From Chitinophaga vietnamensis (GTDB lineage: Bacteria > Bacteroidota > Bacteroidia > Chitinophagales > Chitinophagaceae), in the NCBI RefSeq assembly GCF_902167635.1, contig NZ_CABHMS010000009.1, forward strand, positions 186,001 through 250,000: a stretch of DNA of 64,000 nucleotides. Reading direction: 5' to 3'. Below are positions 1-64,000 of this stretch, piece by piece. The position numbers and the translations under genes are program-made. Within the stretch, counting starts at the first letter, position 1; each line of letters begins with the position of its first letter. The notes below the pieces were generated by a model. The model had not been told where the DNA came from and did not search any database. It was given only the letters and a program-made list of their open reading frames with translations.

Positions 1-936
1 ACCTTTCAGTACGATGCGCTGGGACGCCGCACAGAAAAGGTTTTCAACGGACAAGTAACCCGCTTCCTCTGGCAAGGCAACACCCCCTTACATGAGTGGA
101 CCTATCCCCTTTCAGAAAAACCGCGTGTAGTCGTTGACGATAGTGGTGAGCTGCGGGAAAGTCATCCCGAACCCGTACCACCCGAAACCCTCACCACCTG
201 GGTGTTTGAAGATGGTACCTTCCGGCTGGCCGCTAAAATCACCCGTTACCATCAGTATTCCGTTATCACAGATCACCTCGGCACACCCGCCACCGCCTTC
301 GACGAGCAAGGCCGCGAAGTGTGGAATGCTGAATTGGGAATTTATGGAAATGTGCGTAAGTTCGAAGGACAGAAAGATTTCATCCCCTTCCGGTATCAGG
401 GGCAGTATGAAGATGTGGAAACCGGGTTGTATTATAACCGGTTCAGGTATTATAGTCCGGAAGAAGGGGTGTATGTGAGCCAGGACCCGATTGGGTTGAT
501 AAGTGGAGAACCCAACTTTTATGCATATGTTGATGATCCCAATAAATTGGTCGATGCCTTGGGGTTATCTTATTCAACTTCAGATGCACTTCTGTATAAT
601 ATCAAGCAAAATTTAACTATAGGTAATAATCGGGCCGAGCTAAGTGGCATCCATAGTTATGATGATGTTATGGAGGCGGGACGTAAATTTGTGGGGAGGA
701 ACCCTACTATTGAATATCATCCCGATGGAAAAATAAAGGCAATGACAAGTAGTGATAAATTAAAAAGGTTCAGAGCGCCTCAATACAAACCAATACAAGG
801 ATACAAGCAGGCCAATTTTGAAATGAGAACCTCTGAGGATGTAACATGGAAATCACCTATAAATATTGGCACCGATGCTGAGCCAATAATGGGCGACAAT
901 CCGAGAAAAGCAAATGTTCACGTAAAATGCTCCTAA
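1..936 (+). CDS. RHS-repeat polymorphic toxin, C-terminal part (5' end outside window)
   Basis: The frame is open from the first base, so only the end of a large RHS/YD-repeat protein is seen. A YD repeat (YDALGRR) lies near the start, then the RHS core (DHLGTPATAFD, RYYSPEEGVYVSQDPIGL) and the closing motif PNFYAYVDDPNKLVDALGLS. From about base 571 a 121-residue C-terminal tip follows; it is AT-rich and unlike the core, as expected for an exchangeable toxin domain released from the RHS shell. I do not recognise the toxin family; it ends NPRKANVHVKCS. The stop codon overlaps the next gene by 10 bases, the usual toxin-immunity arrangement. RHS identity is firm; toxin activity is inferred from architecture. 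Confidence 0.93.
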   Translation, partial: TFQYDALGRRTEKVFNGQVTRFLWQGNTPLHEWTYPLSEKPRVVVDDSGELRESHPEPVPPETLTTWVFEDGTFRLAAKITRYHQYSVITDHLGTPATAFDEQGREVWNAELGIYGNVRKFEGQKDFIPFRYQGQYEDVETGLYYNRFRYYSPEEGVYVSQDPIGLISGEPNFYAYVDDPNKLVDALGLSYSTSDALLYNIKQNLTIGNNRAELSGIHSYDDVMEAGRKFVGRNPTIEYHPDGKIKAMTSSDKLKRFRAPQYKPIQGYKQANFEMRTSEDVTWKSPINIGTDAEPIMGDNPRKANVHVKCS

Positions 937-1355
937 AACCAATGATAACGTTAGATTCAATATCTGTTGATGGCATCAAAGATGTTAAGAAAATAAATCT
1001 ATTGATGGAAAAACCATATTTCTATGATGTGGATTTATGGATTAAATCTTTATACGAAGAAGAATCCCTCATGCTCTATTCTGCGTCAATATCTAATCCC
1101 AAAGGAGTAGAGCAAAAATTTGAGAAGTCTAAAAATGTCAGCTTCATTGGTAACAAGATCTTTATTTTCAATTCTGATATGAATTATGAAACTCTCTTTA
1201 ACAGTTTTTCTAAACTAGTATCAGCGTCTCAAGGAAGAAATCAATATGAAAGCAGTATTCTGTTGCAAAGATATTTTGAGGAGCAAGATGTGTTATTTGA
1301 AACATCAAAAGAGTATTATTACTATCTCTTTGATAAAATCAAGGGAAAAAAATAG
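927..1355 (+). CDS. Predicted immunity protein for the RHS toxin tip
   Basis: A 142-residue soluble protein with no signal peptide or membrane segment. It starts inside the last codons of the RHS gene; an ATG at 942 is the alternative start. Position directly after a toxin tip, small size and AT-rich composition make it the likely cognate immunity protein. I recognise no family. The C-terminus is rich in aromatic and basic residues (KEYYYYLFDKIKGKK). Role inferred from position only. Confidence 0.75.
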   Translation: MLLKPMITLDSISVDGIKDVKKINLLMEKPYFYDVDLWIKSLYEEESLMLYSASISNPKGVEQKFEKSKNVSFIGNKIFIFNSDMNYETLFNSFSKLVSASQGRNQYESSILLQRYFEEQDVLFETSKEYYYYLFDKIKGKK

Positions 1356-1514
1356 CTATTATATAAAGAAGAAGTAGACTTGGAAAATTTCGGAATAATT
1401 CCGATAAATACTGACTTCAACACCTCGTCAATCCTGGGAGAGTATGAAATGCGCAGGTTTGTCGCTGGGAATGACGGGTATAAGTCAAAAAGGTTGCATG
1501 AAGGAACAGCTTGA
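1356..1514 (+). pseudogene. Start-less 52-codon frame, possible orphan toxin tail
   Basis: Immediately after the stop at 1355 the same frame stays open for 52 codons to TGA at 1512-1514. It reads as ordinary protein (for example NFGIIPINTDFN and GEYEMRRFVAGNDGYKS) but has no good start. Its stop overlaps the likely ATG (1498) of the next small gene by 17 bases, like the intact RHS/immunity overlap at 927-936. I infer the 3' end of a displaced RHS toxin module that kept its immunity gene. Chance coding potential cannot be ruled out. Confidence 0.45.
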
Positions 1515-1854
1515 TAAAATAAATAAATTTCTACAAAATCATCAGTGGTGCGATTTTGAGATCATAGATTTAAAGGGAAATCTACGCATAGGAGGAAAAA
1601 CAGGATTTAGTAATGATTATGATATCGTCATTACTTTTTCCGATGTTTTCTTTATGCAAATCTTATACGAATGGAAGACCGACACGCAAGCAATTGCTTT
1701 CGAAATACCAGATGTACAAGAGGAGAGAACAATAAATATCAATTTTGGCATTGAACAAGGGTTTCAGCTATTCAAAATTTATGCTGAAGACATAGAGAGC
1801 CCTTTATACATAAGTTCTAAAGGTATTTCAGTAGAATTTCCTTCTAACAGTTGA
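1498..1854 (+). CDS. Small predicted immunity protein
   Basis: A 118-residue soluble protein from the ATG at 1498 (MKEQLDKINKF). An in-frame ATG at 1444 would add 18 residues, but that stretch lies in the putative toxin-tail frame and reads poorly, so I prefer 1498. Alternating hydrophobic and charged strands (DYDIVITFSDVFF, TININFGIEQGFQLF) suggest a compact alpha/beta fold. No family recognised. AT-rich like its neighbours. The immunity role rests on context in an array of such genes. Confidence 0.65.
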   Translation: MKEQLDKINKFLQNHQWCDFEIIDLKGNLRIGGKTGFSNDYDIVITFSDVFFMQILYEWKTDTQAIAFEIPDVQEERTININFGIEQGFQLFKIYAEDIESPLYISSKGISVEFPSNS

Positions 1855-1860
1855 AGCTAA

Positions 1861-1905
1861 AGCGACGTACATCGGAGACAGCGTATAGAAAAGAAAACTA
1901 ACTGA
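1861..1905 (+). other. Short frame ending in a TGATG overlap, possible toxin tail
   Basis: Fourteen codons (SDVHRRQRIEKKTN) after a TAA end in a TGA whose last base is the first base of the next gene's ATG. Basic, His/Arg-rich tails are common at the ends of nuclease toxins. Too short to judge alone; listed because the same stop/start arrangement recurs along this array. Confidence 0.25.
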
Positions 1906-2243
1906 TGCAAAATATCAAATTAGTAGCTCTAAAAGAGAACATAGAAAGAGGAGCAATATTGAGATGTAAAGGAAAATATCCTTATGAGGACTATGTTGAT
2001 TTTATGGTCATTGAATCATCTGATGAAGGAAAACTTGCTTACTCTTTACTCGTAGCATCAGGATATAAAGCCGGGCTGTCGTTTGTGACCTTGCCACAAG
2101 AGTCTATTCCTTCTGAAAACGAAGGCTATGCAATAAACATAGAATGGCTAAAATCTAACTGGAGCAAGTGGGGGTATTTCGAATGTCCGATTGAAGATGT
2201 TCATGTCATTTACAAGGATCCTCCAGGCGATTTTTACAACTGA
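1905..2243 (+). CDS. Imm45-like immunity protein
   Basis: A 112-residue soluble protein. The sequence pattern, with a central SGYKAGLSFVTLP, then an IEWLKSNWSKWGY block and a closing VHVIYKDPP strand, matches my memory of the Imm45 family of polymorphic-toxin immunity proteins. No signal peptide. It starts by a one-base TGATG overlap with a short upstream frame. Family assignment is from pattern recognition without a search; confidence moderate. Confidence 0.65.
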   Translation: MQNIKLVALKENIERGAILRCKGKYPYEDYVDFMVIESSDEGKLAYSLLVASGYKAGLSFVTLPQESIPSENEGYAINIEWLKSNWSKWGYFECPIEDVHVIYKDPPGDFYN

Positions 2244-2251
2244 TATTTTAA

Positions 2252-2308
2252 AACCAAAATAAAGAAAGCGTGTTTGAACCATGGGAGCAGCATCGTGGCT
2301 TAGGCTAA
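2252..2308 (+). other. Short frame overlapping the next gene, possible toxin tail
   Basis: Eighteen codons after a TAA, reading NQNKESVFEPWEQHRGLG, then stop at 2306-2308. The run PWEQHRGLG looks like the tail of a bacterial toxin domain. It overlaps the first 28 bases of the following small gene in another frame, repeating the toxin/immunity overlap seen upstream. Confidence 0.35.
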
Positions 2309-2703
2309 AACACAAAAAACTACATTTATTTCTATGCAGTCTTCTTTTAAAAATAGATAGAAAAGCCACTGACTATTTACAAAAACATGGGCTGGAGTAC
2401 ACACTGGTAAAGAAAGTAATCAAATTTGCACATGATCTTGACCCAATGCTGGCATATAGCATTTCATTCGATCTTTTTGAAGAAGCAGAAGAAATAGGCT
2501 ACAAAGAATCCAGGGTGATCTTTGTTGTTATTTTATCTACCAGATCGCTAAATGAAGGCATTAAAATAAGCGCGGAAATAGGAAGCATATACGAAAGTAT
2601 CAGACTCGAACGGCTGACAATCCAGAATGATCTGCCAGAGGCGGCAAAGGTGTACCTTGACAATGCACCTGCTAATTTTGAAAAAGTTGGACTCATTCCT
2701 TAA
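2281..2703 (+). CDS. Small predicted immunity protein
   Basis: A 140-residue frame whose conserved-looking part begins near KIDRKATDYLQKHG (about residue 24) and continues KVIKFAHDLDPMLAYSISFDLFEEAEEIGYKES in shorter blocks of helix and strand. The first 22 residues coincide with the overlapping tail frame and may not be native; no other ATG is available, so I keep 2281. Soluble, no signal peptide, AT-rich. Immunity role inferred from the array. Confidence 0.6.
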   Translation: MGAASWLRLKHKKLHLFLCSLLLKIDRKATDYLQKHGLEYTLVKKVIKFAHDLDPMLAYSISFDLFEEAEEIGYKESRVIFVVILSTRSLNEGIKISAEIGSIYESIRLERLTIQNDLPEAAKVYLDNAPANFEKVGLIP

Positions 2704-2786
2704 AAAGGAAATACAATATAGAGAAGAAGATGAATAAGGCGTCTGCTGTAACTCATGAGATAGCACAAGAACATACTACTAAATAA
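2682..2786 (+). other. Short open frame before the next immunity gene, possible toxin tail
   Basis: A 34-codon open stretch beginning after a TGA within the end of the previous gene and ending at TAA 2784-2786, seven bases before the next ATG. Its last part reads MNKASAVTHEIAQEHTTK from an ATG at 2730. It could be another displaced toxin end or a chance frame. Confidence 0.22.
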
Positions 2787-2793
2787 TCAGGTC

Positions 2794-3261
2794 ATGGCGA
2801 AAGAAAAGATCAGGCTACTACCACTCGAAGTTGCATGGAAAGCCGGTGCATATGGAATAAGCATCGACGGTTCAGAAGCTGACAAATTAACGATTACGAC
2901 CATTATAAACCTGGCAATTGGCGATCCAAAAGAGCTTCGTATAGAATTTTCTTCGTTTGCTGAAGTGAGGTTTTTCAACTTCAACTTTGGTGAATATAAT
3001 TACGGAGCATACCTGGTCAATGCTCCTACAGGAGAGTTTGTTGAAGATACTTATGATTGGCAAAGTTTAGATGCACATTTCAAAGAGAGCAATATATGTC
3101 CCAATCCTTATTTCTATGAAGTCCAAAATTCCGCTTGGTTTGAGGAAAGAGAGATATATCAGGCTTTATTAAAAAAGAATTTCAAACATTTCATTTTAGT
3201 TGGCTATGATAGTTACGTTGAAGTGCTCGCCCGGGACGATATTCAATATCATTTCAGTTAG
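2794..3261 (+). CDS. Small predicted immunity-type protein
   Basis: A 155-residue soluble protein, acidic and aromatic-rich (FFNFNFGEYNYGAYLVN). The C-terminal half has a helix (EEREIYQALLKKNF) followed by a strand (KHFILVGYDSYVEVL). No family recognised, no signal peptide. It sits in a same-strand array of small AT-rich genes behind an RHS toxin, so an immunity role is likely but unproven. Confidence 0.6.
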   Translation: MAKEKIRLLPLEVAWKAGAYGISIDGSEADKLTITTIINLAIGDPKELRIEFSSFAEVRFFNFNFGEYNYGAYLVNAPTGEFVEDTYDWQSLDAHFKESNICPNPYFYEVQNSAWFEEREIYQALLKKNFKHFILVGYDSYVEVLARDDIQYHFS

Positions 3262-3263
3262 CA

Positions 3264-3332
3264 ATGGATAATAATACGTGGAGAACTCGTTGGCATACAC
3301 GTCTACCTGCCAAAGCTATTAAACAATCATGA
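3264..3332 (+). other. 22-codon frame ending in an ATGA overlap, possible toxin tail
   Basis: Reads MDNNTWRTRWHTRLPAKAIK followed by Gln, Ser and stop; the TGA overlaps the next gene's ATG as ATGA. Trp-, Arg- and His-rich ends are typical of nuclease toxin tips. The exact stop/start overlap with a small downstream gene repeats the RHS/immunity junction at 927-936. Confidence 0.35.
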
Positions 3333-3688
3333 AAAAGAGCTACTACCATACATTCGGAAGTAATATCGAAAACATACAAACTTTAGCCAGGCTATTACTC
3401 GATAAATTAGATCTGAAATTTGAAATGCACGAAAGCGACTACATAGGTGTGTATTTGAAATATTCCGGTTTGTATGCCGATAAAATTACCATTGAAAAAA
3501 ATTTCAACGCTATCGAAAATAATTGGAAAGAACAGGATTTCAAACAATACAAAACCCTTATCTATGTCAATAATACTAATGGGAAAAATGCGGACAAACT
3601 CGGTAAAAGTAAATATTTAAAAGAGGCGCTCGTAAAAATAGCTGATATAATTTTTCTTAAGGAGAAAGTAGTTGAGGCTGATCTTTAA
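3329..3688 (+). CDS. Small predicted immunity protein
   Basis: A 119-residue Lys-rich soluble protein beginning MKKSYYHTFGSNIENIQ, with a long helix (TLARLLLDKLDLKFEM) and a C-terminal helix (YLKEALVKIADIIFLKEK). No family recognised. The start is fixed by the ATGA overlap with the preceding short frame. Part of the array behind the RHS gene. Confidence 0.6.
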   Translation: MKKSYYHTFGSNIENIQTLARLLLDKLDLKFEMHESDYIGVYLKYSGLYADKITIEKNFNAIENNWKEQDFKQYKTLIYVNNTNGKNADKLGKSKYLKEALVKIADIIFLKEKVVEADL

Positions 3689-3697
3689 AAATACTGT

Positions 3698-4000
3698 ATG
3701 GGGCCGGATGTTTTAACCTATAACAATGAGGGCATAAAAAATGGAGCATTTGAAATTGATGAAGATCTCCATTATTGGCTGTTCAATAAAGCAAATTTAG
3801 ATACGGAAGAATACACCACGCTATTTGAAATAAAAGATTATTATAAAACTAATGCACAATTGGCTGGTGAAAGATTACAAAGTTTTATCCATGCATTAGA
3901 ACAGATAAAAATAAGTTCTCCATTTAGTAAAGAGATTGATTTTATTATCAATAAAATCAATCAGAACAATATTAAGAAGATACGAATCACTGGTGATTAA
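3698..4000 (+). CDS. Small predicted immunity protein
   Basis: A 100-residue acidic protein (EIDEDLHYWLFNKANLDTEE) ending in a Lys/Asn-rich helix. Starts nine bases after the previous stop and ends seven bases before the next likely start, so it is probably co-transcribed with both. No signal peptide, no known family. Function inferred from the array only. Confidence 0.55.
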   Translation: MGPDVLTYNNEGIKNGAFEIDEDLHYWLFNKANLDTEEYTTLFEIKDYYKTNAQLAGERLQSFIHALEQIKISSPFSKEIDFIINKINQNNIKKIRITGD

Positions 4001-4007
4001 TTACGCT

Positions 4008-4241
4008 ATGATAAAAGTACTGCTTAAAGAAATAGCCGCATCCAAACGAATAAGGGATAAAATGATTGCCAATATTACTACAAAAAAAGAAACAGCCATC
4101 ATTCTAAACCTGACGGAAATAACATATGATTTCGACAATAAAAAAGTTACACTAACATATTATGTAGAAGACCCCAATTATCCCGCTGTAGAAATAACTT
4201 TTGACGAGTTTTTAAATATTTTAGCTGCCGAAGGATACTAA
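4008..4241 (+). CDS. Small hypothetical protein, possible immunity protein
   Basis: A 77-residue protein starting MIKVLLKEIAASKRIRDKM. A longer in-frame start at 3936 lies inside the previous gene and is unlikely. The body is strand-rich (ETAIILNLTEITYDF, KVTLTYYVEDP) and ends FDEFLNILAAEGY. Ends three bases before the barstar homologue. No family recognised. Confidence 0.55.
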   Translation: MIKVLLKEIAASKRIRDKMIANITTKKETAIILNLTEITYDFDNKKVTLTYYVEDPNYPAVEITFDEFLNILAAEGY

Positions 4242-4244
4242 CAC

Positions 4245-4565
4245 ATGAAAACAATCCAGCTCGATTTCAAAGCGATAAACTCCCTGGAAACCCTCCACCA
4301 CACGCTAAAAGAGCAAATGGGATTCCCGGATTTTTATGGCGCTAATATCCATGCATTGATCGATTGCCTCTCCAGCATCAGGTATCCTGAAGACGGGATG
4401 AGCAAGATCACACTGGAGAAAGATGAGATATTGATGATAGAAACAACTCAGCTGTCGCAGGCCAGTGAAGTGCTGTTACGTCACCTGCTGATCGCTGTAG
4501 AAGATGTTAATAACCGTCAGATAGCGCGAGGCAATCAACCGGATATCTATATCTGTCTTAGATGA
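4245..4565 (+). CDS. Barstar family protein (RNase inhibitor type)
   Basis: A 106-residue protein with the barstar signature: an N-terminal strand (MKTIQLDFKAINSL), helix, then GFPDFYGANIHALIDCL, which matches the FPxxYGxNxxALxDxL motif of barnase inhibitors. Barstars bind and block secreted ribonucleases in the cytoplasm. It closes the immunity array and is closer in base composition to the genome than the genes before it. Which ribonuclease toxin it opposes is unknown; no barnase-like tip is visible in this window. Confidence 0.85.
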   Translation: MKTIQLDFKAINSLETLHHTLKEQMGFPDFYGANIHALIDCLSSIRYPEDGMSKITLEKDEILMIETTQLSQASEVLLRHLLIAVEDVNNRQIARGNQPDIYICLR

Positions 4566-4582
4566 TCAACACCAACGATTGA

Positions 4583-4669
4583 GCCCGTCCCCTGAAAACC
4601 TTTCACACCAGAGATCTCCGGCTATTGATAAATACCATCAACGAGGAACTCCGGGCACTTCCTGCTTGA
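4583..4669 (+). other. Possible gene-tail fragment
   Basis: Between the barstar gene and the convergent DUF3137 gene a start-less frame after a TGA reads ARPLKTFHTRDLRLLI then NTINEELRALPA and stop. It looks like the end of a helical protein. It may be a decayed gene end; evidence is weak. Confidence 0.2.
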
Positions 4670-5683
4670 TCAGGACTTGGAAAAAGCAGTGGTAGTCCAA
4701 ATGCTTACGTTCTGTTGCAGGTCTTCCACGAGTTGCAGCAGCGTCAGGAAATCCATGTAGTAGCCTGTGAGAAGGTTGGGATCGGCGAGCGACTGGTTCA
4801 TATCAGCTTCGAAATAGTCGAGGCCATGGTTGATACCGATATAGATACGATTACTATAAAAAGAGATGAACAATTTGGCCTGGGAGCGCTCCTGCAACGC
4901 AAGCACACGTTGCATCAGGGCGGGCGAAAGCAGCTGCTGCGCCTCCTCTGCATCAGATGAATACACCATGAACTCGCGGTTAAAAGCAGCATCCGCGGGT
5001 AATACTTTCTTTCCGAGATTCCAGGTTTCAATGAAGCCATTATCTTCTGCGGTGGAAGTAAATATCTCTTCCGTCATGCTGTTGCGCGAGAGGATATACA
5101 CCGGCGCCGTGAAATACCGGGGAAACTGTGCGATGAAGTAACTGCCTGAAAACACCGTGTCGGCGCCACGTCCGCGTAAGGTTACCAGTGGCATGCGCGT
5201 TACTTTGAGATCGCAGAACTGAAACTGCATATTCCCCATCTTGCCGAATACCTGGTCGTTACCGCTGATATTGTACTCCTTTTTGGCAAAGAGACCACTT
5301 TCAGTAAACTCCTCGAAGCTCGCGTAATTAAGCGGGAGATAAGTATAATCAGGGTTGATGAAAGAGATAATCGGCTTCACCACTTTCTGCTTGAAGTCCT
5401 GCCGGTAATCCGTTGCAGGCTGGGCTTTCGGATGCCTCGACATCAGGTATTTCACGAGCAGTCCCACGCTCACGCCCAGTATCACTACCGCGATAAGCCA
5501 TATCACCGTGGTATTTCCACCGCCGGCGGTCATCAGCAAATAAAATAACAATACAGGCAGGATGCCTGCCACCCACATCCAGCGCGTCCAGCGCCTGCCG
5601 GCGATGCGCTGCTGCTCCAGCTTTTGCAGATCTTTACGCAGGTGTTGATCAACAAACGTTTTAAATTCTTCCAGTGATCTCAT
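4670..5683 (-). CDS. DUF3137 domain membrane protein
   Basis: A 337-residue protein from ATG 5683 (MRSLEEFKTFVDQHLRKDL); a TTG at 5719 would overlap the upstream gene and is less likely. Two close membrane segments near residues 35-80 (WMWVAGILPVLLFYLLM and a second) are followed by a cytoplasmic DUF3137 domain beginning KVVKPIISFINPDYTYLPL. Last gene of a three-gene operon of membrane proteins. DUF3137 proteins have no established biochemical role that I know of. Confidence 0.8.
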   Translation of the reverse strand: MRSLEEFKTFVDQHLRKDLQKLEQQRIAGRRWTRWMWVAGILPVLLFYLLMTAGGGNTTVIWLIAVVILGVSVGLLVKYLMSRHPKAQPATDYRQDFKQKVVKPIISFINPDYTYLPLNYASFEEFTESGLFAKKEYNISGNDQVFGKMGNMQFQFCDLKVTRMPLVTLRGRGADTVFSGSYFIAQFPRYFTAPVYILSRNSMTEEIFTSTAEDNGFIETWNLGKKVLPADAAFNREFMVYSSDAEEAQQLLSPALMQRVLALQERSQAKLFISFYSNRIYIGINHGLDYFEADMNQSLADPNLLTGYYMDFLTLLQLVEDLQQNVSIWTTTAFSKS

Positions 5684-5715
5684 AAAACAGTTAACACAAT
5701 CAGATAAAGTATGGT

Positions 5716-6219
5716 TCAATTGTTGGCCCAGCCGCCAGCGACGCTCCCTCCGGAACCTTTGCTCACAAAGGCTTTGAAGGGTTGTACATTTTCTTCCGAT
5801 AGCGGCAGTTTATAGGCCTGCCTGCTCTGCGAGAGGATCACCTGCGCATATTCCATCGGGAACAGGCGCACGCGTATCAGGCGCAAAGGCAGTATCAGTT
5901 TATAGTCCGTGTAGGTGTTGACGTTATTCACGGCATCTCCTTTTTCAAGGCGGTCAATAAAGTCGTGTATGCGGGCGGGGCGCCGCTTTGCCTGCGACAG
6001 CATAATCAAATAAGGTATCAGCGGACCTATTACCATCAGCCCGAACATCACGTAGAGGATGAGGGGCAGCTGTACATCGTTGCCCAGTACGTTCACCAGT
6101 ACCAGCGTAAGCAGCGCCAGTGCCGCCACTTCCGCTACGATCAGCGCCGTGATGGTTTGCCGTATGTCTCTCTGGTGGATGGCCAGCAAGGTGGATCTAA
6201 GTTCTTGCAGGTTATTCAT
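5716..6219 (-). CDS. Two-helix membrane protein in DUF3137 operon
   Basis: A 167-residue protein from ATG 6219 (MNNLQELRSTLLAIHQRDIR). Two transmembrane helices (ITALIVAEVAALALLTLVLV and LILYVMFGLMVIGPLIPYLI) precede a soluble C-terminal half. The start overlaps the end of the upstream gene by eight bases, pointing to translational coupling. It resembles the N-terminal half of its DUF3137 neighbour in layout (helix, two membrane spans, soluble domain). No specific family known. Confidence 0.7.
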   Translation of the reverse strand: MNNLQELRSTLLAIHQRDIRQTITALIVAEVAALALLTLVLVNVLGNDVQLPLILYVMFGLMVIGPLIPYLIMLSQAKRRPARIHDFIDRLEKGDAVNNVNTYTDYKLILPLRLIRVRLFPMEYAQVILSQSRQAYKLPLSEENVQPFKAFVSKGSGGSVAGGWANN

Positions 6220-6538
6220 GGGTCTTATTTTTTTGCGTAACGAGCCTGACGAAATTGCTGATGGCAAGGTATAGACCGATGGCGCCGATCACGCCAAACA
6301 CCGATAGCAGCACCCATTGATTGTTGCCGGTCATCTTATAAATCAGCGTTTCTATCCTGGTGAGACTCACAGCATCAATGGTAGTATTGCTGAATTGCTG
6401 GTAACGGTTAATGCCCAGCCCTATTCCGGCCGCTGCCAGCAGGAGTCCTGCCGCCACGCCGCCCCAGGAAGGACCATCATCATCGTCATCCACAAGCTTG
6501 TGATTACGGGGTTCCATTTCAGGTTCGATGCTGTTCAT
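6212..6538 (-). CDS. Small two-helix membrane protein, first gene of DUF3137 operon
   Basis: A 108-residue protein with an acidic N-terminus containing five consecutive Asp residues (LVDDDDDGPSW), then a Gly/Ala-rich membrane helix (GGVAAGLLLAAAGIGLGI) and a second one (WVLLSVFGVIGAIGLYLAI) with a basic C-terminus. Probably a helper or anchor for the two downstream products. Similar in layout to the DUF6249-type small inner-membrane proteins, but I cannot assign a family. Confidence 0.65.
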   Translation of the reverse strand: MNSIEPEMEPRNHKLVDDDDDGPSWGGVAAGLLLAAAGIGLGINRYQQFSNTTIDAVSLTRIETLIYKMTGNNQWVLLSVFGVIGAIGLYLAISNFVRLVTQKNKTHE

Positions 6539-6599
6539 ATAAAGATTTTATGGTTATTGTTCCTCGGGCTAACCACAACGAAAATAACGAATTAATGCA

Positions 6600-7817
6600 T
6601 TATTTGATCAACAACACCTGCGGTGGAAAAGCGAAATCATTCCAGGCTGCGTCTGCTTCTGCGGGAGTGATATCGCCATTATAAACCATCACGCGATATC
6701 TTAACGTATAGTCGTTACCGTAAGTAAGCTGCCAGGGTTTCATTTTAGTGGGGGAATAGTTGAGCATCAGCTCTCCACCTTCCATGTTTTCCGGCCATAC
6801 GCGCAGTGGTTCCGGCGAATCGTAGTTATCGGGTGCATTCATGATGAGCAGGCCTGCCTGTCCTTGCGGGGTGGCGCCGGTAATCTTCACCCAGCGGGCG
6901 CGGGTGCTGTCGGCATCTTTGCGTGTTTTGCCTTCTGAAGTAAGCACCTGGCTGGTGGCAGCGGTGAACGCTGCGGTAGTTCTCAGCCCAAACCCGCCGC
7001 CATAGCGGTATTGCAACAGGGTAATACCGCTGTCGGATGCGCAACGGAGCGTGGATATCATATCCCACAAACGGCGGGCGCCCTGCTCAGTGGCAGGATA
7101 GGCCCTTACCTCCAATGTTTCACGCAAGGCGATCTTTTCTCCTTTACCGCCGCTGAAGGCCACATGTTCCTGCAAGGCGGTAAAGCCGCACCAGGCGGGG
7201 CCCGACACTGTTCCCAACAGCTGCGCAAAACGTACCTTGCCTTCTTTTTTCTGCACGTTCCAGAAATCTGTTTCATGACCTTCAAAACGGGTATGTGTCC
7301 AGGGATTCCAGATGCCCATATGATGCCGGTGACCGGCATTCGGAAAGATATTGGTCAGCACCGCGCCATTAGGCGCCCATAAAGGATGTATGAAACCACT
7401 GCGGCGGTATACTGTATCGGAACCTGCGGGCGGCTCTGCTATGGCGGTATTGTATTGTAATATCTGATCCTGTCCCTGGCGCAGCACCACTGCTTCTTTC
7501 GTAACAACCGCCATCATGGCTGGTGCGGCGGTAGCAGCCTTTGCCTGGTGCAATTCAAAAATACGGGTAGCGCCGGCGGCCGTATGGCCGCTCAATATCC
7601 AATAAATACCATCGGCCTGCACCTGAACGGGAACGGCTATACGTTTTTTCCCACTCACTTCTTCCAGTTCAACATTTGCAGGAATGCCAGAGGTTTTATA
7701 GGTAACAAGACAATTATTCCGGTTGTAGCTGCCGGCATTCACTTGCAGACGGGCAAGTACCTGCGCCTCTGTGGAAACGGCCGCCAGCAAGGCCAGCGGC
7801 AAAAGGATATTCTTCAT
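6600..7817 (-). CDS. DUF6807 (PmoA-like) secreted protein
   Basis: A 405-residue protein from ATG 7817 with a signal peptide (MKNILLPLALLAAVSTEAQ). The body carries the pattern RRSGFIHPLWAPNGAVLTN, HRHHMGIWNPWTHTRFEG and the late MNAPDNYDSPEPLRVWPEN, typical of the DUF6807 or PmoA-like family common next to sugar-processing genes in Bacteroidota. An upstream extension of the frame to 8048 lacks coding character and crosses the divergent gene. Probably a periplasmic beta-sandwich protein acting on a carbohydrate; exact reaction unknown. Confidence 0.85.
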   Translation of the reverse strand: MKNILLPLALLAAVSTEAQVLARLQVNAGSYNRNNCLVTYKTSGIPANVELEEVSGKKRIAVPVQVQADGIYWILSGHTAAGATRIFELHQAKAATAAPAMMAVVTKEAVVLRQGQDQILQYNTAIAEPPAGSDTVYRRSGFIHPLWAPNGAVLTNIFPNAGHRHHMGIWNPWTHTRFEGHETDFWNVQKKEGKVRFAQLLGTVSGPAWCGFTALQEHVAFSGGKGEKIALRETLEVRAYPATEQGARRLWDMISTLRCASDSGITLLQYRYGGGFGLRTTAAFTAATSQVLTSEGKTRKDADSTRARWVKITGATPQGQAGLLIMNAPDNYDSPEPLRVWPENMEGGELMLNYSPTKMKPWQLTYGNDYTLRYRVMVYNGDITPAEADAAWNDFAFPPQVLLIK

Positions 7818-7934
7818 AACGTATACATCTATAAAGATAAAAATACGGCCTGTTTCTGCTGAATGCAAGTCCTTTGCGTAGTGATGCAATAATATTGCAT
7901 AAAACATGGTGCCGCCATTTTTTATTAATTCTAT

Positions 7935-7942
7935 TACTTTTG
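7935..7942 (+). promoter_or_regulatory. Bacteroidota -7 box (TACTTTTG)
   Basis: Exact match to TAnnTTTG, 19 bases before the ATG at 7962. No clear -33 TTTG at the usual spacing. Confidence 0.5.
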
Positions 7943-7961
7943 ATGCATTAATAAGTAACAA

Positions 7962-9488
7962 ATGGCAGCCCCCATTATTAACATGCAATCTACTAAACTG
8001 ATCATCACCAATAAAACTGCGTTGCAGCAGAAATATGGGGACCAACACCAGGCTATCCTCAACGACCTTGCTGCATTACAGGCTTTTGACGGTACCCGTC
8101 ACCTGGATACGCATATTATTTTCCTGGATGATGCAGCACAGATGCAATCCCTCAAAGCCACGGCGGTAACCGATCCTGCGGATGAAGCCCAGAACAAACA
8201 GGCTATCGACGAGTTATATGCATTCTTCTCACCAGGATATATATTGATAGCAGGCGCACAGGATATTGTCCCCTTTCAGCGTTTGAAAAATATGTTATCG
8301 GGAGATACAGACCCGGATACTTTTATTCCGAGCGACATGCCATATGCCTGCGATGCGCCTTACGACAAGGATCCCGGCAAATTCGTCTCGCCTACCCGCG
8401 TAGTAGGAAGGCTGCCCGATGTGCCTGCGCAAAATGATCCCGCATATTTCCATTCACTCGTTCAGGATATCATCAACATAAAATCCCTGCCGCAAAGCGA
8501 ATACCGGTCTTACTTTTCGATCAGTACCTTCGACTGGCAGGATTCTACACAACATTCACTGCGCAATATTTTCGGTGATAACAGCGCCCTGCGCATTGTT
8601 CCCGGCACACCGGATATCGATGGCCACAATTGGACCGTGCAACAACTGATGCCCAAAACACATTTCATCAATTGCCACGGCGCCATCTACAATGCAGGCT
8701 ACTATGGCCAGAAGTCATACGATTTTCCGCTGGCCATGCAATCGGATACCATCACCGGAAAGATCAGCAGCGGCACCGTAGTAGCAGCGGAATGCTGCTA
8801 TGGCGGCCAATTGTACGATCCTTCCAAAAATATCAGTAAGCTGATGAGCATGGCCAACAGCTACCTGCTTAACCATGCCATCGCTTTCGTAGGCAGTACC
8901 AATATCGCCTATGGCCCGTCTACCGGGCAAGGGCTGGCCGACCTGCTCACGCAATATTTTGTGATCAACGTGCTGAACGGCGCCTCTACCGGCAGGGCCA
9001 TGCTGGAAGCCCGGCAGAAGTTCCTCAATGAAATGGGGCCAACCCTCGATCCTTATGAACTGAAAACCGCCGCACAGTTCAATCTCTTCGGTGATCCTTC
9101 ACTACAGCCGGTGATCAACGAAAAAGATCCTGCTACAGATATCATGAGTAAATCATTTGTGAACTCCGTGCAGAACCGCCGCGATAACCTCGAAGCGCGC
9201 GGCAAAATACTGGATACCTTTATTTCAGCGCCGCAGCCTGCGGATGAATCGCATACCACCGATCCCGGCGTACAGGATGCCATGCATTCCCTGCTCAGTG
9301 AAAAACAGTATGGTAAGTCGCTCCCGAAAGTATTCGTCGCCAAAAAAGAGGAGGCTACACCATCTGTAAAATTTCATGTATTTTCGGAACCAGTAAAAGC
9401 CACCAACAACGCACCTGCTTCAAGGGCGCTGGTGGTGAAAGAAAAGAACAATCAAATACTCGGTTATCGTGAATATGTCAGCCGATAA
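7962..9488 (+). CDS. C25-like (gingipain/caspase-fold) cysteine peptidase without signal peptide
   Basis: A 508-residue protein; ATG 7983 is an alternative start. Clan CD features are visible: a strand ending HFINCHG (His239 candidate) and VVAAECCYGG (Cys279 candidate), followed by SYLLNHAIAFVGSTNIAYGP and the closing FNLFGDPSLQPV that is characteristic of C25 peptidases. Gingipain-type C25 enzymes are secreted, yet here the N-terminus (MAAPIINMQSTKLIITNK) has no signal peptide, nor a sorting domain at the C-terminus, so the enzyme should act in the cytoplasm. The last 110 residues are Lys/Pro-rich and low in structure. Its stop overlaps the next gene, indicating an operon. Confidence 0.8.
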   Translation: MAAPIINMQSTKLIITNKTALQQKYGDQHQAILNDLAALQAFDGTRHLDTHIIFLDDAAQMQSLKATAVTDPADEAQNKQAIDELYAFFSPGYILIAGAQDIVPFQRLKNMLSGDTDPDTFIPSDMPYACDAPYDKDPGKFVSPTRVVGRLPDVPAQNDPAYFHSLVQDIINIKSLPQSEYRSYFSISTFDWQDSTQHSLRNIFGDNSALRIVPGTPDIDGHNWTVQQLMPKTHFINCHGAIYNAGYYGQKSYDFPLAMQSDTITGKISSGTVVAAECCYGGQLYDPSKNISKLMSMANSYLLNHAIAFVGSTNIAYGPSTGQGLADLLTQYFVINVLNGASTGRAMLEARQKFLNEMGPTLDPYELKTAAQFNLFGDPSLQPVINEKDPATDIMSKSFVNSVQNRRDNLEARGKILDTFISAPQPADESHTTDPGVQDAMHSLLSEKQYGKSLPKVFVAKKEEATPSVKFHVFSEPVKATNNAPASRALVVKEKNNQILGYREYVSR

Positions 9489-9747
9489 TAATAAAAAAGA
9501 GACACCCGTAGTAACGATGCAAGGCCGGCTTGCGCTGCGCACTTTCGGGAAACACACCAAGAGTGAGCACCTGGGCGTATTCCTCTGCACCGATCATGGG
9601 GATTATCTCATCCGGCCTGCCGATGCCAACCCATTTATGAACAATCCACTGATGCCGCTCGCCGGCAAGATCATCAGCGCCACCGGGTCCATCGTGGATT
9701 ATGTATTCCTTGCCACCAGCTGGCACGAAACGGGCGATAACTTGTAG
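9475..9747 (+). CDS. Small partner protein of C25-like peptidase
   Basis: A 90-residue protein starting MSADNNKKETPVV inside the end of the peptidase gene (ATG 9469 is also in frame). It is strand-rich (GRLALRTFGKHTK, HLGVFLCTDHGDYLIRP) with a compact beta fold likely. No family recognised. Overlapping translation suggests a stoichiometric partner or inhibitor of the peptidase, but this is inference. Confidence 0.65.
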   Translation: MSADNNKKETPVVTMQGRLALRTFGKHTKSEHLGVFLCTDHGDYLIRPADANPFMNNPLMPLAGKIISATGSIVDYVFLATSWHETGDNL

Positions 9748-9813
9748 CTACCGCAATTTTTGTTATTTTGTGAGATGACAGGACAGATGAAGACTGCCAG
9801 AAGAATGTAACCT

Positions 9814-10443
9814 ATGAACTTATCGGCATTTATAACAGCCCTGATCCGCGAAGGGCAGGTAGCTGTGGCACACGATATTACCCCGTTTCCCCCTGAAGCA
9901 TTACAGGAGGCCACCGCAGTACTGCATAGCTATTATCTCCATGATATTTCGGACATGCCCGCCGACCCGCCAGCATTCGACCCCGAGGCCGCATTATGGG
10001 CCGCGATCTACGTTTTCCGTACCACTCAACTCATCATGCTCAAAACACCGGCGGCTGAACAGGTAAGCACCCTGCTCCTGCCATACCCGGGTGCCATCAC
10101 CGCTGCCGCGATATACAGCGCAGACCTGTGTTTGCGCTATCTGCCGGACCTGCTCAGCATGAGCAAAGGCCTGGCGCCAGATGATCCGCTCCTTACACAA
10201 CTGCGGCAAACCGCCGCCGCATGGCCCTACTCTTCCACGGGTATGCAAATTACGCCAGCTGCGCACCTGGATATCATCACCGGCAACTCCTCACTATTAC
10301 AAGCTTACGCCGACAGAGTGATCGCCACCAGGGATATCAGCCGCTGCAATATGCCCGCCGTAACTGCCGCCATTGTAGCGGCACTCGGCAATTATCAGGA
10401 AATACTCTGGCCCGATTTCAGGTTACCGCTACATCATCGTTAA
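9814..10443 (+). CDS. Helical protein resembling a bpX-type accessory domain
   Basis: A 209-residue all-helical soluble protein (MNLSAFITALIREGQVAV, DPEAALWAAIYVFRTTQLIM, AIYSADLCLRYLPDLLSMSK). The pattern recalls the small accessory domain annotated as bpX4 in MoxR-vWA-beta-propeller ternary conflict systems. It follows the C25-like peptidase and its small partner on the same strand after a 66-base gap. The MoxR ATPase, vWA and propeller components are not in this window. Family call is from memory and tentative; its stop overlaps the convergent epimerase gene by four bases. Confidence 0.55.
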   Translation: MNLSAFITALIREGQVAVAHDITPFPPEALQEATAVLHSYYLHDISDMPADPPAFDPEAALWAAIYVFRTTQLIMLKTPAAEQVSTLLLPYPGAITAAAIYSADLCLRYLPDLLSMSKGLAPDDPLLTQLRQTAAAWPYSSTGMQITPAAHLDIITGNSSLLQAYADRVIATRDISRCNMPAVTAAIVAALGNYQEILWPDFRLPLHHR

Positions 10444-11456
10444 TTCGCCCGTAGCACAGCGCCGGTGCCGGGCCTGTCTGCATAAATGATACGACCGTTT
10501 TCAATGCGGATGCCATCCGCAGTATCTTCCGCCAGCAAGAGCGGACCGTCCATATCTACATAGTCCAGGTAAGGCAGCAGATGCGCCACAGCGGAAGTAC
10601 CCACCGTGCTCTCATTCATGCTGCCGGTCATTACCTTCATACCAAATCCTTTTGCTGCGCTGATCATACGCAAGGCCGGCGTGATCCCCCCGCATTTGGT
10701 GAGCTTAATATTAATACCATGAAAATAGCCATGGCAGCGACTTACATCCTCTTCAACAATACAGCTTTCATCTGCCATCAGCGGCAGCGCAGATTGTTCA
10801 TACACGCGTTTCATGCCGTCCCAATCGGCGGCAGGCATCGGCTGTTCGATAAATTCCACGCCCAGCTCTTTCAGTGCGATAGCATTGCGCAACGTCTCTT
10901 CCACGCCCCATGCACAATTGGCGTCTACCCTGAAAACCGCGCTGGTATGCTTTCTCAGCTCCCGGATGATCGCAATATCATCTTTGGTACCAAGCTTTAT
11001 TTTATAGATAGGCCAGGGGAAAGCCTGTAACTTGCTCACCATATTGTCGATCGTATCAATACCGATCGTATAATCGGTGAGCGGGTTATGAGAGATATCG
11101 AGGCGCCACAGCTCGTATAGTTTCTTGCCTTGCTGCTTGGCATACAGGTCCCATGCAGCGAGATCAAGCGCGCAGAGCGCAAACATATTATCCTTCAGGC
11201 GCGGAAACATATCCTGCCAGAAAGCTTCCGGTGTGGCAAGTGTGTATTGTTCAATAAAATCACGGTGCACGTTAATCGCTTCCATCAGGCGGGGTACGGT
11301 CATGTTGTAATAGGAGTTGTCTGCCGTTTCCCCGAGGCCACTGTAGCCATCCTGTTTCAATTCGGCCACCAGCAAGGGTTGCACATCTTTCGATTTACGC
11401 GATATGGTAAAGGTATATCTGAATTTCAGCTCAAAAGGATAAAGGTTCAGTTCCAT
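10440..11456 (-). CDS. Dipeptide (L-Ala-D/L-Glu type) epimerase, enolase superfamily
   Basis: A 338-residue protein from ATG 11456 (MELNLYPFELKFRYTF); ATG 11483 would overlap malQ. The muconate-lactonizing enzyme/epimerase signature is present: the Lys pair in YKIKLG, metal ligands in RVDANCAW, IEQP and MADES, the second catalytic Lys in NIKLTKCGG, and MTGSMNEST at the barrel end. Members epimerise dipeptides such as L-Ala-Glu from murein recycling; the precise dipeptide here is not decidable from sequence. Twelve bases downstream of malQ on the same strand. Confidence 0.88.
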   Translation of the reverse strand: MELNLYPFELKFRYTFTISRKSKDVQPLLVAELKQDGYSGLGETADNSYYNMTVPRLMEAINVHRDFIEQYTLATPEAFWQDMFPRLKDNMFALCALDLAAWDLYAKQQGKKLYELWRLDISHNPLTDYTIGIDTIDNMVSKLQAFPWPIYKIKLGTKDDIAIIRELRKHTSAVFRVDANCAWGVEETLRNAIALKELGVEFIEQPMPAADWDGMKRVYEQSALPLMADESCIVEEDVSRCHGYFHGINIKLTKCGGITPALRMISAAKGFGMKVMTGSMNESTVGTSAVAHLLPYLDYVDMDGPLLLAEDTADGIRIENGRIIYADRPGTGAVLRAN

Positions 11457-11467
11457 GTAGATAGTGT

Positions 11468-14101
11468 TTACGCGTTTTTCCATTCCGTGGAGCCAGGCCC
11501 CAGCTCAGCGATGATGCGGTAGCGCCAATAGTGCGCTGCCACAGCAGGTATATTGATCCGCTCTTCGTCAGGAGCAGGCAAGGGCTGCCGGCCTTGCAGC
11601 GCCAGCAGTTCCTGTATTTGAAAGATACGCCACATTGCGGGAGATTGCAAATGTTGCTGCACGATCTCTTTCATCACCGCCGGCGTACACTCCGTAGGTG
11701 CGTTACCGTTATATTGCAATACATCCTCCCAATATTGTTGTGTGATGGCCCGGTCTTCCTTCCACCAGCCTCTCAGCGTGCTCATATCGTGTGTGGAGGG
11801 CGTTACCACAGAAAGATAAGGTACAGTGGAAAGATCGGTAAATGTGGTATGGGTTGATTTGGGCATGCGCTGCACTTCCAGTCCGCTGATGCCCAGCTCC
11901 CGCATCACGCCTGGCACACAATGCGGCACCATGCCCAGGTCTTCGCCGCAGATCAGCATGTCTGTAGCTTTCATGAGGAAGGGCAATTTGCGCATCGCCT
12001 CCCTTCGCCAGCAGCTTTCCTGCCGCACAAAAAAGTAATGGTGATGCAGCTGCCTTAATTTTTCCTGTACTGCCGGCGCCAGCGCTTTAAAAGACTCGGT
12101 GCTCATCAGGTCATAGCGCGGGTGGAATACATGACGCCCGCGGTGTTGCTCGCGGATGAACAACACTTCCGCTGCCAGGTGATACAAAGCTGCTTTCACG
12201 GTGGCAGGCAATGCCTGTTCGTTGATCAACCTTTGGGTGCTGTAGGCTGGCAGCAGCTCAAAACGCCCGCCCGCAGCCGCTTGCAGGAAACTGTCTTTGA
12301 TCATGCCCGCATAGTTGCCAAAGCTATGGTCCAGCGTTTCCGCAGTGATATAAGGCGTGCAAAAGCGCTGCTCATCAAAGCCGATATCCAGGTGCAGCAG
12401 TTCCTCCGCACTAACGGGAACGGCTGGATGAAAATAACCCAGCAGGCCCTGTATCGCCTCTTCCGGCACTTGCCAGATGCGGAAAAAACCCAGTATATGA
12501 TCAATGCGAAAGGCATCAAAATAGGCGGACATATGCTGCAAACGCTGCCGCCACCAATCATAGCCATCTGCGGCCATGCGCGGCCAGTTATACGTGGGGA
12601 AACCCCAGTTCTGGCCTTCGGCGGTGAAGCTGTCCGGCGGCGCTCCTGCCTGCATGTCCAGGTGGAATAGCTCCGGATGCATCCAGGCATCCACGCTGTT
12701 CCTGGCGATGCCGATCGGGATGTCTCCTTTCAATGCGACGCCGCAGGCATGCGCCGCCTCCACAGCTTCGCTGAGCTGCCGGTGCAGATGATATTGTACA
12801 AAAAAATGGAAGTGTGCCGCTTCGGCCGCCTGCGGGTCTTCCATGATCAGCTGATTGATCGCGCGATAATCATATTCATTATTCGCAGGCCATCGCGAAA
12901 AATCACAGGTATTGTATTTATCTCTCAAAAAACAAAAAACAGCATACGGCAACAGCCAATGTTCATTACTGGCAAACCATTGCCAGTAATGGCGGGTTTG
13001 CAAGCGCTCCCCTTCCTGCTCGTATAATGCGCGCAGGTAAGCCATCTTGTAATGGATCACTGCTTCATAATCGAGCTGCATTTTTTCGTTTAGCCTTTGC
13101 CGTAGGTCGTCAAATTGTCTTTGCAGCGGATGATCATCTGCCAGTTTGCCCACTGCCTGCAAACGGATATACAGCGGGTGCAGCGCATACGAGGAGATAG
13201 CCGCATAGGGATAAGAATCTCGCCAGGTAAAGGTGCTGCTGGTATCATGCACCGGCAGCAGCTGTATGAGCTGCAAGCCGCTGCCGGCGGCCCATTGGGC
13301 CAGTGGCGCGATGTCGGCAAACTCGCCGGTACCAAAACCTTCAGCACTGCGCAAACTGAATACCGGCACTGATACGCCCGCGCCGCGCCACGCGGGATAG
13401 TCGAACCTCGCCACGCCATCATGTATAGTCGCCTGCTGCAAAGGCGTGGCGGCCATCGCCAGGCGGCGGTTCTCCCCTTGTTCGTACGCCAGGAATTGTT
13501 GTGTATCGAGATCGTAAATGCCGTATTTATATTCCAGGCCGCTGTTGTTCAAAGGCAGTTCCAGCGCGGCGGTGAACCAGCCGTCTGCATCGGAATGAAG
13601 GAGCAGGGGGCGCTGAATATCCCATTGCCCGAATGCGGAGATATTGCCAAGCAAACAAATTGTTTTACCAGGTTCCAGCAGGGGCGCCAGTACTTTAAAT
13701 ATATGCGTGGCCGTTAGTAAGCCGGGAATATGTGAAGTAGCTCTTGGAAAAAATACGCGGGTAAAAGGAGCCGTCAGCCAGGCGTTCTCAGGGGCGGCAG
13801 GATCATGCCAGCAGTCCATGAAAACCAGCTCCGGCGGCATTCCCGGCCGGATGGTCACTTCACGGGCCAGACCTTCCACAGTAGATACCTGCAACTCTTT
13901 TACGATATAGTAATAACGGAAGACGACCGGAACTTCGGTAGAGAGAATAACCTCGGCGAACCATTGCCCGTGGCCGGTCCATTGCATGGCAACGGCGGCT
14001 TGTGGCAAGTTATTCCCCAATGCGGGTATATTTCCCAGCAGGTATAAGTTCTGCCCGTATCGGGTGTGGTATGGAAGATAGAACCGTAATCTGTATTGCA
14101 T
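11468..14101 (-). CDS. malQ: 4-alpha-glucanotransferase with N-terminal starch-binding domains
   Basis: An 877-residue GH77 enzyme from ATG 14101 (a TTG at 14125 is less likely). Two starch-binding CBM20-like domains fill roughly residues 1-110 and 115-220 (NLYLLGNIPALGNN and ICLLGNISAFGQWD). The catalytic domain follows, with the nucleophile Asp near 532 (FDAFRIDHILGFF), the acid Glu near 719 (CGEDLGMVP) and the third Asp near 772 (STHDMSTLRGW). It transfers alpha-1,4-glucan chains between maltodextrins. The cytoplasmic bacterial forms of about 500-690 residues usually lack the tandem binding domains, so this is the longer plant DPE2-like type. No signal peptide seen. Confidence 0.93.
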   Translation of the reverse strand: MQYRLRFYLPYHTRYGQNLYLLGNIPALGNNLPQAAVAMQWTGHGQWFAEVILSTEVPVVFRYYYIVKELQVSTVEGLAREVTIRPGMPPELVFMDCWHDPAAPENAWLTAPFTRVFFPRATSHIPGLLTATHIFKVLAPLLEPGKTICLLGNISAFGQWDIQRPLLLHSDADGWFTAALELPLNNSGLEYKYGIYDLDTQQFLAYEQGENRRLAMAATPLQQATIHDGVARFDYPAWRGAGVSVPVFSLRSAEGFGTGEFADIAPLAQWAAGSGLQLIQLLPVHDTSSTFTWRDSYPYAAISSYALHPLYIRLQAVGKLADDHPLQRQFDDLRQRLNEKMQLDYEAVIHYKMAYLRALYEQEGERLQTRHYWQWFASNEHWLLPYAVFCFLRDKYNTCDFSRWPANNEYDYRAINQLIMEDPQAAEAAHFHFFVQYHLHRQLSEAVEAAHACGVALKGDIPIGIARNSVDAWMHPELFHLDMQAGAPPDSFTAEGQNWGFPTYNWPRMAADGYDWWRQRLQHMSAYFDAFRIDHILGFFRIWQVPEEAIQGLLGYFHPAVPVSAEELLHLDIGFDEQRFCTPYITAETLDHSFGNYAGMIKDSFLQAAAGGRFELLPAYSTQRLINEQALPATVKAALYHLAAEVLFIREQHRGRHVFHPRYDLMSTESFKALAPAVQEKLRQLHHHYFFVRQESCWRREAMRKLPFLMKATDMLICGEDLGMVPHCVPGVMRELGISGLEVQRMPKSTHTTFTDLSTVPYLSVVTPSTHDMSTLRGWWKEDRAITQQYWEDVLQYNGNAPTECTPAVMKEIVQQHLQSPAMWRIFQIQELLALQGRQPLPAPDEERINIPAVAAHYWRYRIIAELGPGSTEWKNA

Positions 14102-14139
14102 CTGTTCCTGGCTATGCCGGAACAAAATAATAAAAAAAT

Positions 14140-14173
14140 AAAGGCATTTGATGAATGATCATCAAATGCCTTT
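14140..14173 (-). terminator. Rho-independent terminator of dnaK
   Basis: Perfect 15-bp stem (AAAGGCATTTGATGA) with a 4-base loop. On the minus strand it is followed by a T-rich run (TATTTTTTTA) just after the dnaK stop. Confidence 0.85.
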
Positions 14174-14200
14174 AAATATATGCGTTGTTGACGTAAAAGC

Positions 14201-16099
14201 TTATTTCACTTCTTCAAACTCGGCGTCGGTTACACCATCGCTGCCGCCTTGGGCTTGCTGAGCGCCGGCGTTAGCCTGTGCGCCTTCCGGCTGGCCCTGA
14301 GTGGCTTTGTAGAGCTCTTCAGAGGCGGCAGTCCAGGCAGCTTCCAGTTCGGCAGTAGCGCTGTCGAGCTGTGCACCATCCTGTGCTTTGTGCGCTTCTT
14401 TCAGTTTATTCAGTGCGGTTTCGATCGTTGCTTTTTTATCAGCAGGCAGTTTATCGCCATATTCCTTGATCTGTTTTTCAGTCTGGAAAATGAGGCTGTC
14501 GGCCTTATTCAGCTTTTCGATCTTGTCGCGCTGTTCTTTATCGGAGCTTTCGTTTGCTTTTGCTTCAGCTTTCATCTTTTCGATTTCTTCCTTGCTCAAG
14601 CCGCTACCAGCTTCGATCTTGATGTTCTGTGTTTTACCGGTGCCTTTATCTTTAGCGGTAACGTGCAGGATACCGTTGGCGTCGATATCGAAGATCACTT
14701 CGATCTGCGGAACGCCGCGGGGAGCCGGCGGAATATCACCGAGGATGAAACGGCCCAGGGTCCTGTTCTGTGCTGCCATCGGCCTTTCGCCTTGCAGTAC
14801 GTGGATTTCCACGCTAGGTTGGCTGTCAGCGGCAGTAGAGAAGGTCTCTGATTTTTTGGTCGGGATGGTAGTGTTGGATTCGATCAGTTTGGTGAATACA
14901 CCGCCCATTGTTTCGATACCGAGAGAGAGCGGCGTAACGTCGAGCAACAATACGTCTTTCACTTCGCCGGTGAGTACGCCACCCTGGATAGCAGCGCCGA
15001 TAGCTACTACTTCATCGGGGTTTACACCTTTATTAGGTTTTTTACCGAAGAATTTTTCTACCACTTCCTGGATTTTAGGGATACGGGTAGAACCGCCTAC
15101 CAGGATCACTTCATCAATTTCGGAAGTGTTCAAACCGGCGTCTTTCAAGGCTTTGCGGCAAGGTTCCAGTGTTCTTTCCACCAGGGAGTCGCTCAGTTGT
15201 TCGAATTTAGCGCGGGTAAGTTTTTTCACCAGGTGTTTAGGAACGCCATCCACCGCAGTGATATAAGGCAGGTTGATCTCTGTTTCAGCAGAAGAAGACA
15301 GTTCGATCTTCGCCTTTTCAGCAGCTTCTTTCAGTCGCTGCCATGACATCGGGTCTTTGTGTAAATCTACGCCTTCATCTTTCTTGAATTCATCTGCCAG
15401 CCAGTCCATGATCACTTTATCGAAGTCATCACCACCGAGGTGCGTATCGCCATTGGTAGATTTCACTTCAAATACGCCATCACCCAGTTCGAGGATGGAG
15501 ATATCGAAGGTACCGCCACCAAGGTCAAATACGGCGATCTTGCTGTCGACATGTTTTTTATCCAGGCCGTAAGCGAGTGCTGCGGCAGTTGGTTCGTTGA
15601 TAATACGGCGTACGGCCAGACCGGCAATTTCACCGGCTTCTTTGGTAGCCTGACGTTGTGCGTCGTTAAAGTAAGCAGGTACGGTGATCACCGCTTCTGT
15701 TACTTCCTGACCGAGATAATCTTCAGCGGTCTTTTTCATTTTCTGGAGGATCATCGCAGAGATTTCCTGCGGTGTATAGAGCCTGCCGTCGATGTCCACA
15801 CGGGTGGTATTGTTATCGCCCCTTACTACTTTGTAGCTTACGTGCGTTAATTCATTGGTTACTTCGTCAAAGTGACGGCCCATAAAACGCTTTACTGACA
15901 TAATAGTGTTTACAGGGTTGGTGATGGCCTGGCGCTTTGCAGGATCACCTACTTTCCTTTCTCCGTTTTTCAGAAATGCCACTACAGATGGGGTTGTTCT
16001 CCTTCCCTCATCATTGGCAATCACTACCGGTTCGTTACCTTCCATAACGGCAACGCATGAGTTGGTAGTTCCTAAGTCAATGCCTATTATTTTTCCCAT
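14201..16099 (-). CDS. dnaK: Hsp70 chaperone DnaK
   Basis: A full-length 632-residue Hsp70. Nucleotide-binding domain motifs are [16 protein letters not shown] at the start and [18 protein letters not shown] near residue 195; the substrate-binding domain holds [17 protein letters not shown] and the C-terminal lid ends [12 protein letters not shown]. It folds proteins with DnaJ and GrpE, which are not adjacent here. Unusually for this phylum, a clear AAAGGAG Shine-Dalgarno-like sequence lies 12 bases before the ATG. Single-gene unit with its own terminator. Confidence 0.98.
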
Positions 16100-16232
16100 A
16101 GTATTAATATTCTCCTTTAGTTGTAAGTTAAATGTCGTGTTTGGCTTTGGTTTGTCAATGATTATGCCAAGCGGGAAAGTATGAAATTATGTCAGTCAGA
16201 CAGTTTAGATAATTATTTATCAGAAGATTACG

Positions 16233-16240
16233 TACTTTTG
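16233..16240 (+). promoter_or_regulatory. Bacteroidota -7 box (TACTTTTG)
   Basis: Exact TAnnTTTG match about 115 bases before the OmpA-family gene, implying a leader of roughly 110 bases. No good -33 box. Confidence 0.4.
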
Positions 16241-16355
16241 ATACCGTACTGATACAAGCTGTTTCATAACCCAGCCTCCATTGTCACTATTTCATTCCTA
16301 ACCTCAATGATTTCATGTAATAAATAGCAATTGTGTAACCTAACCTTCAGTTCTT

Positions 16356-17717
16356 ATGAAAAGATCCATTCTATGGCAGGCCGCGTGCATACTGCTGGCA
16401 GTATCACCATTCACCGGCCGTGCCCAGGACCAACAGTCCACTACACTAGCCCCGGAAGCTCCGCTCTTTCACGGAGCAAAAGACTTCAAAAAATGGTCCA
16501 TTGGCGTTAACGGCGGCATATTGGCACCCGTGGTGATCACAGGTGGCAGTAACGATTTCACCAAATGGAAGGCATCAGCAGGTTACGGCGCATACGTGAA
16601 GTACCAGATCCTTCATTTCCTCGCACTCCGGGCCGACTATGTAGGCGGCAAGCTCCAGGGTGACAACAGCAAAAATCTCGGCAATGGCATGCCTCCTAAC
16701 CGTGCTTACAGTTCCTTCGACACGAAATTAAAATGGACAGGTACCCTCAATGCCGTGTTCAATATTACTACAGTGAACTGGCTCACCCGCAAAAACTTTG
16801 TACTGCTCTATGGCTCTGTGGGCGGTGGTTTGGCAGGATACAGCCCCACCATTACCCCTGCCGGTGGCGGCAGCCCCATTGACTATAAACCGGGCGGCAG
16901 CATCACCGAATTGATCATACCAGTAGGCGCCGGCCTCAAATTCAGGCTCTCTGAATTTGTAAACCTCGACCTCGGCTATACGATGTATTATGTAGATGCT
17001 GACAACCTCGATGGCTATAACTACGGCCCCAATAAAGACAAGTTCTCCTACGGCCACGCAGGCCTGGAATTTATGCTGGGCAAGAAAGGCCGCCCGCAGC
17101 TGCAATTCCATAACCCCGCCGCCGCTATGTACGACGAACTGGAAGCCCAGAAGAAAAACCTCGAAGCCCAGCTGGCGGCTGCCAATCAGAACAATGCCAG
17201 GTTGACGGCCGACGTAGATAAACTGACAAAAGACTCCGATGGCGACGGCGTGTCCGACTTCTTCGATAAATGCCCCGGCACACCGCAGGGCGTGAAAGTA
17301 GACGGCTCCGGATGCCCGCTGCCAGTACCTGAAGTAAAGAAGGAAGAAGAAAAAATAGTTATAACGGAAGAGGATACACGCGTAGTGAAAGAAGCCATCC
17401 AGAACCTGGAATTCGACTTCGCTAAAGCCAGCATCAAGCCACACTCCTATGCTGCGCTGGATCGCGTGGCTGAACTGCTGAAACGCAAAAACCTCAACCT
17501 GAAACTCGCCGGCCATACCGACAACGTAGGTAACGCTAAACGTAACCTCGCCCTGTCAAGGGAAAGAGCCGAATCTGTTAAATCCTACCTCGTATCCAAA
17601 GGCGCAAACGCTTCCAAGATCGAAGCGGTAGGCTATGGCTCCACCCAGCCGATCGCCAGCAACAAAACTGCTGCCGGCCGTCAGAAAAACAGAAGAGTGG
17701 AATTCACTATATTCTAA
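16356..17717 (+). CDS. OmpA family outer membrane protein with thrombospondin-type 3 calcium repeat
   Basis: A 453-residue protein with signal peptide (ends near GRAQDQQ). Residues 40-240 form an eight-strand-like beta-barrel; a short coiled segment follows (YDELEAQKKNLEAQLAAANQ). An Asp-rich DSDGDGVSDFFDKCPGTP repeat of the thrombospondin type 3 kind comes next, and residues 340-453 are an OmpA peptidoglycan-binding domain (LAGHTDNVGNAKRN, GYGSTQPIASN, RRVEFTIF). It links the outer membrane to murein. Followed by a strong hairpin terminator. Confidence 0.95.
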   Translation: MKRSILWQAACILLAVSPFTGRAQDQQSTTLAPEAPLFHGAKDFKKWSIGVNGGILAPVVITGGSNDFTKWKASAGYGAYVKYQILHFLALRADYVGGKLQGDNSKNLGNGMPPNRAYSSFDTKLKWTGTLNAVFNITTVNWLTRKNFVLLYGSVGGGLAGYSPTITPAGGGSPIDYKPGGSITELIIPVGAGLKFRLSEFVNLDLGYTMYYVDADNLDGYNYGPNKDKFSYGHAGLEFMLGKKGRPQLQFHNPAAAMYDELEAQKKNLEAQLAAANQNNARLTADVDKLTKDSDGDGVSDFFDKCPGTPQGVKVDGSGCPLPVPEVKKEEEKIVITEEDTRVVKEAIQNLEFDFAKASIKPHSYAALDRVAELLKRKNLNLKLAGHTDNVGNAKRNLALSRERAESVKSYLVSKGANASKIEAVGYGSTQPIASNKTAAGRQKNRRVEFTIF

Positions 17718-17723
17718 AATTGC

Positions 17724-17761
17724 AATCAGATAGGTCGCGCAATTGCGCGACCTATCTGATT
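17724..17761 (+). terminator. Hairpin terminator after OmpA gene
   Basis: A perfect 38-base palindrome (arm AATCAGATAGGTCGCGCAA) seven bases after the stop. The arms would fold with a very small loop. T-tract weak. Confidence 0.7.
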
Positions 17762-17817
17762 AATTTCTCTTTCCGGCATGTTTCTTGGAGCCCCTCTGCC
17801 TACAAAATAAACATATC

Positions 17818-18402
17818 ATGAAAAAACTTATTCTGTCTGGCATACTCGTAATAGGCGCTATGCTGGCAGTAAAGGCCCAAGAGATCAATTTCGGCGTAAA
17901 AGGCGGTCTCAATCTCGCCAAACTTACCAACAGCGATAACGCTAAAACCCGCGCCTCTTTCAATGCCGGCGGTTTCGTTAACATCGGGCTCAATGAATCC
18001 TGGGCCATCCAACCCGAACTGATGTACTCCGGCCAGGGCGTTAAATACAAAAGGAATATCGCCGGCCTGTTCACCACCGAAAGCACACTCAAAACAGATT
18101 ACATCAACATCCCGGTAATGGTGCAGTATAACATCGTACCTTCTTTTTATGTAGAAGCCGGCCCGCAGGTAGGCTTCCTCGCCGGTGCAAAAGTGAAATC
18201 CGGTAACAACAGCACCGATTTCAAAGATTACATGAGAACGGCAGACTTCTCACTGGGCCTGGGTTTCGGCTACAAGCTCGATATGGGCCTGGGCATCTCC
18301 GGCAGGTATAACTTCGGTCTTACCAATGTTTACAAAACCGACAAAATAGACCTGAACAGCAAGAACTCCGTTGCACAGATCGATCTATTCTATACTTTCT
18401 AA
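17818..18402 (+). CDS. PorT-family outer membrane beta-barrel protein
   Basis: A 194-residue protein from ATG 17818 with a signal peptide (MKKLILSGILVIGAMLAVKA). The mature part begins QEINFGVKGGLNLAKL and has alternating strands, typical of the PorT/outer-membrane-protein-beta-barrel family, with the closing strand QIDLFYTF ending in Phe. Likely a small barrel in the outer membrane; specific role unknown. A long palindrome starts within its last codon. Confidence 0.88.
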   Translation: MKKLILSGILVIGAMLAVKAQEINFGVKGGLNLAKLTNSDNAKTRASFNAGGFVNIGLNESWAIQPELMYSGQGVKYKRNIAGLFTTESTLKTDYINIPVMVQYNIVPSFYVEAGPQVGFLAGAKVKSGNNSTDFKDYMRTADFSLGLGFGYKLDMGLGISGRYNFGLTNVYKTDKIDLNSKNSVAQIDLFYTF

Positions 18403-18484
18403 TTACGAATTACGGATTAAGAATTACGGCCCATCATGCAGATCTGCATGATGGGCCGTAATTCTTAATCCGTAATTCGTAATT
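18401..18484. repeat. 84-bp perfect palindrome built from AATTACGG words
   Basis: Arms of 42 bases meet at the centre (GCAGA/TCTGC) without a spacer. The arms consist of variants of the words AATTACGA, AATTACGG and GATTAAG. It starts at the stop of the porin-like gene and ends five bases before the argS -7 box. It could serve as terminator, but belongs to a family of similar elements here. Confidence 0.9.
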
Positions 18485-18489
18485 CATAC

Positions 18490-18497
18490 TATATTTG
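18490..18497 (+). promoter_or_regulatory. Bacteroidota -7 box (TATATTTG) of argS
   Basis: Exact TAnnTTTG, 24 bases before the argS ATG. The preceding palindrome occupies the -33 region. Confidence 0.6.
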
Positions 18498-18521
18498 CTG
18501 CTCGCATTAACCAATTTCAGC

Positions 18522-20450
18522 ATGAGTGTTGTACAATCTATCAGAACGGCCGCAGTGGCCGCCATTCAATCGCTTTACGGCCAACAGGTAACGGAAGGAG
18601 ATATTTCTATCAATATCACCAAACCTGAGTTCGAAGGCGAATATACCATTGTTGTGTTCCCGTTTACAAAATTCAGCCGCCAAAAACCGGAAGAAACCGG
18701 CCAACGTATCGGCGATCACCTGGTTGCCCATCATCCTGAATTGATCGTACGATTCAATGTGGTAAAAGGTTTCCTCAACCTCGTGATCAACGACGCTTAC
18801 TGGACACAGTTCGTACAACAGCATTATACCAACCGCAACATCGGCGTCCAGCCTGCTAATGGGAAAAAAGTAATGGTGGAATATTCTTCTCCCAATACCA
18901 ATAAACCACTGCACCTGGGCCACCTGCGTAATAATTTCCTCGGTTATTCTATCTCCGAAATACTGAAGGCAAACGGGTTTGAAGTGATCAAAGCCAACCT
19001 CGTCAACGATCGCGGCATACATATCTGTAAGTCGATGCTGGCATGGCAGCTCTTCGCACATGGCGATACGCCCGCTTCTACCGGCATCAAAGGCGATCAC
19101 CTCGTGGGCGACTACTACGTGAAATTTGAATCTGTGGTGAAAGAACAGGCCGAACCTATCATCGACCGTGTACTGGAAAGTGACTTCCGCGATTTTGAAG
19201 GCGCAGAAACAGAGAAGCTCGAAAAGCTTGTAAATGCCCTGCACAAGCCGGAAGTGAAGGAAGATAAAGAGAAGGCAGCGAAGATCATGGACGACATCAA
19301 AGAGTTGTCGCGCAATAAAACAGAGATCATGCAGCAAGCCAAGATCATGCTGCAACAATGGGAGGCCGGCAACCCCGAAGTGCGGGAACTGTGGGCCACC
19401 ATGAACGGTTGGGTGTATGAAGGCTTCAATCAAACTTACAAAGCCCTTGGCATCGACTTCGATAAAATGTACTACGAAAGCGAAACCTACCTGCTCGGGA
19501 AAGACCTGGTGGAAGACGGTTTGCGCAAGGGCGTCCTCTTCAAAAAAGAAGATAACTCCGTGTGGATCGACCTCACTGCCGATGGCCTGGACGAAAAGCT
19601 CCTGCTGCGCGGCGATGGCACCTCTGTGTACATGACGCAGGATCTCGGCACGGCACGACTGAAGTACAACGACTACCACATGGATGAAAGCATTCACGTG
19701 GTAGCAGATGAACAGAACTACCACTTCAAGGTATTGCAGCTGATCCTGGAGAAGCTGGGCGAGCCTTCTGCGCCGGGCATCCATCACCTCAGCTATGGCA
19801 TGGTGGAACTGCCGCATGGCCGCATGAAAAGCCGCGAAGGTACTGTAGTAGATGCAGATGATATGATCGTGGAGATGGTGAACACCGCTGCTGAAAAAAC
19901 CAAAGAATCCGGCAAGAAACTGACGGACTTCTCCGACGATGAACTGCAACTGCTCTATGAAACCGTGGGCCTTGGCGCGATGAAGTTCTTCCTGCTGAGA
20001 GTAGATCCTAAAAAGAAAATGATCTTCAATCCGGAAGAATCCATCGACCTGCATGGATTCACCGGGCCTTTCATACAATACGCTTACGCGCGTATCAGGT
20101 CTATCCTTCGCGAAGTGGGGCCTGTAGCGGATCTTGAAACATTCCGTTATCAAGGCGAATTGCTGCCGCTGGAAAAAGAACTGATCATCCTGAATGAACA
20201 ATTCCCGGGCATACTGGCAGATGCTTACAAAGAGATGAGCCCTGCTGTAGTGGCCAACTATGCCTTCCAACTGGCGCAGTTGTTCAACTCTTTCTATGCA
20301 GAAAAGGTAGATGGCGTACCTACTTATTCCATCCTCAGAGCGGCCAGTGAAGAAAAGAAAAAACTGCGTTTACAGATCATCACGCTCACAGCGCATACCA
20401 TTGCACAAAGCATGAAGATGCTGGGTATCCGCGTACCGGAGCGCATGTAG
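18522..20450 (+). CDS. argS: Arginyl-tRNA synthetase
   Basis: A 642-residue class I synthetase from ATG 18522; a TTG at 18495 lies within the promoter. The N-terminal additional domain (residues 1-110) is followed by the HIGH motif variant HLGH at 131-134, the catalytic domain with YMTQDLGTARLKY, the KMSKS-equivalent loop GRMKSREGTVVDADD, and the anticodon-binding DALR domain ending MLGIRVPERM. It charges tRNA-Arg in the cytoplasm. Single gene flanked by two long inverted repeats. Confidence 0.97.
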   Translation: MSVVQSIRTAAVAAIQSLYGQQVTEGDISINITKPEFEGEYTIVVFPFTKFSRQKPEETGQRIGDHLVAHHPELIVRFNVVKGFLNLVINDAYWTQFVQQHYTNRNIGVQPANGKKVMVEYSSPNTNKPLHLGHLRNNFLGYSISEILKANGFEVIKANLVNDRGIHICKSMLAWQLFAHGDTPASTGIKGDHLVGDYYVKFESVVKEQAEPIIDRVLESDFRDFEGAETEKLEKLVNALHKPEVKEDKEKAAKIMDDIKELSRNKTEIMQQAKIMLQQWEAGNPEVRELWATMNGWVYEGFNQTYKALGIDFDKMYYESETYLLGKDLVEDGLRKGVLFKKEDNSVWIDLTADGLDEKLLLRGDGTSVYMTQDLGTARLKYNDYHMDESIHVVADEQNYHFKVLQLILEKLGEPSAPGIHHLSYGMVELPHGRMKSREGTVVDADDMIVEMVNTAAEKTKESGKKLTDFSDDELQLLYETVGLGAMKFFLLRVDPKKKMIFNPEESIDLHGFTGPFIQYAYARIRSILREVGPVADLETFRYQGELLPLEKELIILNEQFPGILADAYKEMSPAVVANYAFQLAQLFNSFYAEKVDGVPTYSILRAASEEKKKLRLQIITLTAHTIAQSMKMLGIRVPERM

Positions 20451-20460
20451 TCGCGCAGAG

Positions 20461-20540
20461 ATTTAGGGATTTACGGATTTACGGATTTATGGATTTATGG
20501 ATTTAAATCAAGAAATCCGTAAATCCATAAATCCCTAAAT
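20461..20540. repeat. Imperfect inverted repeat of GGATTTAYGG words
   Basis: Left arm has five tandem variants of GGATTTACGG or GGATTTATGG; the right arm is the reverse complement with one unit fewer. It lies 10 bases after argS, between convergent genes, and could terminate argS transcription. Confidence 0.8.
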
Positions 20541-20547
20541 CAAAAAA

Positions 20548-20575
20548 ACGCTGCGGGCCTTTCGAACCGCAGCGT
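20548..20575 (-). terminator. Terminator for the TPR gene
   Basis: Nine-bp stem ACGCTGCGG with a 10-base loop; on the minus strand it is followed by seven T. Lies 140 bases past the TPR gene stop. The bases 20576-20717 hold no gene that I can support. Confidence 0.65.
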
Positions 20576-20717
20576 GTGGCAGCTTGCAGCCACCGTGGCC
20601 AAACTGCCGAAGAAAATACCACAGCAAGCAGCATAGCGAAAAAGGAGCTTGCCTGTCCTTAATACGCCGTTTTTTAATTCTCTTCACTGTGGCAAATGAT
20701 ATTTGTTGTAACCTTCC

Positions 20718-21641
20718 TTATAATTTTTCTTTATCGATCCCTATTGCCAATGCCTTGTCACACAGCGTTGTTCCTTTCTCCTGCTCTCCCATGCCCATAT
20801 AGGATTTGCCCAACATGAACATGACGAAAGCGTTGCCTGGCTGTAGCCGCAGCAGGTGTTCCCATTGCGTGGCGGCTTCTTTGAATTGATTATTTTGATA
20901 ACAGGCATGCGCCAGGTTGTATAGTATCATTTCATCGTCGGACTGGAGTTGTTGCGCCTTGCGCAGGTCGCTGATGCCGCGTTCTGTTTGTTGCAGTTGT
21001 ATCCAGGTAACGCCGCTGTTGAAGAAGAACAGCGCATCCTGCGGATATCCAAGGCTGGCGGCCTTTTCAAACGATGCTGCTGCCGACGTGTAGTCGCCAA
21101 CGTTATAATACATTAAACCAGCCTGAAACCGGCTGATGCTATGCTTTTGATCCAGCTTTAATACCGCTTCGTAGAAGCGGATGCTTTCGGAGTAGTTGCC
21201 CAGTTGTGCATAGAGTTGTGCCAGTTGAAAGGGAATATCCTTGTTGGCCGGTTCTTCTATCCTGGCTTGTTGCAGCGCTTCCAGCGCCTCTTCGTATTGC
21301 CGCAGGTAATAGCAGCTGAAGCCTATCAAACGGCTGGCGGTGGCGGCGCCCAGCTGCTGCGCCTTGCGGCCATAGCGCAACGCTTCTTCATATGATCTAC
21401 CTGCAAAGTAAATGTCTCCCAGCTCACTATAGGCAGCAGTAAAGTTGCTATCGGCCTTGATGGCAGCTGCAAAGCGCTGGCGGGCCGCTTCGAGCTGTCC
21501 GTTTTTTTTCAGGGCGATACCTGCTTTGTAAAGCTGAATGGCTTTCGGGTGCGTGTCCGGGAAAGGCCCTGCCCATGCGGCTTGCATGCCTGTCATGCTG
21601 ATGGCAAGAGATATACACAAGACGTATAGGGAGGTTTTCAT
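20718..21641 (-). CDS. Exported tetratricopeptide repeat protein
   Basis: A 307-residue protein with a signal peptide (MKTSLYVLCISLAISM, cleavage near AWAGPF). About seven TPR units follow (AIQLYKAGIALKKNGQLEAA, AYSELGDIYFAGRSYEEAL, LAQLYAQLGNYSESIRFYEA, MLGKSYMGMGEQEKG). TPR proteins act as protein-protein scaffolds in the periplasm. No catalytic domain. Single gene with its own -7 box. Confidence 0.9.
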   Translation of the reverse strand: MKTSLYVLCISLAISMTGMQAAWAGPFPDTHPKAIQLYKAGIALKKNGQLEAARQRFAAAIKADSNFTAAYSELGDIYFAGRSYEEALRYGRKAQQLGAATASRLIGFSCYYLRQYEEALEALQQARIEEPANKDIPFQLAQLYAQLGNYSESIRFYEAVLKLDQKHSISRFQAGLMYYNVGDYTSAAASFEKAASLGYPQDALFFFNSGVTWIQLQQTERGISDLRKAQQLQSDDEMILYNLAHACYQNNQFKEAATQWEHLLRLQPGNAFVMFMLGKSYMGMGEQEKGTTLCDKALAIGIDKEKL

Positions 21642-21665
21642 GAATGGCGCGTTGCTGTCTTCTTA

Positions 21666-21673
21666 CAAATATA
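21666..21673 (-). promoter_or_regulatory. Bacteroidota -7 box (TATATTTG) of TPR gene
   Basis: Exact TAnnTTTG on the minus strand, 24 bases before the ATG at 21641. Confidence 0.55.
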
Positions 21674-21716
21674 AATAATAAATAATTTATTTTATTATTT
21701 ATTTAACGAGAGAAGA

Positions 21717-22202
21717 TCAGCCCAGGTCGGAACTGCTGAAAGACAGTGGGAGCAAGTCATTCGCCCTTTGTACCACATATACTTTTCCACTCAGGCCGCC
21801 GAGGATCAGGCGGATGGGTTCTTGCTGGCGGTGCTCATATTCTGCGAGTGCCTGACGGCACATGCCGCAGGGAGAGATCGGATGTGAACTATCGCCATTG
21901 ATGTTATGATAGCTGATAGCGATGGTATCGATGGCAACATCAGGATATACGGAAGATGCGGCGGCCAGCGCTACTCTTTCAGCACAGATGCCGACGGGGA
22001 AAGAGGCATTTTCCTGGTTGGAGCCGGCGATGATTTCGCCATTCACCAATCTGATCACAGCGCCTACCTGAAAATGAGAATAAGGAGCATAAGCATGTTG
22101 GGTTACATCACGGGCTTCTTTCAGCAGCCAGGCATCGGCATCGTGGAGGCCGGTGATATCGTCGTAGACGAGGTATTCGAATTGCTGCAATTGTTTATCC
22201 AT
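21717..22202 (-). CDS. cdd: Cytidine deaminase
   Basis: A 161-residue zinc deaminase. Signature: YSHFQVGAVIRL at the N-terminus, the zinc ligand and proton shuttle in GICAERVALAAA, and the second zinc pair in SPCGMCRQALAE. It converts cytidine or deoxycytidine to uridine or deoxyuridine in pyrimidine salvage. Lies 64 bases downstream of lepB on the same strand and may be co-transcribed with it. Confidence 0.95.
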   Translation of the reverse strand: MDKQLQQFEYLVYDDITGLHDADAWLLKEARDVTQHAYAPYSHFQVGAVIRLVNGEIIAGSNQENASFPVGICAERVALAAASSVYPDVAIDTIAISYHNINGDSSHPISPCGMCRQALAEYEHRQQEPIRLILGGLSGKVYVVQRANDLLPLSFSSSDLG

Positions 22203-22266
22203 AGAAAATAAAAATGGTGAATAAAGATAGTTCTTTATTCACCACGTTGAATATTTTGCAGCGCTT

Positions 22267-23457
22267 TTACTTGATACCTCTGAATAGCCTGCTCCAGCGG
22301 ATACCGCCTTCGCCATAGCTCATCCAGATCATCCAGGCTTTACCAACGATGTGATCTTCCGGAACGAAGCCCCAGAAGCGGGAATCCAGGGAGTTATTGC
22401 GGTTGTCTCCCATCATCCAGTAGTAGTTCATCTTGAAAGTATAGGAGTCGGCGGGCTGGCCGTTGATGATGTATTTACCATCTTTCTTTTCAAAAGTATT
22501 GCCTTCGTAAACACGGATAAGACGTTCGTAGAGTGCGATATTGCTTTCATCCAGCTTCACGGTAGCGCCTTTCTTCGGGATGTAAAGCGGGCCGAAATTC
22601 TCTTCTGTCCATTTGTAATGCACCGTATCATGCGGGAACACCATGTTGTAGTTGAAATCTACATAGTTGGCTTCTTCAAATACGGTTACACTTTTCACGA
22701 TCTGGCTCATATCGCGGAGCGCGGCCACGTTGGCAGGCGTGAGGTTGTATACGAATTTGTTGCCGTCGAGCGGTGTATTTTCCGGGTTGATGCCCATTTC
22801 TTCCAGGCGGCTGGCATTGAGCTGGTCGCCGGTAGTTTCAACGATATAGCGGTGCTGGCTGCCTGGCGGAACCGGCGCGGCTTGCCCGTTGATGAATACG
22901 GCGCCATGTACGATGCGGATGGTATCTCCTGCCTGCGCCATACAGCGTTTGATATAGTTCTCGCGTTTATCTACCGGGCGATGGAGGATTTTGAAATTAT
23001 CGTGCACGGCCTGCCAGCCGTTCTGTCTTACCATATTGTAGTAATCCGGATCCGGAGAGTCGATGGCTACCGTATCGCCTTCGGGGAAGTTGAACACTAC
23101 CACATCATATCTTTTCACATCGCTGAAACCCGGCAGGCGCTTATATTTCCACTGTACGGCTTCGGAATAGGCCGGCGTGGATTTGGTAAGCGGTAAGGTA
23201 TGATGCACAAATGGCACTGCCAGCGGCGTCATGGGGATACGAGGCCCATAGCTGATCTTGCTCACGAAGAGGAAGTCGTTTACCAGCAATGTCTTTTCCA
23301 TGGAAGGCGTAGGGATCGTGTATGCCTCGAAGATGAAGGTGCGGATAAGCGTGGCTGCTATGATAGCGAATACGCCAGCGTCTAACCATTCTCTTGCCGT
23401 AGATTTCTTTTTCTTTGGCTGACCATCTTTATTTTTTTTCCAAAATGCCAGGTTCAT
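22267..23457 (-). CDS. lepB: Signal peptidase I
   Basis: A 396-residue S26 peptidase. One membrane helix (WLDAGVFAIIAATLIRTFIF) precedes the catalytic Ser52 in TIPTPSMEKTL; the general base Lys170 lies in NYIKRCMAQAGDTI; the late box MMGDNRNNSLDSRFWG completes the fold. It cleaves signal peptides outside the inner membrane. It is longer than the E. coli enzyme, with an insertion of about 100 residues between the Lys box and GDNRNNS box, as is usual in Bacteroidota. Confidence 0.96.
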   Translation of the reverse strand: MNLAFWKKNKDGQPKKKKSTAREWLDAGVFAIIAATLIRTFIFEAYTIPTPSMEKTLLVNDFLFVSKISYGPRIPMTPLAVPFVHHTLPLTKSTPAYSEAVQWKYKRLPGFSDVKRYDVVVFNFPEGDTVAIDSPDPDYYNMVRQNGWQAVHDNFKILHRPVDKRENYIKRCMAQAGDTIRIVHGAVFINGQAAPVPPGSQHRYIVETTGDQLNASRLEEMGINPENTPLDGNKFVYNLTPANVAALRDMSQIVKSVTVFEEANYVDFNYNMVFPHDTVHYKWTEENFGPLYIPKKGATVKLDESNIALYERLIRVYEGNTFEKKDGKYIINGQPADSYTFKMNYYWMMGDNRNNSLDSRFWGFVPEDHIVGKAWMIWMSYGEGGIRWSRLFRGIK

Positions 23458-23487
23458 TCAATTGCGCTTGTTAAATGCTTAAAAAGG

Positions 23488-23495
23488 CAAATATA
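23488..23495 (-). promoter_or_regulatory. Bacteroidota -7 box (TATATTTG) of lepB
   Basis: Exact match on the minus strand, 30 bases before the lepB ATG. Confidence 0.5.
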
Positions 23496-23565
23496 ATATA
23501 CTGCAACCGGCTTGCCGCTATTCCCATAGAAAAAGTTTTCTTAAAAATAGCTTAATCTTTTGCCG

Positions 23566-23573
23566 TACATTTG
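23566..23573 (+). promoter_or_regulatory. Bacteroidota -7 box (TACATTTG) of MerR-type gene
   Basis: Exact match. It includes the TTG at 23571, which makes that codon impossible as a start and supports the TTG at 23595. Confidence 0.6.
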
Positions 23574-23594
23574 CCCACGTTACTATACCTTACA

Positions 23595-24461
23595 TTGAAC
23601 AGGTTTACCATTAAAGATATCGAAAACTTCACAGGTATAAAAGCGCATACGATACGCATCTGGGAACAACGCTATCAGCTATTTAAACCAAAACGAAAAG
23701 ATACGAACCACCGGGTATATGATAGCGACGACCTGAAAGCCCTCCTCCGTATAGCCTACCTGTACCACCACGGGATCAAGATCTCGCGCATAGCTTCTTT
23801 GTCTGAAGCAGAACAAAACAACATTTCACTGGAGATCGCCAGCGAGAGCCATGGCTACGAAATTCATATCAATGACCTGATCAATGCCACTCTTGATTAT
23901 GATACGCTGCGCTTCCAAACCCTGCTGGACAAACTATTACAACAGGAAGGCTTTGAAACCGGCATCACCAAGGTGATCTATCCATTCCTCGAAAAGATAG
24001 GCGTGCTTTGGCTTACAGGCAGTATAAGCGCGGCGCAGGAACATTTCTGCTCCAACATTATCCGTAACAAGATGATCGTAGCGATTGAGCAGCAATCGAT
24101 GAATTACGCGTCTGATGAGCATTTCCTGCTTTTCCTGCCGGAAGGCGAGTTTCATGAGATCCCCTTGTTGTTCACCCATTACCTTCTCAAAAAGAATGGC
24201 CGCATGGTCACCAATTTCGGCGCCAACGTGTCCGTGGAAGACCTGCTCCCTTTCCTAGCGCAACGCAAAGTCACGCATATCTACACGCATCTTCTCACCA
24301 GCATGACGCAACAGGCCCTGGAAGCCTTTGTACAGGCTTTATACCAGTTGTACCCACAGGTAGAGATATGGCTATCCGGGCCACCATCGCGGTTGCCAGC
24401 CATTCCGGTCTATAAAAATGTACGGGTGATACGCTCGATGAGCGAGTTATTGGCGCTCTAA
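23595..24461 (+). CDS. MerR-family regulator with cobalamin-binding-type domain
   Basis: A 288-residue regulator. I place the start at TTG 23595, giving (M)NRFTIKDIENFTGIKAH, the usual N-terminus of this family; no ATG exists and the upstream TTG lies in the promoter. The MerR helix-turn-helix (TIRIWEQRYQLFKPKRK) fills residues 1-70. Then come a helical cap (TGSISAAQEHFCSNIIRNKM) and a Rossmann-like B12-binding-type domain. The B12 loop DxHxxG is only partly kept (EFHEIP), so the His could still bind a cobalamin, as in light-sensing CarH/LitR, but this is not assured. Convergent with the next gene, overlapping by four bases. Confidence 0.85.
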   Translation: MNRFTIKDIENFTGIKAHTIRIWEQRYQLFKPKRKDTNHRVYDSDDLKALLRIAYLYHHGIKISRIASLSEAEQNNISLEIASESHGYEIHINDLINATLDYDTLRFQTLLDKLLQQEGFETGITKVIYPFLEKIGVLWLTGSISAAQEHFCSNIIRNKMIVAIEQQSMNYASDEHFLLFLPEGEFHEIPLLFTHYLLKKNGRMVTNFGANVSVEDLLPFLAQRKVTHIYTHLLTSMTQQALEAFVQALYQLYPQVEIWLSGPPSRLPAIPVYKNVRVIRSMSELLAL

Positions 24462-25108
24462 AGTACTTTCGCCAGGATATCACTAACCGCTCCCGCCCTG
24501 TTGAGCACCATAAAGTGGCCGGCGCCGGGGATCACGTGCGTAGGCTTCACAAAGCGCAGCGGAAAAGGCTGATCTTTTTCACCGTGAATATGTACGATGT
24601 TAGCGGGCACTGTATCATTCTCCCAATGCAGGATAGCATCGACCGCCCAGCGGAGATAATTGTAATCTCTCTTCTGTAAATATTCGTTCACCAATGCACG
24701 TTCTTCAGGCGTTTCAATATCCAGGAAACGGGTAACGATGAAATTTCTGCGCTGGTAGAGGATCTGATCAGGTAATTTGTTCAGGCCCAGTTTGCGGACC
24801 CAGTTGTAATAGGGCGGTTTTTCGCGGGTATGCTTGATACTGGAGAGGATGATATTTCTGGCCACGGGCCTTATTTTGGCGATCTCGAGGCTCATGATGC
24901 CACCGAAAGAAACACCGAGGATATTAACGGGGCCTTCAGCAGTGATGCCTTCCGCCATGCGGGCGGCATAACTGCTGAGCGGCTCGTTGTGCAGTGGTGC
25001 GATCCACTTCAGGTAATGCACTTCGTAGCCTTCCGGGTATTGCAGCCGCTGGAAGATACGTTCGTCGGCTCCCAGCCCGCTGATCAGGTACAAATGCTTT
25101 TTATTCAT
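24458..25108 (-). CDS. Alpha/beta hydrolase
   Basis: A 216-residue single-domain hydrolase. The nucleophile elbow is GVSFGG, the acid is likely in HGEKDQPFP and the His in GAGHFMV; the oxyanion region is LISGLGADERIF. No signal peptide. Its ATG lies within the last codons of the frameshifted sigma-54 regulator gene (ATGAATAA), so the two are translationally coupled. Substrate unknown. Confidence 0.85.
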   Translation of the reverse strand: MNKKHLYLISGLGADERIFQRLQYPEGYEVHYLKWIAPLHNEPLSSYAARMAEGITAEGPVNILGVSFGGIMSLEIAKIRPVARNIILSSIKHTREKPPYYNWVRKLGLNKLPDQILYQRRNFIVTRFLDIETPEERALVNEYLQKRDYNYLRWAVDAILHWENDTVPANIVHIHGEKDQPFPLRFVKPTHVIPGAGHFMVLNRAGAVSDILAKVL

Positions 25109-26476
25109 CCTGTTGTGGTTTCTGAATATTGTAACGTTCCAGTTTGTTGTAGAGGTGACTCCGCTGGATGTCCAGCTCCTGGGCCGTTTTCGTCATATTC
25201 CATTGGTTTTTTTCGAGCATGAAGCGGATGAAGATCTTTTCTATCTCATCACGAAAATCATGCAGCTTTGAAAGCACCAGCAGGTCGTCGTTTAAGAACT
25301 TACTTTTTTTTTGTCGCGGTTAGGCACCACGAAATCATCTACATCTTCTGCCGAGATCGTTTTCCCGGAGAGGATGACAAGGCGTTCCACCACGTTGCGG
25401 AGTTCGCGGATATTACCGGACCAGTTGTGATTTTGCAGCGCTTTCATGGCATCTTTATCGATGTTCTTGCGCGCGATACCGTATTCCGTGCAAACGCTGT
25501 CCAGGAAGCTATCTACGAGCAACGGCACATCGTCGCGGCGATCGTTGAGAGAAGGTACATGAATGAGGATCACGCTCAGGCGGTGGTAGAGGTCTAGGCG
25601 GAAATTTTTCTCATCTACTTCTTTGAGCAGGTCTTTGTTGGTAGCGGCTACCACGCGTACGTCTACGCTGATCTCTTTATCGCCGCCTACGCGGGTGATC
25701 TTGCCTTCCTGTAAAGCGCGGAGCACTTTGGCTTGCGCGCTGAGGCTCATATCGCCGATCTCGTCGAGGAAGAGGGTGCCGCCGCTGGCCTGTTCAAATT
25801 TGCCGATGCGTTGTTTCACGGCAGAAGTGAAGGAACCTTTTTCGTGACCGAACAATTCACTTTCTATGAGTTCACTGGGGATGGCAGCGCAGTTCACTTC
25901 CACCATCGGGCCGCTGGCGCGGTTGCTGAGCTCATGGAGCCAGCGTGCTACCAGTTCCTTGCCTACTCCGTTCTCGCCGGTGATGAGTACGCGGGCATCG
26001 GTGGGCGCTACTTTTTCCAGGGTATCTTTGATCTTGAGGATGGGCGTGGAGTTACCGATCATTTCCGGCACCTTGTTCACTTTGCGGCGCAGGGTTTTGG
26101 TTTCGGTGACCAGCGTGCTCTTGTCCATGGCGTTGCGCAGGGTGATAAGCAGGCGGTTGAGATCCGGCGGTTTTGAAATGTAGTCGTATGCGCCTTTCTT
26201 CACCGCATCTACAGCCGTATCGATGTTGCCGTGCCCGGATACCATCACGATGGGAATGTCGGGATTCACTTCCCTGGCCTTTTCCAGGAATTCGAGTCCG
26301 TCCATTTTGGGCATCTTGATATCGCACAATACAGCATCGTATTGTTTTTCCTTGAACATTTTAAAACCTTCCAGCCCATCTGCCGCTTCATCTACCTTAT
26401 ATCCCTCGTAACTCAAAATCTCCGTTAATGTTTTACGGATGCTTTTTTCATCATCAATTATTAAAATGTTAGCCAT
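25101..26476 (-). CDS. NtrC-family sigma-54 response regulator, split by a frameshift at an A9 run
   Basis: The first frame (25292-26476, 394 residues) has a receiver domain with phospho-acceptor Asp in DAVLCDIKMPKMDG, and an AAA+ domain with Walker A GENGVGKELVARW, Walker B GGTLFLDEIGDM and a variant sigma-54 loop GSFTSA instead of GAFTGA. It stops right after a run of nine A (25304-25312). In the -1 frame the sequence goes on to 25101 and encodes the missing Fis-type helix-turn-helix (NMTKTAQELDIQRSHLYNKL). One extra A, or a -1 slip, restores a normal protein of about 458 residues. Cause may be a sequencing error, a real mutation or slippage. Activates sigma-54 promoters; target unknown. 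Confidence 0.88.
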
Positions 26477-26505
26477 AGTCAGATTTAGAATTTATCAACA
26501 GCGGT

Positions 26506-26513
26506 CAAAAATA
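26506..26513 (-). promoter_or_regulatory. Bacteroidota -7 box (TATTTTTG) of response regulator
   Basis: Exact match on the minus strand, 29 bases before the ATG at 26476. Confidence 0.5.
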
Positions 26514-26573
26514 AAGATTAATCGGCAAGAAGAAGGAATATTAATTGCTAAAATTGCAGCTAAATAACGGACC

Positions 26574-27137
26574 ATGAAGATAGAGATAATTCCTTACCAA
26601 GCGCGCTGGCCGGAAGAATATAAGTCGATTGTAACGGAGCTGAAGACGGCGGTAGGCCAATGGGCGCTGGCCTTCGACCATATTGGCTCTACGAGTGTGC
26701 CGGGCCTGCCGGCCAAAGACGTGATCGATATCCAGATGACGGTTGGCAGCCTGGATGTGCCGCTGGACGCGCCTTTGGCGGCACTGGGCTACCAGGCTTC
26801 CGTACGAGGCGTGATCGACCACCGCCCGCCGGGCCGCGATGATATTCCCGAAAAAGAGCTGGTAAAACGTATGTTTTTCAGGCCTTCCCGCCGCGTGCAC
26901 CTGCATGTGCGGGTACAAGGGTATTTCAACCAGCAATATCCCCTGCTGTGCCGCGATTACCTGCGTACCCACCCTTATGCCGCGCATGCCTACGGGGAGA
27001 TCAAACAGCAGCTGGCCAGGTATTTCCCCGATCATGAAGATGCTTACTACGATATCAAAGATCCTGTATTTGATCTCATCATGGAGGGCGCTTATGAATG
27101 GGAGAAATCCCGTGGAAATACGAATTTAGTCCACTAA
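26574..27137 (+). CDS. GrpB/UPF0157 family protein
   Basis: A 187-residue protein of the nucleotidyltransferase-fold GrpB family: IIPYQARWPEEYKSI near the start, then FDHIGSTSVPGLPAKDVIDI carrying the conserved GSTSV and D-x-D-like acidic pair, and HLHVRVQGYF later. Not related to the chaperone cofactor GrpE despite the name. Family members are predicted nucleotidyltransferases without an agreed substrate. Single gene, 57 bases before cysE. Confidence 0.9.
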   Translation: MKIEIIPYQARWPEEYKSIVTELKTAVGQWALAFDHIGSTSVPGLPAKDVIDIQMTVGSLDVPLDAPLAALGYQASVRGVIDHRPPGRDDIPEKELVKRMFFRPSRRVHLHVRVQGYFNQQYPLLCRDYLRTHPYAAHAYGEIKQQLARYFPDHEDAYYDIKDPVFDLIMEGAYEWEKSRGNTNLVH

Positions 27138-27196
27138 CTTTACAGGATTTATGCGTAATTTCATTCTCCATCATTTAGCTGTAATTCCATCCGCAT

Positions 27197-28003
27197 ATGA
27201 ACGATGATTTTCTGGAAGAATTGAAGCGGAGACACCGATTAGCTGCGGCAAACGCCTACCCTGCCACCGGGGCCGTCAGCGACTTTGCCAACAACCTGAT
27301 TAATTGGTTATTCCCCGAGCATACCGGCCAGGTGATGGCCGATCCTGTGATGCTGGAACAGTACGCACGTCAGCTGGAAATACAGCTGGAGCTGCTCTTA
27401 CAGCCCATGCAGCGGCAATTGCCGGCTTCTTCAGAATCGTTGAGCCAGGCCTTCATGAAGCAGGTGCCGGCGATCTACGACGATCTTACCAAAGATGCCA
27501 GCGCTATGTACGAAGGCGATCCTGCCGCCACCTGTTTGTATGAAGTGATCCGGGCCTATCCCGGATTTTATGCGGTGGCTTTTTACCGCATGGCGCATGT
27601 ACTGCAGCAATTGCAGGTACCTTTGCTGCCACGCATGATCACGGAGCTGGCGCATTCCCGCACGGGCATTGACATTCACCCGGGGGCGGTGATTGCGCCC
27701 TGGTTCTGTATCGACCACGGCACGGGTATCGTAATCGGTGAAACAACGGTGATAGGGCCGCATGTGAAGCTATACCAGGGCGTTACGCTCGGAGCGCTGA
27801 GCATTGAAAAAAGTATGGCGATGAGCAAGCGCCATCCTACCATTGAAGCGCATGTAGTGATCTATGCCGGCGCCACCATCCTGGGCGGCGACACGGTGAT
27901 AGGCCATAACAGCGTGATTGGCGGCAATGTGTGGCTGATCAAAAGTGTGGAACCTTTCTCCCGTATCTACTATAAAGCAGCGCACAAGTTATCAGAATTA
28001 TAA
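27197..28003 (+). CDS. cysE: Serine O-acetyltransferase
   Basis: A 268-residue enzyme with an N-terminal helical domain and a C-terminal left-handed beta-helix made of hexapeptide repeats ([58 protein letters not shown]). The catalytic DHGTG box is present. It acetylates serine to O-acetylserine, the substrate of the enzyme encoded nine bases downstream, so the two form a cysteine synthesis operon. The N-terminal part is of the longer EpsC-like type common in Bacteroidota. Confidence 0.94.
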
Positions 28004-28012
28004 TCAAGCATC

Positions 28013-28894
28013 ATGGCCTCCATACTCGATCTCGTCGGTAATACACCGATGGTAGAACTGAAGAAAATAACCGTTAACCCGGCAGTCACCATTTATGCCA
28101 AGCTGGAAGGCACCAATCCTGGCGGCAGTGTGAAAGACCGTGCCGCCTATGGTATGATCAAGGGCGCACTGGACCGCGGCGAGATCAAGCCCGGTATGAA
28201 GCTGATAGAAGCCACCAGCGGTAATACCGGCATCGCACTGGCGATGATCGCCAACCTGTTCGGCCTCGAAATAGAACTGGTGATGCCCGCTGATGCCACC
28301 CAGGAGCGCGTGCTCACCATGCAGGCCTATGGCGCAAAAGTGGTGCTCACCCCCAAAGAGCAGTCTATGGAAGGTTCCATCGATTACGCCAACGAACAGG
28401 TAGCCAAAGGCGGCTATTTTATGCTGAACCAGTTTGCCAATCCCGACAACTACGGCATGCATTACCGCACTACCGGCCCCGAGATCTGGCGCGATACCCA
28501 AAGCCGCATCACGCATTTCGTGAGCGCGATGGGCACCACTGGTACGATCATGGGCGTTTCCCGCTATTTAAAAGAACAGAACCCCAACGTGCAGATCATA
28601 GGATGCCAGCCAACAGAAGGCGCTAAAATTCCCGGTATCCGCAAGTGGCCGGAAGCCTATCTGCCCAGGATATTTGAAAGACCGAGAGTAGACCGTATCA
28701 TGGATATTTCGGAAGAAGAGGCGCGTACGATGACGAAGCGCCTGGCAAAAGAAGAGGCCATCTTTTGCGGGATGAGCAGCGGAGGCGCCGTGGCGGCGGC
28801 TTTGCGCGTGTCGCAGGAATTACGTAGTGGCGTGATCGTTAGTATCATCTGCGATCGCGGCGACAGATACCTCAGCAGCGATCTTTTTCAATAA
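28013..28894 (+). CDS. cysM: Cysteine synthase (PLP-dependent)
   Basis: A 293-residue fold type II PLP enzyme. The PLP lysine is in GGSVKDRAAYGMI, the substrate loop is TSGNTGIALAM, and the phosphate-binding loop is SAMGTTGTIMG. It makes cysteine from O-acetylserine and sulfide or thiosulfate. Length and the short C-terminus fit CysM more than CysK. Follows cysE by nine bases. A strong bidirectional hairpin begins at its stop codon. Confidence 0.93.
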   Translation: MASILDLVGNTPMVELKKITVNPAVTIYAKLEGTNPGGSVKDRAAYGMIKGALDRGEIKPGMKLIEATSGNTGIALAMIANLFGLEIELVMPADATQERVLTMQAYGAKVVLTPKEQSMEGSIDYANEQVAKGGYFMLNQFANPDNYGMHYRTTGPEIWRDTQSRITHFVSAMGTTGTIMGVSRYLKEQNPNVQIIGCQPTEGAKIPGIRKWPEAYLPRIFERPRVDRIMDISEEEARTMTKRLAKEEAIFCGMSSGGAVAAALRVSQELRSGVIVSIICDRGDRYLSSDLFQ

Positions 28895-28938
28895 AAAGCA
28901 AAGCGACGCGCATCAGCGCGTCGCTTTGCTTTTTATTG
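28889..28938. terminator. Bidirectional terminator between cysM and pdhB
   Basis: A 23-bp stem (core AAGCAAAGCGACGCGC) with a 4-base loop (ATCA), with A-tract and T-tract on the outer parts of both arms. Serves both convergent genes. Confidence 0.9.
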
Positions 28939-28948
28939 AATTTCGTCG

Positions 28949-29932
28949 TTATTTCTTCATGTACATCACTTCCTTCACCAGTTTCACGGTACGCTCGATA
29001 TCGGGCAGGTACAGTTTCACCAGGTTGGGCGCATAGTGCATAGGCGCGTCTACAGCGGTGATGCGGCGGATCGGTGCATCCAGGTAGTCGAAACCTTCCT
29101 TCTGGATACGGTAGGTGATTTCGGAAGACACGCTGGCGAAAGGCCACTGCTCTTCCACGATCACGAGGCGGTTGGTTTTCTTTACAGATTCCAGGATAGT
29201 GAACCAATCCAGCGGACGGATCGTACGGAGGTCGATCACTTCTGCCTCAATACCTTCTTTGGCCAGCTCTTCTGCCGCGCCCAGCGCCACTTTCATCATT
29301 TTGTTGAAAGATACGATGGTCACGTCTTTACCAGCGCGTTTAATATCGGCTTTACCGATAGGGATGATGTATTCTTCTTCAGGTACTTCGCCCATATCGC
29401 CATACATCACTTCACTTTCCATGAACACCACCGGGTCGTTATCGCGGATAGAAGCCTTCAGCAGGCCTTTGGCATCGTACGGGTTGGAAACTGATACTAC
29501 TTTCAGGCCGGGGATATTGGCATAGTAGCTTTCGAAAGCGGTAGAGTGCTGTGCGCCGAGCTGACCTGCAGAGCCGTTAGGGCCGCGGAAAACGATCGGG
29601 CAACCTACCTGGCCGCCACTCATGGCGAGCATTTTGGAAGCAGTGTTGAGGATCTGGTCCAGTGCCAGTACAGCAAAGTTCCAGGTCATAAATTCAATTA
29701 CCGGACGCAGGCCATTTTGTGCAGCGCCCACACCGATGGCCGCAAAGCCCAGCTCTGCGATCGGCGTATCAATAACGCGTTTAGGACCAAACTCATCCAG
29801 CATTCCCTGGCTCACTTTGTAAGCACCATTGTATTCGGCTACTTCCTCCCCCATGAGAAATACGCGCTCATCACGGCGGAATTCCTCCTGCAGGGCTTCT
29901 CTTAAGGCTTGTCTGAAAGCTATCTGACGCAT
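28949..29932 (-). CDS. pdhB: Pyruvate dehydrogenase E1 component, beta subunit
   Basis: A 327-residue transketolase-like beta subunit: FLMGEEVAEYNGAYKVSQG, RVIDTPIAELGFAAIGVGAA, IEFMTWNFAVLALDQI with the thiamine-contacting Glu in the first block, and the C-terminal domain VIDLRTIRPLDW ... IVEEQWPFASV. With the alpha subunit (not here) it decarboxylates pyruvate and passes the acetyl group to lipoyl E2. The 2-oxoisovalerate E1 beta is close, but sequence features fit PdhB best. Single gene with the best-formed promoter in the window. Confidence 0.92.
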   Translation of the reverse strand: MRQIAFRQALREALQEEFRRDERVFLMGEEVAEYNGAYKVSQGMLDEFGPKRVIDTPIAELGFAAIGVGAAQNGLRPVIEFMTWNFAVLALDQILNTASKMLAMSGGQVGCPIVFRGPNGSAGQLGAQHSTAFESYYANIPGLKVVSVSNPYDAKGLLKASIRDNDPVVFMESEVMYGDMGEVPEEEYIIPIGKADIKRAGKDVTIVSFNKMMKVALGAAEELAKEGIEAEVIDLRTIRPLDWFTILESVKKTNRLVIVEEQWPFASVSSEITYRIQKEGFDYLDAPIRRITAVDAPMHYAPNLVKLYLPDIERTVKLVKEVMYMKK

Positions 29933-29985
29933 GCTATTCGTATAAAGTTTGAAAGTTTAATTGCCCGGTTCTCGATTGGGCAGGG

Positions 29986-30016
29986 CAAAAATATTGTTTG
30001 TTAGCGAAAAAGCAAA
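29986..30016 (-). promoter_or_regulatory. Promoter of pdhB (-33 TTTG, 19 bp, -7 TATTTTTG)
   Basis: Minus-strand TTTG at 30016-30013, a spacer of exactly 19 bases, then TATTTTTG at 29993-29986. This is the full Bacteroidota consensus. Leader of about 50 bases. Confidence 0.75.
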
Positions 30017-30035
30017 AGCCCTTTTAAAAATTGAA

Positions 30036-30043
30036 TACATTTG
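30036..30043 (+). promoter_or_regulatory. Bacteroidota -7 box (TACATTTG)
   Basis: Exact match 28 bases before the ATG at 30072, divergent to the pdhB promoter. Confidence 0.5.
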
Positions 30044-30071
30044 ATATATTTATATTTTCATATATGAAAAG

Positions 30072-30701
30072 ATGATTACCATTACTGTCCTGACCTTATG
30101 CTTTCTGACGGCCCTTTCCTGCAAGATAAAAAAAGTGAAAGCGCCGGAATTTGCCGCCCTCGCCTGGTCGCTGCATCTCGTATTCCTCTTCTTCTCCATC
30201 ATCTGCCTCTTGCTCATGCTCAACAGCTACGGCTTCAAAGGCACACAAACGGAGCGCGTATTCTTCACCCTCTATGCCGGCACAGGCATGCTGGTATATG
30301 GTTTCAGCCAACCGGCCATCAGCGCGCGGTATTATTATCTCGCCTGCTTTTTCGGGTTCCCCTTCGTATTGCTCTTCGGGCTGTTACTGCCGCCATTACG
30401 CACGCTCGCACTGGTAGCCGCCATCACTTTACTGTCGGACAGTGACTTCCACCGCTACGATATCGACAACGACTATGCCCTGCAAACCAAGACCAGCGGG
30501 ATTTTGTCGAGATACCCGGAATACAGCCTGATTGAAGATAAATACTGGTTTTTTGAGAAGATCACACCTGACATAGTAAACCCGAAAGCGCCGCTACGGG
30601 CATTGAAGCTGATCAAGAAAGGAGAAGACAGCGTACGTATACAACTACTGGCCAGCGGCAGGAATATTCGTATAGACACCACCGTTATATTGGGGAATTG
30701 A
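30072..30701 (+). CDS. Membrane protein of unknown function
   Basis: A 209-residue protein with about four hydrophobic helices in the first 140 residues (ITITVLTLCFLTALSC, LHLVFLFFSIICLLLML, VFFTLYAGTGMLVYGF, FFGFPFVLLFGLLLP) and a soluble C-terminal 70 residues with charged strands (IQLLASGRNIRIDTTVILGN). No family recognised. Lone gene, followed by a long inverted repeat shared with the convergent thiolase gene. Confidence 0.7.
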   Translation: MITITVLTLCFLTALSCKIKKVKAPEFAALAWSLHLVFLFFSIICLLLMLNSYGFKGTQTERVFFTLYAGTGMLVYGFSQPAISARYYYLACFFGFPFVLLFGLLLPPLRTLALVAAITLLSDSDFHRYDIDNDYALQTKTSGILSRYPEYSLIEDKYWFFEKITPDIVNPKAPLRALKLIKKGEDSVRIQLLASGRNIRIDTTVILGN

Positions 30702-30711
30702 CGGATTTATG

Positions 30712-30808
30712 AATTTACGGATTTTTTGATTTAGGAATTTCTTGATTTGAAGGGAATTTCGGGTTCCCTCTAAATCAAGAAATCCGTAAATCAAAAAATC
30801 CGTAAATC
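30712..30808. repeat. Inverted repeat with 37-bp arms of GATTTACGG words
   Basis: Left arm 30712-30748 and right arm 30772-30808 differ at only a few bases; between them is a smaller hairpin (AGGGAA/TTCCCT). The arms use GATTTACGGATT and CTTGATTT words. The right arm runs into the thiolase stop codon. Sits between convergent genes. Confidence 0.85.
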
Positions 30809-31982
30809 AAGAAATTCTCTCAATAACTATCGCGCTGGCGCCGCCGCCGCCATTGCAGATGCCGGCTACGCCATATTTTGCGTTGTGTTGATGCAGGATG
30901 GAATTGAGCGTTACTACGATACGTGCGCCACTGCAACCGATCGGGTGGCCTAAGGCTACGGCGCCGCCCCATACATTCACTTTGTCCATAGACAGGTGCA
31001 GGTCTTTTGCATTGGCGATAGGCACGCAGGAGAAGGCTTCGTTCACTTCTATGAAGTCCATATCAGTTACTTTCAGTTTGGCTTTTGCCAGTGCGATGTT
31101 CACTGCTTTTACGGGCGTGGTGGTAAACCATTCGGGCGCTTGTGAAGCGTCGCCATAGCTCACGATCCTGGCCAGGGGCTTCAGTCCCAGCTCTTTTACT
31201 TTTTCACCGCTGGCCAGTATTACGGCGGCGGCGCCATCGTTGATATTGGAGGCGTTAGCGGCGGTGATGGTACCATCTTTCTGGAAAGTAGGTTTCAGCG
31301 TAGGTATCTTGTCGAAGATCACTTTTTTATAATCTTCGTCTTCACTGATGGTGGTCACTGTTTTACCGGGGATCTCCACGGGCACCACTTCTTCTTTAAA
31401 ATATCCTTTCTCCCAGGCTGCAGCGGAGCGTTTGTAAGATTCGATCGCAAAGGCGTCCTGGTCTTCGCGGGTGATGTGGTATTCTTTGGCGCATAATTCG
31501 CCCGCATTGCCCATGTGAAAATCGTGGTACGGGTCCCAGAGGCCATCGCGGAGGATACCATCGATCACGCTGCCATGGCCCAGCTTGTAGCCGGTGCGGG
31601 CTTTATCGAGGTAGTAAGGCACAGCGCTCATATTTTCCATGCCGCCGGCCACTACGATATCGTTATCGCCAAGGAGAATACTTTGTGCACCGGCAATGAT
31701 GGCTTTCATACCGGAAGCGCACACTTTATTGATGGTAGTACAAGGTACCGTGTTGGGGATACCTGCGCCAAGACTGGCCTGGTTAGCAGGCGCCTGTCCG
31801 AGGTTAGCGCTGATCACATTTCCCATAAACACTTCATTCACCTGGGAAGCCGCTACGCCGGCTCTTTCCAGCGCCGCCTTGATAACGGTAGATCCGAGCT
31901 TTGTAGCCGGAATACCCGATAACGCGCCATTGAAAGATCCTATCGGCGTGCGGGCAGTAGCTACTATAAATACTTCTTTCAT
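30807..31982 (-). CDS. Acetyl-CoA C-acyltransferase (thiolase)
   Basis: A 391-residue thiolase. The acyl-accepting Cys is in NKVCASGMKAI, the His is in ALGHPIGCSGARI, which also holds the second Cys, and the substrate loop NEAFSCVPIANA shows the NEAF box. It condenses two acetyl-CoA or cleaves 3-ketoacyl-CoA. Length and sequence fit the AtoB-type acetyl-CoA acetyltransferases; direction in vivo cannot be told. Single gene. Confidence 0.94.
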   Translation of the reverse strand: MKEVFIVATARTPIGSFNGALSGIPATKLGSTVIKAALERAGVAASQVNEVFMGNVISANLGQAPANQASLGAGIPNTVPCTTINKVCASGMKAIIAGAQSILLGDNDIVVAGGMENMSAVPYYLDKARTGYKLGHGSVIDGILRDGLWDPYHDFHMGNAGELCAKEYHITREDQDAFAIESYKRSAAAWEKGYFKEEVVPVEIPGKTVTTISEDEDYKKVIFDKIPTLKPTFQKDGTITAANASNINDGAAAVILASGEKVKELGLKPLARIVSYGDASQAPEWFTTTPVKAVNIALAKAKLKVTDMDFIEVNEAFSCVPIANAKDLHLSMDKVNVWGGAVALGHPIGCSGARIVVTLNSILHQHNAKYGVAGICNGGGGASAIVIERIS

Positions 31983-32020
31983 CTGATAAATAAGATTGTT
32001 TGGCTTGTGGATAAATCTAC

Positions 32021-32028
32021 CAAATATA
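32021..32028 (-). promoter_or_regulatory. Bacteroidota -7 box (TATATTTG) of thiolase gene
   Basis: Exact match on the minus strand, 38 bases before the ATG, two bases from the edge of the palindrome at 32031. Confidence 0.6.
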
Positions 32029-32030
32029 AG

Positions 32031-32125
32031 AAATTACGAATTACGAATTAAGAATTACGGATTTGTGGGAAGACCTGTCAGATCTCCCCACAAATCCGTA
32101 ATTCTTAATTCGTAATTCGTAATTT
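32031..32125. repeat. Palindrome with perfect 39-bp arms between divergent promoters
   Basis: Arms 32031-32069 and 32087-32125 pair perfectly around a 17-base loop. The arms use AATTACGAATTACG and AAGAATTACGG words, nearly the same as those at 18401-18484. Two bases separate each arm from a -7 box on either side, so it covers the -33 regions of both the thiolase and dnaG genes. Confidence 0.9.
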
Positions 32126-32127
32126 CC

Positions 32128-32135
32128 TATTTTTG
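32128..32135 (+). promoter_or_regulatory. Bacteroidota -7 box (TATTTTTG) of dnaG
   Basis: Exact match eight bases before the TTG start of dnaG, so the transcript would be almost leaderless. Confidence 0.6.
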
Positions 32136-32143
32136 CATTTGCT

Positions 32144-34111
32144 TTGATATCACAACAATCCATACAACAGATACTTGCCCGCATTGATATTGTGGAGATT
32201 GTAGGCTCGTTCGTGAAGCTGAAGAAGCGGGGCGCCAACTACCTCGGCCTCTGCCCTTTTCACAACGAGAAGAGCCCCTCGTTCACTGTATCGCCGAGCA
32301 AGGAGATCTATAAGTGTTTTGGCTGCGGCGCCAGCGGCAATACCATCAGCTTCATCATGGAGCATGAGAAGTATTCCTATGTAGAAGCCCTGCGCTGGCT
32401 GGCACAGAAATACCAGGTGGAGCTGGAAGAAACAGAAGTAAGCCCTGAGCTGAAACAACATCAGCAGCTGGCCGACAGTCTGTACATCATCAACAATTTC
32501 GCCCGCGAATATTTTTCTGATACGCTCTTCCACAATGAAGAAGGACAAAATGTGGGGCTTAGCTACTTTGAAGAACGCGGATTCACGGAAGAGACCATAC
32601 GAAAATTCCAGCTGGGCTACTGCCTCAACACCCGCGACGCCTTTGTGAAAACGGCGCTGGACAAAGGCTACAACCTGGAATATCTTCAGAAAACGGGCCT
32701 GGTCACCATCCGTAATGAGCAGCCGGCGGATAATTACCGCGGCCGCGTCATCTTCCCCATCCACAATCAATCCGGTAAAATACTGGGCTTCGGTGCGCGC
32801 ATACTGGTGAAATCCGATCGCGCCCCGAAATATATCAACTCGCCGGAAAACGAGATCTATGTAAAAAGCCGCGTGCTTTATGGGACCTATTTTGCCCGTC
32901 ATGCCATCGACAAACTCAACGAGTGCCTGCTCGTGGAAGGCTATACCGATGTGATCTCCCTGCACCAGGCCGGCGTAGAAAACGTAGTGGCCTCCAGCGG
33001 CACCTCGCTCACGCAAGACCAGCTGCGCCTCATAAAGAAATATACCAACAACCTCACCATCATCTACGACGGCGACAGCGCCGGTATCAAAGCCGCCCTG
33101 CGTGGCCTGGATATGGCCGTGGAAGAAGGGTTGAACGTAAAGCTCGTACTGCTGCCCGATAAAGAAGACCCCGACAGCTATGTACAACGCATCGGCGCGG
33201 AAGCATTCCGTAATTTCATCCAGGAGAACAAGCAAGACTTCGTGCTCTTCAAGCTGCAACTCAGTATGCAGGAAGCGGGCAACGACAGCAATAAAAAATC
33301 ACAGCTGGTAAACGAGATCGCAGAGACGATCTCCAAGATCGATAAGGCAGAAGACTTTACCCGCCAGCAGGACTACATCCGCCAATGCAGCCAGCTGCTG
33401 AAGATCGATGAACAGGGGCTCATCTTCCTCGTCAATAAATTTATCCGCGAACGCCTCGTGAAGCGCGAGCAACAACATGCCCGCAATCATCCCGAGCCAG
33501 CAGAAGACGCTCTTAGCGATGAGGCCATCGCCGCCATGGAAGCCGCTGAAACCGGCATCTCCATCGATTCGCTGCTGAATAAAGATGAGAAACAAGAGCG
33601 GGAACTGGTGAAGATACTGCTGCGCTTCGGCGACAAACCCTTCAGTGAAGAAGAGCAAAACACAGTGGCCGACTATGTTTTCCATCTCCCTTATGACTTT
33701 GAATCACTCGCAGATAGCGAGCTGGTAAAGCGCATCCTGCGGGAATACAAACAACTGTATGATGAAGGCAGCGTGCCCGATAAAAAGTGGTTCCTCTATC
33801 ACCAGGACCAGGAACTTGCCAAAAGCATCGCGCTGATACTGGAAGACAAAGAAGCCGACCTGAGCGTGAACTGGAAAGAGCGCTTTGAAATTGATACGGT
33901 TTACGGCGACAACGCCTATCTGAAAGATACGATCTCCACTACCAATTATCTCATCCTGCGCAAGATCAAAAAGCTGATCTACGAGAACCAGCAGGAAGCC
34001 GAAAAAACCAGCGACATGGATCAGCTGCTGCGTTGCATGGAAATGCAGCAGCACCTGAAACAGCTTGAAAGGGAGCTGACGCAGGGCCTCGGTACTGTTA
34101 TTTTCAAATGA
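32144..34111 (+). CDS. dnaG: DNA primase
   Basis: A 655-residue primase from a TTG start (MISQQSIQQILARIDIVEIV); no nearby ATG exists. The CHC2 zinc finger is LCPFHNEKSP ... YKCFGCGASGN (residues 36-63). The catalytic core is around residues 120-245, and the TOPRIM domain follows with LLVEGYTDVISLHQAG and YDGDSAGIKAAL acidic residues. The C-terminal third would bind the replicative helicase DnaB. It makes RNA primers for replication. Confidence 0.96.
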   Translation: MISQQSIQQILARIDIVEIVGSFVKLKKRGANYLGLCPFHNEKSPSFTVSPSKEIYKCFGCGASGNTISFIMEHEKYSYVEALRWLAQKYQVELEETEVSPELKQHQQLADSLYIINNFAREYFSDTLFHNEEGQNVGLSYFEERGFTEETIRKFQLGYCLNTRDAFVKTALDKGYNLEYLQKTGLVTIRNEQPADNYRGRVIFPIHNQSGKILGFGARILVKSDRAPKYINSPENEIYVKSRVLYGTYFARHAIDKLNECLLVEGYTDVISLHQAGVENVVASSGTSLTQDQLRLIKKYTNNLTIIYDGDSAGIKAALRGLDMAVEEGLNVKLVLLPDKEDPDSYVQRIGAEAFRNFIQENKQDFVLFKLQLSMQEAGNDSNKKSQLVNEIAETISKIDKAEDFTRQQDYIRQCSQLLKIDEQGLIFLVNKFIRERLVKREQQHARNHPEPAEDALSDEAIAAMEAAETGISIDSLLNKDEKQERELVKILLRFGDKPFSEEEQNTVADYVFHLPYDFESLADSELVKRILREYKQLYDEGSVPDKKWFLYHQDQELAKSIALILEDKEADLSVNWKERFEIDTVYGDNAYLKDTISTTNYLILRKIKKLIYENQQEAEKTSDMDQLLRCMEMQQHLKQLERELTQGLGTVIFK

Positions 34112-34119
34112 TTATTTTT

Positions 34120-34313
34120 TGCTACCAATATGCCGCCCCTACGGGGCGAGGTGTTAGTAGATACGCATAGCTACCAATATATCGCCCCTCCAGGGCGGAA
34201 CATCGGCAGCAATACATTTGCATCAACTCGCCCCGGAGGGGCGGCATATTGGTAGCAACAGGCGTATGCACCAACAAATAATACGCCCCGGAGGGGCGAT
34301 ATATTGGTAGCAA
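34120..34313. repeat. Cluster of four REP-like palindromic elements
   Basis: Four copies of a unit made of GCTACCAATATrbCGCCCCT plus a GC-rich mini-hairpin: 34120-34149 and 34170-34197 in one orientation, 34229-34258 and 34284-34313 in the other. Copies 1 and 3 are exact inverse matches over 22 bases, as are 2 and 4 over 20, so the pairings interleave. Lies between dnaG and folA (convergent). Likely a REP/terminator cluster. Confidence 0.88.
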
Positions 34314-34324
34314 ACACAATTATT

Positions 34325-34825
34325 TTATTTGTGAATCCGCTCCCATACCTGGAAAGCAAAAGGGTATTGGTTTTTCTCATCAGCTTCGTGGCGTTCATCG
34401 CTCACGAGATTCCAATCGCTGCCATGTATGACAGGGAAGAAAGCATCGCCGTGCACAACGGCGTATACCCGTGTGAGGTAGATACGCTCTACTAACGGCA
34501 TCGCCTGTACGAATATCTGGGAGCCGCCGGTGATGAACAGTTCATCGCCTTCAAAGGTGTTGGCCTTGGCGATGCCCGCCTCGATGGAAGGCACTACGTA
34601 TACGCCTTCGGGAGCATAATCCGGCTGGCGGGTGATCACGATATTGGGGCGGCCGGGCAGCGGCCTGCCGAGCGATTCAAATGTTTTACGGCCCATCACG
34701 ATGGGTTTGCCCAGCGTAGTGGATTTAAAATATTTCAAGTCTGTGGGCAGCCGCCAGGGCAGCTGGTTGTTAAGGCCGATCACCTCATTTTCGGAGGCCG
34801 CCACGATAATGGAAACAGTCATCAT
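34325..34825 (-). CDS. folA: Dihydrofolate reductase
   Basis: A 166-residue enzyme: SIIVAASENEVIGLNNQLPW with the substrate loop, LPTDLKYFKSTTLGKPIVMG including the acidic active-site Asp, GRKTFESLGRPLPGRPNIV for NADPH, and the late ELFITGGSQIFVQAMP loop. It regenerates tetrahydrofolate. It follows thyA by nine bases; thymidylate synthase oxidises folate, so the pair works as one cycle. Confidence 0.96.
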   Translation of the reverse strand: MMTVSIIVAASENEVIGLNNQLPWRLPTDLKYFKSTTLGKPIVMGRKTFESLGRPLPGRPNIVITRQPDYAPEGVYVVPSIEAGIAKANTFEGDELFITGGSQIFVQAMPLVERIYLTRVYAVVHGDAFFPVIHGSDWNLVSDERHEADEKNQYPFAFQVWERIHK

Positions 34826-34834
34826 AAACGCAGA

Positions 34835-35656
34835 TTATACCGCCACAGGAGCCTTGATAGCGGGATGGAACTGGTAGTTCACCAGTTCGAAGTCTTCATA
34901 TTTGAAACCAAAGATATCTTTCACATCCGGGTTGATCTTCATTACCGGCAGCGGGAATGGCTGGCGGCTCAGCTGAAGCTGCGCCTGTTCCATATGGTTG
35001 CTGTAGAGGTGTACGTCGCCGAAGGTGTGAACAAAATCGCCGGCATCGAGATCGCACACCTGCGCCATCATCATGGTGAGGAGTGCATAGGAGGCGATAT
35101 TGAAGGGAACGCCGAGAAATACATCTGCGCTGCGCTGATACAGCTGGCAGCTTAGTTTGCCGCGGGTTTCACCTTTGCTGGTATCGGGGGGCGTAACATA
35201 GAACTGGAAGAGGCAATGACAGGGGCTGAGGGCCATCTTGCCAAGGTCGCCGGGGTTCCATGCATTTACGATGATACGACGGGAATCCGGATTCTTTTTG
35301 ATCGTATTTACCGCATCTGTGATCTGGTCGATCACTTTACCATCGGGGGTTTCCCAGCTGCGCCATTGTTTGCCGTAAACGGGTCCGAGGTCGCCGTTTG
35401 CATCGGCCCATTCATCCCAGATGCTTACGCCATGTTCTTTGAGCCAATGTATGTTGGTATCTCCGCGAAGGAACCAGAGCAATTCATAGATGATGGATTT
35501 CAGGTGCAATTTCTTGGTGGTGACCACCGGGAATCCGTCTTGCAGGTTAAAACGCATCTGATAGCCGAAAACGCTGGTGGTGCCGGTTCCCGTGCGATCA
35601 GACTTTACCGCACCATTTTTTATAATATGTTGTAATAAAGAAAGATACTGCTCCAT
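34835..35656 (-). CDS. thyA: Thymidylate synthase
   Basis: A 273-residue enzyme from ATG 35656 ([15 protein letters not shown]); the upstream in-frame extension to 35743 crosses the promoter. Motifs: phosphate-binding [25 protein letters not shown], the catalytic Cys in [22 protein letters not shown] and the dUMP loop HLYSNHMEQ. It methylates dUMP to dTMP. First gene of the thyA-folA operon. Confidence 0.97.
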
Positions 35657-35685
35657 AAGGCGGCAAGTTACAGAGAAAAATATAA

Positions 35686-35693
35686 CAAAATTA
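35686..35693 (-). promoter_or_regulatory. Bacteroidota -7 box (TAATTTTG) of thyA-folA
   Basis: Exact match on the minus strand, 29 bases before the thyA ATG; supports the ATG at 35656. Confidence 0.6.
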
Positions 35694-36020
35694 AGTCGAA
35701 GAAAAAAAGTGGATGTGGTTGTAATTTTTCGTAATCTGCTCAATAATTCAAAAGGTTACAACCAGAAAGGAACTATCCCTCAAGGAAACGGCTATACGAA
35801 AAAACGCCCTCTGTATCTCTGTAGTTGCAAATGTACATCAACCGGGCATTTACAGGAGGTCAACCAAAATCGAACTAAGAAATATTGTAAAAACCAAAAT
35901 CTCAATTTGCATATCTCCCGGAGAAAAATTGCTGGGTTTTATCCTGTGATCTAAAACATTTATTCATGATCTAAAACCGCTATTTAATCAATCAATTTTC
36001 AGTTTAAATCGCTACATGCT
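35694..36020. other. Intergenic stretch between thyA promoter and SusC gene
   Basis: This AT-rich stretch has no gene, hairpin or full promoter that I can support. The SusC gene must be transcribed from within it, but no exact TAnnTTTG box was found close to its start. Confidence 0.5.
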
Positions 36021-39017
36021 ATGCTTCTACCTAAATTCACCTTGCTGGTGCTGTTTTGCTTATGCAGCACCACCGCACTATTTGCACAGCAGAACGTTTC
36101 GGGAAAGGTTACCGATGCCGTCAATGGCAATCCGATTCCCGGCGTTACTGTGCGTGTGCCTAACGCTAACCGTGGCGCTGTTTCTGATGCCATGGGTAAT
36201 TATAACCTCTCTGTTCCGGCAGGCACGCCCAATCTCATCTTCAGCTCTACCGGCTATAAAACCAAAACGGTTTCTATTGCAGGAGGTTCCAGTGCTGTGA
36301 ATGTTTCACTGGAAGAAGACTTCGCCCGGCTGGATGAAGTAGTGGTAACGGGCCTTGCTACTACCGTCAAGCGGCGAAACCTTGCCAACGCAGTGGCCAC
36401 CATCTCGGGCAAAGAGCTCAATGGCGTAGCGCCTGCACAAACCTTTGACGCCGCGCTGAGCGGCAAAGTACCAGGAGCCCTCATCACTGCCAACTCCGGC
36501 GCACCGGGCGGCGGTATCTCTGTAAAACTTCGTGGTATCACTTCTGTATTCGGCAACTCGCAACCACTGTATGTAGTGGATGGCGTGTTCTTCAATGCCA
36601 GCAGCATTCCCGCAGGCCTGAATGATGTAACCGGCGCCGCTACTGCCGGCAACCCCAACAACCAGGACAACCCCTCCAGCCGCATTGCCGACCTGAACCC
36701 CGATGATATTGAGAACATCGAGATTTTGAAAGGCGCCTCCGCTGCAGCGATGTATGGCGCCAAAGCCGCTGCCGGCGTGATTATCATCACCACGAAAAAA
36801 GGACGCGCCGGCAAAACGAGGGTGAGCATCAACCAGGAGATCGGCTTCCAGAAAGCGCGTCACCTGATGGGCGTACGTACCTTCACCGCCGAAACAGCTG
36901 CCGACCTCGCCGGACCCGCCACCAGCACAGATCCATCGGTACTGGCTACCCGCAGCTGGTACAAAGCTAAATTCCTCGCCGCGCAAAGCGCCGGAAAAAT
37001 ATTCGACTATGAAAAAGAACTTTATGGCGAGACCGGCCTGATACTCAATACCAACGTGGCTTTGAGCGGTGGCTCTGAAAAAACGACCTTCTACGCCTCC
37101 GGCAACCGCCGCCAGGAACAAGGTATCATCAAGAACACCGGCTACTTCAACAATTCATTCCGCCTCAACGTAGACCATAAAGTCAACGATCGCGTTTCGG
37201 TAGGATTCACTACTAACTTCATCAACGCTTCTTCCGACCGCGGTCTTACCAATAACGATAACAACGGCGTAACACTGGGCGTGGCGCTGTCTTCCACGCC
37301 TACCTGGATAGACCTGCATCCGAATGCGCGCGGTGAATATCCCCGCGATTCTTTTGCCGCCTCTAACCCGCTGGAAACGCGCGACAGGATGATCAACAAC
37401 GAAACCACCAACCGCTTCGTAGGCGGCGGTAACGTAGATATCAATTTCCAGCAGAGCGCCCACTCCACCACACGTTTCATTGCCCGCGGCGGTGTGGATT
37501 TCTTCAACTACAAGACCGTCGCGTTATTCCCGCGGGATCTTCAGTTTGAAGAGAAGACCACGCAAGGCCACTCCATACAAGGCATCACCAGCAACATCAA
37601 CACCAACCTGGCAGGATTCATCGTCAACAATTTCACGCCGAATGAGAATATAGGCCTTACCAGTACGCTCGGCGCCACACTCGAAACCGGCTACCTGGAT
37701 AACACCGTTACTTCGGCCACCAACCTCGTAGCAGGACAAACCAACGTAGACCAAAGCGCGAATACAACTACCCGTCAGTTCAGGCAGAAATACCGCGACA
37801 ATGGTATCTTCCTGCAAGAAGACCTCTCGCTGATCGATGCCTTCACCATCAGCGCCGGCGTACGTTTCGACCGGTCTACCAATAATGGCGACTACAAAAA
37901 ATATTATGTATTTCCGAAGGGCGCTTTCTCCTGGAACATTGCGAAGATGAAATTCTGGGATGTGCATACCATCGATAACCTCAAGATCCGTGCGGCTTAC
38001 GGGCAATCTGCCAACGTACCGCCTTATGGCAGTAAGTTCACACAAATGCTGGCCAGCAATATCGGCGGCAACCCCGGCGTGCTGGTAGATAACCTCCGCG
38101 GCAATGCGGATATCAAGCCGGAAAGACAGGCAGAACTCGAAGCCGGTTTCGATATCAGCGTGTTCAATGGCCGCATCAGCCTGGAGGCTACCTACTATGA
38201 TAAACGCATCTACGACCTGTTGTTACGTCACTCCCTGGCCTCTTCCACCGGCTTTGCCAACGAGTGGAAAAACAGTGGCGACCTGAGCAACAAAGGCGTG
38301 GAACTGGGTTTAACCGTTATCCCGATCAATACCGCCAAAGTGAAATGGACTTCCAATATCAACTGGTGGAAAAACAAATCGAAGGTGACCAAGCTCACCA
38401 TTCCGGCCTTCTCCATTGGCGCATTCGGTAACTCGCTGGGTACTTTCTACCTGGAAGAAGGCGCATCAGCCACCCAGATCAAAGGCATTGTAGGCAACAA
38501 TTTCAACCTGATCGGCAATGCCGAGCCGAAGTTCCAGATGAGCTTCTACAACGAAGTGTCTTTCCTCAAAAACTTCACCCTCCGTTTCCTCATCCACTGG
38601 AAAAATGGCGGCGATAACATCAATCTCACTGAACTGCTGACAGACCTCGGCGGTACTACCTACGATTATGACGACATGATCAAAGGCACCAAGGCAGGCG
38701 TTTACAGGCCTAATGCCGGCGATGCCTCCTTATATGTACAGGATGCTTCGTATGTGCGTATCCGTGAGATCGGGCTGTATTACAATGTGCCGCTGAAACA
38801 CGTGAATTTCATCAAAGGTTTGCGTGTAGGCATTTCTGCCAACAACTTTTTCACCTGGACCAAATACATAGGTTATGATCCTGAAGTATCCAACTTTGGC
38901 AGCAATACAATGACCACTGCCGGCAGCCGCGGCAGCAACGGATTGTCTACCGGCGTGGATGTAATGCCATTCCCTGCCAACAAAAGAGGAAGCTTTCATA
39001 TCGGCGTTGATTTCTGA
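36021..39017 (+). CDS. SusC/RagA-family TonB-dependent outer membrane transporter
   Basis: A 998-residue protein with a signal peptide (LLVLFCLCSTTALFAQ). A carboxypeptidase-regulatory-like beta-sandwich comes first (VSGKVTDAVNGNPIPGVTV), then the TonB-box region and plug (LDEVVVTGLATTVKRR, YVVDGVFFNAS, ILKGASAAAMYGAKAAAGV) and a 22-strand barrel ending FHIGVDF. It imports a large nutrient with its SusD partner, encoded 30 bases downstream. No STN domain, so it is not under FecR/sigma transduction. Substrate unknown; no glycoside hydrolase is nearby. Confidence 0.95.
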   Translation: MLLPKFTLLVLFCLCSTTALFAQQNVSGKVTDAVNGNPIPGVTVRVPNANRGAVSDAMGNYNLSVPAGTPNLIFSSTGYKTKTVSIAGGSSAVNVSLEEDFARLDEVVVTGLATTVKRRNLANAVATISGKELNGVAPAQTFDAALSGKVPGALITANSGAPGGGISVKLRGITSVFGNSQPLYVVDGVFFNASSIPAGLNDVTGAATAGNPNNQDNPSSRIADLNPDDIENIEILKGASAAAMYGAKAAAGVIIITTKKGRAGKTRVSINQEIGFQKARHLMGVRTFTAETAADLAGPATSTDPSVLATRSWYKAKFLAAQSAGKIFDYEKELYGETGLILNTNVALSGGSEKTTFYASGNRRQEQGIIKNTGYFNNSFRLNVDHKVNDRVSVGFTTNFINASSDRGLTNNDNNGVTLGVALSSTPTWIDLHPNARGEYPRDSFAASNPLETRDRMINNETTNRFVGGGNVDINFQQSAHSTTRFIARGGVDFFNYKTVALFPRDLQFEEKTTQGHSIQGITSNINTNLAGFIVNNFTPNENIGLTSTLGATLETGYLDNTVTSATNLVAGQTNVDQSANTTTRQFRQKYRDNGIFLQEDLSLIDAFTISAGVRFDRSTNNGDYKKYYVFPKGAFSWNIAKMKFWDVHTIDNLKIRAAYGQSANVPPYGSKFTQMLASNIGGNPGVLVDNLRGNADIKPERQAELEAGFDISVFNGRISLEATYYDKRIYDLLLRHSLASSTGFANEWKNSGDLSNKGVELGLTVIPINTAKVKWTSNINWWKNKSKVTKLTIPAFSIGAFGNSLGTFYLEEGASATQIKGIVGNNFNLIGNAEPKFQMSFYNEVSFLKNFTLRFLIHWKNGGDNINLTELLTDLGGTTYDYDDMIKGTKAGVYRPNAGDASLYVQDASYVRIREIGLYYNVPLKHVNFIKGLRVGISANNFFTWTKYIGYDPEVSNFGSNTMTTAGSRGSNGLSTGVDVMPFPANKRGSFHIGVDF

Positions 39018-39047
39018 TCATTATCTATCTAACAAAACTGAAAAATC

Positions 39048-40367
39048 ATGCAAAAGTATTTCATCTATATACAGTCTGCCGCTATCTGCCTGTTGTTATT
39101 CGCCTCCTGCCAGAAGGGGGAGATCAACAGTCTGAATACGCCCACTGTTGGCGGTATTACGGCCAACCCTTCGCGCAGCGATCTTTTCAACCTGGTGACT
39201 GGCGCCGAATCCGGTATGCGCCGCGATATAGCCGCTTACCTCGATGATAATGGCGTGATAGGCCGTGAGATCTACCGTTTCTCCGGCAGCGAGCCGCGCT
39301 ACACCACCGACCTTTTAGGCGGCGGCACCAAAACGCTCGACAACAACACTTTCTATCTCACCAATCCCTGGTCCGGCCGCTATTCCGTGATACGTCAGTG
39401 TTTCCTGATCATGGATGGCATCCGTAACACACAAACGACAGTAGCCAATGATGCGCAGAAGAAAGCTTTCACCGGTTTCGCCAAAACGCTGATCGGCTAC
39501 CAGTTGTTGCTGAACTTCAACCTCACCTACAGCAATGGCATACGTGTTCCGAGCGATGATCCGAAACAGGTCAATCCTATCATCACCAATACCGATCAGG
39601 CGCTGGATTCCATCCTCAATTTCCTGGATGCAGGCAAGGCGGACCTTACCGGTTCAGATGTGATCTTCCCGCTGTCTGGCGGTTTTGCCGGATTCAATGA
39701 CGCTGCCGGGCTGCTCAAGTTCAATCGCGCCATAGCCGCCAGGGTGGCCGTTTACAGGAAAAACTGGACCGGCGCGCTCGCCGCTTTGAATGAATCATTC
39801 TTTAATCTTACTGGCGATTTCAATACCGGTGTTTATCATACTTTCTCCACCAATGGCGGCGATATCGCCAACACGATGTTCCTGCCGCCCAACAACACCG
39901 GAGAGGTGCGTGTAGCGCATCCAACTTTTGCGGCAGATATCAGCGCAGGTGACGACCGTATCAACAAAACATCGCTGCGCTCCGCGCCGGCCAGCCAGAG
40001 CGGCCTTACCGGCAACCGCGATCTTGCGTTGTGGCCATCACTCAGCTCGCCCATTACCATCATCCGTAACGAAGAGCTGATACTGATCTATGCAGAGGCC
40101 AAAATTCAACTTAACCAGTTCCCGGATGCCATAATAGCCATCAACAGGATCCGCACTGCACACGGCCTCCCGGCCTATGCAGGCGCCGTTACACAGGCCG
40201 CATTGATCACCGAAATGCTAAACCAACGCCGCTACTCCCTTTTCATGGAGGGCCACCGCTGGATAGACCTGCGCCGCTATAACCTCCTCGGCACCCTGCC
40301 CAAAGACAGACCCGATGATGATGTTTGGGACAAATTCCCGTTGCCACAGAGCGAAAGCAACATTTGA
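39048..40367 (+). CDS. SusD/RagB-family lipoprotein
   Basis: A 439-residue lipoprotein; lipobox FASCQKGE near residue 20. Helical TPR-like fold of SusD proteins with the late block ELILIYAEAKIQLNQFPDAI, AINRIRTAHGLPAY and EMLNQRRYSLFMEGHRWIDL, typical of the family. It sits on the outer face of its SusC barrel and captures the ligand. A very large palindrome begins five bases after its stop. Confidence 0.94.
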   Translation: MQKYFIYIQSAAICLLLFASCQKGEINSLNTPTVGGITANPSRSDLFNLVTGAESGMRRDIAAYLDDNGVIGREIYRFSGSEPRYTTDLLGGGTKTLDNNTFYLTNPWSGRYSVIRQCFLIMDGIRNTQTTVANDAQKKAFTGFAKTLIGYQLLLNFNLTYSNGIRVPSDDPKQVNPIITNTDQALDSILNFLDAGKADLTGSDVIFPLSGGFAGFNDAAGLLKFNRAIAARVAVYRKNWTGALAALNESFFNLTGDFNTGVYHTFSTNGGDIANTMFLPPNNTGEVRVAHPTFAADISAGDDRINKTSLRSAPASQSGLTGNRDLALWPSLSSPITIIRNEELILIYAEAKIQLNQFPDAIIAINRIRTAHGLPAYAGAVTQAALITEMLNQRRYSLFMEGHRWIDLRRYNLLGTLPKDRPDDDVWDKFPLPQSESNI

Positions 40368-40372
40368 CGCGA

Positions 40373-40613
40373 AGGTTGTCTTTGCTCAGGATTTAAGGAT
40401 TGAAAGGATTACCAGGATTTTTTTTATCAGGATTAATAAAGATTAAAAAAGATTTGCAGGAAGATTAACGAGGTTCCAGCCCTTGAAGCGCTCAAAGCGC
40501 TTCAAGGGCTATCGTCGCGAAGATCTCCGCAAATCTTTTTTAATCTTTATTAATCCTGATAAAAAAAATCCTGGTAATCCTTTCAATCCTTAAATCCTGA
40601 GCAAAGACAACCT
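40373..40613. repeat. 241-bp inverted repeat with perfect 85-bp arms
   Basis: Arms 40373-40457 and 40529-40613 are exact reverse complements. They are built of repeats around GGATT (GGATTTAAGGATTGAAAGG, ACCAGGATT, CAGGATTAATAAAGATT). The 71-base centre has its own hairpin, 40478-40492 with 40496-40510, a 15-bp stem AGCCCTTGAAGCGCT and 3-base loop. It fills the whole gap between convergent susD and putA; the right arm ends within the putA stop codon. Confidence 0.92.
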
Positions 40614-41790
40614 ACAGCGCTCTCCGCTTCAGTTCGCGGCGGATCAGGGCGAGCTCGCGGCCCATCTGGCCGGAGATGGAGGTATTTTCCTGTGCACGGC
40701 GGATGAGGTAAGGCATGACATCTTTTACAGGGCCATAAGGCAGGTATTTGGAAACGTTGTAGCCGGCATGTGCCAGGTTGAAAGTGATGTTATCGCTCAT
40801 GCCCAGCAGCTGTGAAAAGCTGACGCGCTCGTGGTTGTGCGGCAGTCCTTTCTGATCGAGGATGCGGGCAGCCAGCATGCAGCTGTTTTCGTTGTGGGTG
40901 CCGATGAATACGGCAAGATGATCGAGATGATCGAGGCAATAAGCCACAGCAGCATCGTAATCCCTGTCGGTGGCGGCTTTATCAGGTTGTATGAAAGTAG
41001 GGTAATTATTGGCGGCAGCGCGTTTGTTTTCTTTTTCCATATAAGCGCCACGTACCAGTTTGGCGCCAAGAAGGTATCCTTCCTTTATGGCTTTTTCGAG
41101 CGATACTTTCAGGAACTCGTAACGATCGTGACGGTACATCTGGAAAGTGTTGTATACGATCGCTTTCTTTTTGTTGAAGAGCAGCATCATTTCATCTACG
41201 AGATCATCTACCGGCTGCTGTATCCAGGATTCTTCGGCGTCAACGAGCAGGCCTATTTCATGCAGCTCGGCCGCTTCGGCGATGCGTTGCACACGGTTAC
41301 GTACGCGGTTGTATTCCTGTTGTTCTTCAGTGGAAAGCGTTTCACCGCGATGGATTTTTTCCAGCAGTTCGAAACGTGCGAAGCCGGTTATTTTGATGGC
41401 GATGAAAGGAATATCAGGCTGGGAGGCCGCGTATTGGATCGCACGGATAAACTCCGGCACTGCCTGGTCGTAGTTGCTTTCGCCTTCCATGGCTTCTACG
41501 CCGTAGTCGAGCGCAGCGCCCACATGATAATTACCCAGCTGATGAGCGGTTTGTGCTGCTTCTTCAAGGGTTTCGCCGCCGCAGAACTGTGCGAAGATGG
41601 TATTTTTGATGATGCCTTTGATAGGTAAGCCCAGCTTGAATGCCAGCGGAGTAAGGCTGGCGCCCATTTTAACGAGCCATGGCTTGCCGATATAGCTAAA
41701 GAGAAAGTTGGCTTTTTTCAATGCCTTGTCGGTCTTTGCCTCAAATGCAATGGCCGTATTATCGAAAGATAAAGGTAGCTGCTTTTCCAT
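40612..41790 (-). CDS. Proline dehydrogenase
   Basis: A 392-residue monofunctional flavoenzyme from ATG 41790 (MEKQLPLSFDNTAIAF). The TIM-barrel motifs include YQMYRHDRYEFLKV-like FQMYRHDRYEFL, AKLVRGAYMEKEN and the ending YGPVKDVMPYLIRRAQEN, which contacts FAD and proline. It oxidises proline to pyrroline-5-carboxylate and passes electrons to the quinone pool. It is not fused to the P5C dehydrogenase as in proteobacterial PutA. Confidence 0.93.
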   Translation of the reverse strand: MEKQLPLSFDNTAIAFEAKTDKALKKANFLFSYIGKPWLVKMGASLTPLAFKLGLPIKGIIKNTIFAQFCGGETLEEAAQTAHQLGNYHVGAALDYGVEAMEGESNYDQAVPEFIRAIQYAASQPDIPFIAIKITGFARFELLEKIHRGETLSTEEQQEYNRVRNRVQRIAEAAELHEIGLLVDAEESWIQQPVDDLVDEMMLLFNKKKAIVYNTFQMYRHDRYEFLKVSLEKAIKEGYLLGAKLVRGAYMEKENKRAAANNYPTFIQPDKAATDRDYDAAVAYCLDHLDHLAVFIGTHNENSCMLAARILDQKGLPHNHERVSFSQLLGMSDNITFNLAHAGYNVSKYLPYGPVKDVMPYLIRRAQENTSISGQMGRELALIRRELKRRAL

Positions 41791-41796
41791 GGGCCG

Positions 41797-41828
41797 CAAA
41801 GTTAGGGTGCGTCTGTTTTTCAACCAAA
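41797..41828 (-). promoter_or_regulatory. Promoter of proline dehydrogenase (TTTG, 20 bp, TAACTTTG)
   Basis: Minus-strand TTTG at 41828-41825, 20 bases, TAACTTTG at 41804-41797. The ATG follows six bases later, so the mRNA would be nearly leaderless. Confidence 0.65.
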
Positions 41829-41974
41829 AATCATTATTACACGGGAAAATCTTTTTATCTGCGTAAACAGAAATTGTCTATTGTTACACAGAAATTGACG
41901 GAAGCGCCCGCGCCTGCTGCTGTTTATTTTCCTTACTTTTAGCTCTTTTCTGATAAATACAAAAATACCGGCAT

Positions 41975-42760
41975 ATGCGATTAAATGCTGATACTACCAA
42001 AAAGTATCAAGGATGGCTGCCACTGGCTGTGATGATGATGGCTGCCTGTCAACCAAACTCCGCTCCTGCAACGGATCCCTTGCTGGCCTTGCAAACGCCG
42101 GGCGTACATTACACTACCTATCAGGGCGAAACGGGTCGCCGAACCGCTGTGACACTGCCGGATAGTTCGCAGGTGATCCTCAACTCCGCGTCCCGCCTGC
42201 TGGTGCCGCAAAATTTTCAACAGGAAAAGAGAACCGTGCTGCTCGACGGCGACGCCTGGTTTGCCGTGAAAGCCGCCCCACAGCCCTTTTCCGTGGTATC
42301 CGACAAACTCACCGCAGCGGTGCTGGGCACCGATTTCCGTATGCGCTCCTTCAGCGCACAACAAGGCGCTACCGTATATTTGGTGAATGGCAAGATCAAG
42401 GTGAGCAAATCCTATCATTCCACTACTGATAATCAACCTGAAATATTGGAACGCGGACAGATGATCCTGGCCAATAAAGAGATCGACCTGATGGAGAAAG
42501 AAACCTTCCATCCGGAAGAAGCCGAAGCATGGCGCTCCGATACGCTGGTGATCCGCGATGCCAATACCATGGCGCTTTCCCGCCTGCTGGAAGACTGGTT
42601 TGGCGTGGAAGTAGCCATCACCGGCGACGCCGCCAAAGCACGTACTATTACGGCAGCACAATTCCATCATGCTACCCTGCAGGAGGTGCTGGACAAACTC
42701 AGCCACTCGCAGGATTTCACTTACAAGATCTCGGGCAATAAGGTAACGATCAGGTATTAA
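41975..42760 (+). CDS. FecR-like lipoprotein without a sigma factor partner
   Basis: A 261-residue protein. The lipobox MMAACQPN (Cys25) makes it a likely lipoprotein. It carries the FecR core (TAVTLPDSSQVILNSASRL, VLLDGDAWFAVKAAPQPFSV, LGTDFRMRSF) and a C-terminal DUF4974-like half (LSRLLEDWFGVEVAITGD, YKISGNKVTIRY). A true FecR has an N-terminal cytoplasmic anti-sigma part and a membrane helix; here both are missing, and no sigma factor or SusC is next to it. Function is therefore unclear. Confidence 0.82.
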   Translation: MRLNADTTKKYQGWLPLAVMMMAACQPNSAPATDPLLALQTPGVHYTTYQGETGRRTAVTLPDSSQVILNSASRLLVPQNFQQEKRTVLLDGDAWFAVKAAPQPFSVVSDKLTAAVLGTDFRMRSFSAQQGATVYLVNGKIKVSKSYHSTTDNQPEILERGQMILANKEIDLMEKETFHPEEAEAWRSDTLVIRDANTMALSRLLEDWFGVEVAITGDAAKARTITAAQFHHATLQEVLDKLSHSQDFTYKISGNKVTIRY

Positions 42761-42824
42761 TAGCGTATATCCGTTAACGTTAGTAATATTTTTTTTTTGT
42801 AACTTATCATAAATTTCTTTCACT

Positions 42825-43667
42825 ATGAAAACAATGCTGTTCTCCCTGTTGCTGCTCTGCATGGCTGCCGGCGTGTCGGCGCAAACGGCGCCCTGCTGTC
42901 ATGCTGATGCCATCACAGATTTCGCTGCGCTGGCCAACCGTGAAGACTTCCGCCTGTCGCACCCCGACCCGCTGCCGTATCATTACGAAGGCGCCGAAGG
43001 CCTTGCTGTTTCCTTCAAAACGCCCGACGGACAAGACGCTCACGGTTTTCTTTTCAAAGCGAAGAGCGCTTCCGACAAATATCTTTTCGTATACCACGAA
43101 TGGTACGGCCTCAATGATTATGTGAAGAAAGAATCTGAAAAACTGTACAAGGATCTTGAAGGCAAAGTGAATGTGCTGGCATTGGATATGTATGATCAGC
43201 AGGTGGCAGTGAACCGTCAGGATGCGGCCAAACTCATGCAGGCCGCCAAACCGGAACGATTGAGGGCTATCATGCAAGGCGCCTTGCAATACGCCGGCAG
43301 CCATGCTAAAATCGCTACCATCGGCTGGTGCTATGGCGGCGGGCTCTCCCTGCAATCCGGCCTGATCAATGGCGCACAGAACGTAGGCGATGTGATGTAT
43401 TACGGCATGCCGGAAAAAGATGTGGCCAGGTTAAAAACGCTGCAAGCCCCGGTGCTGGGCATTTTCGGCACAAAAGACAAAGGCATCAACCCGGAGGTAG
43501 TAGCGGAGTTCGAAAAAAATATGCAGGCGGCAGGTAAACAGCTTACCGTAAAAAGCTTTGATGCCGAACATGGTTTCGCCAATCCGAGTAACCCCATTTA
43601 CAATAGCGAAGCTACCAAAGAGGCATACAAATTGGCAATCGCTTTTTTGAGAAAACAATTGTTATAA
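42825..43667 (+). CDS. Dienelactone hydrolase family protein, exported
   Basis: A 280-residue protein with a signal peptide (MKTMLFSLLLLCMAAGVSAQ). The alpha/beta hydrolase core has the Cys nucleophile of the dienelactone hydrolases in TIGWCYGGGLSL, acid in FGTKDKGINPE and His in DAEHGFANPSN. Likely a periplasmic hydrolase; natural substrate unknown. 64 bases after the FecR-like gene. Confidence 0.9.
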   Translation: MKTMLFSLLLLCMAAGVSAQTAPCCHADAITDFAALANREDFRLSHPDPLPYHYEGAEGLAVSFKTPDGQDAHGFLFKAKSASDKYLFVYHEWYGLNDYVKKESEKLYKDLEGKVNVLALDMYDQQVAVNRQDAAKLMQAAKPERLRAIMQGALQYAGSHAKIATIGWCYGGGLSLQSGLINGAQNVGDVMYYGMPEKDVARLKTLQAPVLGIFGTKDKGINPEVVAEFEKNMQAAGKQLTVKSFDAEHGFANPSNPIYNSEATKEAYKLAIAFLRKQLL

Positions 43668-43673
43668 AATGCG

Positions 43674-43701
43674 ATGCTACCGGGTTTTCGCCTGGTAGCA
43701 T
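43674..43701 (+). terminator. Hairpin after dienelactone hydrolase gene
   Basis: Eight-bp stem ATGCTACC/GGTAGCAT with a 12-base loop seven bases after the stop; no strong T tract. Confidence 0.5.
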
Positions 43702-43730
43702 TGTCTGAGCACCAGAACGTATCTGAGCAG

Positions 43731-44600
43731 CTATGCTAAAAATTGCAGGATACCATTTAACACACCTTCATGGCGCATGATGCGGAAATGCCCGTCGCCA
43801 CTAAATTTCATTGATTCTATAGCAGGATACCGTTGCAGGAAATCATCCACTTCCGTAGCTGATACGAGCGTATCAGTAGTATCATATGCCATCCAGATGC
43901 GATCGGCATGGATACCGTTGATATAACGATGCAGGTCCATGCTGTCGAGATCTTCGTGTAGGCGTTTACGTATGATCTTTTGTACATGCGGCATTACCAC
44001 GGGATCGATGCGGAAGAGGCGGAAGGTTTCGTTGAAGAACACCGGGGCGCTGAGGGCACAGCTAAGCATCACGAGCTTGGGCACCTGTAGTTCGCGGCGG
44101 GCGAGCGTGAGCGCGGCGGTGAGGCCGCCGAGGGAATGGCCTATCACAGCGTATAAGGGGCCTTCTCTTTCGATCATTTGCGCCAGCACATGCATCCACT
44201 GCACCAGGTTGGTGCGCCGGCCGCCGGAGCTGCCATGCGCCGGGGCATCGTAAGATATTACTTCATAGCCATTGTTCACCAGCATGGTGATGAGCTGGCG
44301 GAAATGCAAAGGACTGCCTCCCCATCCATGATGGAGCAATATTTTTTTGGGAGATGATCCCCAGCGATAGGTGGCGATGGAAAACGGGGTATCATCGAAA
44401 GGATAGCTGCTGACCTGTATCTGCGCTACAGTGGCGGCATTGCGCCATTCGAGCTGGGAGGCGCGCAGCTTCTTTTTCGCTGGCGGCGTGCAGTACAGGC
44501 GAAAAAACATCCTCGCAGTGGTAACCGGGAAAGGGCGGCTCATACCTGATAGTAATAGCGCAGTGACGCGAAACGACAAAGGCAAAACCTGGTGTTGCAT
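43731..44600 (-). CDS. Alpha/beta hydrolase
   Basis: A 289-residue hydrolase: oxyanion region ILLHHGWGGSPLHFRQL, nucleophile GHSLGG, probable acid in YDTTDTLVSATEVDD and His in SGDGHFRIMRH. A hydrophobic N-terminus (LSFRVTALLLSGMSRPF) may associate with the membrane. It lies 39 bases downstream of a TetR-type regulator gene and has a matching operator-like site just before its ATG, so it is probably the regulated target. Substrate unknown. Confidence 0.82.
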   Translation of the reverse strand: MQHQVLPLSFRVTALLLSGMSRPFPVTTARMFFRLYCTPPAKKKLRASQLEWRNAATVAQIQVSSYPFDDTPFSIATYRWGSSPKKILLHHGWGGSPLHFRQLITMLVNNGYEVISYDAPAHGSSGGRRTNLVQWMHVLAQMIEREGPLYAVIGHSLGGLTAALTLARRELQVPKLVMLSCALSAPVFFNETFRLFRIDPVVMPHVQKIIRKRLHEDLDSMDLHRYINGIHADRIWMAYDTTDTLVSATEVDDFLQRYPAIESMKFSGDGHFRIMRHEGVLNGILQFLA

Positions 44601-44604
44601 ATTT

Positions 44605-44620
44605 TAGACCATTTGGTTTA
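44605..44620. promoter_or_regulatory. Probable TetR operator before hydrolase gene
   Basis: TAGACC-ATTT-GGTTTA, a near-perfect inverted repeat of the TAGACC-N4-GGTCTA type known for NemR-like TetR regulators. It lies four bases upstream of the hydrolase ATG. A second copy precedes the TetR gene. Confidence 0.6.
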
Positions 44621-44639
44621 TTTCCTGACAAAAAGAAAA

Positions 44640-45230
44640 CTAGTGGCAATGTTGTTGAATCTCTTCTTTGAGGGCATCCGTTACCACCAACATCTGGCGG
44701 TTGGTATTAAGGAGGCCGGTCACCAGTATCGCGCCTTCCAGCATGGTGTACATGCGGATCGCAAACTTCTCTTCATTCCAGTGTTTATGAAATTCGCCGT
44801 TGGCTTTTCCAAGTTGAACGATCTTCTCGATCCTGGATTCAAAGTAGAGGATCAGGTCCCGCACTTTTTTCTTGAGGGCGGGATGGGTATCATCGGCTTC
44901 CACACCAAAATTAAGCACGGGGCAGCCGCCGCTGATCTGCTGATTCAGGGGATAGTGCGCATAATAATCGAGCAGGGCAAAGAGTTTTCCTTTGGCAGTG
45001 GTTTCCGGCGAGGTAACAGCCTGCAGCCGCAGCTTCTGCGATTCGGCGATATAGTCGAATACCGCCATCACGATATCTTCCTTGGAGCTGAAATGCCCGT
45101 ACAGGCAGCCTTTCGCTACCCCGGTGGCCTCCAGTATATCGTTGATCACCGTGCCCGCTATGCCTTTCCTGTTGAGAATAGGCGCCGCCGTTTCAATGAT
45201 GAACTGCTTCGTTCTGTCTGCTTTCCCCAT
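44640..45230 (-). CDS. TetR-family transcriptional regulator
   Basis: A 196-residue regulator with N-terminal helix-turn-helix (TVINDILEATGVAKGCLYGH followed by FSSKEDIVMAVF) and a C-terminal ligand domain with a Cys at GGCPVLNFGVEADD, a region that in NemR-type members senses electrophiles. It probably represses itself and the downstream hydrolase via the two TAGAC-type sites. Ligand unknown. Confidence 0.9.
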   Translation of the reverse strand: MGKADRTKQFIIETAAPILNRKGIAGTVINDILEATGVAKGCLYGHFSSKEDIVMAVFDYIAESQKLRLQAVTSPETTAKGKLFALLDYYAHYPLNQQISGGCPVLNFGVEADDTHPALKKKVRDLILYFESRIEKIVQLGKANGEFHKHWNEEKFAIRMYTMLEGAILVTGLLNTNRQMLVVTDALKEEIQQHCH

Positions 45231-45243
45231 ATCTACCTAAAAA

Positions 45244-45259
45244 TAGACTAAATGGTCTG
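45244..45259. promoter_or_regulatory. Probable TetR operator before tetR gene
   Basis: TAGACT-AAAT-GGTCTG, same spacing and half-sites as the site at 44605-44620. It lies 13 bases before the regulator ATG, as expected for autorepression. Confidence 0.6.
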
Positions 45260-45273
45260 AATTTTAAAATAAA

Positions 45274-45975
45274 TTATTTACGGAACAGTTCTTCTACGGC
45301 ATCGGCATAAGCAGCGCCAACCGGCACGGGGATGTTACGGATGTAAAGGGTATTACGATCTGCACGATCGATCTTGTTATTCGCTACAATATAAGAGCGG
45401 TGCACCCGCGTAAAAAGCCCGCCAGGCAAGAGGTCTACCGCCTCCTGCATCGAGAGCCTCGACATCAGTTTTCTATCTTGTAAAATAAAATTGACATAGT
45501 TACCGGCGCTTTCCAGGTACAGTATCTCCTCCAGCACGATCTTGAATTGTTCGTAGCCGCTTTTGATAAAAAGATATTCGGGGCCATTATCTTTTGCAGG
45601 GCCGCCTTTCTGCTTCAGCTGCCACAGTGTATGCGCCTTATTGCAAGCCTTTACGAAACGTATGAGGGAAAAGGGTTTGAGCAGGTAGTCGATCGCATCC
45701 AGCTCAAAACTTTTCACGGCATGTTCGGAGTAAGCAGTGGTGAAAACGGTCATGGGCGGCGTGGTGAGGCTGGTCAGAAAGTCCAGCCCGGAGATATCCG
45801 GCATTTTTATATCGAGGAAAAGCAGGTCTACCTTTTCTTTGGCGAGGTAGTCCATGGCTTCAAATGCGTTGGTGAAAAAGCCTTTCATTTCAAGGAAAGG
45901 TACCATGGCGGCATGTTTCTGGATCACGGCCAATGCTACAGGTTCGTCGTCGATGGCGATTGCAGTGAGCTTCAT
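45274..45975 (-). CDS. LytTR-type response regulator
   Basis: A 233-residue regulator. Receiver domain: acidic pair in AIAIDDEPVAL, phospho-Asp in LLFLDIKMPDISGLDF, Lys in YLLKPFSLIRF. LytTR DNA-binding domain from about residue 135 (YLFIKSGYEQFKIVLEEILY, FTRVHRSYIVANNKID). Third gene of an operon with a DUF4407 membrane protein and a LytS-like kinase; the kinase very likely phosphorylates it. Confidence 0.93.
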   Translation of the reverse strand: MKLTAIAIDDEPVALAVIQKHAAMVPFLEMKGFFTNAFEAMDYLAKEKVDLLFLDIKMPDISGLDFLTSLTTPPMTVFTTAYSEHAVKSFELDAIDYLLKPFSLIRFVKACNKAHTLWQLKQKGGPAKDNGPEYLFIKSGYEQFKIVLEEILYLESAGNYVNFILQDRKLMSRLSMQEAVDLLPGGLFTRVHRSYIVANNKIDRADRNTLYIRNIPVPVGAAYADAVEELFRK

Positions 45976-46012
45976 GTGCGTTGTTTTCTCCTGTCAGCAA
46001 GATAGGGCATTA

Positions 46013-47206
46013 CTAAATTTTGCCGAGCAACAATTTCCGGGCCTGTGCCCAGAGATCGCGAAAGCGGCTGTCTTCCCGGCGTTTCCATTCCCTGATCAGT
46101 TGATCGGCCTGTTCGGTGCGCATATCGGCGGTTTCGGCGAAGATGTGATCCACCACGGCTTTGTCGGCGTCGATAGCCGCACGCTGGTAGTGTTGTTGCA
46201 GCTCCTCTCCTTTTTCCTGTTCCAATTGGGCGGACAATACGCCCTGCGCCGTAGCGCTGGCCAGCTTTTCGTCATACTCGCCTTTGGGCATGAGCAGCTT
46301 GCTGAGCAGAGGCATGATCTCTATCAGGGTGATGATAAAAACAATGAGGCGGTAACGTTGCTTCAGGGGTGGATGATGTTCTGTGAGATCGTTCAGCGCT
46401 TCTGTTTGCGCGAGGAAGCCGTCGGTAAGCGTGCTTAGGTAAATGGTCTCTTTGAGACTGTCTGCACTTTTGATGCGGGCCATCTCAATTTCCAGTTGCC
46501 TTTGTTGTGGCGCCAGTTGTTTTTGCAGCGCCTGTAATTCTTCTTCCGATCTGATGTAAGCGGATTTTTTCACTCGGGCAACGGCTTCTTCGCCGATGCG
46601 GCCGGAGCCGCCGGTGCCGTCGGTTTCTTTGATATAGTTATCGCGGTAGTCTTTTACAGCCGCTTCTTTTTCGGCGAGCTGCTGGCGATTGCGTTCCATG
46701 GCCTGTTCCAGGGTATTGCGCTGGCCGGCATTGAGCTGTACCAGCTGCGTCCGGAAGGTATCAAGCTTGGCCTGCTTGTTCAGTTCCAGTTGTGCATTGA
46801 TATCTTTTTTGAATAACATCAATACAACAGGTTGAGAGATGAACAGGCCGATGGTAACGGCCAGGACTAAACGAAAAGCGACGGGCAACCATTTGGTATT
46901 GCCGTTGCTGCGGGTCATGGCGGCGATGAGGGTTCTGTCTACCGATAATATCGCGAAACCAAAGAACAGGGCCAGCGCGAGCACGATCATATCATCGTTG
47001 ACGATGGTAGAAAAAAAATATCCCCAGGCAAGGGTGGCAAACATCCAGGTAACCAGCACGGCTACCCCGATGATGCGGTAACGTTCTTTTTCGGTACGGC
47101 ATTCTTTCAGTATATCGGCATCGGCTGCGGCCAGCCACCAGAGGAACTTTGTAATGGCATCGGGCTCCGGTACAGCCGCCGCCTCATCTTTCTTTATCAT
47201 CTTCAT
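46013..47206 (-). CDS. DUF4407 membrane protein
   Basis: A 397-residue protein with the DUF4407 layout: FLWWLAAADADILKECRTEK, then membrane helices (IIGVAVLVTWMFATLAWGYF, MIVLALALFFGFAILSVD, FRLVLAVTIGLFISQPVVLM), a long predicted periplasmic coiled coil (residues 135-275, Gln/Glu-rich) and a last helix (RLIVFIITLIEIMPLL) with a cytoplasmic helical tail. Its ATG overlaps the kinase stop as TAATG, so it is translationally coupled to it. Position between kinase and regulator suggests a sensory or modulating role; this is inference. Confidence 0.87.
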   Translation of the reverse strand: MKMIKKDEAAAVPEPDAITKFLWWLAAADADILKECRTEKERYRIIGVAVLVTWMFATLAWGYFFSTIVNDDMIVLALALFFGFAILSVDRTLIAAMTRSNGNTKWLPVAFRLVLAVTIGLFISQPVVLMLFKKDINAQLELNKQAKLDTFRTQLVQLNAGQRNTLEQAMERNRQQLAEKEAAVKDYRDNYIKETDGTGGSGRIGEEAVARVKKSAYIRSEEELQALQKQLAPQQRQLEIEMARIKSADSLKETIYLSTLTDGFLAQTEALNDLTEHHPPLKQRYRLIVFIITLIEIMPLLSKLLMPKGEYDEKLASATAQGVLSAQLEQEKGEELQQHYQRAAIDADKAVVDHIFAETADMRTEQADQLIREWKRREDSRFRDLWAQARKLLLGKI

Positions 47207-48744
47207 TAATTATTGACATCGATCGTTAAATGAACAAAAAACTCTGTAGTCGTTTGTCTTATACTCAGTTCATGTTTGTTGGGATACAGCAATGCCAATC
47301 GTTCTTTTACGTTGTTGAGACCGATGCCCATACTGTCTTTTTCAGGATCGTTCTCCGGGCGGGCATGTACGCTGTTGTATACGTCGAAAAATATTTTGTC
47401 AGGCGTGCAGCTCAGCGAAATAACGATGCGGGAGCGGCTGCGCAGGCTGATGCCGTGTTTGAAGGCATTCTCCACAAAAGGGATCAGCAGCATAGGTGCA
47501 ATCTCGTGCTGGCACTGCCCTTCATCGATATTCACTTCTATCAGGATATCCGGCGACGACATCACCCGCAACCTTTGCAACGCGATATAATTTTGCAGGT
47601 AAGCTACTTCCTTATCTAACGGAATTTTCTCCAAATGATTGTCATGGAGCATAAAACGCATCATATCCCCCAGTTTCTGGATCCCTTCGCTGGTACGGGC
47701 GGCATCTTCCTGTAAGGCAGTACCATAGAGGGTATTGAGGGCATTGAACAGGAAATGCGGATTGATCTGCGCCCTCAAAAAATCCAGGTTGGCAGCGGAA
47801 TGGCCCAGGGCTTTTTTCAGGGTCACTACGGTCCTGGCCTGGCTGCTCCGGCTGCGGGCCAGCCAGTAGCTGAGCGGCAATACAAATACCACAGAAACAA
47901 AGCTGCCGGCAAACATCAGCTTCACCAGCTCATCGCCGCCGTGGTGCGTCATGGCCCGGGTGATCAGTCCCATCATGGCCGCCGCCAGTATCACCAGGAA
48001 GAAAAGGTCGCGGAACATTCTGGTCTTCACCTGGTGTTGAAAGAACTCCGGGAAAATACGGTATTGGGATATAAAGAACACTGCCAGCACCTGTGGCGCG
48101 AAGAAAAAGATGATCAGGAAAAGATCGCGCGAATCGCTGAAAGTAAGGCACATCAAGGCTACAAAGGCAGCGGAGGCATACAATATCTCCTTCCCCATTC
48201 CACTGTGCACGTTGGCGGCAAGTATTTTATGCAGGTGTTTCAGGTATAATGTTCTCAGGATGTAATAGGCCACATACAGTATGCCCAGGAATATCGTAGT
48301 GATAAAAGCCGCCTTGGCAAAGAACATATGCGCGCCCTTCACCGTGCTGTACACGCCTAACAGATAGCCTTTATAATAAGAACCTGCTACCATCAGGGTC
48401 AGGAAAAGCAGTACTGCCGTGGGTATCAGCAGCAGGATGCCGGGCAACCAACGCCGCTCCTCCAGGAATTTCGGAACGATCACAAAATTGACGAACAGGA
48501 AAGTCACATATCCCATAATGATCACCGCCATCGACGGCAGCAGGTAGTTGAGATAATAATCGAATACCTGGTGGTATTCCTCAAACTTCCATCCGTAGAT
48601 GCGTTGCAGCTCAAAAACATTGTAGACAATGCTGGGATATAGCAGCCCGAACATGAGCAGGAGGAAGATGCCCGAGAAGATGTTGAATTCCAGTTTCCTG
48701 TAATTATCCATAGGGAGAAGCGTATTTTCAGCAATATTAGCCAT
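47206..48744 (-). CDS. LytS-like sensor histidine kinase
   Basis: A 512-residue kinase; ATG 48711 is an alternative start. About eight membrane helices fill the first 310 residues (NIFSGIFLLLMFGLLYPSIV onward). The phospho-acceptor His is in FLRAQINPHFLFNALNTLYG, the HATPase N box is IPFVENAFKHGISLRS and the G box is MGIGLNNVKERL. Partner of the LytTR regulator in the same operon. Signal unknown. Confidence 0.93.
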   Translation of the reverse strand: MANIAENTLLPMDNYRKLEFNIFSGIFLLLMFGLLYPSIVYNVFELQRIYGWKFEEYHQVFDYYLNYLLPSMAVIIMGYVTFLFVNFVIVPKFLEERRWLPGILLLIPTAVLLFLTLMVAGSYYKGYLLGVYSTVKGAHMFFAKAAFITTIFLGILYVAYYILRTLYLKHLHKILAANVHSGMGKEILYASAAFVALMCLTFSDSRDLFLIIFFFAPQVLAVFFISQYRIFPEFFQHQVKTRMFRDLFFLVILAAAMMGLITRAMTHHGGDELVKLMFAGSFVSVVFVLPLSYWLARSRSSQARTVVTLKKALGHSAANLDFLRAQINPHFLFNALNTLYGTALQEDAARTSEGIQKLGDMMRFMLHDNHLEKIPLDKEVAYLQNYIALQRLRVMSSPDILIEVNIDEGQCQHEIAPMLLIPFVENAFKHGISLRSRSRIVISLSCTPDKIFFDVYNSVHARPENDPEKDSMGIGLNNVKERLALLYPNKHELSIRQTTTEFFVHLTIDVNN

Positions 48745-48816
48745 TGGCCTGCTCCATCAAAGGAAAATGGGATGAAACAGTCATTTTTTATGACGAAAAG
48801 ATAATAAAAAGCAAAA

Positions 48817-48836
48817 CGGCGGGCAAAAGCCCGCCG
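48817..48836 (-). terminator. Terminator of the PatG-like operon
   Basis: Eight-bp GC-rich stem (CGGCGGGC/GCCCGCCG) with an AAAA loop; on the minus strand a T-rich stretch (TTTTGCTTTTTATTA) follows. Lies 26 bases past the Hint-domain gene. Confidence 0.85.
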
Positions 48837-48861
48837 CCTCAACTATGATGGGGTTTGCTGG

Positions 48862-50595
48862 TCATTGTTTTTTGAGGGAATTGAGATAATCCTGATGCCA
48901 CTCTTTGGGCAGTTTCTTCAGTATACTGTCTTTGGCGTAGGGTTGTTCAAACTTATAATACTGTTGCAGGCGGCTATCTCCCACGAGGATGCCATTGGCA
49001 TAAAAGAGCGCATTGTTCTTGCCGGGCGCCTCCTGGTTTTTGTCGCACCGGGTAAGGGCGAGGTTCCATACTTCGCCGCTGTATTTTTCCTGGTTCAGGG
49101 AAACAATGCTGGCTTCGCCTTTATCGGTCAGTATCTTGTCTTTCACTTTCAATTGCGCGGCCTGCACGATACCGCCAGGAATGGCCATGGGATGGTCTTG
49201 CGTAACGAGCAGGTTGTGTCCCTTATCATCGATCACGCGGATCATGGGGTGCGGCTCATGACCGGTAGTGTTGTATTCCACGCAATAGGCGGGCTTTCCG
49301 GGCGATGCCATCACTTTACCTTGCATGGGCACGTCTTCAATTTTCATTACTTTGCCACCGTCCATGGTGATGTTGGTGCCTTTGGCAAGGCAACCGGAAA
49401 CGATCTGCATGGGCGGTATCTTCAGGGTGGGCGGCGTAGCGGAAGCCGCATTGGTGATCGTTGCAAAAGCGGGCTGGTTGCCTACCTTCACGAAGATGGT
49501 GAGCTGAAACAGTACCTGGTCGCCACTGGCAAGACAGGAATTCTGAAACTGCGCAGTGGGCACATTCCAGGAAAGCACGCTGTCTTTCACGGTCACATAA
49601 TCCCAGAAGTTACCGCCGATCGGGATGCCTGCGCATCCGCCACCAACGGGCAACCTGGCCACGGTGATGTTATAGAAAGCGCCGGAGTTGGGCTTGCCAT
49701 TGCCATCTACATTCACCTTGCCGTTATACACAATGCGGCCTTGTAAAGGGAACATGAAATTCGGCGCCAGTCCGCCAAAGCAATAAGTGCAGGCGGGCGT
49801 TTTGCGGGTCATGCATACGGTGATGATAGACGTATCAGCGCAAGGCGCATTGTTGCATTCGCCTACCGGCTGTCCGAGCTGGCAGGGCATGGGTTTGATA
49901 TTGATCACACTATCCACCACATTGGCGGAGGAGGCCACCTGGAAGCCGGTATGCGTATCGCCGCTCTTGTCCTGGTAAAAATAGGCGAACAGCGAGTTTA
50001 CCGTATCTATGCGCGCAGCCTTGCCTCCCACCTTGCCTGTTAAGGCGTTTTCATTCTCCGTACCGAAGGTAGCCACCTGCAAATCGCGGCTGTTAAGGTA
50101 CGCGCTCTTTCCTACAGTAGGCCCGATGGTGTCGCCATTCTGGTTGAACAGCCCCAGCGAAATGGTGGAGGAGAGCACTTCTATAGGGATGGAAGATAAT
50201 CCTGAAGTAGTATAATGTACCTGGTCTTTCGTATCAAAAGAGGTAATAATATTCACTGGCCCGGCGATCTCGGCAAATGACGAGGCCGTGTCTTGCAGTA
50301 CAGCCGTGGGTTGTAGCGTCTTCACATGGTGTTGGCGTGTAGCTTCCAGCACTTTAAAAAATTGCGGGTTGGTATTTTCGTTTATGCCTGAGCGGTAGAG
50401 CATCTTCGTATATAAGCGGTATTGCGCTTCATCAGAGAAATTGAATTGCATACGCTTACCTGTTTGCCCGATCTGTAGCAGGTGCTTGACATCCTGCCGG
50501 TCTTGCTCAGAATAGGTATTGAGGGAATGTTGTTCCGACGGCGCGCAGCCCCATAGGGCCATAGCAGTCAAAACGCCTGTTATCAATTGTTTCAT
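48862..50595 (-). CDS. Lipoprotein with C-terminal Hint (hedgehog/intein) domain
   Basis: A 577-residue protein from ATG 50595 with lipobox ALWGCAPS. A long N-terminal region of mixed strands holds a Cys cluster (MPCQLGQPVGECNNAPC and CMTRKTPACTYCFGG). From Cys402 a Hint fold starts (SGCLAKGTNITMDGGKVM), with the B-block His in LLVTQDHPMAIPGG and an end block LFYANGILVGDS. Hint domains cut or splice the chain at the first Cys. Here the chain continues about 40 residues beyond. It is the last gene of a PatG-like operon, 84 bases after a small Cys-rich peptide gene. Whether it self-cleaves is unknown. Confidence 0.8.
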   Translation of the reverse strand: MKQLITGVLTAMALWGCAPSEQHSLNTYSEQDRQDVKHLLQIGQTGKRMQFNFSDEAQYRLYTKMLYRSGINENTNPQFFKVLEATRQHHVKTLQPTAVLQDTASSFAEIAGPVNIITSFDTKDQVHYTTSGLSSIPIEVLSSTISLGLFNQNGDTIGPTVGKSAYLNSRDLQVATFGTENENALTGKVGGKAARIDTVNSLFAYFYQDKSGDTHTGFQVASSANVVDSVINIKPMPCQLGQPVGECNNAPCADTSIITVCMTRKTPACTYCFGGLAPNFMFPLQGRIVYNGKVNVDGNGKPNSGAFYNITVARLPVGGGCAGIPIGGNFWDYVTVKDSVLSWNVPTAQFQNSCLASGDQVLFQLTIFVKVGNQPAFATITNAASATPPTLKIPPMQIVSGCLAKGTNITMDGGKVMKIEDVPMQGKVMASPGKPAYCVEYNTTGHEPHPMIRVIDDKGHNLLVTQDHPMAIPGGIVQAAQLKVKDKILTDKGEASIVSLNQEKYSGEVWNLALTRCDKNQEAPGKNNALFYANGILVGDSRLQQYYKFEQPYAKDSILKKLPKEWHQDYLNSLKKQ

Positions 50596-50679
50596 GGGAT
50601 ATGTATAAAAATGAACAAGAAGATGCAACCTGCCGGAAGGTGCCGGCAGGCTATCATATACCGGGGTACAATATTTTCT

Positions 50680-50955
50680 TTACAGGCAACCCATAATAGC
50701 ACCCACCAGATCAGGGCCTGCGCAGGCGGCCAGGCATGCAGGGTTAGGGCCGCAGGTGGTGAGGCATTTGATGCCGATAGGGCCAGCTGCCGACAACAAA
50801 CAGGGCACTTTACCTACCACGGCATTACCAACATCTTTTAAAAAATCGAGGAAGCCGGAAGTCTGTATCTGTCCGGATGCCATAGCCGGCACGCCTGCAT
50901 ATATCTGCCGTGCAGGCGCTGCTGTAAGGGATGTGCTTAAATTTGGAAGTTTCAT
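50680..50955 (-). CDS. Small CxxxC peptide with MKLP leader, RiPP-like precursor candidate
   Basis: A 91-residue peptide. The N-terminal third (MKLPNLSTSLTAAPAR then QIYAGVPAMASGQI) lacks Cys; the C-terminal part has six Cys including CLTTC-GPNPA-CLAAC and ends IMGCL. It shares the YAGxPA motif and leader layout with the peptide encoded at 51964-52212, while the Cys-rich part differs. This layout fits a precursor with a conserved leader and variable core, or a disulfide-bonded secreted peptide. It is flanked by a PatG-domain gene and the Hint lipoprotein gene. Confidence 0.72.
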   Translation of the reverse strand: MKLPNLSTSLTAAPARQIYAGVPAMASGQIQTSGFLDFLKDVGNAVVGKVPCLLSAAGPIGIKCLTTCGPNPACLAACAGPDLVGAIMGCL

Positions 50956-50973
50956 ATCGTTCGGATTTAGTGG

Positions 50974-51945
50974 TTATATACCGGGATAATATTTTGCCAG
51001 CCCTACTACGAGGAAAGGAAACTCATTGGAAACATCCACAGTGCAGGCGTAATTCTGCATCGCTGCAGACGTTTGCGACTGATAGGAAAATATCACCGTG
51101 ATGATCTTCATATTGCCGTAAACCTCCACCGGATTGGCATTCACGCGTATCAGCTCATAGGGGTCATTTGCATTAGCGTATTGCAGCTCCCATGTTTTCA
51201 CATACAGCAACATATACCGCAGCACGAGGAAATTGAGCGCACGGTATTTGTCCAGGTCGCCGGCATTCTTCACCAGTTGTGTGGTATTGGAGAAGATAGT
51301 GGCTGCCTGCTCCGGTGTGGCCCGACCGCTGGTAGCTTTGATGATATCTTTCACATATTCCTGTGCGGTGATGCTATATAGCTGCGTCATGATCACGTAG
51401 GGCAATTCCTGTGACACATTCACTTCCAGGTGCCCATTCGTTTTTTCACCGATGAGAATATCATAACCGATCTGCAAGGGAGTAGGCGCCAGCGACTCCA
51501 CAAGGGTGCCCAGCATGCGGTTGGTGGTTACTTTGATGGCGTAAAGATCGAGGAAACCGTATATCTGGAAGATCCAGTTCAATTCCCTGGCGATATAGAG
51601 GTTCTGCGGATCGCGGAGATATTTGAATGCGATCATGCGGAAAGGTTTGTCTTTATCGGCATCGTCGGTAACGGCTACCTGATAAAATTCGTTTTCCACA
51701 CTCTGGGAGGGAAACTCCGGGATGATATCTCCGAAAGTATATACATATGCGCCGGTGCCGCCATTGCCACAGGTGCATCCGCCGCTGCTGTTGCCGTTTT
51801 GCTGGCAACTGCATTGCGGCACGATGTAAGAAGTGTTCTGGTTTTCCAGGAAGCGCGCCGTATCAAACTTTGGCTCATCGGCGCCGGTGATCTTTCCCGG
51901 TCTCGCGAGCGCTAAATTATTATCTGCGAAAGAAGCAAATTTCAT
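50974..51945 (-). CDS. Stand-alone PatG-type C-terminal domain protein (copy 2)
   Basis: A 323-residue protein. A short N-terminal part holds a Cys-rich stretch (PQCSCQQNGNSSGGCTCGNG), then the domain seen at the C-terminus of PatG-like proteases: AYVYTFGDIIPEFPSQSVEN, NLYIARELNWIFQIYGFLDL, NAGDLDKYRALNFLVLRY and the ending FLVVGLAKYYPG. In cyanobactin pathways this domain is fused to the subtilisin macrocyclase; here it is a separate protein. It is paralogous to 53879-54835. No signal peptide. Confidence 0.8.
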   Translation of the reverse strand: MKFASFADNNLALARPGKITGADEPKFDTARFLENQNTSYIVPQCSCQQNGNSSGGCTCGNGGTGAYVYTFGDIIPEFPSQSVENEFYQVAVTDDADKDKPFRMIAFKYLRDPQNLYIARELNWIFQIYGFLDLYAIKVTTNRMLGTLVESLAPTPLQIGYDILIGEKTNGHLEVNVSQELPYVIMTQLYSITAQEYVKDIIKATSGRATPEQAATIFSNTTQLVKNAGDLDKYRALNFLVLRYMLLYVKTWELQYANANDPYELIRVNANPVEVYGNMKIITVIFSYQSQTSAAMQNYACTVDVSNEFPFLVVGLAKYYPGI

Positions 51946-51963
51946 CGGGGAAGATTTGATGGT

Positions 51964-52212
51964 TTATACAAAGTCGGATGCGAAGCAATTCCTGATGCAG
52001 GGCAGCGCATCGGCGCCGCCGCATTGCCGCCAGCAGTTGATATCAGCGCCACAATACGAGCATGCCGCAGAAGTGGTGGCGCCTACACATTTATCAAGAC
52101 AGCCGGCGCCTACCTGCATGGCTATTTGACTGACCGCTGCTGCCGGCGCCCCCGCATACCTGCGGGATGATCTTATCTCCTTGCCGGAAGAGAGCATCGC
52201 CTGAAGTTTCAT
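51964..52212 (-). CDS. Small CxxxC peptide, second RiPP-like precursor candidate
   Basis: An 82-residue peptide starting MKLQAMLSSGKEIRSSR then RYAGAPAAAVSQI. The C-terminal half has eight Cys: CLDKC, ACSYC, CWRQC and CIRNC. Three of these are CxxxC pairs, the spacing of alpha-hairpinin-like scaffolds. The leader shares Arg, YAGxPA and a following QI with the peptide at 50680-50955. Sits between the LamG protein gene (one base away) and a PatG-domain gene. Confidence 0.72.
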   Translation of the reverse strand: MKLQAMLSSGKEIRSSRRYAGAPAAAVSQIAMQVGAGCLDKCVGATTSAACSYCGADINCWRQCGGADALPCIRNCFASDFV

Positions 52213-52213
52213 G

Positions 52214-53860
52214 TTACTTCTTTTTAGGTTTAGGTTTGTGTACTTTTTTTTCTTTGGCGGTATGTTTCGGCTTTACCTCTTTCTCTACCTTGCCTGTTAT
52301 GGGTAACTGCAATGAGAGTTTCTCCTGTTCTTCCAGTTCCCGTCTCACCTGCGCAGCCAGCGCGGGTATGGCGTCTATCAAACCGACGATAAATTCCGGC
52401 GACTGGATACGGGTAGATACTTCCCAACCTTTTTCGTGTGAATCTTCCGTGCTGCACAACCCGATCTTGCCATTGTTCTTATTACCGGAATAATCGAAGC
52501 CATAGCAGCCATAGCCTTCATTGAGTTGCCAGTTGAGGATCATATTCATGTCTATAGGCGCAATGATCACCTGGCCAAGTAACGTGACCGCATATACGAT
52601 ATTGTTGTACAACGTGAAGGCGCTGATGGGCGGCATTACGACGGCTTTCACATCCTGCCAGGTAAGGCCTGCATCTTTTGAATAGGCCAGGTTCCCGTCT
52701 TTCTTTAATACCATCAGCAAACCGTTGCTGTAGCAAACCTGCGTGATCTTGTCTATCAAGGTTGGCACAGAAGTGAAGCTGGAGCCGCCATTGGTAGAGT
52801 GGTTCAATCCGCCGGAAGTATCCACCATCCATAGTTCTGTGGCAGAAATGGCATCGATGTAGCCGAAGTTGGTGGCGCTGTTTACCAATGTCCACGATTG
52901 ACTGTTGTTGGTACTGATGAAAAGATTGTTAGCCGTACCGATGCAGAAAAGCACATTCGGCGCGGGGGCGCTCAGTTGCGCAGCGCCACCACTTGTAGTT
53001 TGCGTCCAGCTGGCGCCGCTGTTGTTAGAGAGCATGATATTGGGCGGATTGCCGCTACCGGCTTTCCAATAACCCCATACCACGCCGTTTCCCTGTACGG
53101 CGATGCCATTGAGTTTGGTGGCGAGCGTGATCACACTCCAGGTATTACCGCCATCTTGCGATACCTGGAAATTATTGTCTGCGTCCAGTCCGCAGAGCAT
53201 AACAGTGGGAGAACTATTAACGATATTGGGGCCAGCAGATATGGCAATGAAAGGCCTTGATATAGCGGGCAGCTGCCAGGTGGCCAGGCCGGTATTGTTG
53301 TAGATATTGCGGCGCATGTCCTGTTCTATCAGCTGTTGTGTTCTCACCTGATCCCATATACGCAGTTGCGTGATCCTGCCTTCGAAGGAATCGCTGAAGT
53401 TACCGCCTGCGGAGCCTTGCAGCTGTGCCAGCACAAGCGCGCCGCCAGGCACCAGCGGCGCGCCGGGAGAAACAGTAGTAGTATAGGCCAGCACCGCGTC
53501 TTTATACAGCAGCAGACTACCGCTGTTACTGTCCCAGGTAAGCGCGAAATAATGCCACTCCGGGATATTGTCTTTCGTATTCACAAAAGAGATACCGGTG
53601 GGATTGGTGGTATGGCTGTTCACATACAGGTTGATGTTTTGCGGGTTCTGTATCACCAGCGAGTTTTCGCCGGTGAGCGAGTACGACAGAATGGTGCCCG
53701 TATTTTTCGGGCTGGCCTGTATCCAGAACTCCACGGTAAAAGCTTTGCTCACAAAATCTTCTACCGGGTTCACGATGATATAATCCGTGAGGGCGCCCGA
53801 CAATGAAGCCACGGTATTGTAGATGGGATCGTATTTTGGAATGGTGATGATGGTCTTCAT
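52214..53860 (-). CDS. LamG plus beta-propeller protein without signal peptide
   Basis: A 548-residue protein from ATG 53860. Residues 20-190 form a LamG/concanavalin-like jellyroll (KAFTVEFWIQASPKNTGTIL, WHYFALTWDSNSGSLLLYKD, GRITQLRIWDQVRTQQ). Residues 195-440 hold BNR/Ycf48-like propeller repeats (FQVSQDGGNTWSVI, IMLSNNSGASWTQTTSG, LFISTNNSQSWTLVN). The last 30 residues are Lys/Pro-rich. No signal peptide, though such domains are normally outside the cell. It could be exported by a route tied to this operon, for example via a leader-specific transporter; that is speculative. Confidence 0.78.
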   Translation of the reverse strand: MKTIITIPKYDPIYNTVASLSGALTDYIIVNPVEDFVSKAFTVEFWIQASPKNTGTILSYSLTGENSLVIQNPQNINLYVNSHTTNPTGISFVNTKDNIPEWHYFALTWDSNSGSLLLYKDAVLAYTTTVSPGAPLVPGGALVLAQLQGSAGGNFSDSFEGRITQLRIWDQVRTQQLIEQDMRRNIYNNTGLATWQLPAISRPFIAISAGPNIVNSSPTVMLCGLDADNNFQVSQDGGNTWSVITLATKLNGIAVQGNGVVWGYWKAGSGNPPNIMLSNNSGASWTQTTSGGAAQLSAPAPNVLFCIGTANNLFISTNNSQSWTLVNSATNFGYIDAISATELWMVDTSGGLNHSTNGGSSFTSVPTLIDKITQVCYSNGLLMVLKKDGNLAYSKDAGLTWQDVKAVVMPPISAFTLYNNIVYAVTLLGQVIIAPIDMNMILNWQLNEGYGCYGFDYSGNKNNGKIGLCSTEDSHEKGWEVSTRIQSPEFIVGLIDAIPALAAQVRRELEEQEKLSLQLPITGKVEKEVKPKHTAKEKKVHKPKPKKK

Positions 53861-53878
53861 ATGCAATCAGTTTGATGA

Positions 53879-54835
53879 TCATGGTGCCGGGTAATAACGC
53901 GCCAGGTGCCTGCTGGCCATGAAGGGGAACATGCCGGTAACGTCCACTTTCACGTACCAGTAGATGATGTCGACGGTATCGCGGGCCTGGTACTGGAATA
54001 TTACGTCCATGATGCTGCGGTTGCCTTGTACGTTGGCGCGTTGCACGTCCACGCTTTGCAGGAAGTACACGCCGGGCGGATAGGGCGGCAGCGGGTTGCT
54101 GAGCTGCATTTGCCAGGCCATGAAGTAGATATCTTTCGAGCGGATGGTGAGATAGTTAAGGGCGCGGTGCGCATCCGTTTCACCGGCATTGTCCGTTACA
54201 TCCAACATCTGTTGCAGCATGCTTTCCACGATGTCCCGCGGGATGCCGGGGATATTGGCCATCATGGCATTGACGAACTGCGAGAAAGTGAAATAGTAAG
54301 AGAGATTCACAACGGCCGTGGGCAGCTGCGTGCCGTTGCATCGCTCCGGAGATGCCAGCGGGCCGCGGGTTCCCACTACTACATCAAATTTCTTTTCGCC
54401 CACAAATACCGGCTCCAGTGCGGCAATGAAATGATAGAGCTCTACGTTGGAACGCGGCGTGAGGATGTAACTGTCCACCCCTTGTATGTTGAGTATCCAG
54501 CACATCTTTTCAGCGATATAGAGGTTCTGTCCCTGGCTGAGCACCTGGAAGAACAGCGCATTGGGCGGGCCTTCTGCGCGGAATTCCTGGTAGGCATACA
54601 TATACTCTTCTTCAAGGCTTTTGTTCGGGAAGGTGGGATAGATATTGCCGATGGCGTAAATGTAGCCAAGGTCTTGCGCGCCACCGCCGCCGCAACCGCA
54701 GCCGCATTGTGGCTCCAAAACCGCCAGTGGCGCGGCTTGCGGGACCAGCTGCGTATCAGCCGCCACCACCGGGTCTGGCGCCTTTTCTACGGCAATGGTT
54801 GCAGGCGCTTCCTGTAAAGATTGTTCTGTGTTCAT
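53879..54835 (-). CDS. Stand-alone PatG-type C-terminal domain protein (copy 1)
   Basis: A 318-residue protein. An N-terminal Ala/Pro/Val-rich linker is followed by a Cys-rich hinge (EPQCGCGCGGGG) and then the PatG C-terminal-type domain: GYIYAIGNIYPTFPNKSLEE, LYIAEKMCWILNIQGVDSYI, GPLASPERCNG, DNAGETDAHRALNYLTIRS and the end HLARYYPAP. In known PatG-like S8 proteases of other phyla the same Cys hinge and domain follow the protease on one chain. Here the gene lies 12 bases after the protease gene, so the protein is a split version. Confidence 0.85.
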   Translation of the reverse strand: MNTEQSLQEAPATIAVEKAPDPVVAADTQLVPQAAPLAVLEPQCGCGCGGGGAQDLGYIYAIGNIYPTFPNKSLEEEYMYAYQEFRAEGPPNALFFQVLSQGQNLYIAEKMCWILNIQGVDSYILTPRSNVELYHFIAALEPVFVGEKKFDVVVGTRGPLASPERCNGTQLPTAVVNLSYYFTFSQFVNAMMANIPGIPRDIVESMLQQMLDVTDNAGETDAHRALNYLTIRSKDIYFMAWQMQLSNPLPPYPPGVYFLQSVDVQRANVQGNRSIMDVIFQYQARDTVDIIYWYVKVDVTGMFPFMASRHLARYYPAP

Positions 54836-54847
54836 ACGAGCGTTGAT

Positions 54848-55738
54848 TTACCGGGTATTAATGATTTTTTCGAGATGTGCCTGGCTTTGTGTTACGTTGA
54901 GCAGCGGCGGTACGATGCCCCTGCGGCCGCTTCCCTGCTGCGTGATAGCGGCATGTATCTCGCCGGCTTTCGCATGCGGGTATAGCGACCATAGTAAAGA
55001 GATACTGCCTGTTACAAAGGGCGTGGCTACACTGGTACCTGAGAGCTTCGTATATCCGCCGCCGGATTGCAGGTGAGTCATGTTCCAACCTGGCGCCAGC
55101 AGGCCTCTCTGGCCGATGGACATGCCGATGTTGGACTGTGCCGAGGGCTCGCCTTTCTGGTTGCAGGCTGCCACTGGTATCACCCAGGGATGGTCAAAGA
55201 GCGGATTGTGCCCGATGCGTCCGTGGTTGCCGCTGGCGCCAACGATGATCACACCGCTGTGGAAGGCATCGTCAAATACCTGGTGCAGCGGGGAGGCGCC
55301 TGCCCGGCGTATGCCTTCCGGTGCTAGGCCCAGGCTGAGATTGATCACCCTGGCGCCTTGATGCATCACATCCCGGATTGCGTTGGCAAGATGTGTTGTT
55401 GTAACCTCCGGGCATTGACTGAAATCTGCTGCTTCGCAGAAGATGGGCCGGGCCACAAAAGTGCAGGCCGGGCAAATGCCTGGTGCTCCTGCCTTTCGGG
55501 CGGCGCCTAATATGCCGGCCACAAAAGTGCCGTGTTTACAGGCATAGCTGCTGGTAGTCTTGCATACCACCACTGCCGCATCGGCAGCGGGTTTGAAGAT
55601 AGCCCCCTGAAGATCGCTGTGGGATGTGTCTACCGGCCCGTCTATAATGCCTACTCCGATACTCCTGTGTCCCTGGCTTCGCTCCAGCAGCGGTTGCAGC
55701 TGGATGAGCGAATACGCCTGATCAAGCACGCCCTGCAT
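54848..55738 (-). CDS. Subtilisin-like protease of PatA/PatG type
   Basis: A 296-residue S8 peptidase. Catalytic triad visible: Asp33 (GVGIIDGPVDTSHSDL), His69 (YACKHGTFVAGILGAA), Ser236 (LSGTSVATPFVTGS), with Asn171 of the oxyanion hole (GASGNHG). The Cys in ACKHG and the block APGICPACTFVARPIF match PatA/PatG-type cyanobactin proteases, which cut leader peptides or macrocyclise cores. No signal peptide or prodomain, so it should act in the cytoplasm. It lacks the C-terminal domain of PatG, which is encoded separately next to it. Confidence 0.88.
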   Translation of the reverse strand: MQGVLDQAYSLIQLQPLLERSQGHRSIGVGIIDGPVDTSHSDLQGAIFKPAADAAVVVCKTTSSYACKHGTFVAGILGAARKAGAPGICPACTFVARPIFCEAADFSQCPEVTTTHLANAIRDVMHQGARVINLSLGLAPEGIRRAGASPLHQVFDDAFHSGVIIVGASGNHGRIGHNPLFDHPWVIPVAACNQKGEPSAQSNIGMSIGQRGLLAPGWNMTHLQSGGGYTKLSGTSVATPFVTGSISLLWSLYPHAKAGEIHAAITQQGSGRRGIVPPLLNVTQSQAHLEKIINTR

Positions 55739-55766
55739 GAATGGTTATAATGAGTGAATAATTAAC

Positions 55767-56249
55767 TTATTGCAATACGCAAACAGTGCCTACCCCTGCA
55801 TTGGCCGTTTTCAGGCGTAGCGGCGCGCCGCCGCCCGGCACGCTGTTGGCCGCTTCTACGGCTGCTGTACAACAGTTGTTGGTAAGAAGATCATACTCGC
55901 TGGCCTTGCGTTTATCGTAGACTGCTGTTGCCTTTTGCCAGTCGGATGCAGAAGCCTTCTTCTTCACGATGGTGCAGGAGCCGGACGTATCCCCTTCTTT
56001 TGCGGACCCGGCATCCGCGAAGTACCCGCGTGAATCTACGATCTTCCCGTTCCTGACGAAAGTAAGATAACAATGACAGGGGCAACTGCCTGTGCCTTGC
56101 CCCTGCACAGGACGGGTACAGGCATAGATATCTCCGGTATCGTCTTTTTCCGCGGACTGTGGTGCAATACCCGCTATGCGCGCGGGGTAGCCGCTGTTCC
56201 GCAACATAAAAACGACGTTGTCCGCATTACCGAGATAAGGCAATTTCAT
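55767..56249 (-). CDS. MKLP-type papain-fold-like small protein (copy 1)
   Basis: A 160-residue protein starting MKLPYLGNADNVVFML. It has a Cys-rich loop (SCPCHCYLTFVRNG) with a His at the start of a strand, and later YDLLTNNCCTAAVEAANSV. The order His then Asn-Cys resembles permuted papain-like (LRAT/NlpC-type) folds, where these residues form the active site. It is paralogous to the next upstream gene and shares its MKLP start. No signal peptide. Could be an effector or a processing enzyme of this operon. Confidence 0.65.
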   Translation of the reverse strand: MKLPYLGNADNVVFMLRNSGYPARIAGIAPQSAEKDDTGDIYACTRPVQGQGTGSCPCHCYLTFVRNGKIVDSRGYFADAGSAKEGDTSGSCTIVKKKASASDWQKATAVYDKRKASEYDLLTNNCCTAAVEAANSVPGGGAPLRLKTANAGVGTVCVLQ

Positions 56250-56289
56250 AATGGTATATTTAAACTATAAAAGACAGGATACCTAACTA

Positions 56290-56670
56290 TTATTTGTTTG
56301 CATACATAACGAAGGAAGGCGCCATCTCTCCCAATTGATACAGGGCATCTGCTGCACAGGAGCAGCAATCGTGCTCATTGAATTTAAAGTCCTTGCCGGC
56401 GCATGTTTGTTGATAGTAGCGTCTGATCCTCTCCCAGGAAGCTGGTGTAATATTTTTCCGGATAGTATTGCATTGCAGGGCCGCATCTGGTTTTCTGTCG
56501 GGGCCACCGGTCTCGTCCGGCCCATAGGATATACTGTCTGCCGTATTGCCGGCGGCATCGGTAAGCCTGATATAGCAGTGTTGTACAGGGTTGCCCTCGA
56601 GACTACCTTTTCTCAAACACACCTGCATATCTGCCTGCGGCGCCAATCCAAGGGTGACAGGTAATTTCAT
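56290..56670 (-). CDS. MKLP-type papain-fold-like small protein (copy 2)
   Basis: A 126-residue protein starting MKLPVTLGLAPQAD. It keeps the proposed His (VQHCYIRLTDAAG), a helix before the Cys (PASWERIRRYYQQTC) and the Cys box NEHDCCSCAADALYQLG, matching NNCC in the paralogue. First small gene of the operon, 41 bases before its paralogue and 74 bases after the regulator gene. Function not established. Confidence 0.65.
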   Translation of the reverse strand: MKLPVTLGLAPQADMQVCLRKGSLEGNPVQHCYIRLTDAAGNTADSISYGPDETGGPDRKPDAALQCNTIRKNITPASWERIRRYYQQTCAGKDFKFNEHDCCSCAADALYQLGEMAPSFVMYANK

Positions 56671-56744
56671 GCGGTTTTCATTTCGACACTATGAAATTAA
56701 CCAAGATTTTAATACGGCAGTATCACATCTTCCGGTAGTTGCCA

Positions 56745-57434
56745 TCACATAAATGGGGGATGGCCTGCGGGCCTGGTGAGCTTGGCCAATATCTCTCCCT
56801 TGGAGTTCACCTCCATCTTCCGGTAGATCTTCTTGATATGATGCCTGACGGTTTCTATGGAGATGCCCAGCCGCGAAGCGATCATCTTGTAACTAAGGCC
56901 GCCCGAGATCAATTGCAGTATCTCTTGCTCCCGCTTGCTCAACAGGTTGTTGTATTGACATTCCCGGAACGATACCAACTCTTCTACCATCAACCGCGTG
57001 ATCTGCGGCGACAACGGGAAAACCTTGCCAGGATAGGATCTTACCATCTCCTCTATCAATGATCCATCCATCTCTTCTTTCAAAAAATATCCGCTCATCC
57101 CCGATTTGAGATAACACAATGCTTTCTGTAAATCATCACATGCAGACAAGGCAATGACCACTGTGGGTGTCATGTTCTCCGACTGTTGCATGAAATGCAC
57201 GAGCGACAAAGGATCATAAGCATCTACATCGATGAACAAGAGCAAGGGCTCTCCCAACAAGCCTTTGTATTTGGAGAAATCCTGCAGGAGCGGCAATAAC
57301 ATCGAGATGGAATCCAGGCCTGCCCGTGTTTTGAGCGTCCTGTAAAAATCTGTATCCGCGGTGAGGACCAGGGGGATAAATGGCAGATGAACTGCAACAT
57401 CAGCCGGATAAAGCGTTTTCAGCTGCGACCGCAT
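56745..57434 (-). CDS. NarL/LuxR-type response regulator
   Basis: A 229-residue regulator from ATG 57434 (MRSQLKTLYPADVAVHL). The receiver-like domain has an Asp in LLLFIDVDAYDPL and a Lys in GYFLKEEMD, but the N-terminal acidic pair is only ADTD, so phosphorylation is uncertain. The LuxR helix-turn-helix at residues 165-220 is clear (LSKREQEILQLISGGLSYKM, LGISIETVRHHIKKIYRKME). It lies immediately upstream of the PatG-like operon on the same strand and is probably its regulator. No cognate kinase is adjacent. Confidence 0.85.
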   Translation of the reverse strand: MRSQLKTLYPADVAVHLPFIPLVLTADTDFYRTLKTRAGLDSISMLLPLLQDFSKYKGLLGEPLLLFIDVDAYDPLSLVHFMQQSENMTPTVVIALSACDDLQKALCYLKSGMSGYFLKEEMDGSLIEEMVRSYPGKVFPLSPQITRLMVEELVSFRECQYNNLLSKREQEILQLISGGLSYKMIASRLGISIETVRHHIKKIYRKMEVNSKGEILAKLTRPAGHPPFM

Positions 57435-57559
57435 AATTATATTGAGGGAATGTGGATAATAAAAAAGCCAACAACTATAAATGTAGCCTAATACCAGCAA
57501 TCAAAAAAATCGGGCATAAATACCACAACTGAAAATAATGGCGTATTTTATAAAAAAGG

Positions 57560-57589
57560 AGGTCCTGCAACGATGCTGTTGCAGGACCT
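57560..57589 (-). terminator. Terminator of the SusC-SusD operon
   Basis: Twelve-bp stem AGGTCCTGCAAC with a 6-base loop, A and T tracts on either side. About 90 bases past the SusD stop on the minus strand. The remaining bases between 57435 and 57676 hold no gene that I can support. Confidence 0.8.
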
Positions 57590-57676
57590 TTTTCATCAGG
57601 ATAGTAACAAATATGTAATCGTTAAACTGTTGCTAGTGCCTCATCACCGTACCGTTAGCGATGAGCGGGGTTAACA

Positions 57677-59305
57677 TTATTTTTTCTGATCCCACCAGAG
57701 GCGCGTACCAGGATTGTCCTTTCCGCCGCCCAGCAGGGCCACCGCCTTATTCACTTCGTTGGTGTTGTTCTGATATTCGGATAAGGGGAAAGGCAGTCTT
57801 CTGATCTGGATCTTTGTATCTACCGTACCACCACTGTTGTTCACCACTACCGGGAAAATTTTCGGATAACCGGTACGGCGAAACTCGCTCCAGGCTTCTT
57901 GTCCGTCGGGGTACATACTAATCCATTTCTGCGTAATGATGCGTTCCAGTTTTGTTTCGAAGCTGGCGGCATCATCCCATTTGATAGTGATGGTGCTCAG
58001 CTCTGGTGCGCCTGCTGCCACGTTGTTGGCGCTGTTCACCGGATCTGTATAAGGCGCCGCCTTGCTGGTAGCGTCATTGATATAGTTGGTGGCATTGCCC
58101 GCAGCATGTTCGTCAAAAGATACCGCGATACCTTTTTCATAGAGCGACTGTGGCGTACCATTCATCGCCCAGCCACGGAGCGCGCCTTCTGCACGGAGGA
58201 AATATACTTCCGCAGCGCTCATCCAGTGTACCGGTGAAGACTGCTGGAAGTTGAGCGTGGAAAAGCCCTGGCGGTCTGGTTTTGACACGATCTGTATACC
58301 ATTGCGGATACCCTTGTACTGACCAGGGAATTGCACGGAAGGATTGAAATATGCCTGCAAACGCGGATCGTTATAACCGGTAAGGAAGGACTCCATATTA
58401 GCGCCCATGCGGATATCGCCGTAGGAATCACTGATCACATACAGGGGGTTGGTGATCATGATACCATTGCTGCTTTTCACCGCGGCATTATCGCTATTGT
58501 CTGTGAGGAGGCCACCAGGGTTGTTTACAGCAGCTTCGGCCTGTTGTTTGGCCAGCGCCTGATCGGCATAAGAGATCCTCATTGCGAGACGCAGGCGGAG
58601 CGAGTTGGCAAACTTCAGCCATTTCGTATAGTCGCCACCGTAAACATAGTCCCATTTCTGCAATGGCTTCTGACCCGGATGCGCCTGCACATAGGCAGTA
58701 AGCGCTGTTACGGCCGTATCCAGCTCACGGAAGAAAGAGTGATAGATAGAATCCTGTCGGTCGTAAGGAACGGTTACACCGCCCCCACCGAAGAGAGAAT
58801 AAGGCAGCGGGCCATAGATATCCGTTACGCGGTGCATGGCTTCTACTTTGATAATGCTGGCCACGGCATACATATCCGGGTTAGTGGCGGCAGCCCTGCG
58901 GCGCACTTCCAGCCAGGCAGGCATCACGCTGGTAAAGCCGATATTGAAAGCGGCATTGTTCCAGCCGCCTATCATGAAATAGTTGGAATTGTTTTGCCCG
59001 CCATTGAACGGTGTAGGCGTGCCCATATAGCCGGAATAAAGATCGGCGTTGAGGTTCTGCTGCACCTGATAAGCGGAGGCATCGCCGGGTGTGGCATTGC
59101 CCAGCACATTGGTCACCTCCTGTGTGATAAAGATACCCAGCCCGGCGTAATCCAGCTTCAGCATGGAATCGGTTACCTCTGTAGGCTTGGTATTGAACTC
59201 TTTGAAATCTTTGGTACAGGAAGATTGCAGGAGTGCCATGCCTGCGATCGCAGCCACGGGAATCATCTTCCAAATGCCTTTATATCTGTAGTTAGTAATT
59301 TTCAT
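57677..59305 (-). CDS. SusD/RagB-family nutrient-binding lipoprotein
   Basis: A 542-residue lipoprotein; lipobox ALLQSSCTKDF. It belongs to the SusD-like type 2 group: YDRQDSIYHSFFRELDTAVT, YGGDYTKWLKFANSLRLRLA, FLRAEGALRGWAMNG and IITQKWISMYPDGQEAWSEF are family blocks. Partner of the STN-type SusC encoded 26 bases upstream. Binds the nutrient at the outer surface; substrate unknown. Confidence 0.94.
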   Translation of the reverse strand: MKITNYRYKGIWKMIPVAAIAGMALLQSSCTKDFKEFNTKPTEVTDSMLKLDYAGLGIFITQEVTNVLGNATPGDASAYQVQQNLNADLYSGYMGTPTPFNGGQNNSNYFMIGGWNNAAFNIGFTSVMPAWLEVRRRAAATNPDMYAVASIIKVEAMHRVTDIYGPLPYSLFGGGGVTVPYDRQDSIYHSFFRELDTAVTALTAYVQAHPGQKPLQKWDYVYGGDYTKWLKFANSLRLRLAMRISYADQALAKQQAEAAVNNPGGLLTDNSDNAAVKSSNGIMITNPLYVISDSYGDIRMGANMESFLTGYNDPRLQAYFNPSVQFPGQYKGIRNGIQIVSKPDRQGFSTLNFQQSSPVHWMSAAEVYFLRAEGALRGWAMNGTPQSLYEKGIAVSFDEHAAGNATNYINDATSKAAPYTDPVNSANNVAAGAPELSTITIKWDDAASFETKLERIITQKWISMYPDGQEAWSEFRRTGYPKIFPVVVNNSGGTVDTKIQIRRLPFPLSEYQNNTNEVNKAVALLGGGKDNPGTRLWWDQKK

Positions 59306-59331
59306 ACAATACGTTTTAATCTGTCAACAAC

Positions 59332-62300
59332 TTAGAAGGATACTTTAATGCTCGCGCCATAATTTTTCAGGCTCGGGGGATTGAAGTAATCAAAACCCTG
59401 GAAGTAAGTGCCGGTGGCAGCTACAGATTCCGGATCATAAGGCGCTTTATTGTAGATCATCCAGAGGTTGCGGGCGATCAGGGAGATGCGGATATTGCGC
59501 ACTTTGTCGTTGAACCATTTTCCCGGCAGGTTGTAGCCGAAGGAAAGCTCGCGCAAACGTACGTTGGTAGCGCTGTACACATATTCGCCCATTGCGCCGG
59601 TGGAGCCGCCGTTGGCGCCTGCCACTTTGGAGTAATATGTTTGTGCATCCACCAGCTTGCCGTTTACAGTTACGCCGCCTTTATCGCGGGCATCGGCGCT
59701 GGCTACAGATACGCCGTAGAAGTCCATGATAGATTGTGTGGCGGAGATCACCTTACCGCCTACCCTTGCATCGATGAGGAAACTGAGGGTGAAATTTTTG
59801 TAGTTAAGGCTGTTGTTGAAACCGAGGTTGAAATCAGGATTTACGCTACCTACTTTAGTGAATGTTTTACTGATCACCGGGAAGCCTTTATCGTCGGTAA
59901 CGAGGCTGCCATCGGCATTGCGTTGCAGGCCCTGCGCATAAATATCGCCGGTACTGCCGCCTTTGGCGAGCACCATTTCATAAGAGCCGGAAGATGCCGC
60001 CACGAGGCTGTCCTGCGAAGTGAGCTTGCCGGTATACGGGTCCTGGAACGGAGGCAACATCTCTATGATCTTGTTGCGGTTCAGCGTGAAGGTAAGGTTA
60101 GGATTCCATTCTACATTACCGAACCTGCCGTTATAACCAAGTGATGCTTCGATACCTTTGTTCTGTACTTTACCAGCGTTTACATAATAAGCGCTTACGC
60201 CCACCGCCGCTGAAGGAGTGACCTTGAAGATCTGGTTACGTGTGTTCGCATCGTAATAAGTGAAATGGAAATTCACACGATCTTTAAATAATCTCAGGTC
60301 GGCTCCTGCCTCAAAGGATGTTGTCTTTTCCGGGTGCAAAGTGGAGAAAGGCCGGGTGGTGATCGGTGCGGGCGTACCGTTCACCATGGCGTAAGTAGGG
60401 TTGCTGAGGTAAGCTGCGGGCGCATTACCCACATCGCTCAATGATGTTCTTACTTTCAGATAAGAGATGAAAGCAGGCAGCTTCACCATATCGCTCACAA
60501 TACCAGACAAACCTACTGAAGGATAGAAGAAAGAAGATTGATCTGTAAAGGCCAATGCGGAAGACCATTCATTCCTGGCAGTGGCTTCCAGGAAGAGACG
60601 GTTCTTGTATCCCAGCTGACCGCTGAAGAATACGGCCTGTGCCTGATCGCGGGTGATATCCTGTGTGGGACGGGAATTCACCGCATCAATATTGGTTAAG
60701 GAGAAGAAATTCGGGATGGTGAGCAAACGGCCACCAGCGCCAAATCCATTCGTTTTATTATCTACGATGCTACTACCGATGGTAGCCAGCAGGCTGAAGT
60801 CTTTGAACTTTTTGTTCATCGTCATCATTACATCTGCATATACCTGTTTGGTGTTCATCGTAGAGTGATTGTAAGCGCCATTATCGCCGCCGCCAGCCAG
60901 CAGCTTGATAGTAGAAGCATACATCTGCGAATCGTAAGTATCATTGGTATTATCCAGTTTCACACGGCCCTGTACATACAGCCAGTCGTTGATGTTGTAT
61001 TTCAGCGCAAGGGTACCCATGAACCTGTCGCGTTTATTGTTGAACAGGTTGCGGTGAATGATCCACCAGGGGTTCTGTGCCTGGAAACCGAGGTCGCCGT
61101 AAGGCCAGTACTGCGTATAGAAGTTCCTGTTAGGATCGAAACGCTCATACTGTTGATAGTGGCTGATGGTATCTCCTCTCGGGAAAAGATACAGCGGCAG
61201 CAGCGGGTTGTAATACTGTCCCGGACGCATAGGGTTTTCCTGCGTTTGCGTGAGGTACATCGCGCTTACATCGAGATTCAGTTTATCATTGAAGAAGGTA
61301 GAAGTATTTCTTGCAGAGAAATTATAGCGGGTGAACCTGTTGCCGGGGATGATACCTTTTGAATTGACCGCAGCGGCTGAAACGTAGGTCTGGCTTTTCT
61401 CCGAGCCGGTAGCTACATCCACGGCATTGGTGAAGTTAGTACCTGTCTGGAAGAAGTCGGATATCTTATAGTTGAAAGGCTGTTGCAGCTTGGCGCCCCA
61501 GCTGAGATAGGAGCCTGGCTGAGAGCCGTAAGTGGTTTGTTCGTCCGGCAGTACAAAAGGTTTGTAAGCGGTAGCGCCGGAGGTGAAGTTCACGCGGGTA
61601 TTGCCAGCGCTGCCTTTGCGGGTGGTGATGAGGATCACGCCGTTGGCCGCCTGGCTGCCATACAATGCCGCCGCAGATGCGCCGGTGAGTACAGACATGC
61701 TTTCAATATCTTCCGGGTTGAAGTTGGCGATACCATCACCGCCATCTGTACCGCCAAAAACGTTGGTAGCCTGGCTGGAAGAAAAGAGATTAGGCAAAGG
61801 AATACCATCTACCACATACAGCACGTTGTTATTAAAGAACAGTGATTTCACGCCGCGCATTACCACACGGGTAGAACCGCCAATACCGGCGCTGCTGCTG
61901 TTGATTGTTACGCCGGCAACTTTACCGGTAAGCGCGTTTACGAAGCTGGGATCCTTTACGGTGTTCACATCGCTGCCGGCGATAGTTTGCACATTATAGG
62001 TAACGGATTTGGAAGTTTTCGTTAAACCCAGTGCGGTTACTACTGTTTCCTGTAGCTTGTTCACCGCTACTTTCAGGGTGATCGTTACCATCACGTCGCC
62101 ATCTTCCACTTTTACGATTTTCTCCTGCGGTTCAAAACCAATAAAGGTAACACTAAGCGTATAAGTACCCGGCATAATCCCCCGAATATTGAATTTGCCG
62201 GAGGGATTGGTGAGAGTACCCTTTTTAAGTTCGCGGATATAGACCGTGGCGCCGGGTACGGCCTGCCCGGCTTCGTCTACTACCTGGCCGTTGATCACTT

Positions 62301-62691
62301 GTGGCGGAGGCACGGGCAGCAGTTCGTCGGTCTTCTTTCGGATGATGATAATATTTTTTGTGATGACGTAAGAAAGGGGTTGCCCTTTCAAACACTCTTC
62401 CAGCACGGATTCTACCGATGCGTCTTTCACATCGATATCAATATTGCCGCTATGACGGATCAATTTATTGTCATAGAGCATAGAGAGACCGCTCTGTTCC
62501 TGAATGGCGGTCAGTACCTTTCCCAGGGGTACATTCTTCCTGGAGATCGTGATCTTCTGCGAGTATCCGGCGGCACTTACGTGGAGAAAGCCGACCAGAA
62601 GCAGCACGGTAGTTAGTTTCATTATCCACAACAGTTTTGACAGCAAAGAACCGCGGGCGGACACGGTTTTGCATAGTACGAGCAGATGCAT
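59332..62691 (-). CDS. SusC/RagA-family TonB-dependent transporter with STN domain
   Basis: A 1119-residue protein. A signal sequence (WIMKLTTVLLLVGFLHVSA) is preceded by 23 residues from ATG 62691; ATG 62622 is the alternative start. Then the STN domain (NVPLGKVLTAIQEQSGLSML, residues 45-120), a carboxypeptidase-like domain (NGQVVDEAGQAVPGATVYI), plug (YVVDGIPLPNLF, MSVLTGASAAALYGSQAANG) and barrel to the end (ASIKVSF). The STN domain signals to a FecR protein, encoded just upstream, so import and gene expression are linked. Substrate unknown. Confidence 0.95.
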   Translation of the reverse strand: MHLLVLCKTVSARGSLLSKLLWIMKLTTVLLLVGFLHVSAAGYSQKITISRKNVPLGKVLTAIQEQSGLSMLYDNKLIRHSGNIDIDVKDASVESVLEECLKGQPLSYVITKNIIIIRKKTDELLPVPPPQVINGQVVDEAGQAVPGATVYIRELKKGTLTNPSGKFNIRGIMPGTYTLSVTFIGFEPQEKIVKVEDGDVMVTITLKVAVNKLQETVVTALGLTKTSKSVTYNVQTIAGSDVNTVKDPSFVNALTGKVAGVTINSSSAGIGGSTRVVMRGVKSLFFNNNVLYVVDGIPLPNLFSSSQATNVFGGTDGGDGIANFNPEDIESMSVLTGASAAALYGSQAANGVILITTRKGSAGNTRVNFTSGATAYKPFVLPDEQTTYGSQPGSYLSWGAKLQQPFNYKISDFFQTGTNFTNAVDVATGSEKSQTYVSAAAVNSKGIIPGNRFTRYNFSARNTSTFFNDKLNLDVSAMYLTQTQENPMRPGQYYNPLLPLYLFPRGDTISHYQQYERFDPNRNFYTQYWPYGDLGFQAQNPWWIIHRNLFNNKRDRFMGTLALKYNINDWLYVQGRVKLDNTNDTYDSQMYASTIKLLAGGGDNGAYNHSTMNTKQVYADVMMTMNKKFKDFSLLATIGSSIVDNKTNGFGAGGRLLTIPNFFSLTNIDAVNSRPTQDITRDQAQAVFFSGQLGYKNRLFLEATARNEWSSALAFTDQSSFFYPSVGLSGIVSDMVKLPAFISYLKVRTSLSDVGNAPAAYLSNPTYAMVNGTPAPITTRPFSTLHPEKTTSFEAGADLRLFKDRVNFHFTYYDANTRNQIFKVTPSAAVGVSAYYVNAGKVQNKGIEASLGYNGRFGNVEWNPNLTFTLNRNKIIEMLPPFQDPYTGKLTSQDSLVAASSGSYEMVLAKGGSTGDIYAQGLQRNADGSLVTDDKGFPVISKTFTKVGSVNPDFNLGFNNSLNYKNFTLSFLIDARVGGKVISATQSIMDFYGVSVASADARDKGGVTVNGKLVDAQTYYSKVAGANGGSTGAMGEYVYSATNVRLRELSFGYNLPGKWFNDKVRNIRISLIARNLWMIYNKAPYDPESVAATGTYFQGFDYFNPPSLKNYGASIKVSF

Positions 62692-62898
62692 ACCTTTGTT
62701 TAGTTTAGGTTTAATAAAAAATAGCAGTAAAGGGCATTTTTTTGAACCTGGGCATATCAGGCCGGGAGTGCTTCCAACGCTCCTGGCTTATTTTTACCGC
62801 AGGTTCAACCGGGATATTTATTGTTGTATCATTGTTTTTCCCACACGTGGCGGGTGGTTATCACGACATATTTATTTTGGTTTGATTTACAGGTGGAA

Positions 62899-64000
62899 TT
62901 ATTGCATTACGATCAATTGTTTTCCATTCAATTTACAGTGCACATCGCTTAGTTCCAGTGCTTTCAGCACTTCTGACAGATATACTGCTCTTGATATTTT
63001 ACCAGTGAATTCATGGTCGGGTACCTGACCCACGTATACTACGCTCAGGTCGTACCAGCGTGCGATCTGCCGCATCAGTTCCGGCAAGCTGTTACCGTCG
63101 AACTGGAAGTAGCCATTTTTCCAGGCCACGGCTTGTTCGATATCGGCGTGTTGCGCCAGCAGCGGGTTAGCGCCAGGTATCAGTTGTCCTTGCTGGCCCG
63201 GCGACAGTTGCAATGCGCCATTCATACCGTTGATCCTCACTGCTCCTTTCAGCAGGGTAGTTTTCACGGCTGCTTCTTCCGCATAGGCATTCACATTGAA
63301 TTGCGTGCCCAACACGTCTACGGTGCCTCCTCTCATTTTTACGGAAAAAGGTTTGCCTGCCGATGCAGCTACATCAAAGTAAGCTTCGCCGGTGAGTTCC
63401 ACCATGCGGGAGGTACCATTCATGCTGGCCGGGAAACGCAGAGATGACGCGGCATTCAGCCATACATGGCTGCCATCCGGCAGCTCGATATGATACTGGC
63501 CGCCATTAGGAGTGGTGATGGTATTGTATTGCACCGGGCCGGAAGTACCGTCGGTATTATATGCCAGCTTGCCGCTGGCCAGTTTGATCACCTTGGTACC
63601 GCCTTGTTGTGATAACACACCGTCGTGGGCGCTGTCGAGCACGATGGTGGAACCATCTGCCAGAGTAAGCACGGCACGGTTTCCACCGGGCGCGGGGTCG
63701 AGGCGCTGTGTCGCGCTGATCTCCGGCCTGGCTTTGCGATATTGTTTATATACAACCGAACCTGCTATCACCATTAGTGCGAGTGTGGCGGCAACGGCTA
63801 TTTTTTTGCCATACAGTACAAAGAAGCCAGGACGGGGCGCTGGTTCCTCTGCCAGGTCGAGCTGGTCGAGCCTAGCCTCCAGCGCGGCTTTCGCGGCTTC
63901 GGGCATAGCGGGGTATGCACGAAATTCTTCGGGCACATTTTCACACTGATCCAGTGTAGCGTGAAAGTCTGCAGGCGCTACTTCGTGCAGCCAGGAGGCC
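62899..64000 (-). CDS. FecR anti-sigma factor (N-terminus outside window)
   Basis: The frame stays open to the window edge; the GTG at 63936 is not needed as a start. Visible: part of the cytoplasmic anti-sigma region, a membrane helix (KIAVAATLALMVIAGSVVY), the FecR core (NRAVLTLADGSTIVLDSAHD, MVELTGEAYFDVAASAGKPF, VLGTQFNVNAYAEEAAVK) and the C-terminal DUF4974/STN-like domain (ELMRQIARWYDLSVVYVG, HCKLNGKQLIVMQ). It holds an ECF sigma factor until the STN-type SusC signals. The sigma gene is probably just beyond the window. Confidence 0.92.
   Translation of the reverse strand, partial: ASWLHEVAPADFHATLDQCENVPEEFRAYPAMPEAAKAALEARLDQLDLAEEPAPRPGFFVLYGKKIAVAATLALMVIAGSVVYKQYRKARPEISATQRLDPAPGGNRAVLTLADGSTIVLDSAHDGVLSQQGGTKVIKLASGKLAYNTDGTSGPVQYNTITTPNGGQYHIELPDGSHVWLNAASSLRFPASMNGTSRMVELTGEAYFDVAASAGKPFSVKMRGGTVDVLGTQFNVNAYAEEAAVKTTLLKGAVRINGMNGALQLSPGQQGQLIPGANPLLAQHADIEQAVAWKNGYFQFDGNSLPELMRQIARWYDLSVVYVGQVPDHEFTGKISRAVYLSEVLKALELSDVHCKLNGKQLIVMQ

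Follow-up and report, generated by a model that had tools for sequence, protein, structure and literature searches.

The window analysed here is a stretch of 64,000 nucleotides from Chitinophaga vietnamensis, and the host of the operon is a soil bacterium. An ORF check places ten minus-strand open reading frames between positions 48862 and 57434; all features described below lie on that strand. In order, they encode a LuxR-type regulator, the papain-like proteins PapA and PapB, an S8 protease, PatGa, a LamG-propeller protein, the peptide pepA, PatGb, the peptide pepB and a Hint-like lipoprotein. From the LuxR-PapA junction onward the genes are separated by 74, 40, 28, 12, 18, 1, 18, 18 and 84 bases, as computed with ATG starts for the LuxR, LamG and Hint genes. 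These positions and gaps agree with a preliminary description of the region, which reported ten minus-strand genes with short gaps, 84 bases before the Hint gene, and a strong terminator at the end. At that end, directly 3′ of the Hint gene, we find a terminator-like hairpin of 13 pairs with a T-run (48841-48812). Two further hairpins were found, namely a terminator-like one of 12 pairs upstream of the LuxR gene (57589-57560) and one of 11 pairs between pepB and the Hint gene (50653-50626), possibly an attenuator. The hairpin scan returned 16 terminator-like sites in the region, versus a shuffle mean of 9.5.

The regulator gene (56745..57434, with a further upstream opening possible at 57500) encodes a GerE-type HTH domain (Pfam E 4.1e-16); it shows no clear receiver domain (Response_reg E only 0.17). 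The LamG/beta-propeller protein (52214..53866, ATG at 53860) has a Lys-rich tail and matches Laminin_G_3 (E 1.9e-16) and, below that Pfam entry's cut-off, Sortilin-Vps10 (E 9.3e-7); no signal peptide was seen by eye. The last gene (48862..50595) encodes a protein with a Cys-rich N-terminal part and a Hint-like C-terminal part, the latter with C413 and H479 (numbering of the 588-residue ORF opening at 50628). It had been described as a Hint lipoprotein. By eye it is indeed a lipoprotein, and matches to Hint profiles exist, but all fall below the Pfam cut-offs (PT-HINT 18.8 versus 27.7; Hom_end_hint 17.5 versus 32.1).

The stand-alone, PatA-like protease (54848..55738) matches Peptidase_S8 with a Pfam E of 1.1e-29, and the triad D33/H69/S236 noted previously is confirmed both by position and by alignment to relatives in the PDB. 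The best PDB sequences are 4h6v, 3zxx, 3zxy and 4h6w (E 3.8e-27 to 1.9e-23), and the next in rank is a subtilisin, at E 2.7e-18. Entry 4h6w bears the name N-terminal cyanobactin protease, and three of the four entries are PatA. Against the PatA/PatG model TIGR03895 the protein scores 84.9 bits, below the cut-off of 421.05, as is expected because it is a single domain alone; seven of seven distinct fused relatives tested from Bacteroidota pass this model, with 504-686 bits. It also stays below the respective cut-offs of TIGR03921 (123.1 bits) and QhpE (50 bits). By eye, the protease has neither a signal peptide nor a membrane anchor.

The operon had also been credited with two separate PatG C-terminal-domain proteins, and the comparison set beforehand as capable of refuting this claim upholds it. 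PatGa (53879..54835), which has a Cys-rich N-terminal segment, scores 81.5 bits for PatG_D and 58.1 bits for PatG_C (E 7.9e-23 and 1.1e-15), and PatGb (50974..51945) scores 48.7 and 57.8 bits (E 1.2e-12 and 1.3e-15), the Pfam cut-offs being 27 and 25.9. Both domains thus reside on chains apart from the S8 domain. In a search of PDB sequences PatGa had no credible match, the two returned being at E 0.24 and 0.38, and its plasmid relatives are distant (5 records, 27-33% identity). A phage origin is unsupported, as no phage match to PatGa was found.

The four remaining proteins are small and begin with a common N-terminal tag, MKL in all and MKLP in three. In three of the four the tag is followed by a PatA-like site, which in two cases was assigned by a loose match or by eye. 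PapA (56290..56670) carries the tag MKLPVTLGLAPQAD followed by a permuted-papain-like domain (HCY ... HDCC). Its putative 14-residue leader (56629..56670) ends in GLAPQAD, in which LAPQ fits the loose site motif. In the C. skermanii orthologue the aligned segment is GISLQSD, at residue 36, so that the two putative leaders, of 14 and 36 residues, end at the same motif. Strong relatives of PapA were confined to PatG operons within Chitinophaga. PapB (55767..56249) starts MKLPYL and has a putative 32-residue leader (56154..56249) with the site AGIAPQS, followed by a similar domain (CHCYL ... NNCCT). H59 and C126/C127 are invariant in six aligned Pap sequences, and the two copies are clearly paralogous. 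The preliminary description had called them MKLP papain-like proteins; the ORFs and tags are present as described, but the family matches, namely DUF6950 (E 0.0014), Lnb_N (E 0.29) and PPPDE entries, are all weak, the first two being below cut-offs.

The Cys-rich peptide pepA (51964..52212; 82 residues, 8 Cys, tag MKLQ) has an orthologue in C. skermanii. Its putative leader (52105..52212) is the weakest case, with no PatA-like site by either of the motifs defined below. The other peptide, pepB (50680..50955; 91 residues, 6 Cys, tag MKLP), has a putative 34-residue leader (50854..50955), assigned by the looser of two patterns only; it ends in QIQTSG, which is QIEPAG, QIEPAD or QVQPAG in relatives, and leaves the motif [ILV]xP[SQA] unmatched. 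NCBIfam leader models gave no match to the window peptides and no relevant match to ten tagged peptides of relatives; among three cyanobacterial tagged peptides there were two sub-threshold matches over the leaders, to TIGR03678 (E 0.059) and TIGR04446 (E 0.044). No Sec signal peptide was seen by eye on the tagged proteins.

Of 79 Chitinophaga genomes, four were found to have PatG_C, and a comparison of gene neighbourhoods, proposed earlier as a check, finds LuxR, S8, PatGa, LamG and PatGb in the same order in all four, C. vietnamensis included. In each of these operons LuxR is the first gene, the LamG gene is present and a tagged peptide follows PatGb; the Hint-like lipoprotein gene is present in two, again including the operon under study. 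The four operons have no flanking genes in common, and their different genomic sites leave room for some form of mobility. With PADLOC, all matches of the operon were generic ones (subtilase/IetS, homing-endonuclease and HTH), so an anti-phage system is unsupported.

Tagged small genes adjoin PatG-type genes in loci from four phyla. Outside the genus, similar tags head unrelated cargo near PatA/PatG-type genes, whether split or fused, in further Bacteroidota loci and in cyanobacterial, rhizobial and Streptomyces ones, the relatives being fused on cyanobacterial plasmids and split on rhizobial and Streptomyces plasmids. The system had been viewed as a split and doubled one of Bacteroidota; the Pfam results bear out the splitting and doubling, but these plasmid relatives extend it beyond that phylum. 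The Mesorhizobium, Sinorhizobium and Streptomyces loci resemble the window operon in having a stand-alone S8 gene near a stand-alone PatG_D+PatG_C gene above cut-off; the two are labelled S8 peptidase and hypothetical protein in the annotation, and L016 and L017 also have tagged Cys-rich peptides close by. They differ in that the PatG_D/C gene is single, the tag is of the LPGF type and an additional small LPGF..GLGD..CGGC protein lies between S8 and PatG_D/C; at E 1e-3, nothing in L016-L018 matches the LamG, papain-like, Hint or LuxR proteins. In an S8 tree these split proteases group with those of Chitinophaga with clade support of 100/100; the tree comprises 17 of the 18 sequences given (L037_cyG was omitted because a search with the window S8 missed it), and its input lacked L034, L039 and L057-L061. 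Nine split loci come from outside Chitinophaga, and in two of them, L019 and L059, the fetched stretch shows no S8 gene.

The tag pattern M[KRN][LIMTVF]P, worded after reading the 16 loci concerned, matches 32 of 500 same-strand candidate starts in them; the corresponding counts are 1 of 548 for the opposite strand and 4 of 1404 for starts outside. Candidate starts are in-frame Met codons, and Fisher values overstate independence because there are several per ORF and because L033 and L034 are near-identical. In five split loci fetched later, the exact MKLP pattern is not enriched (1/209 versus 1/471, p 0.52); these loci carry another form of the tag, LPGF or LPxFTAE, a broader wording chosen after they had been read. 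The cargo set of 36 comprises 24 of the 32 matches, with two duplicates (L034), one PatB and five matches that overlapped genes or appeared chance-like (L026:9735, L025:10396, L025:13159, L035:8414, L035:9125) left out, and 12 hand-added members that did not match the strict pattern or lay outside the region (window pepA; Pap2, Pap3, Pap4 and pepA of L026; four of L022; L024_2; L025_1; L035_2). Two rows are miscut, L024_3 one residue late and L025_2 six residues early. Across loci the protease and tag are constant and the cargo types vary, from Cys-rich peptides to a Kunitz domain and a 424-residue pentapeptide-repeat protein; a Cys spacing of 2-3-10to12-3-4or5 recurs in five peptides of three loci.

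PatA reportedly cleaves behind G(L/V)E(A/P)S (PMC10885120). The motif G[LVI]x[AP]S occurs within residues 9-60 of 8 of the 36 cargo proteins, versus a mean of 0.47 and a maximum of 4 in 2000 shuffles. A looser motif, [ILV]xP[SQA], worded after both cargo sets had been seen, occurs in 20 of the 36, where shuffles average 4.8, and in 8 of the 11 cargo of the split clade, where they average 1.3; these counts were never reached in 2000 shuffles.

The operon shares with the cyanobactin pathway (PatA, PatG, PatE, PatB) a PatA-type S8 protease, the PatG_D and PatG_C domains, a putative N-terminal leader and, in part of the cargo, a cut site resembling G[IVL]x[AP]S. The PatB of a real cyanobactin locus (TIGR04220, L037:13577-13792) likewise starts MRLPKLAPPVKR, as judged from the one PatB in the plasmid collection and its TIGR04220 match from the first residue. 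Unlike that pathway, however, the window operon has a single protease, unfused from a doubled PatG_D/C, and the cargo is protein-sized. A YcaO heterocyclase is typical of cyanobactin clusters, yet heterocyclase-free cyanobactins are known. The preliminary description saw no YcaO in view, and this absence extends to the whole genome and to all 17 Bacteroidota genomes in which PatG_C was found (its own, 11 and 5 others), while the same search picks up 5 of 14 control genomes as well as the Gloeothece plasmid. Among the 36 cargo, neither AYDG-like macrocyclisation sites (nor the looser [ASFP]YD) nor LSEEAL-like heterocyclase sites were found. A cyanobactin cluster proper is rejected on these grounds. 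QhpE, mycosin and nisin-type S8 leader proteases are similar in that a subtilase matures a peptide or secreted protein, but the window S8 differs in lacking, by eye, a signal peptide or membrane anchor; those systems are not known to have a PatG_D/C partner.

We propose, with a probability of roughly 0.62, that the operon encodes a PatA-type leader-removal system without heterocycle or macrocycle formation. Several otherwise unrelated small proteins, two Cys-rich and two permuted-papain-like, would be made with one N-terminal tag. The PatA-related S8 protease, which looks cytosolic, would take off this tag after the PatA-like site, with the PatG_D/PatG_C proteins assisting as separate subunits. 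The mature products would probably act outside the cell, most likely as an antagonistic or defensive arsenal. Of the peptide or effector maturation and export envisaged previously, maturation gains support from the leader-like tag and PatA-like sites, including those on the Cys-rich peptides that the first description had not reported; we found nothing that points to a specific export route. In PMC4259220, the role of the PatG domain and of PatB is given as unknown, and a calorimetric signal for PatG-DUF with the precursor PatE′ is attributed to aggregation. That paper lends no support to a helper role, because isolated PatG-DUF did not bind PatE′ by NMR.

A rather improbable alternative is a true RiPP pathway, in which an operon enzyme, the LamG-propeller or a PatG_D/C protein, also modifies the cargo, for example by Cys cross-links. 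The recurring Cys spacing would fit this, as would the conservation of LamG and of the doubled PatG_D/C in all four Chitinophaga operons and a TP_methylase gene near PatG_D/C in L060, a family known from borosins. Against it, no known modification enzyme was recognised in Pfam or NCBIfam among the ten proteins, and some of the cargo is large or folded; Kunitz and pentapeptide-repeat folds are not known to require such modification. Less likely still is a tag that serves chiefly for export or targeting through a transporter whose gene lies elsewhere, with the S8 protease cutting late or having other substrates. Cargo, S8 and LamG without Sec signals, and a tag at the extreme N-terminus, apart from the putative cut site, are compatible with such a role, but by eye no transporter gene recurs beside the loci, C. 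skermanii alone having an ABC-ATPase-like ORF just 3′ of the operon (L026:12954-13949), and the tagged genes adjoin PatG-type genes across the four phyla. That the tag is a leftover from the shared ancestry of paralogous secreted proteins and no processing signal, with S8/PatG in an unrelated stress or signalling role, is very improbable: paralogy of the papain-like copies does mean that part of the common N-terminus is common descent, but the tag is also found on proteins of unlike folds and PatA-like sites are commoner than in shuffles.

If the tag works as leader removal requires, a short portable leader and one kind of protease would serve Kunitz, papain-like and pentapeptide-repeat proteins alike, and the tag would be a pointer to an unannotated set of bacterial mini-proteins. 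Because PatG_D/C is free here, beside one protease and tagged cargo and with no heterocyclase, the role of the PatG domain is isolated and hence testable. More tentatively, and at somewhat less than even odds, PatA/PatG proteases with short LP-type leaders may constitute a general, horizontally spread leader-tag system by which several phyla mature folded or disulfide-rich proteins. Cyanobactin biosynthesis would then be a specialised branch with an added heterocyclase and macrocyclase, PatB would be a tagged cargo or a relic of one, and the PatG domain would be a subunit serving tagged proteins.

The ten genes of the minus-strand operon at 57434-48862 are separated by gaps of 74, 40, 28, 12, 18, 1, 18, 18 and 84 bases and lie between two terminator-like hairpins, one upstream (57589-57560) and one downstream (48841-48812). 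Its S8 protease (54848-55738, minus strand) does have the triad D33/H69/S236 assigned to it in the preliminary description, and the two proteins described there as separate PatG C-terminal-domain proteins, PatGa (53879-54835, minus strand) and PatGb (50974-51945, minus strand), were both recovered in a profile search, each with PatG_D and PatG_C above the Pfam cut-offs. The best four PDB sequences for the protease are 4h6v, 3zxx, 3zxy and 4h6w (E 3.8e-27 to 1.9e-23), and the first classical subtilisin follows them at E 2.7e-18. The title of 4h6w is that of an N-terminal cyanobactin protease; the other three, titled subtilisin-like protein, are PatA. Judged by eye, no signal peptides were seen on the small proteins, the S8 protease or the LamG protein. 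Elsewhere in the window, G+C drops to 0.36-0.39 over positions 1-4000, compared with about 0.50 in the remainder, and the ORF at 202-936 looks by eye like the final portion of an RHS-repeat protein whose C-terminal part is variable.

PatG_C is rare in Bacteroidota genome samples. It was found in 4 of 79 genomes of the genus Chitinophaga, 6 of 394 from its family, 5 of 298 from its order, and 2 of 395 in each of the class and phylum samples, with the window's own genome counted every time. Two samples without that genome gave 7/298 (another family of the same order) and 1/13 (a third family, same phylum). These samples overlap and combine to 17 distinct Bacteroidota genomes. That the genes belong together, as had been proposed, agrees with a comparison of neighbourhoods, in which the order LuxR-S8-PatGa-LamG-PatGb is identical in all four Chitinophaga genomes with PatG_C (here and below, the window's own included). 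A tagged peptide gene comes after PatGb in 4/4 of these operons; the corresponding figure is 2/4 for the Hint gene, for pepA and for the papain-like genes. A tblastn search (1e-5) of the other three Chitinophaga stretches, each 19.9 kb long, did not find any of four flank proteins of the window, and these three stretches share no flank ORF with one another, out of 10, 12 and 13. Thus, the cassette appears to occupy different genomic places.

The four small proteins of the window operon, namely the papain-like PapA and PapB and the Cys-rich pepA and pepB, here called cargo, all start with MKL, and three of them with MKLP; this shared start is referred to as the tag. Across 16 loci with PatG-type genes, the start M[KRN][LIMTVF]P, a pattern worded after reading these same loci, makes up 32 of the 500 in-region candidate starts on the operon strand, versus 1 of 548 on the other strand (Fisher 9e-10) and 4 of 1404 outside the region (Fisher 2e-15); at least one of these four, L035:7158, resembles real cargo. 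In loci of Bacteroidota and cyanobacteria with fused proteins, i.e., with S8, PatG_D and PatG_C on one chain, the tag often extends as LPxxxxP[VI]xR, with G[IV]xPS coming after it around residues 22-29, as in the cargo L024_1, L032_1, L036_1 and L039_1. PatB of the Gloeothece cyanobactin locus (L037:13577-13792; 130 bits against TIGR04220 over residues 1-60) begins MRLPKLAPPVKR, the LP-type tag also seen on the cargo. Two cyanobacterial cargo proteins give sub-threshold matches to cyanobactin leader models, and the start of the PatE leader is, we presume, similar to the tag.

For the five loci fetched last (L057-L061), the MKLP-type pattern had been predicted beforehand, and was found in 1 of 209 in-region starts versus 1 of 471 elsewhere (p 0.52). 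The form [KRNQST][LIMV]PGF, the same as in the rhizobial and Streptomyces loci, is present in three of the five, and in a six-frame search 6 of its 8 matches are in-region, the region being 26% of the space (p 0.005). All seven matches to a broader form, LPx[FY]TA, worded after reading these loci, are in-region, in L057 and L058 (p 7e-5). Because the MKLP-type pattern fails and these two forms concentrate in-region, we conclude that the split clade outside Chitinophaga, with S8 and PatG_D/C on separate chains, uses another tag form. L060 and L061 have no in-region match to either form; an ORF in L061 starts MTIPSFSASS, and L060 looks by eye like a different kind of cluster. A small protein, [RH][LI]PGF..GLGD..GIxxCGGCExRAxxLN, roughly 55-75 residues long, precedes PatG_D/C in L016-L019, L057 and L058, and its L059 version has CSSC instead of CGGC. 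Itself tagged, this protein is possibly a constant part of the split system.

The cargo found beside PatA/PatG-type genes is diverse. The Cys spacing 2-3-10to12-3-4or5 recurs in the tagged peptides L024_2, L024_3, L033_1, L033_2 and L035_1, and the spacing 10-12-2-0-16 in L032_2 and L035_2. The tagged cargo of L023 is a Kunitz/BPTI domain (E 4e-15), L022 has two Cys-free tagged peptides that look amphipathic by eye, and L057:5756-7030 encodes a tagged pentapeptide-repeat protein of 424 residues (E 5.9e-55), starting with the LPGYTAE form. The 469-residue Stig1-like Cys-rich repeat protein at L059:6835-8244 (E 1.8e-31), directly after PatG_D/C, starts PIFISEETAL, which by eye resembles the tag. 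Papain-like proteins, a family with an invariant H and CC, are also among the tagged cargo: six strong matches, every one inside a PatG operon, come from two of the 79 Chitinophaga genomes, and five weak ones (7e-5 to 7e-4) from five other genomes, four of these matches falling in long ORFs that by eye show GH..NC. The Chitinophaga proteins of L044-L046 (434-451 residues, lipoproteins by eye) have a C-terminal papain-like H..NNC region, and each is followed by an ORF of 136-138 residues, resembling an effector-immunity pair.

PatA is reported to cleave at G(L/V)E(A/P)S (PMC10885120). With E freed and I allowed, it was matched by 8 of 36 cargo proteins, picked partly by hand, versus 0.47 on average and at most 4 over 2000 shuffles; none of the eight is from the window or from Chitinophaga. 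The looser [ILV]xP[SQA], worded after both cargo sets had been seen, was matched by 20/36 (shuffle mean 4.8, maximum 14), and by 8/11 in split loci outside Chitinophaga (shuffle mean 1.3, maximum 6). Of the four cargo proteins in the window, the papain-like two contain this motif (IAPQ in PapB, LAPQ in PapA) and the Cys-rich two, pepA and pepB, lack it; pepB carries QIQTSG where three relatives have QIEPAG, QIEPAD and QVQPAG. No [ASFP]YD site or LSEEAL-like element was found in any of the 36, unlike the Gloeothece cluster, whose putative precursor carries LSEEEL. The absence of YcaO, previously remarked for the window, extends to its whole genome and to all 17 Bacteroidota genomes with PatG_C (its own, 11 others and the 5 found last); among eight plasmid records, searched as plasmids only, YcaO is in one, the Gloeothece cyanobactin plasmid.

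A midpoint-rooted tree of 17 S8 domains, most of whose inner forks are weak (2 of 14 starred), separates seven stand-alone proteases (Chitinophaga, rhizobial, Streptomyces) from ten fused ones (Bacteroidota, cyanobacteria) with branch support 100/100. The fused Bacteroidota proteins have S8, PatG_D and PatG_C all above cut-off, and 7/7 tested pass the NCBI PatA/PatG cut-off (504-686 bits vs 421); stand-alone proteins of the rhizobial and Streptomyces loci L016-L018 have PatG_D and PatG_C above cut-off. L022 (G238) encodes a fused protein plus a second, stand-alone PatG_D/C protein, and is possibly an intermediate between the two forms. Positions 6075-10353 of L060 (G1273:C20:139000-158000) hold a borosin-like TP_methylase protein (6.4e-17) with a sub-cut-off LigA-like N-terminal part, and close by are an S8-like gene and a stand-alone PatG_D/C protein; this is possibly a borosin cluster using PatA/PatG-type parts. 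A Photobacterium sp. GJ3 plasmid (L020, 12001-13618) has two tandem PatG_C-like stretches, of which the second looks by eye to be split between ORFs; an ORF resembling DUF4157 proteins, again by eye, lies nearby. The Sinorhizobium mexicanum split locus (L016), on a plasmid typed as conjugative, lies about 7 kb past nodI of a nodulation cluster (nodC, nodS, nodU, nodI).

Apart from cyanobactins, we found no account of such cargo with proteases of the PatA/PatG type in titles and abstract openings, most subscription journals lying outside coverage, a result that leaves room for an earlier description of the system. The main published evidence against binding of the tag by PatG_D/C comes from NMR on isolated PatG-DUF, which detected no binding of PatE', a calorimetric signal being ascribed to aggregation (PMC4259220). 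Most likely, the S8 protease would take the tag off several different proteins, either in the cytosol or while they are exported, and would be assisted in this by PatG_D/C as a separate subunit; the export and function of the cargo we infer.
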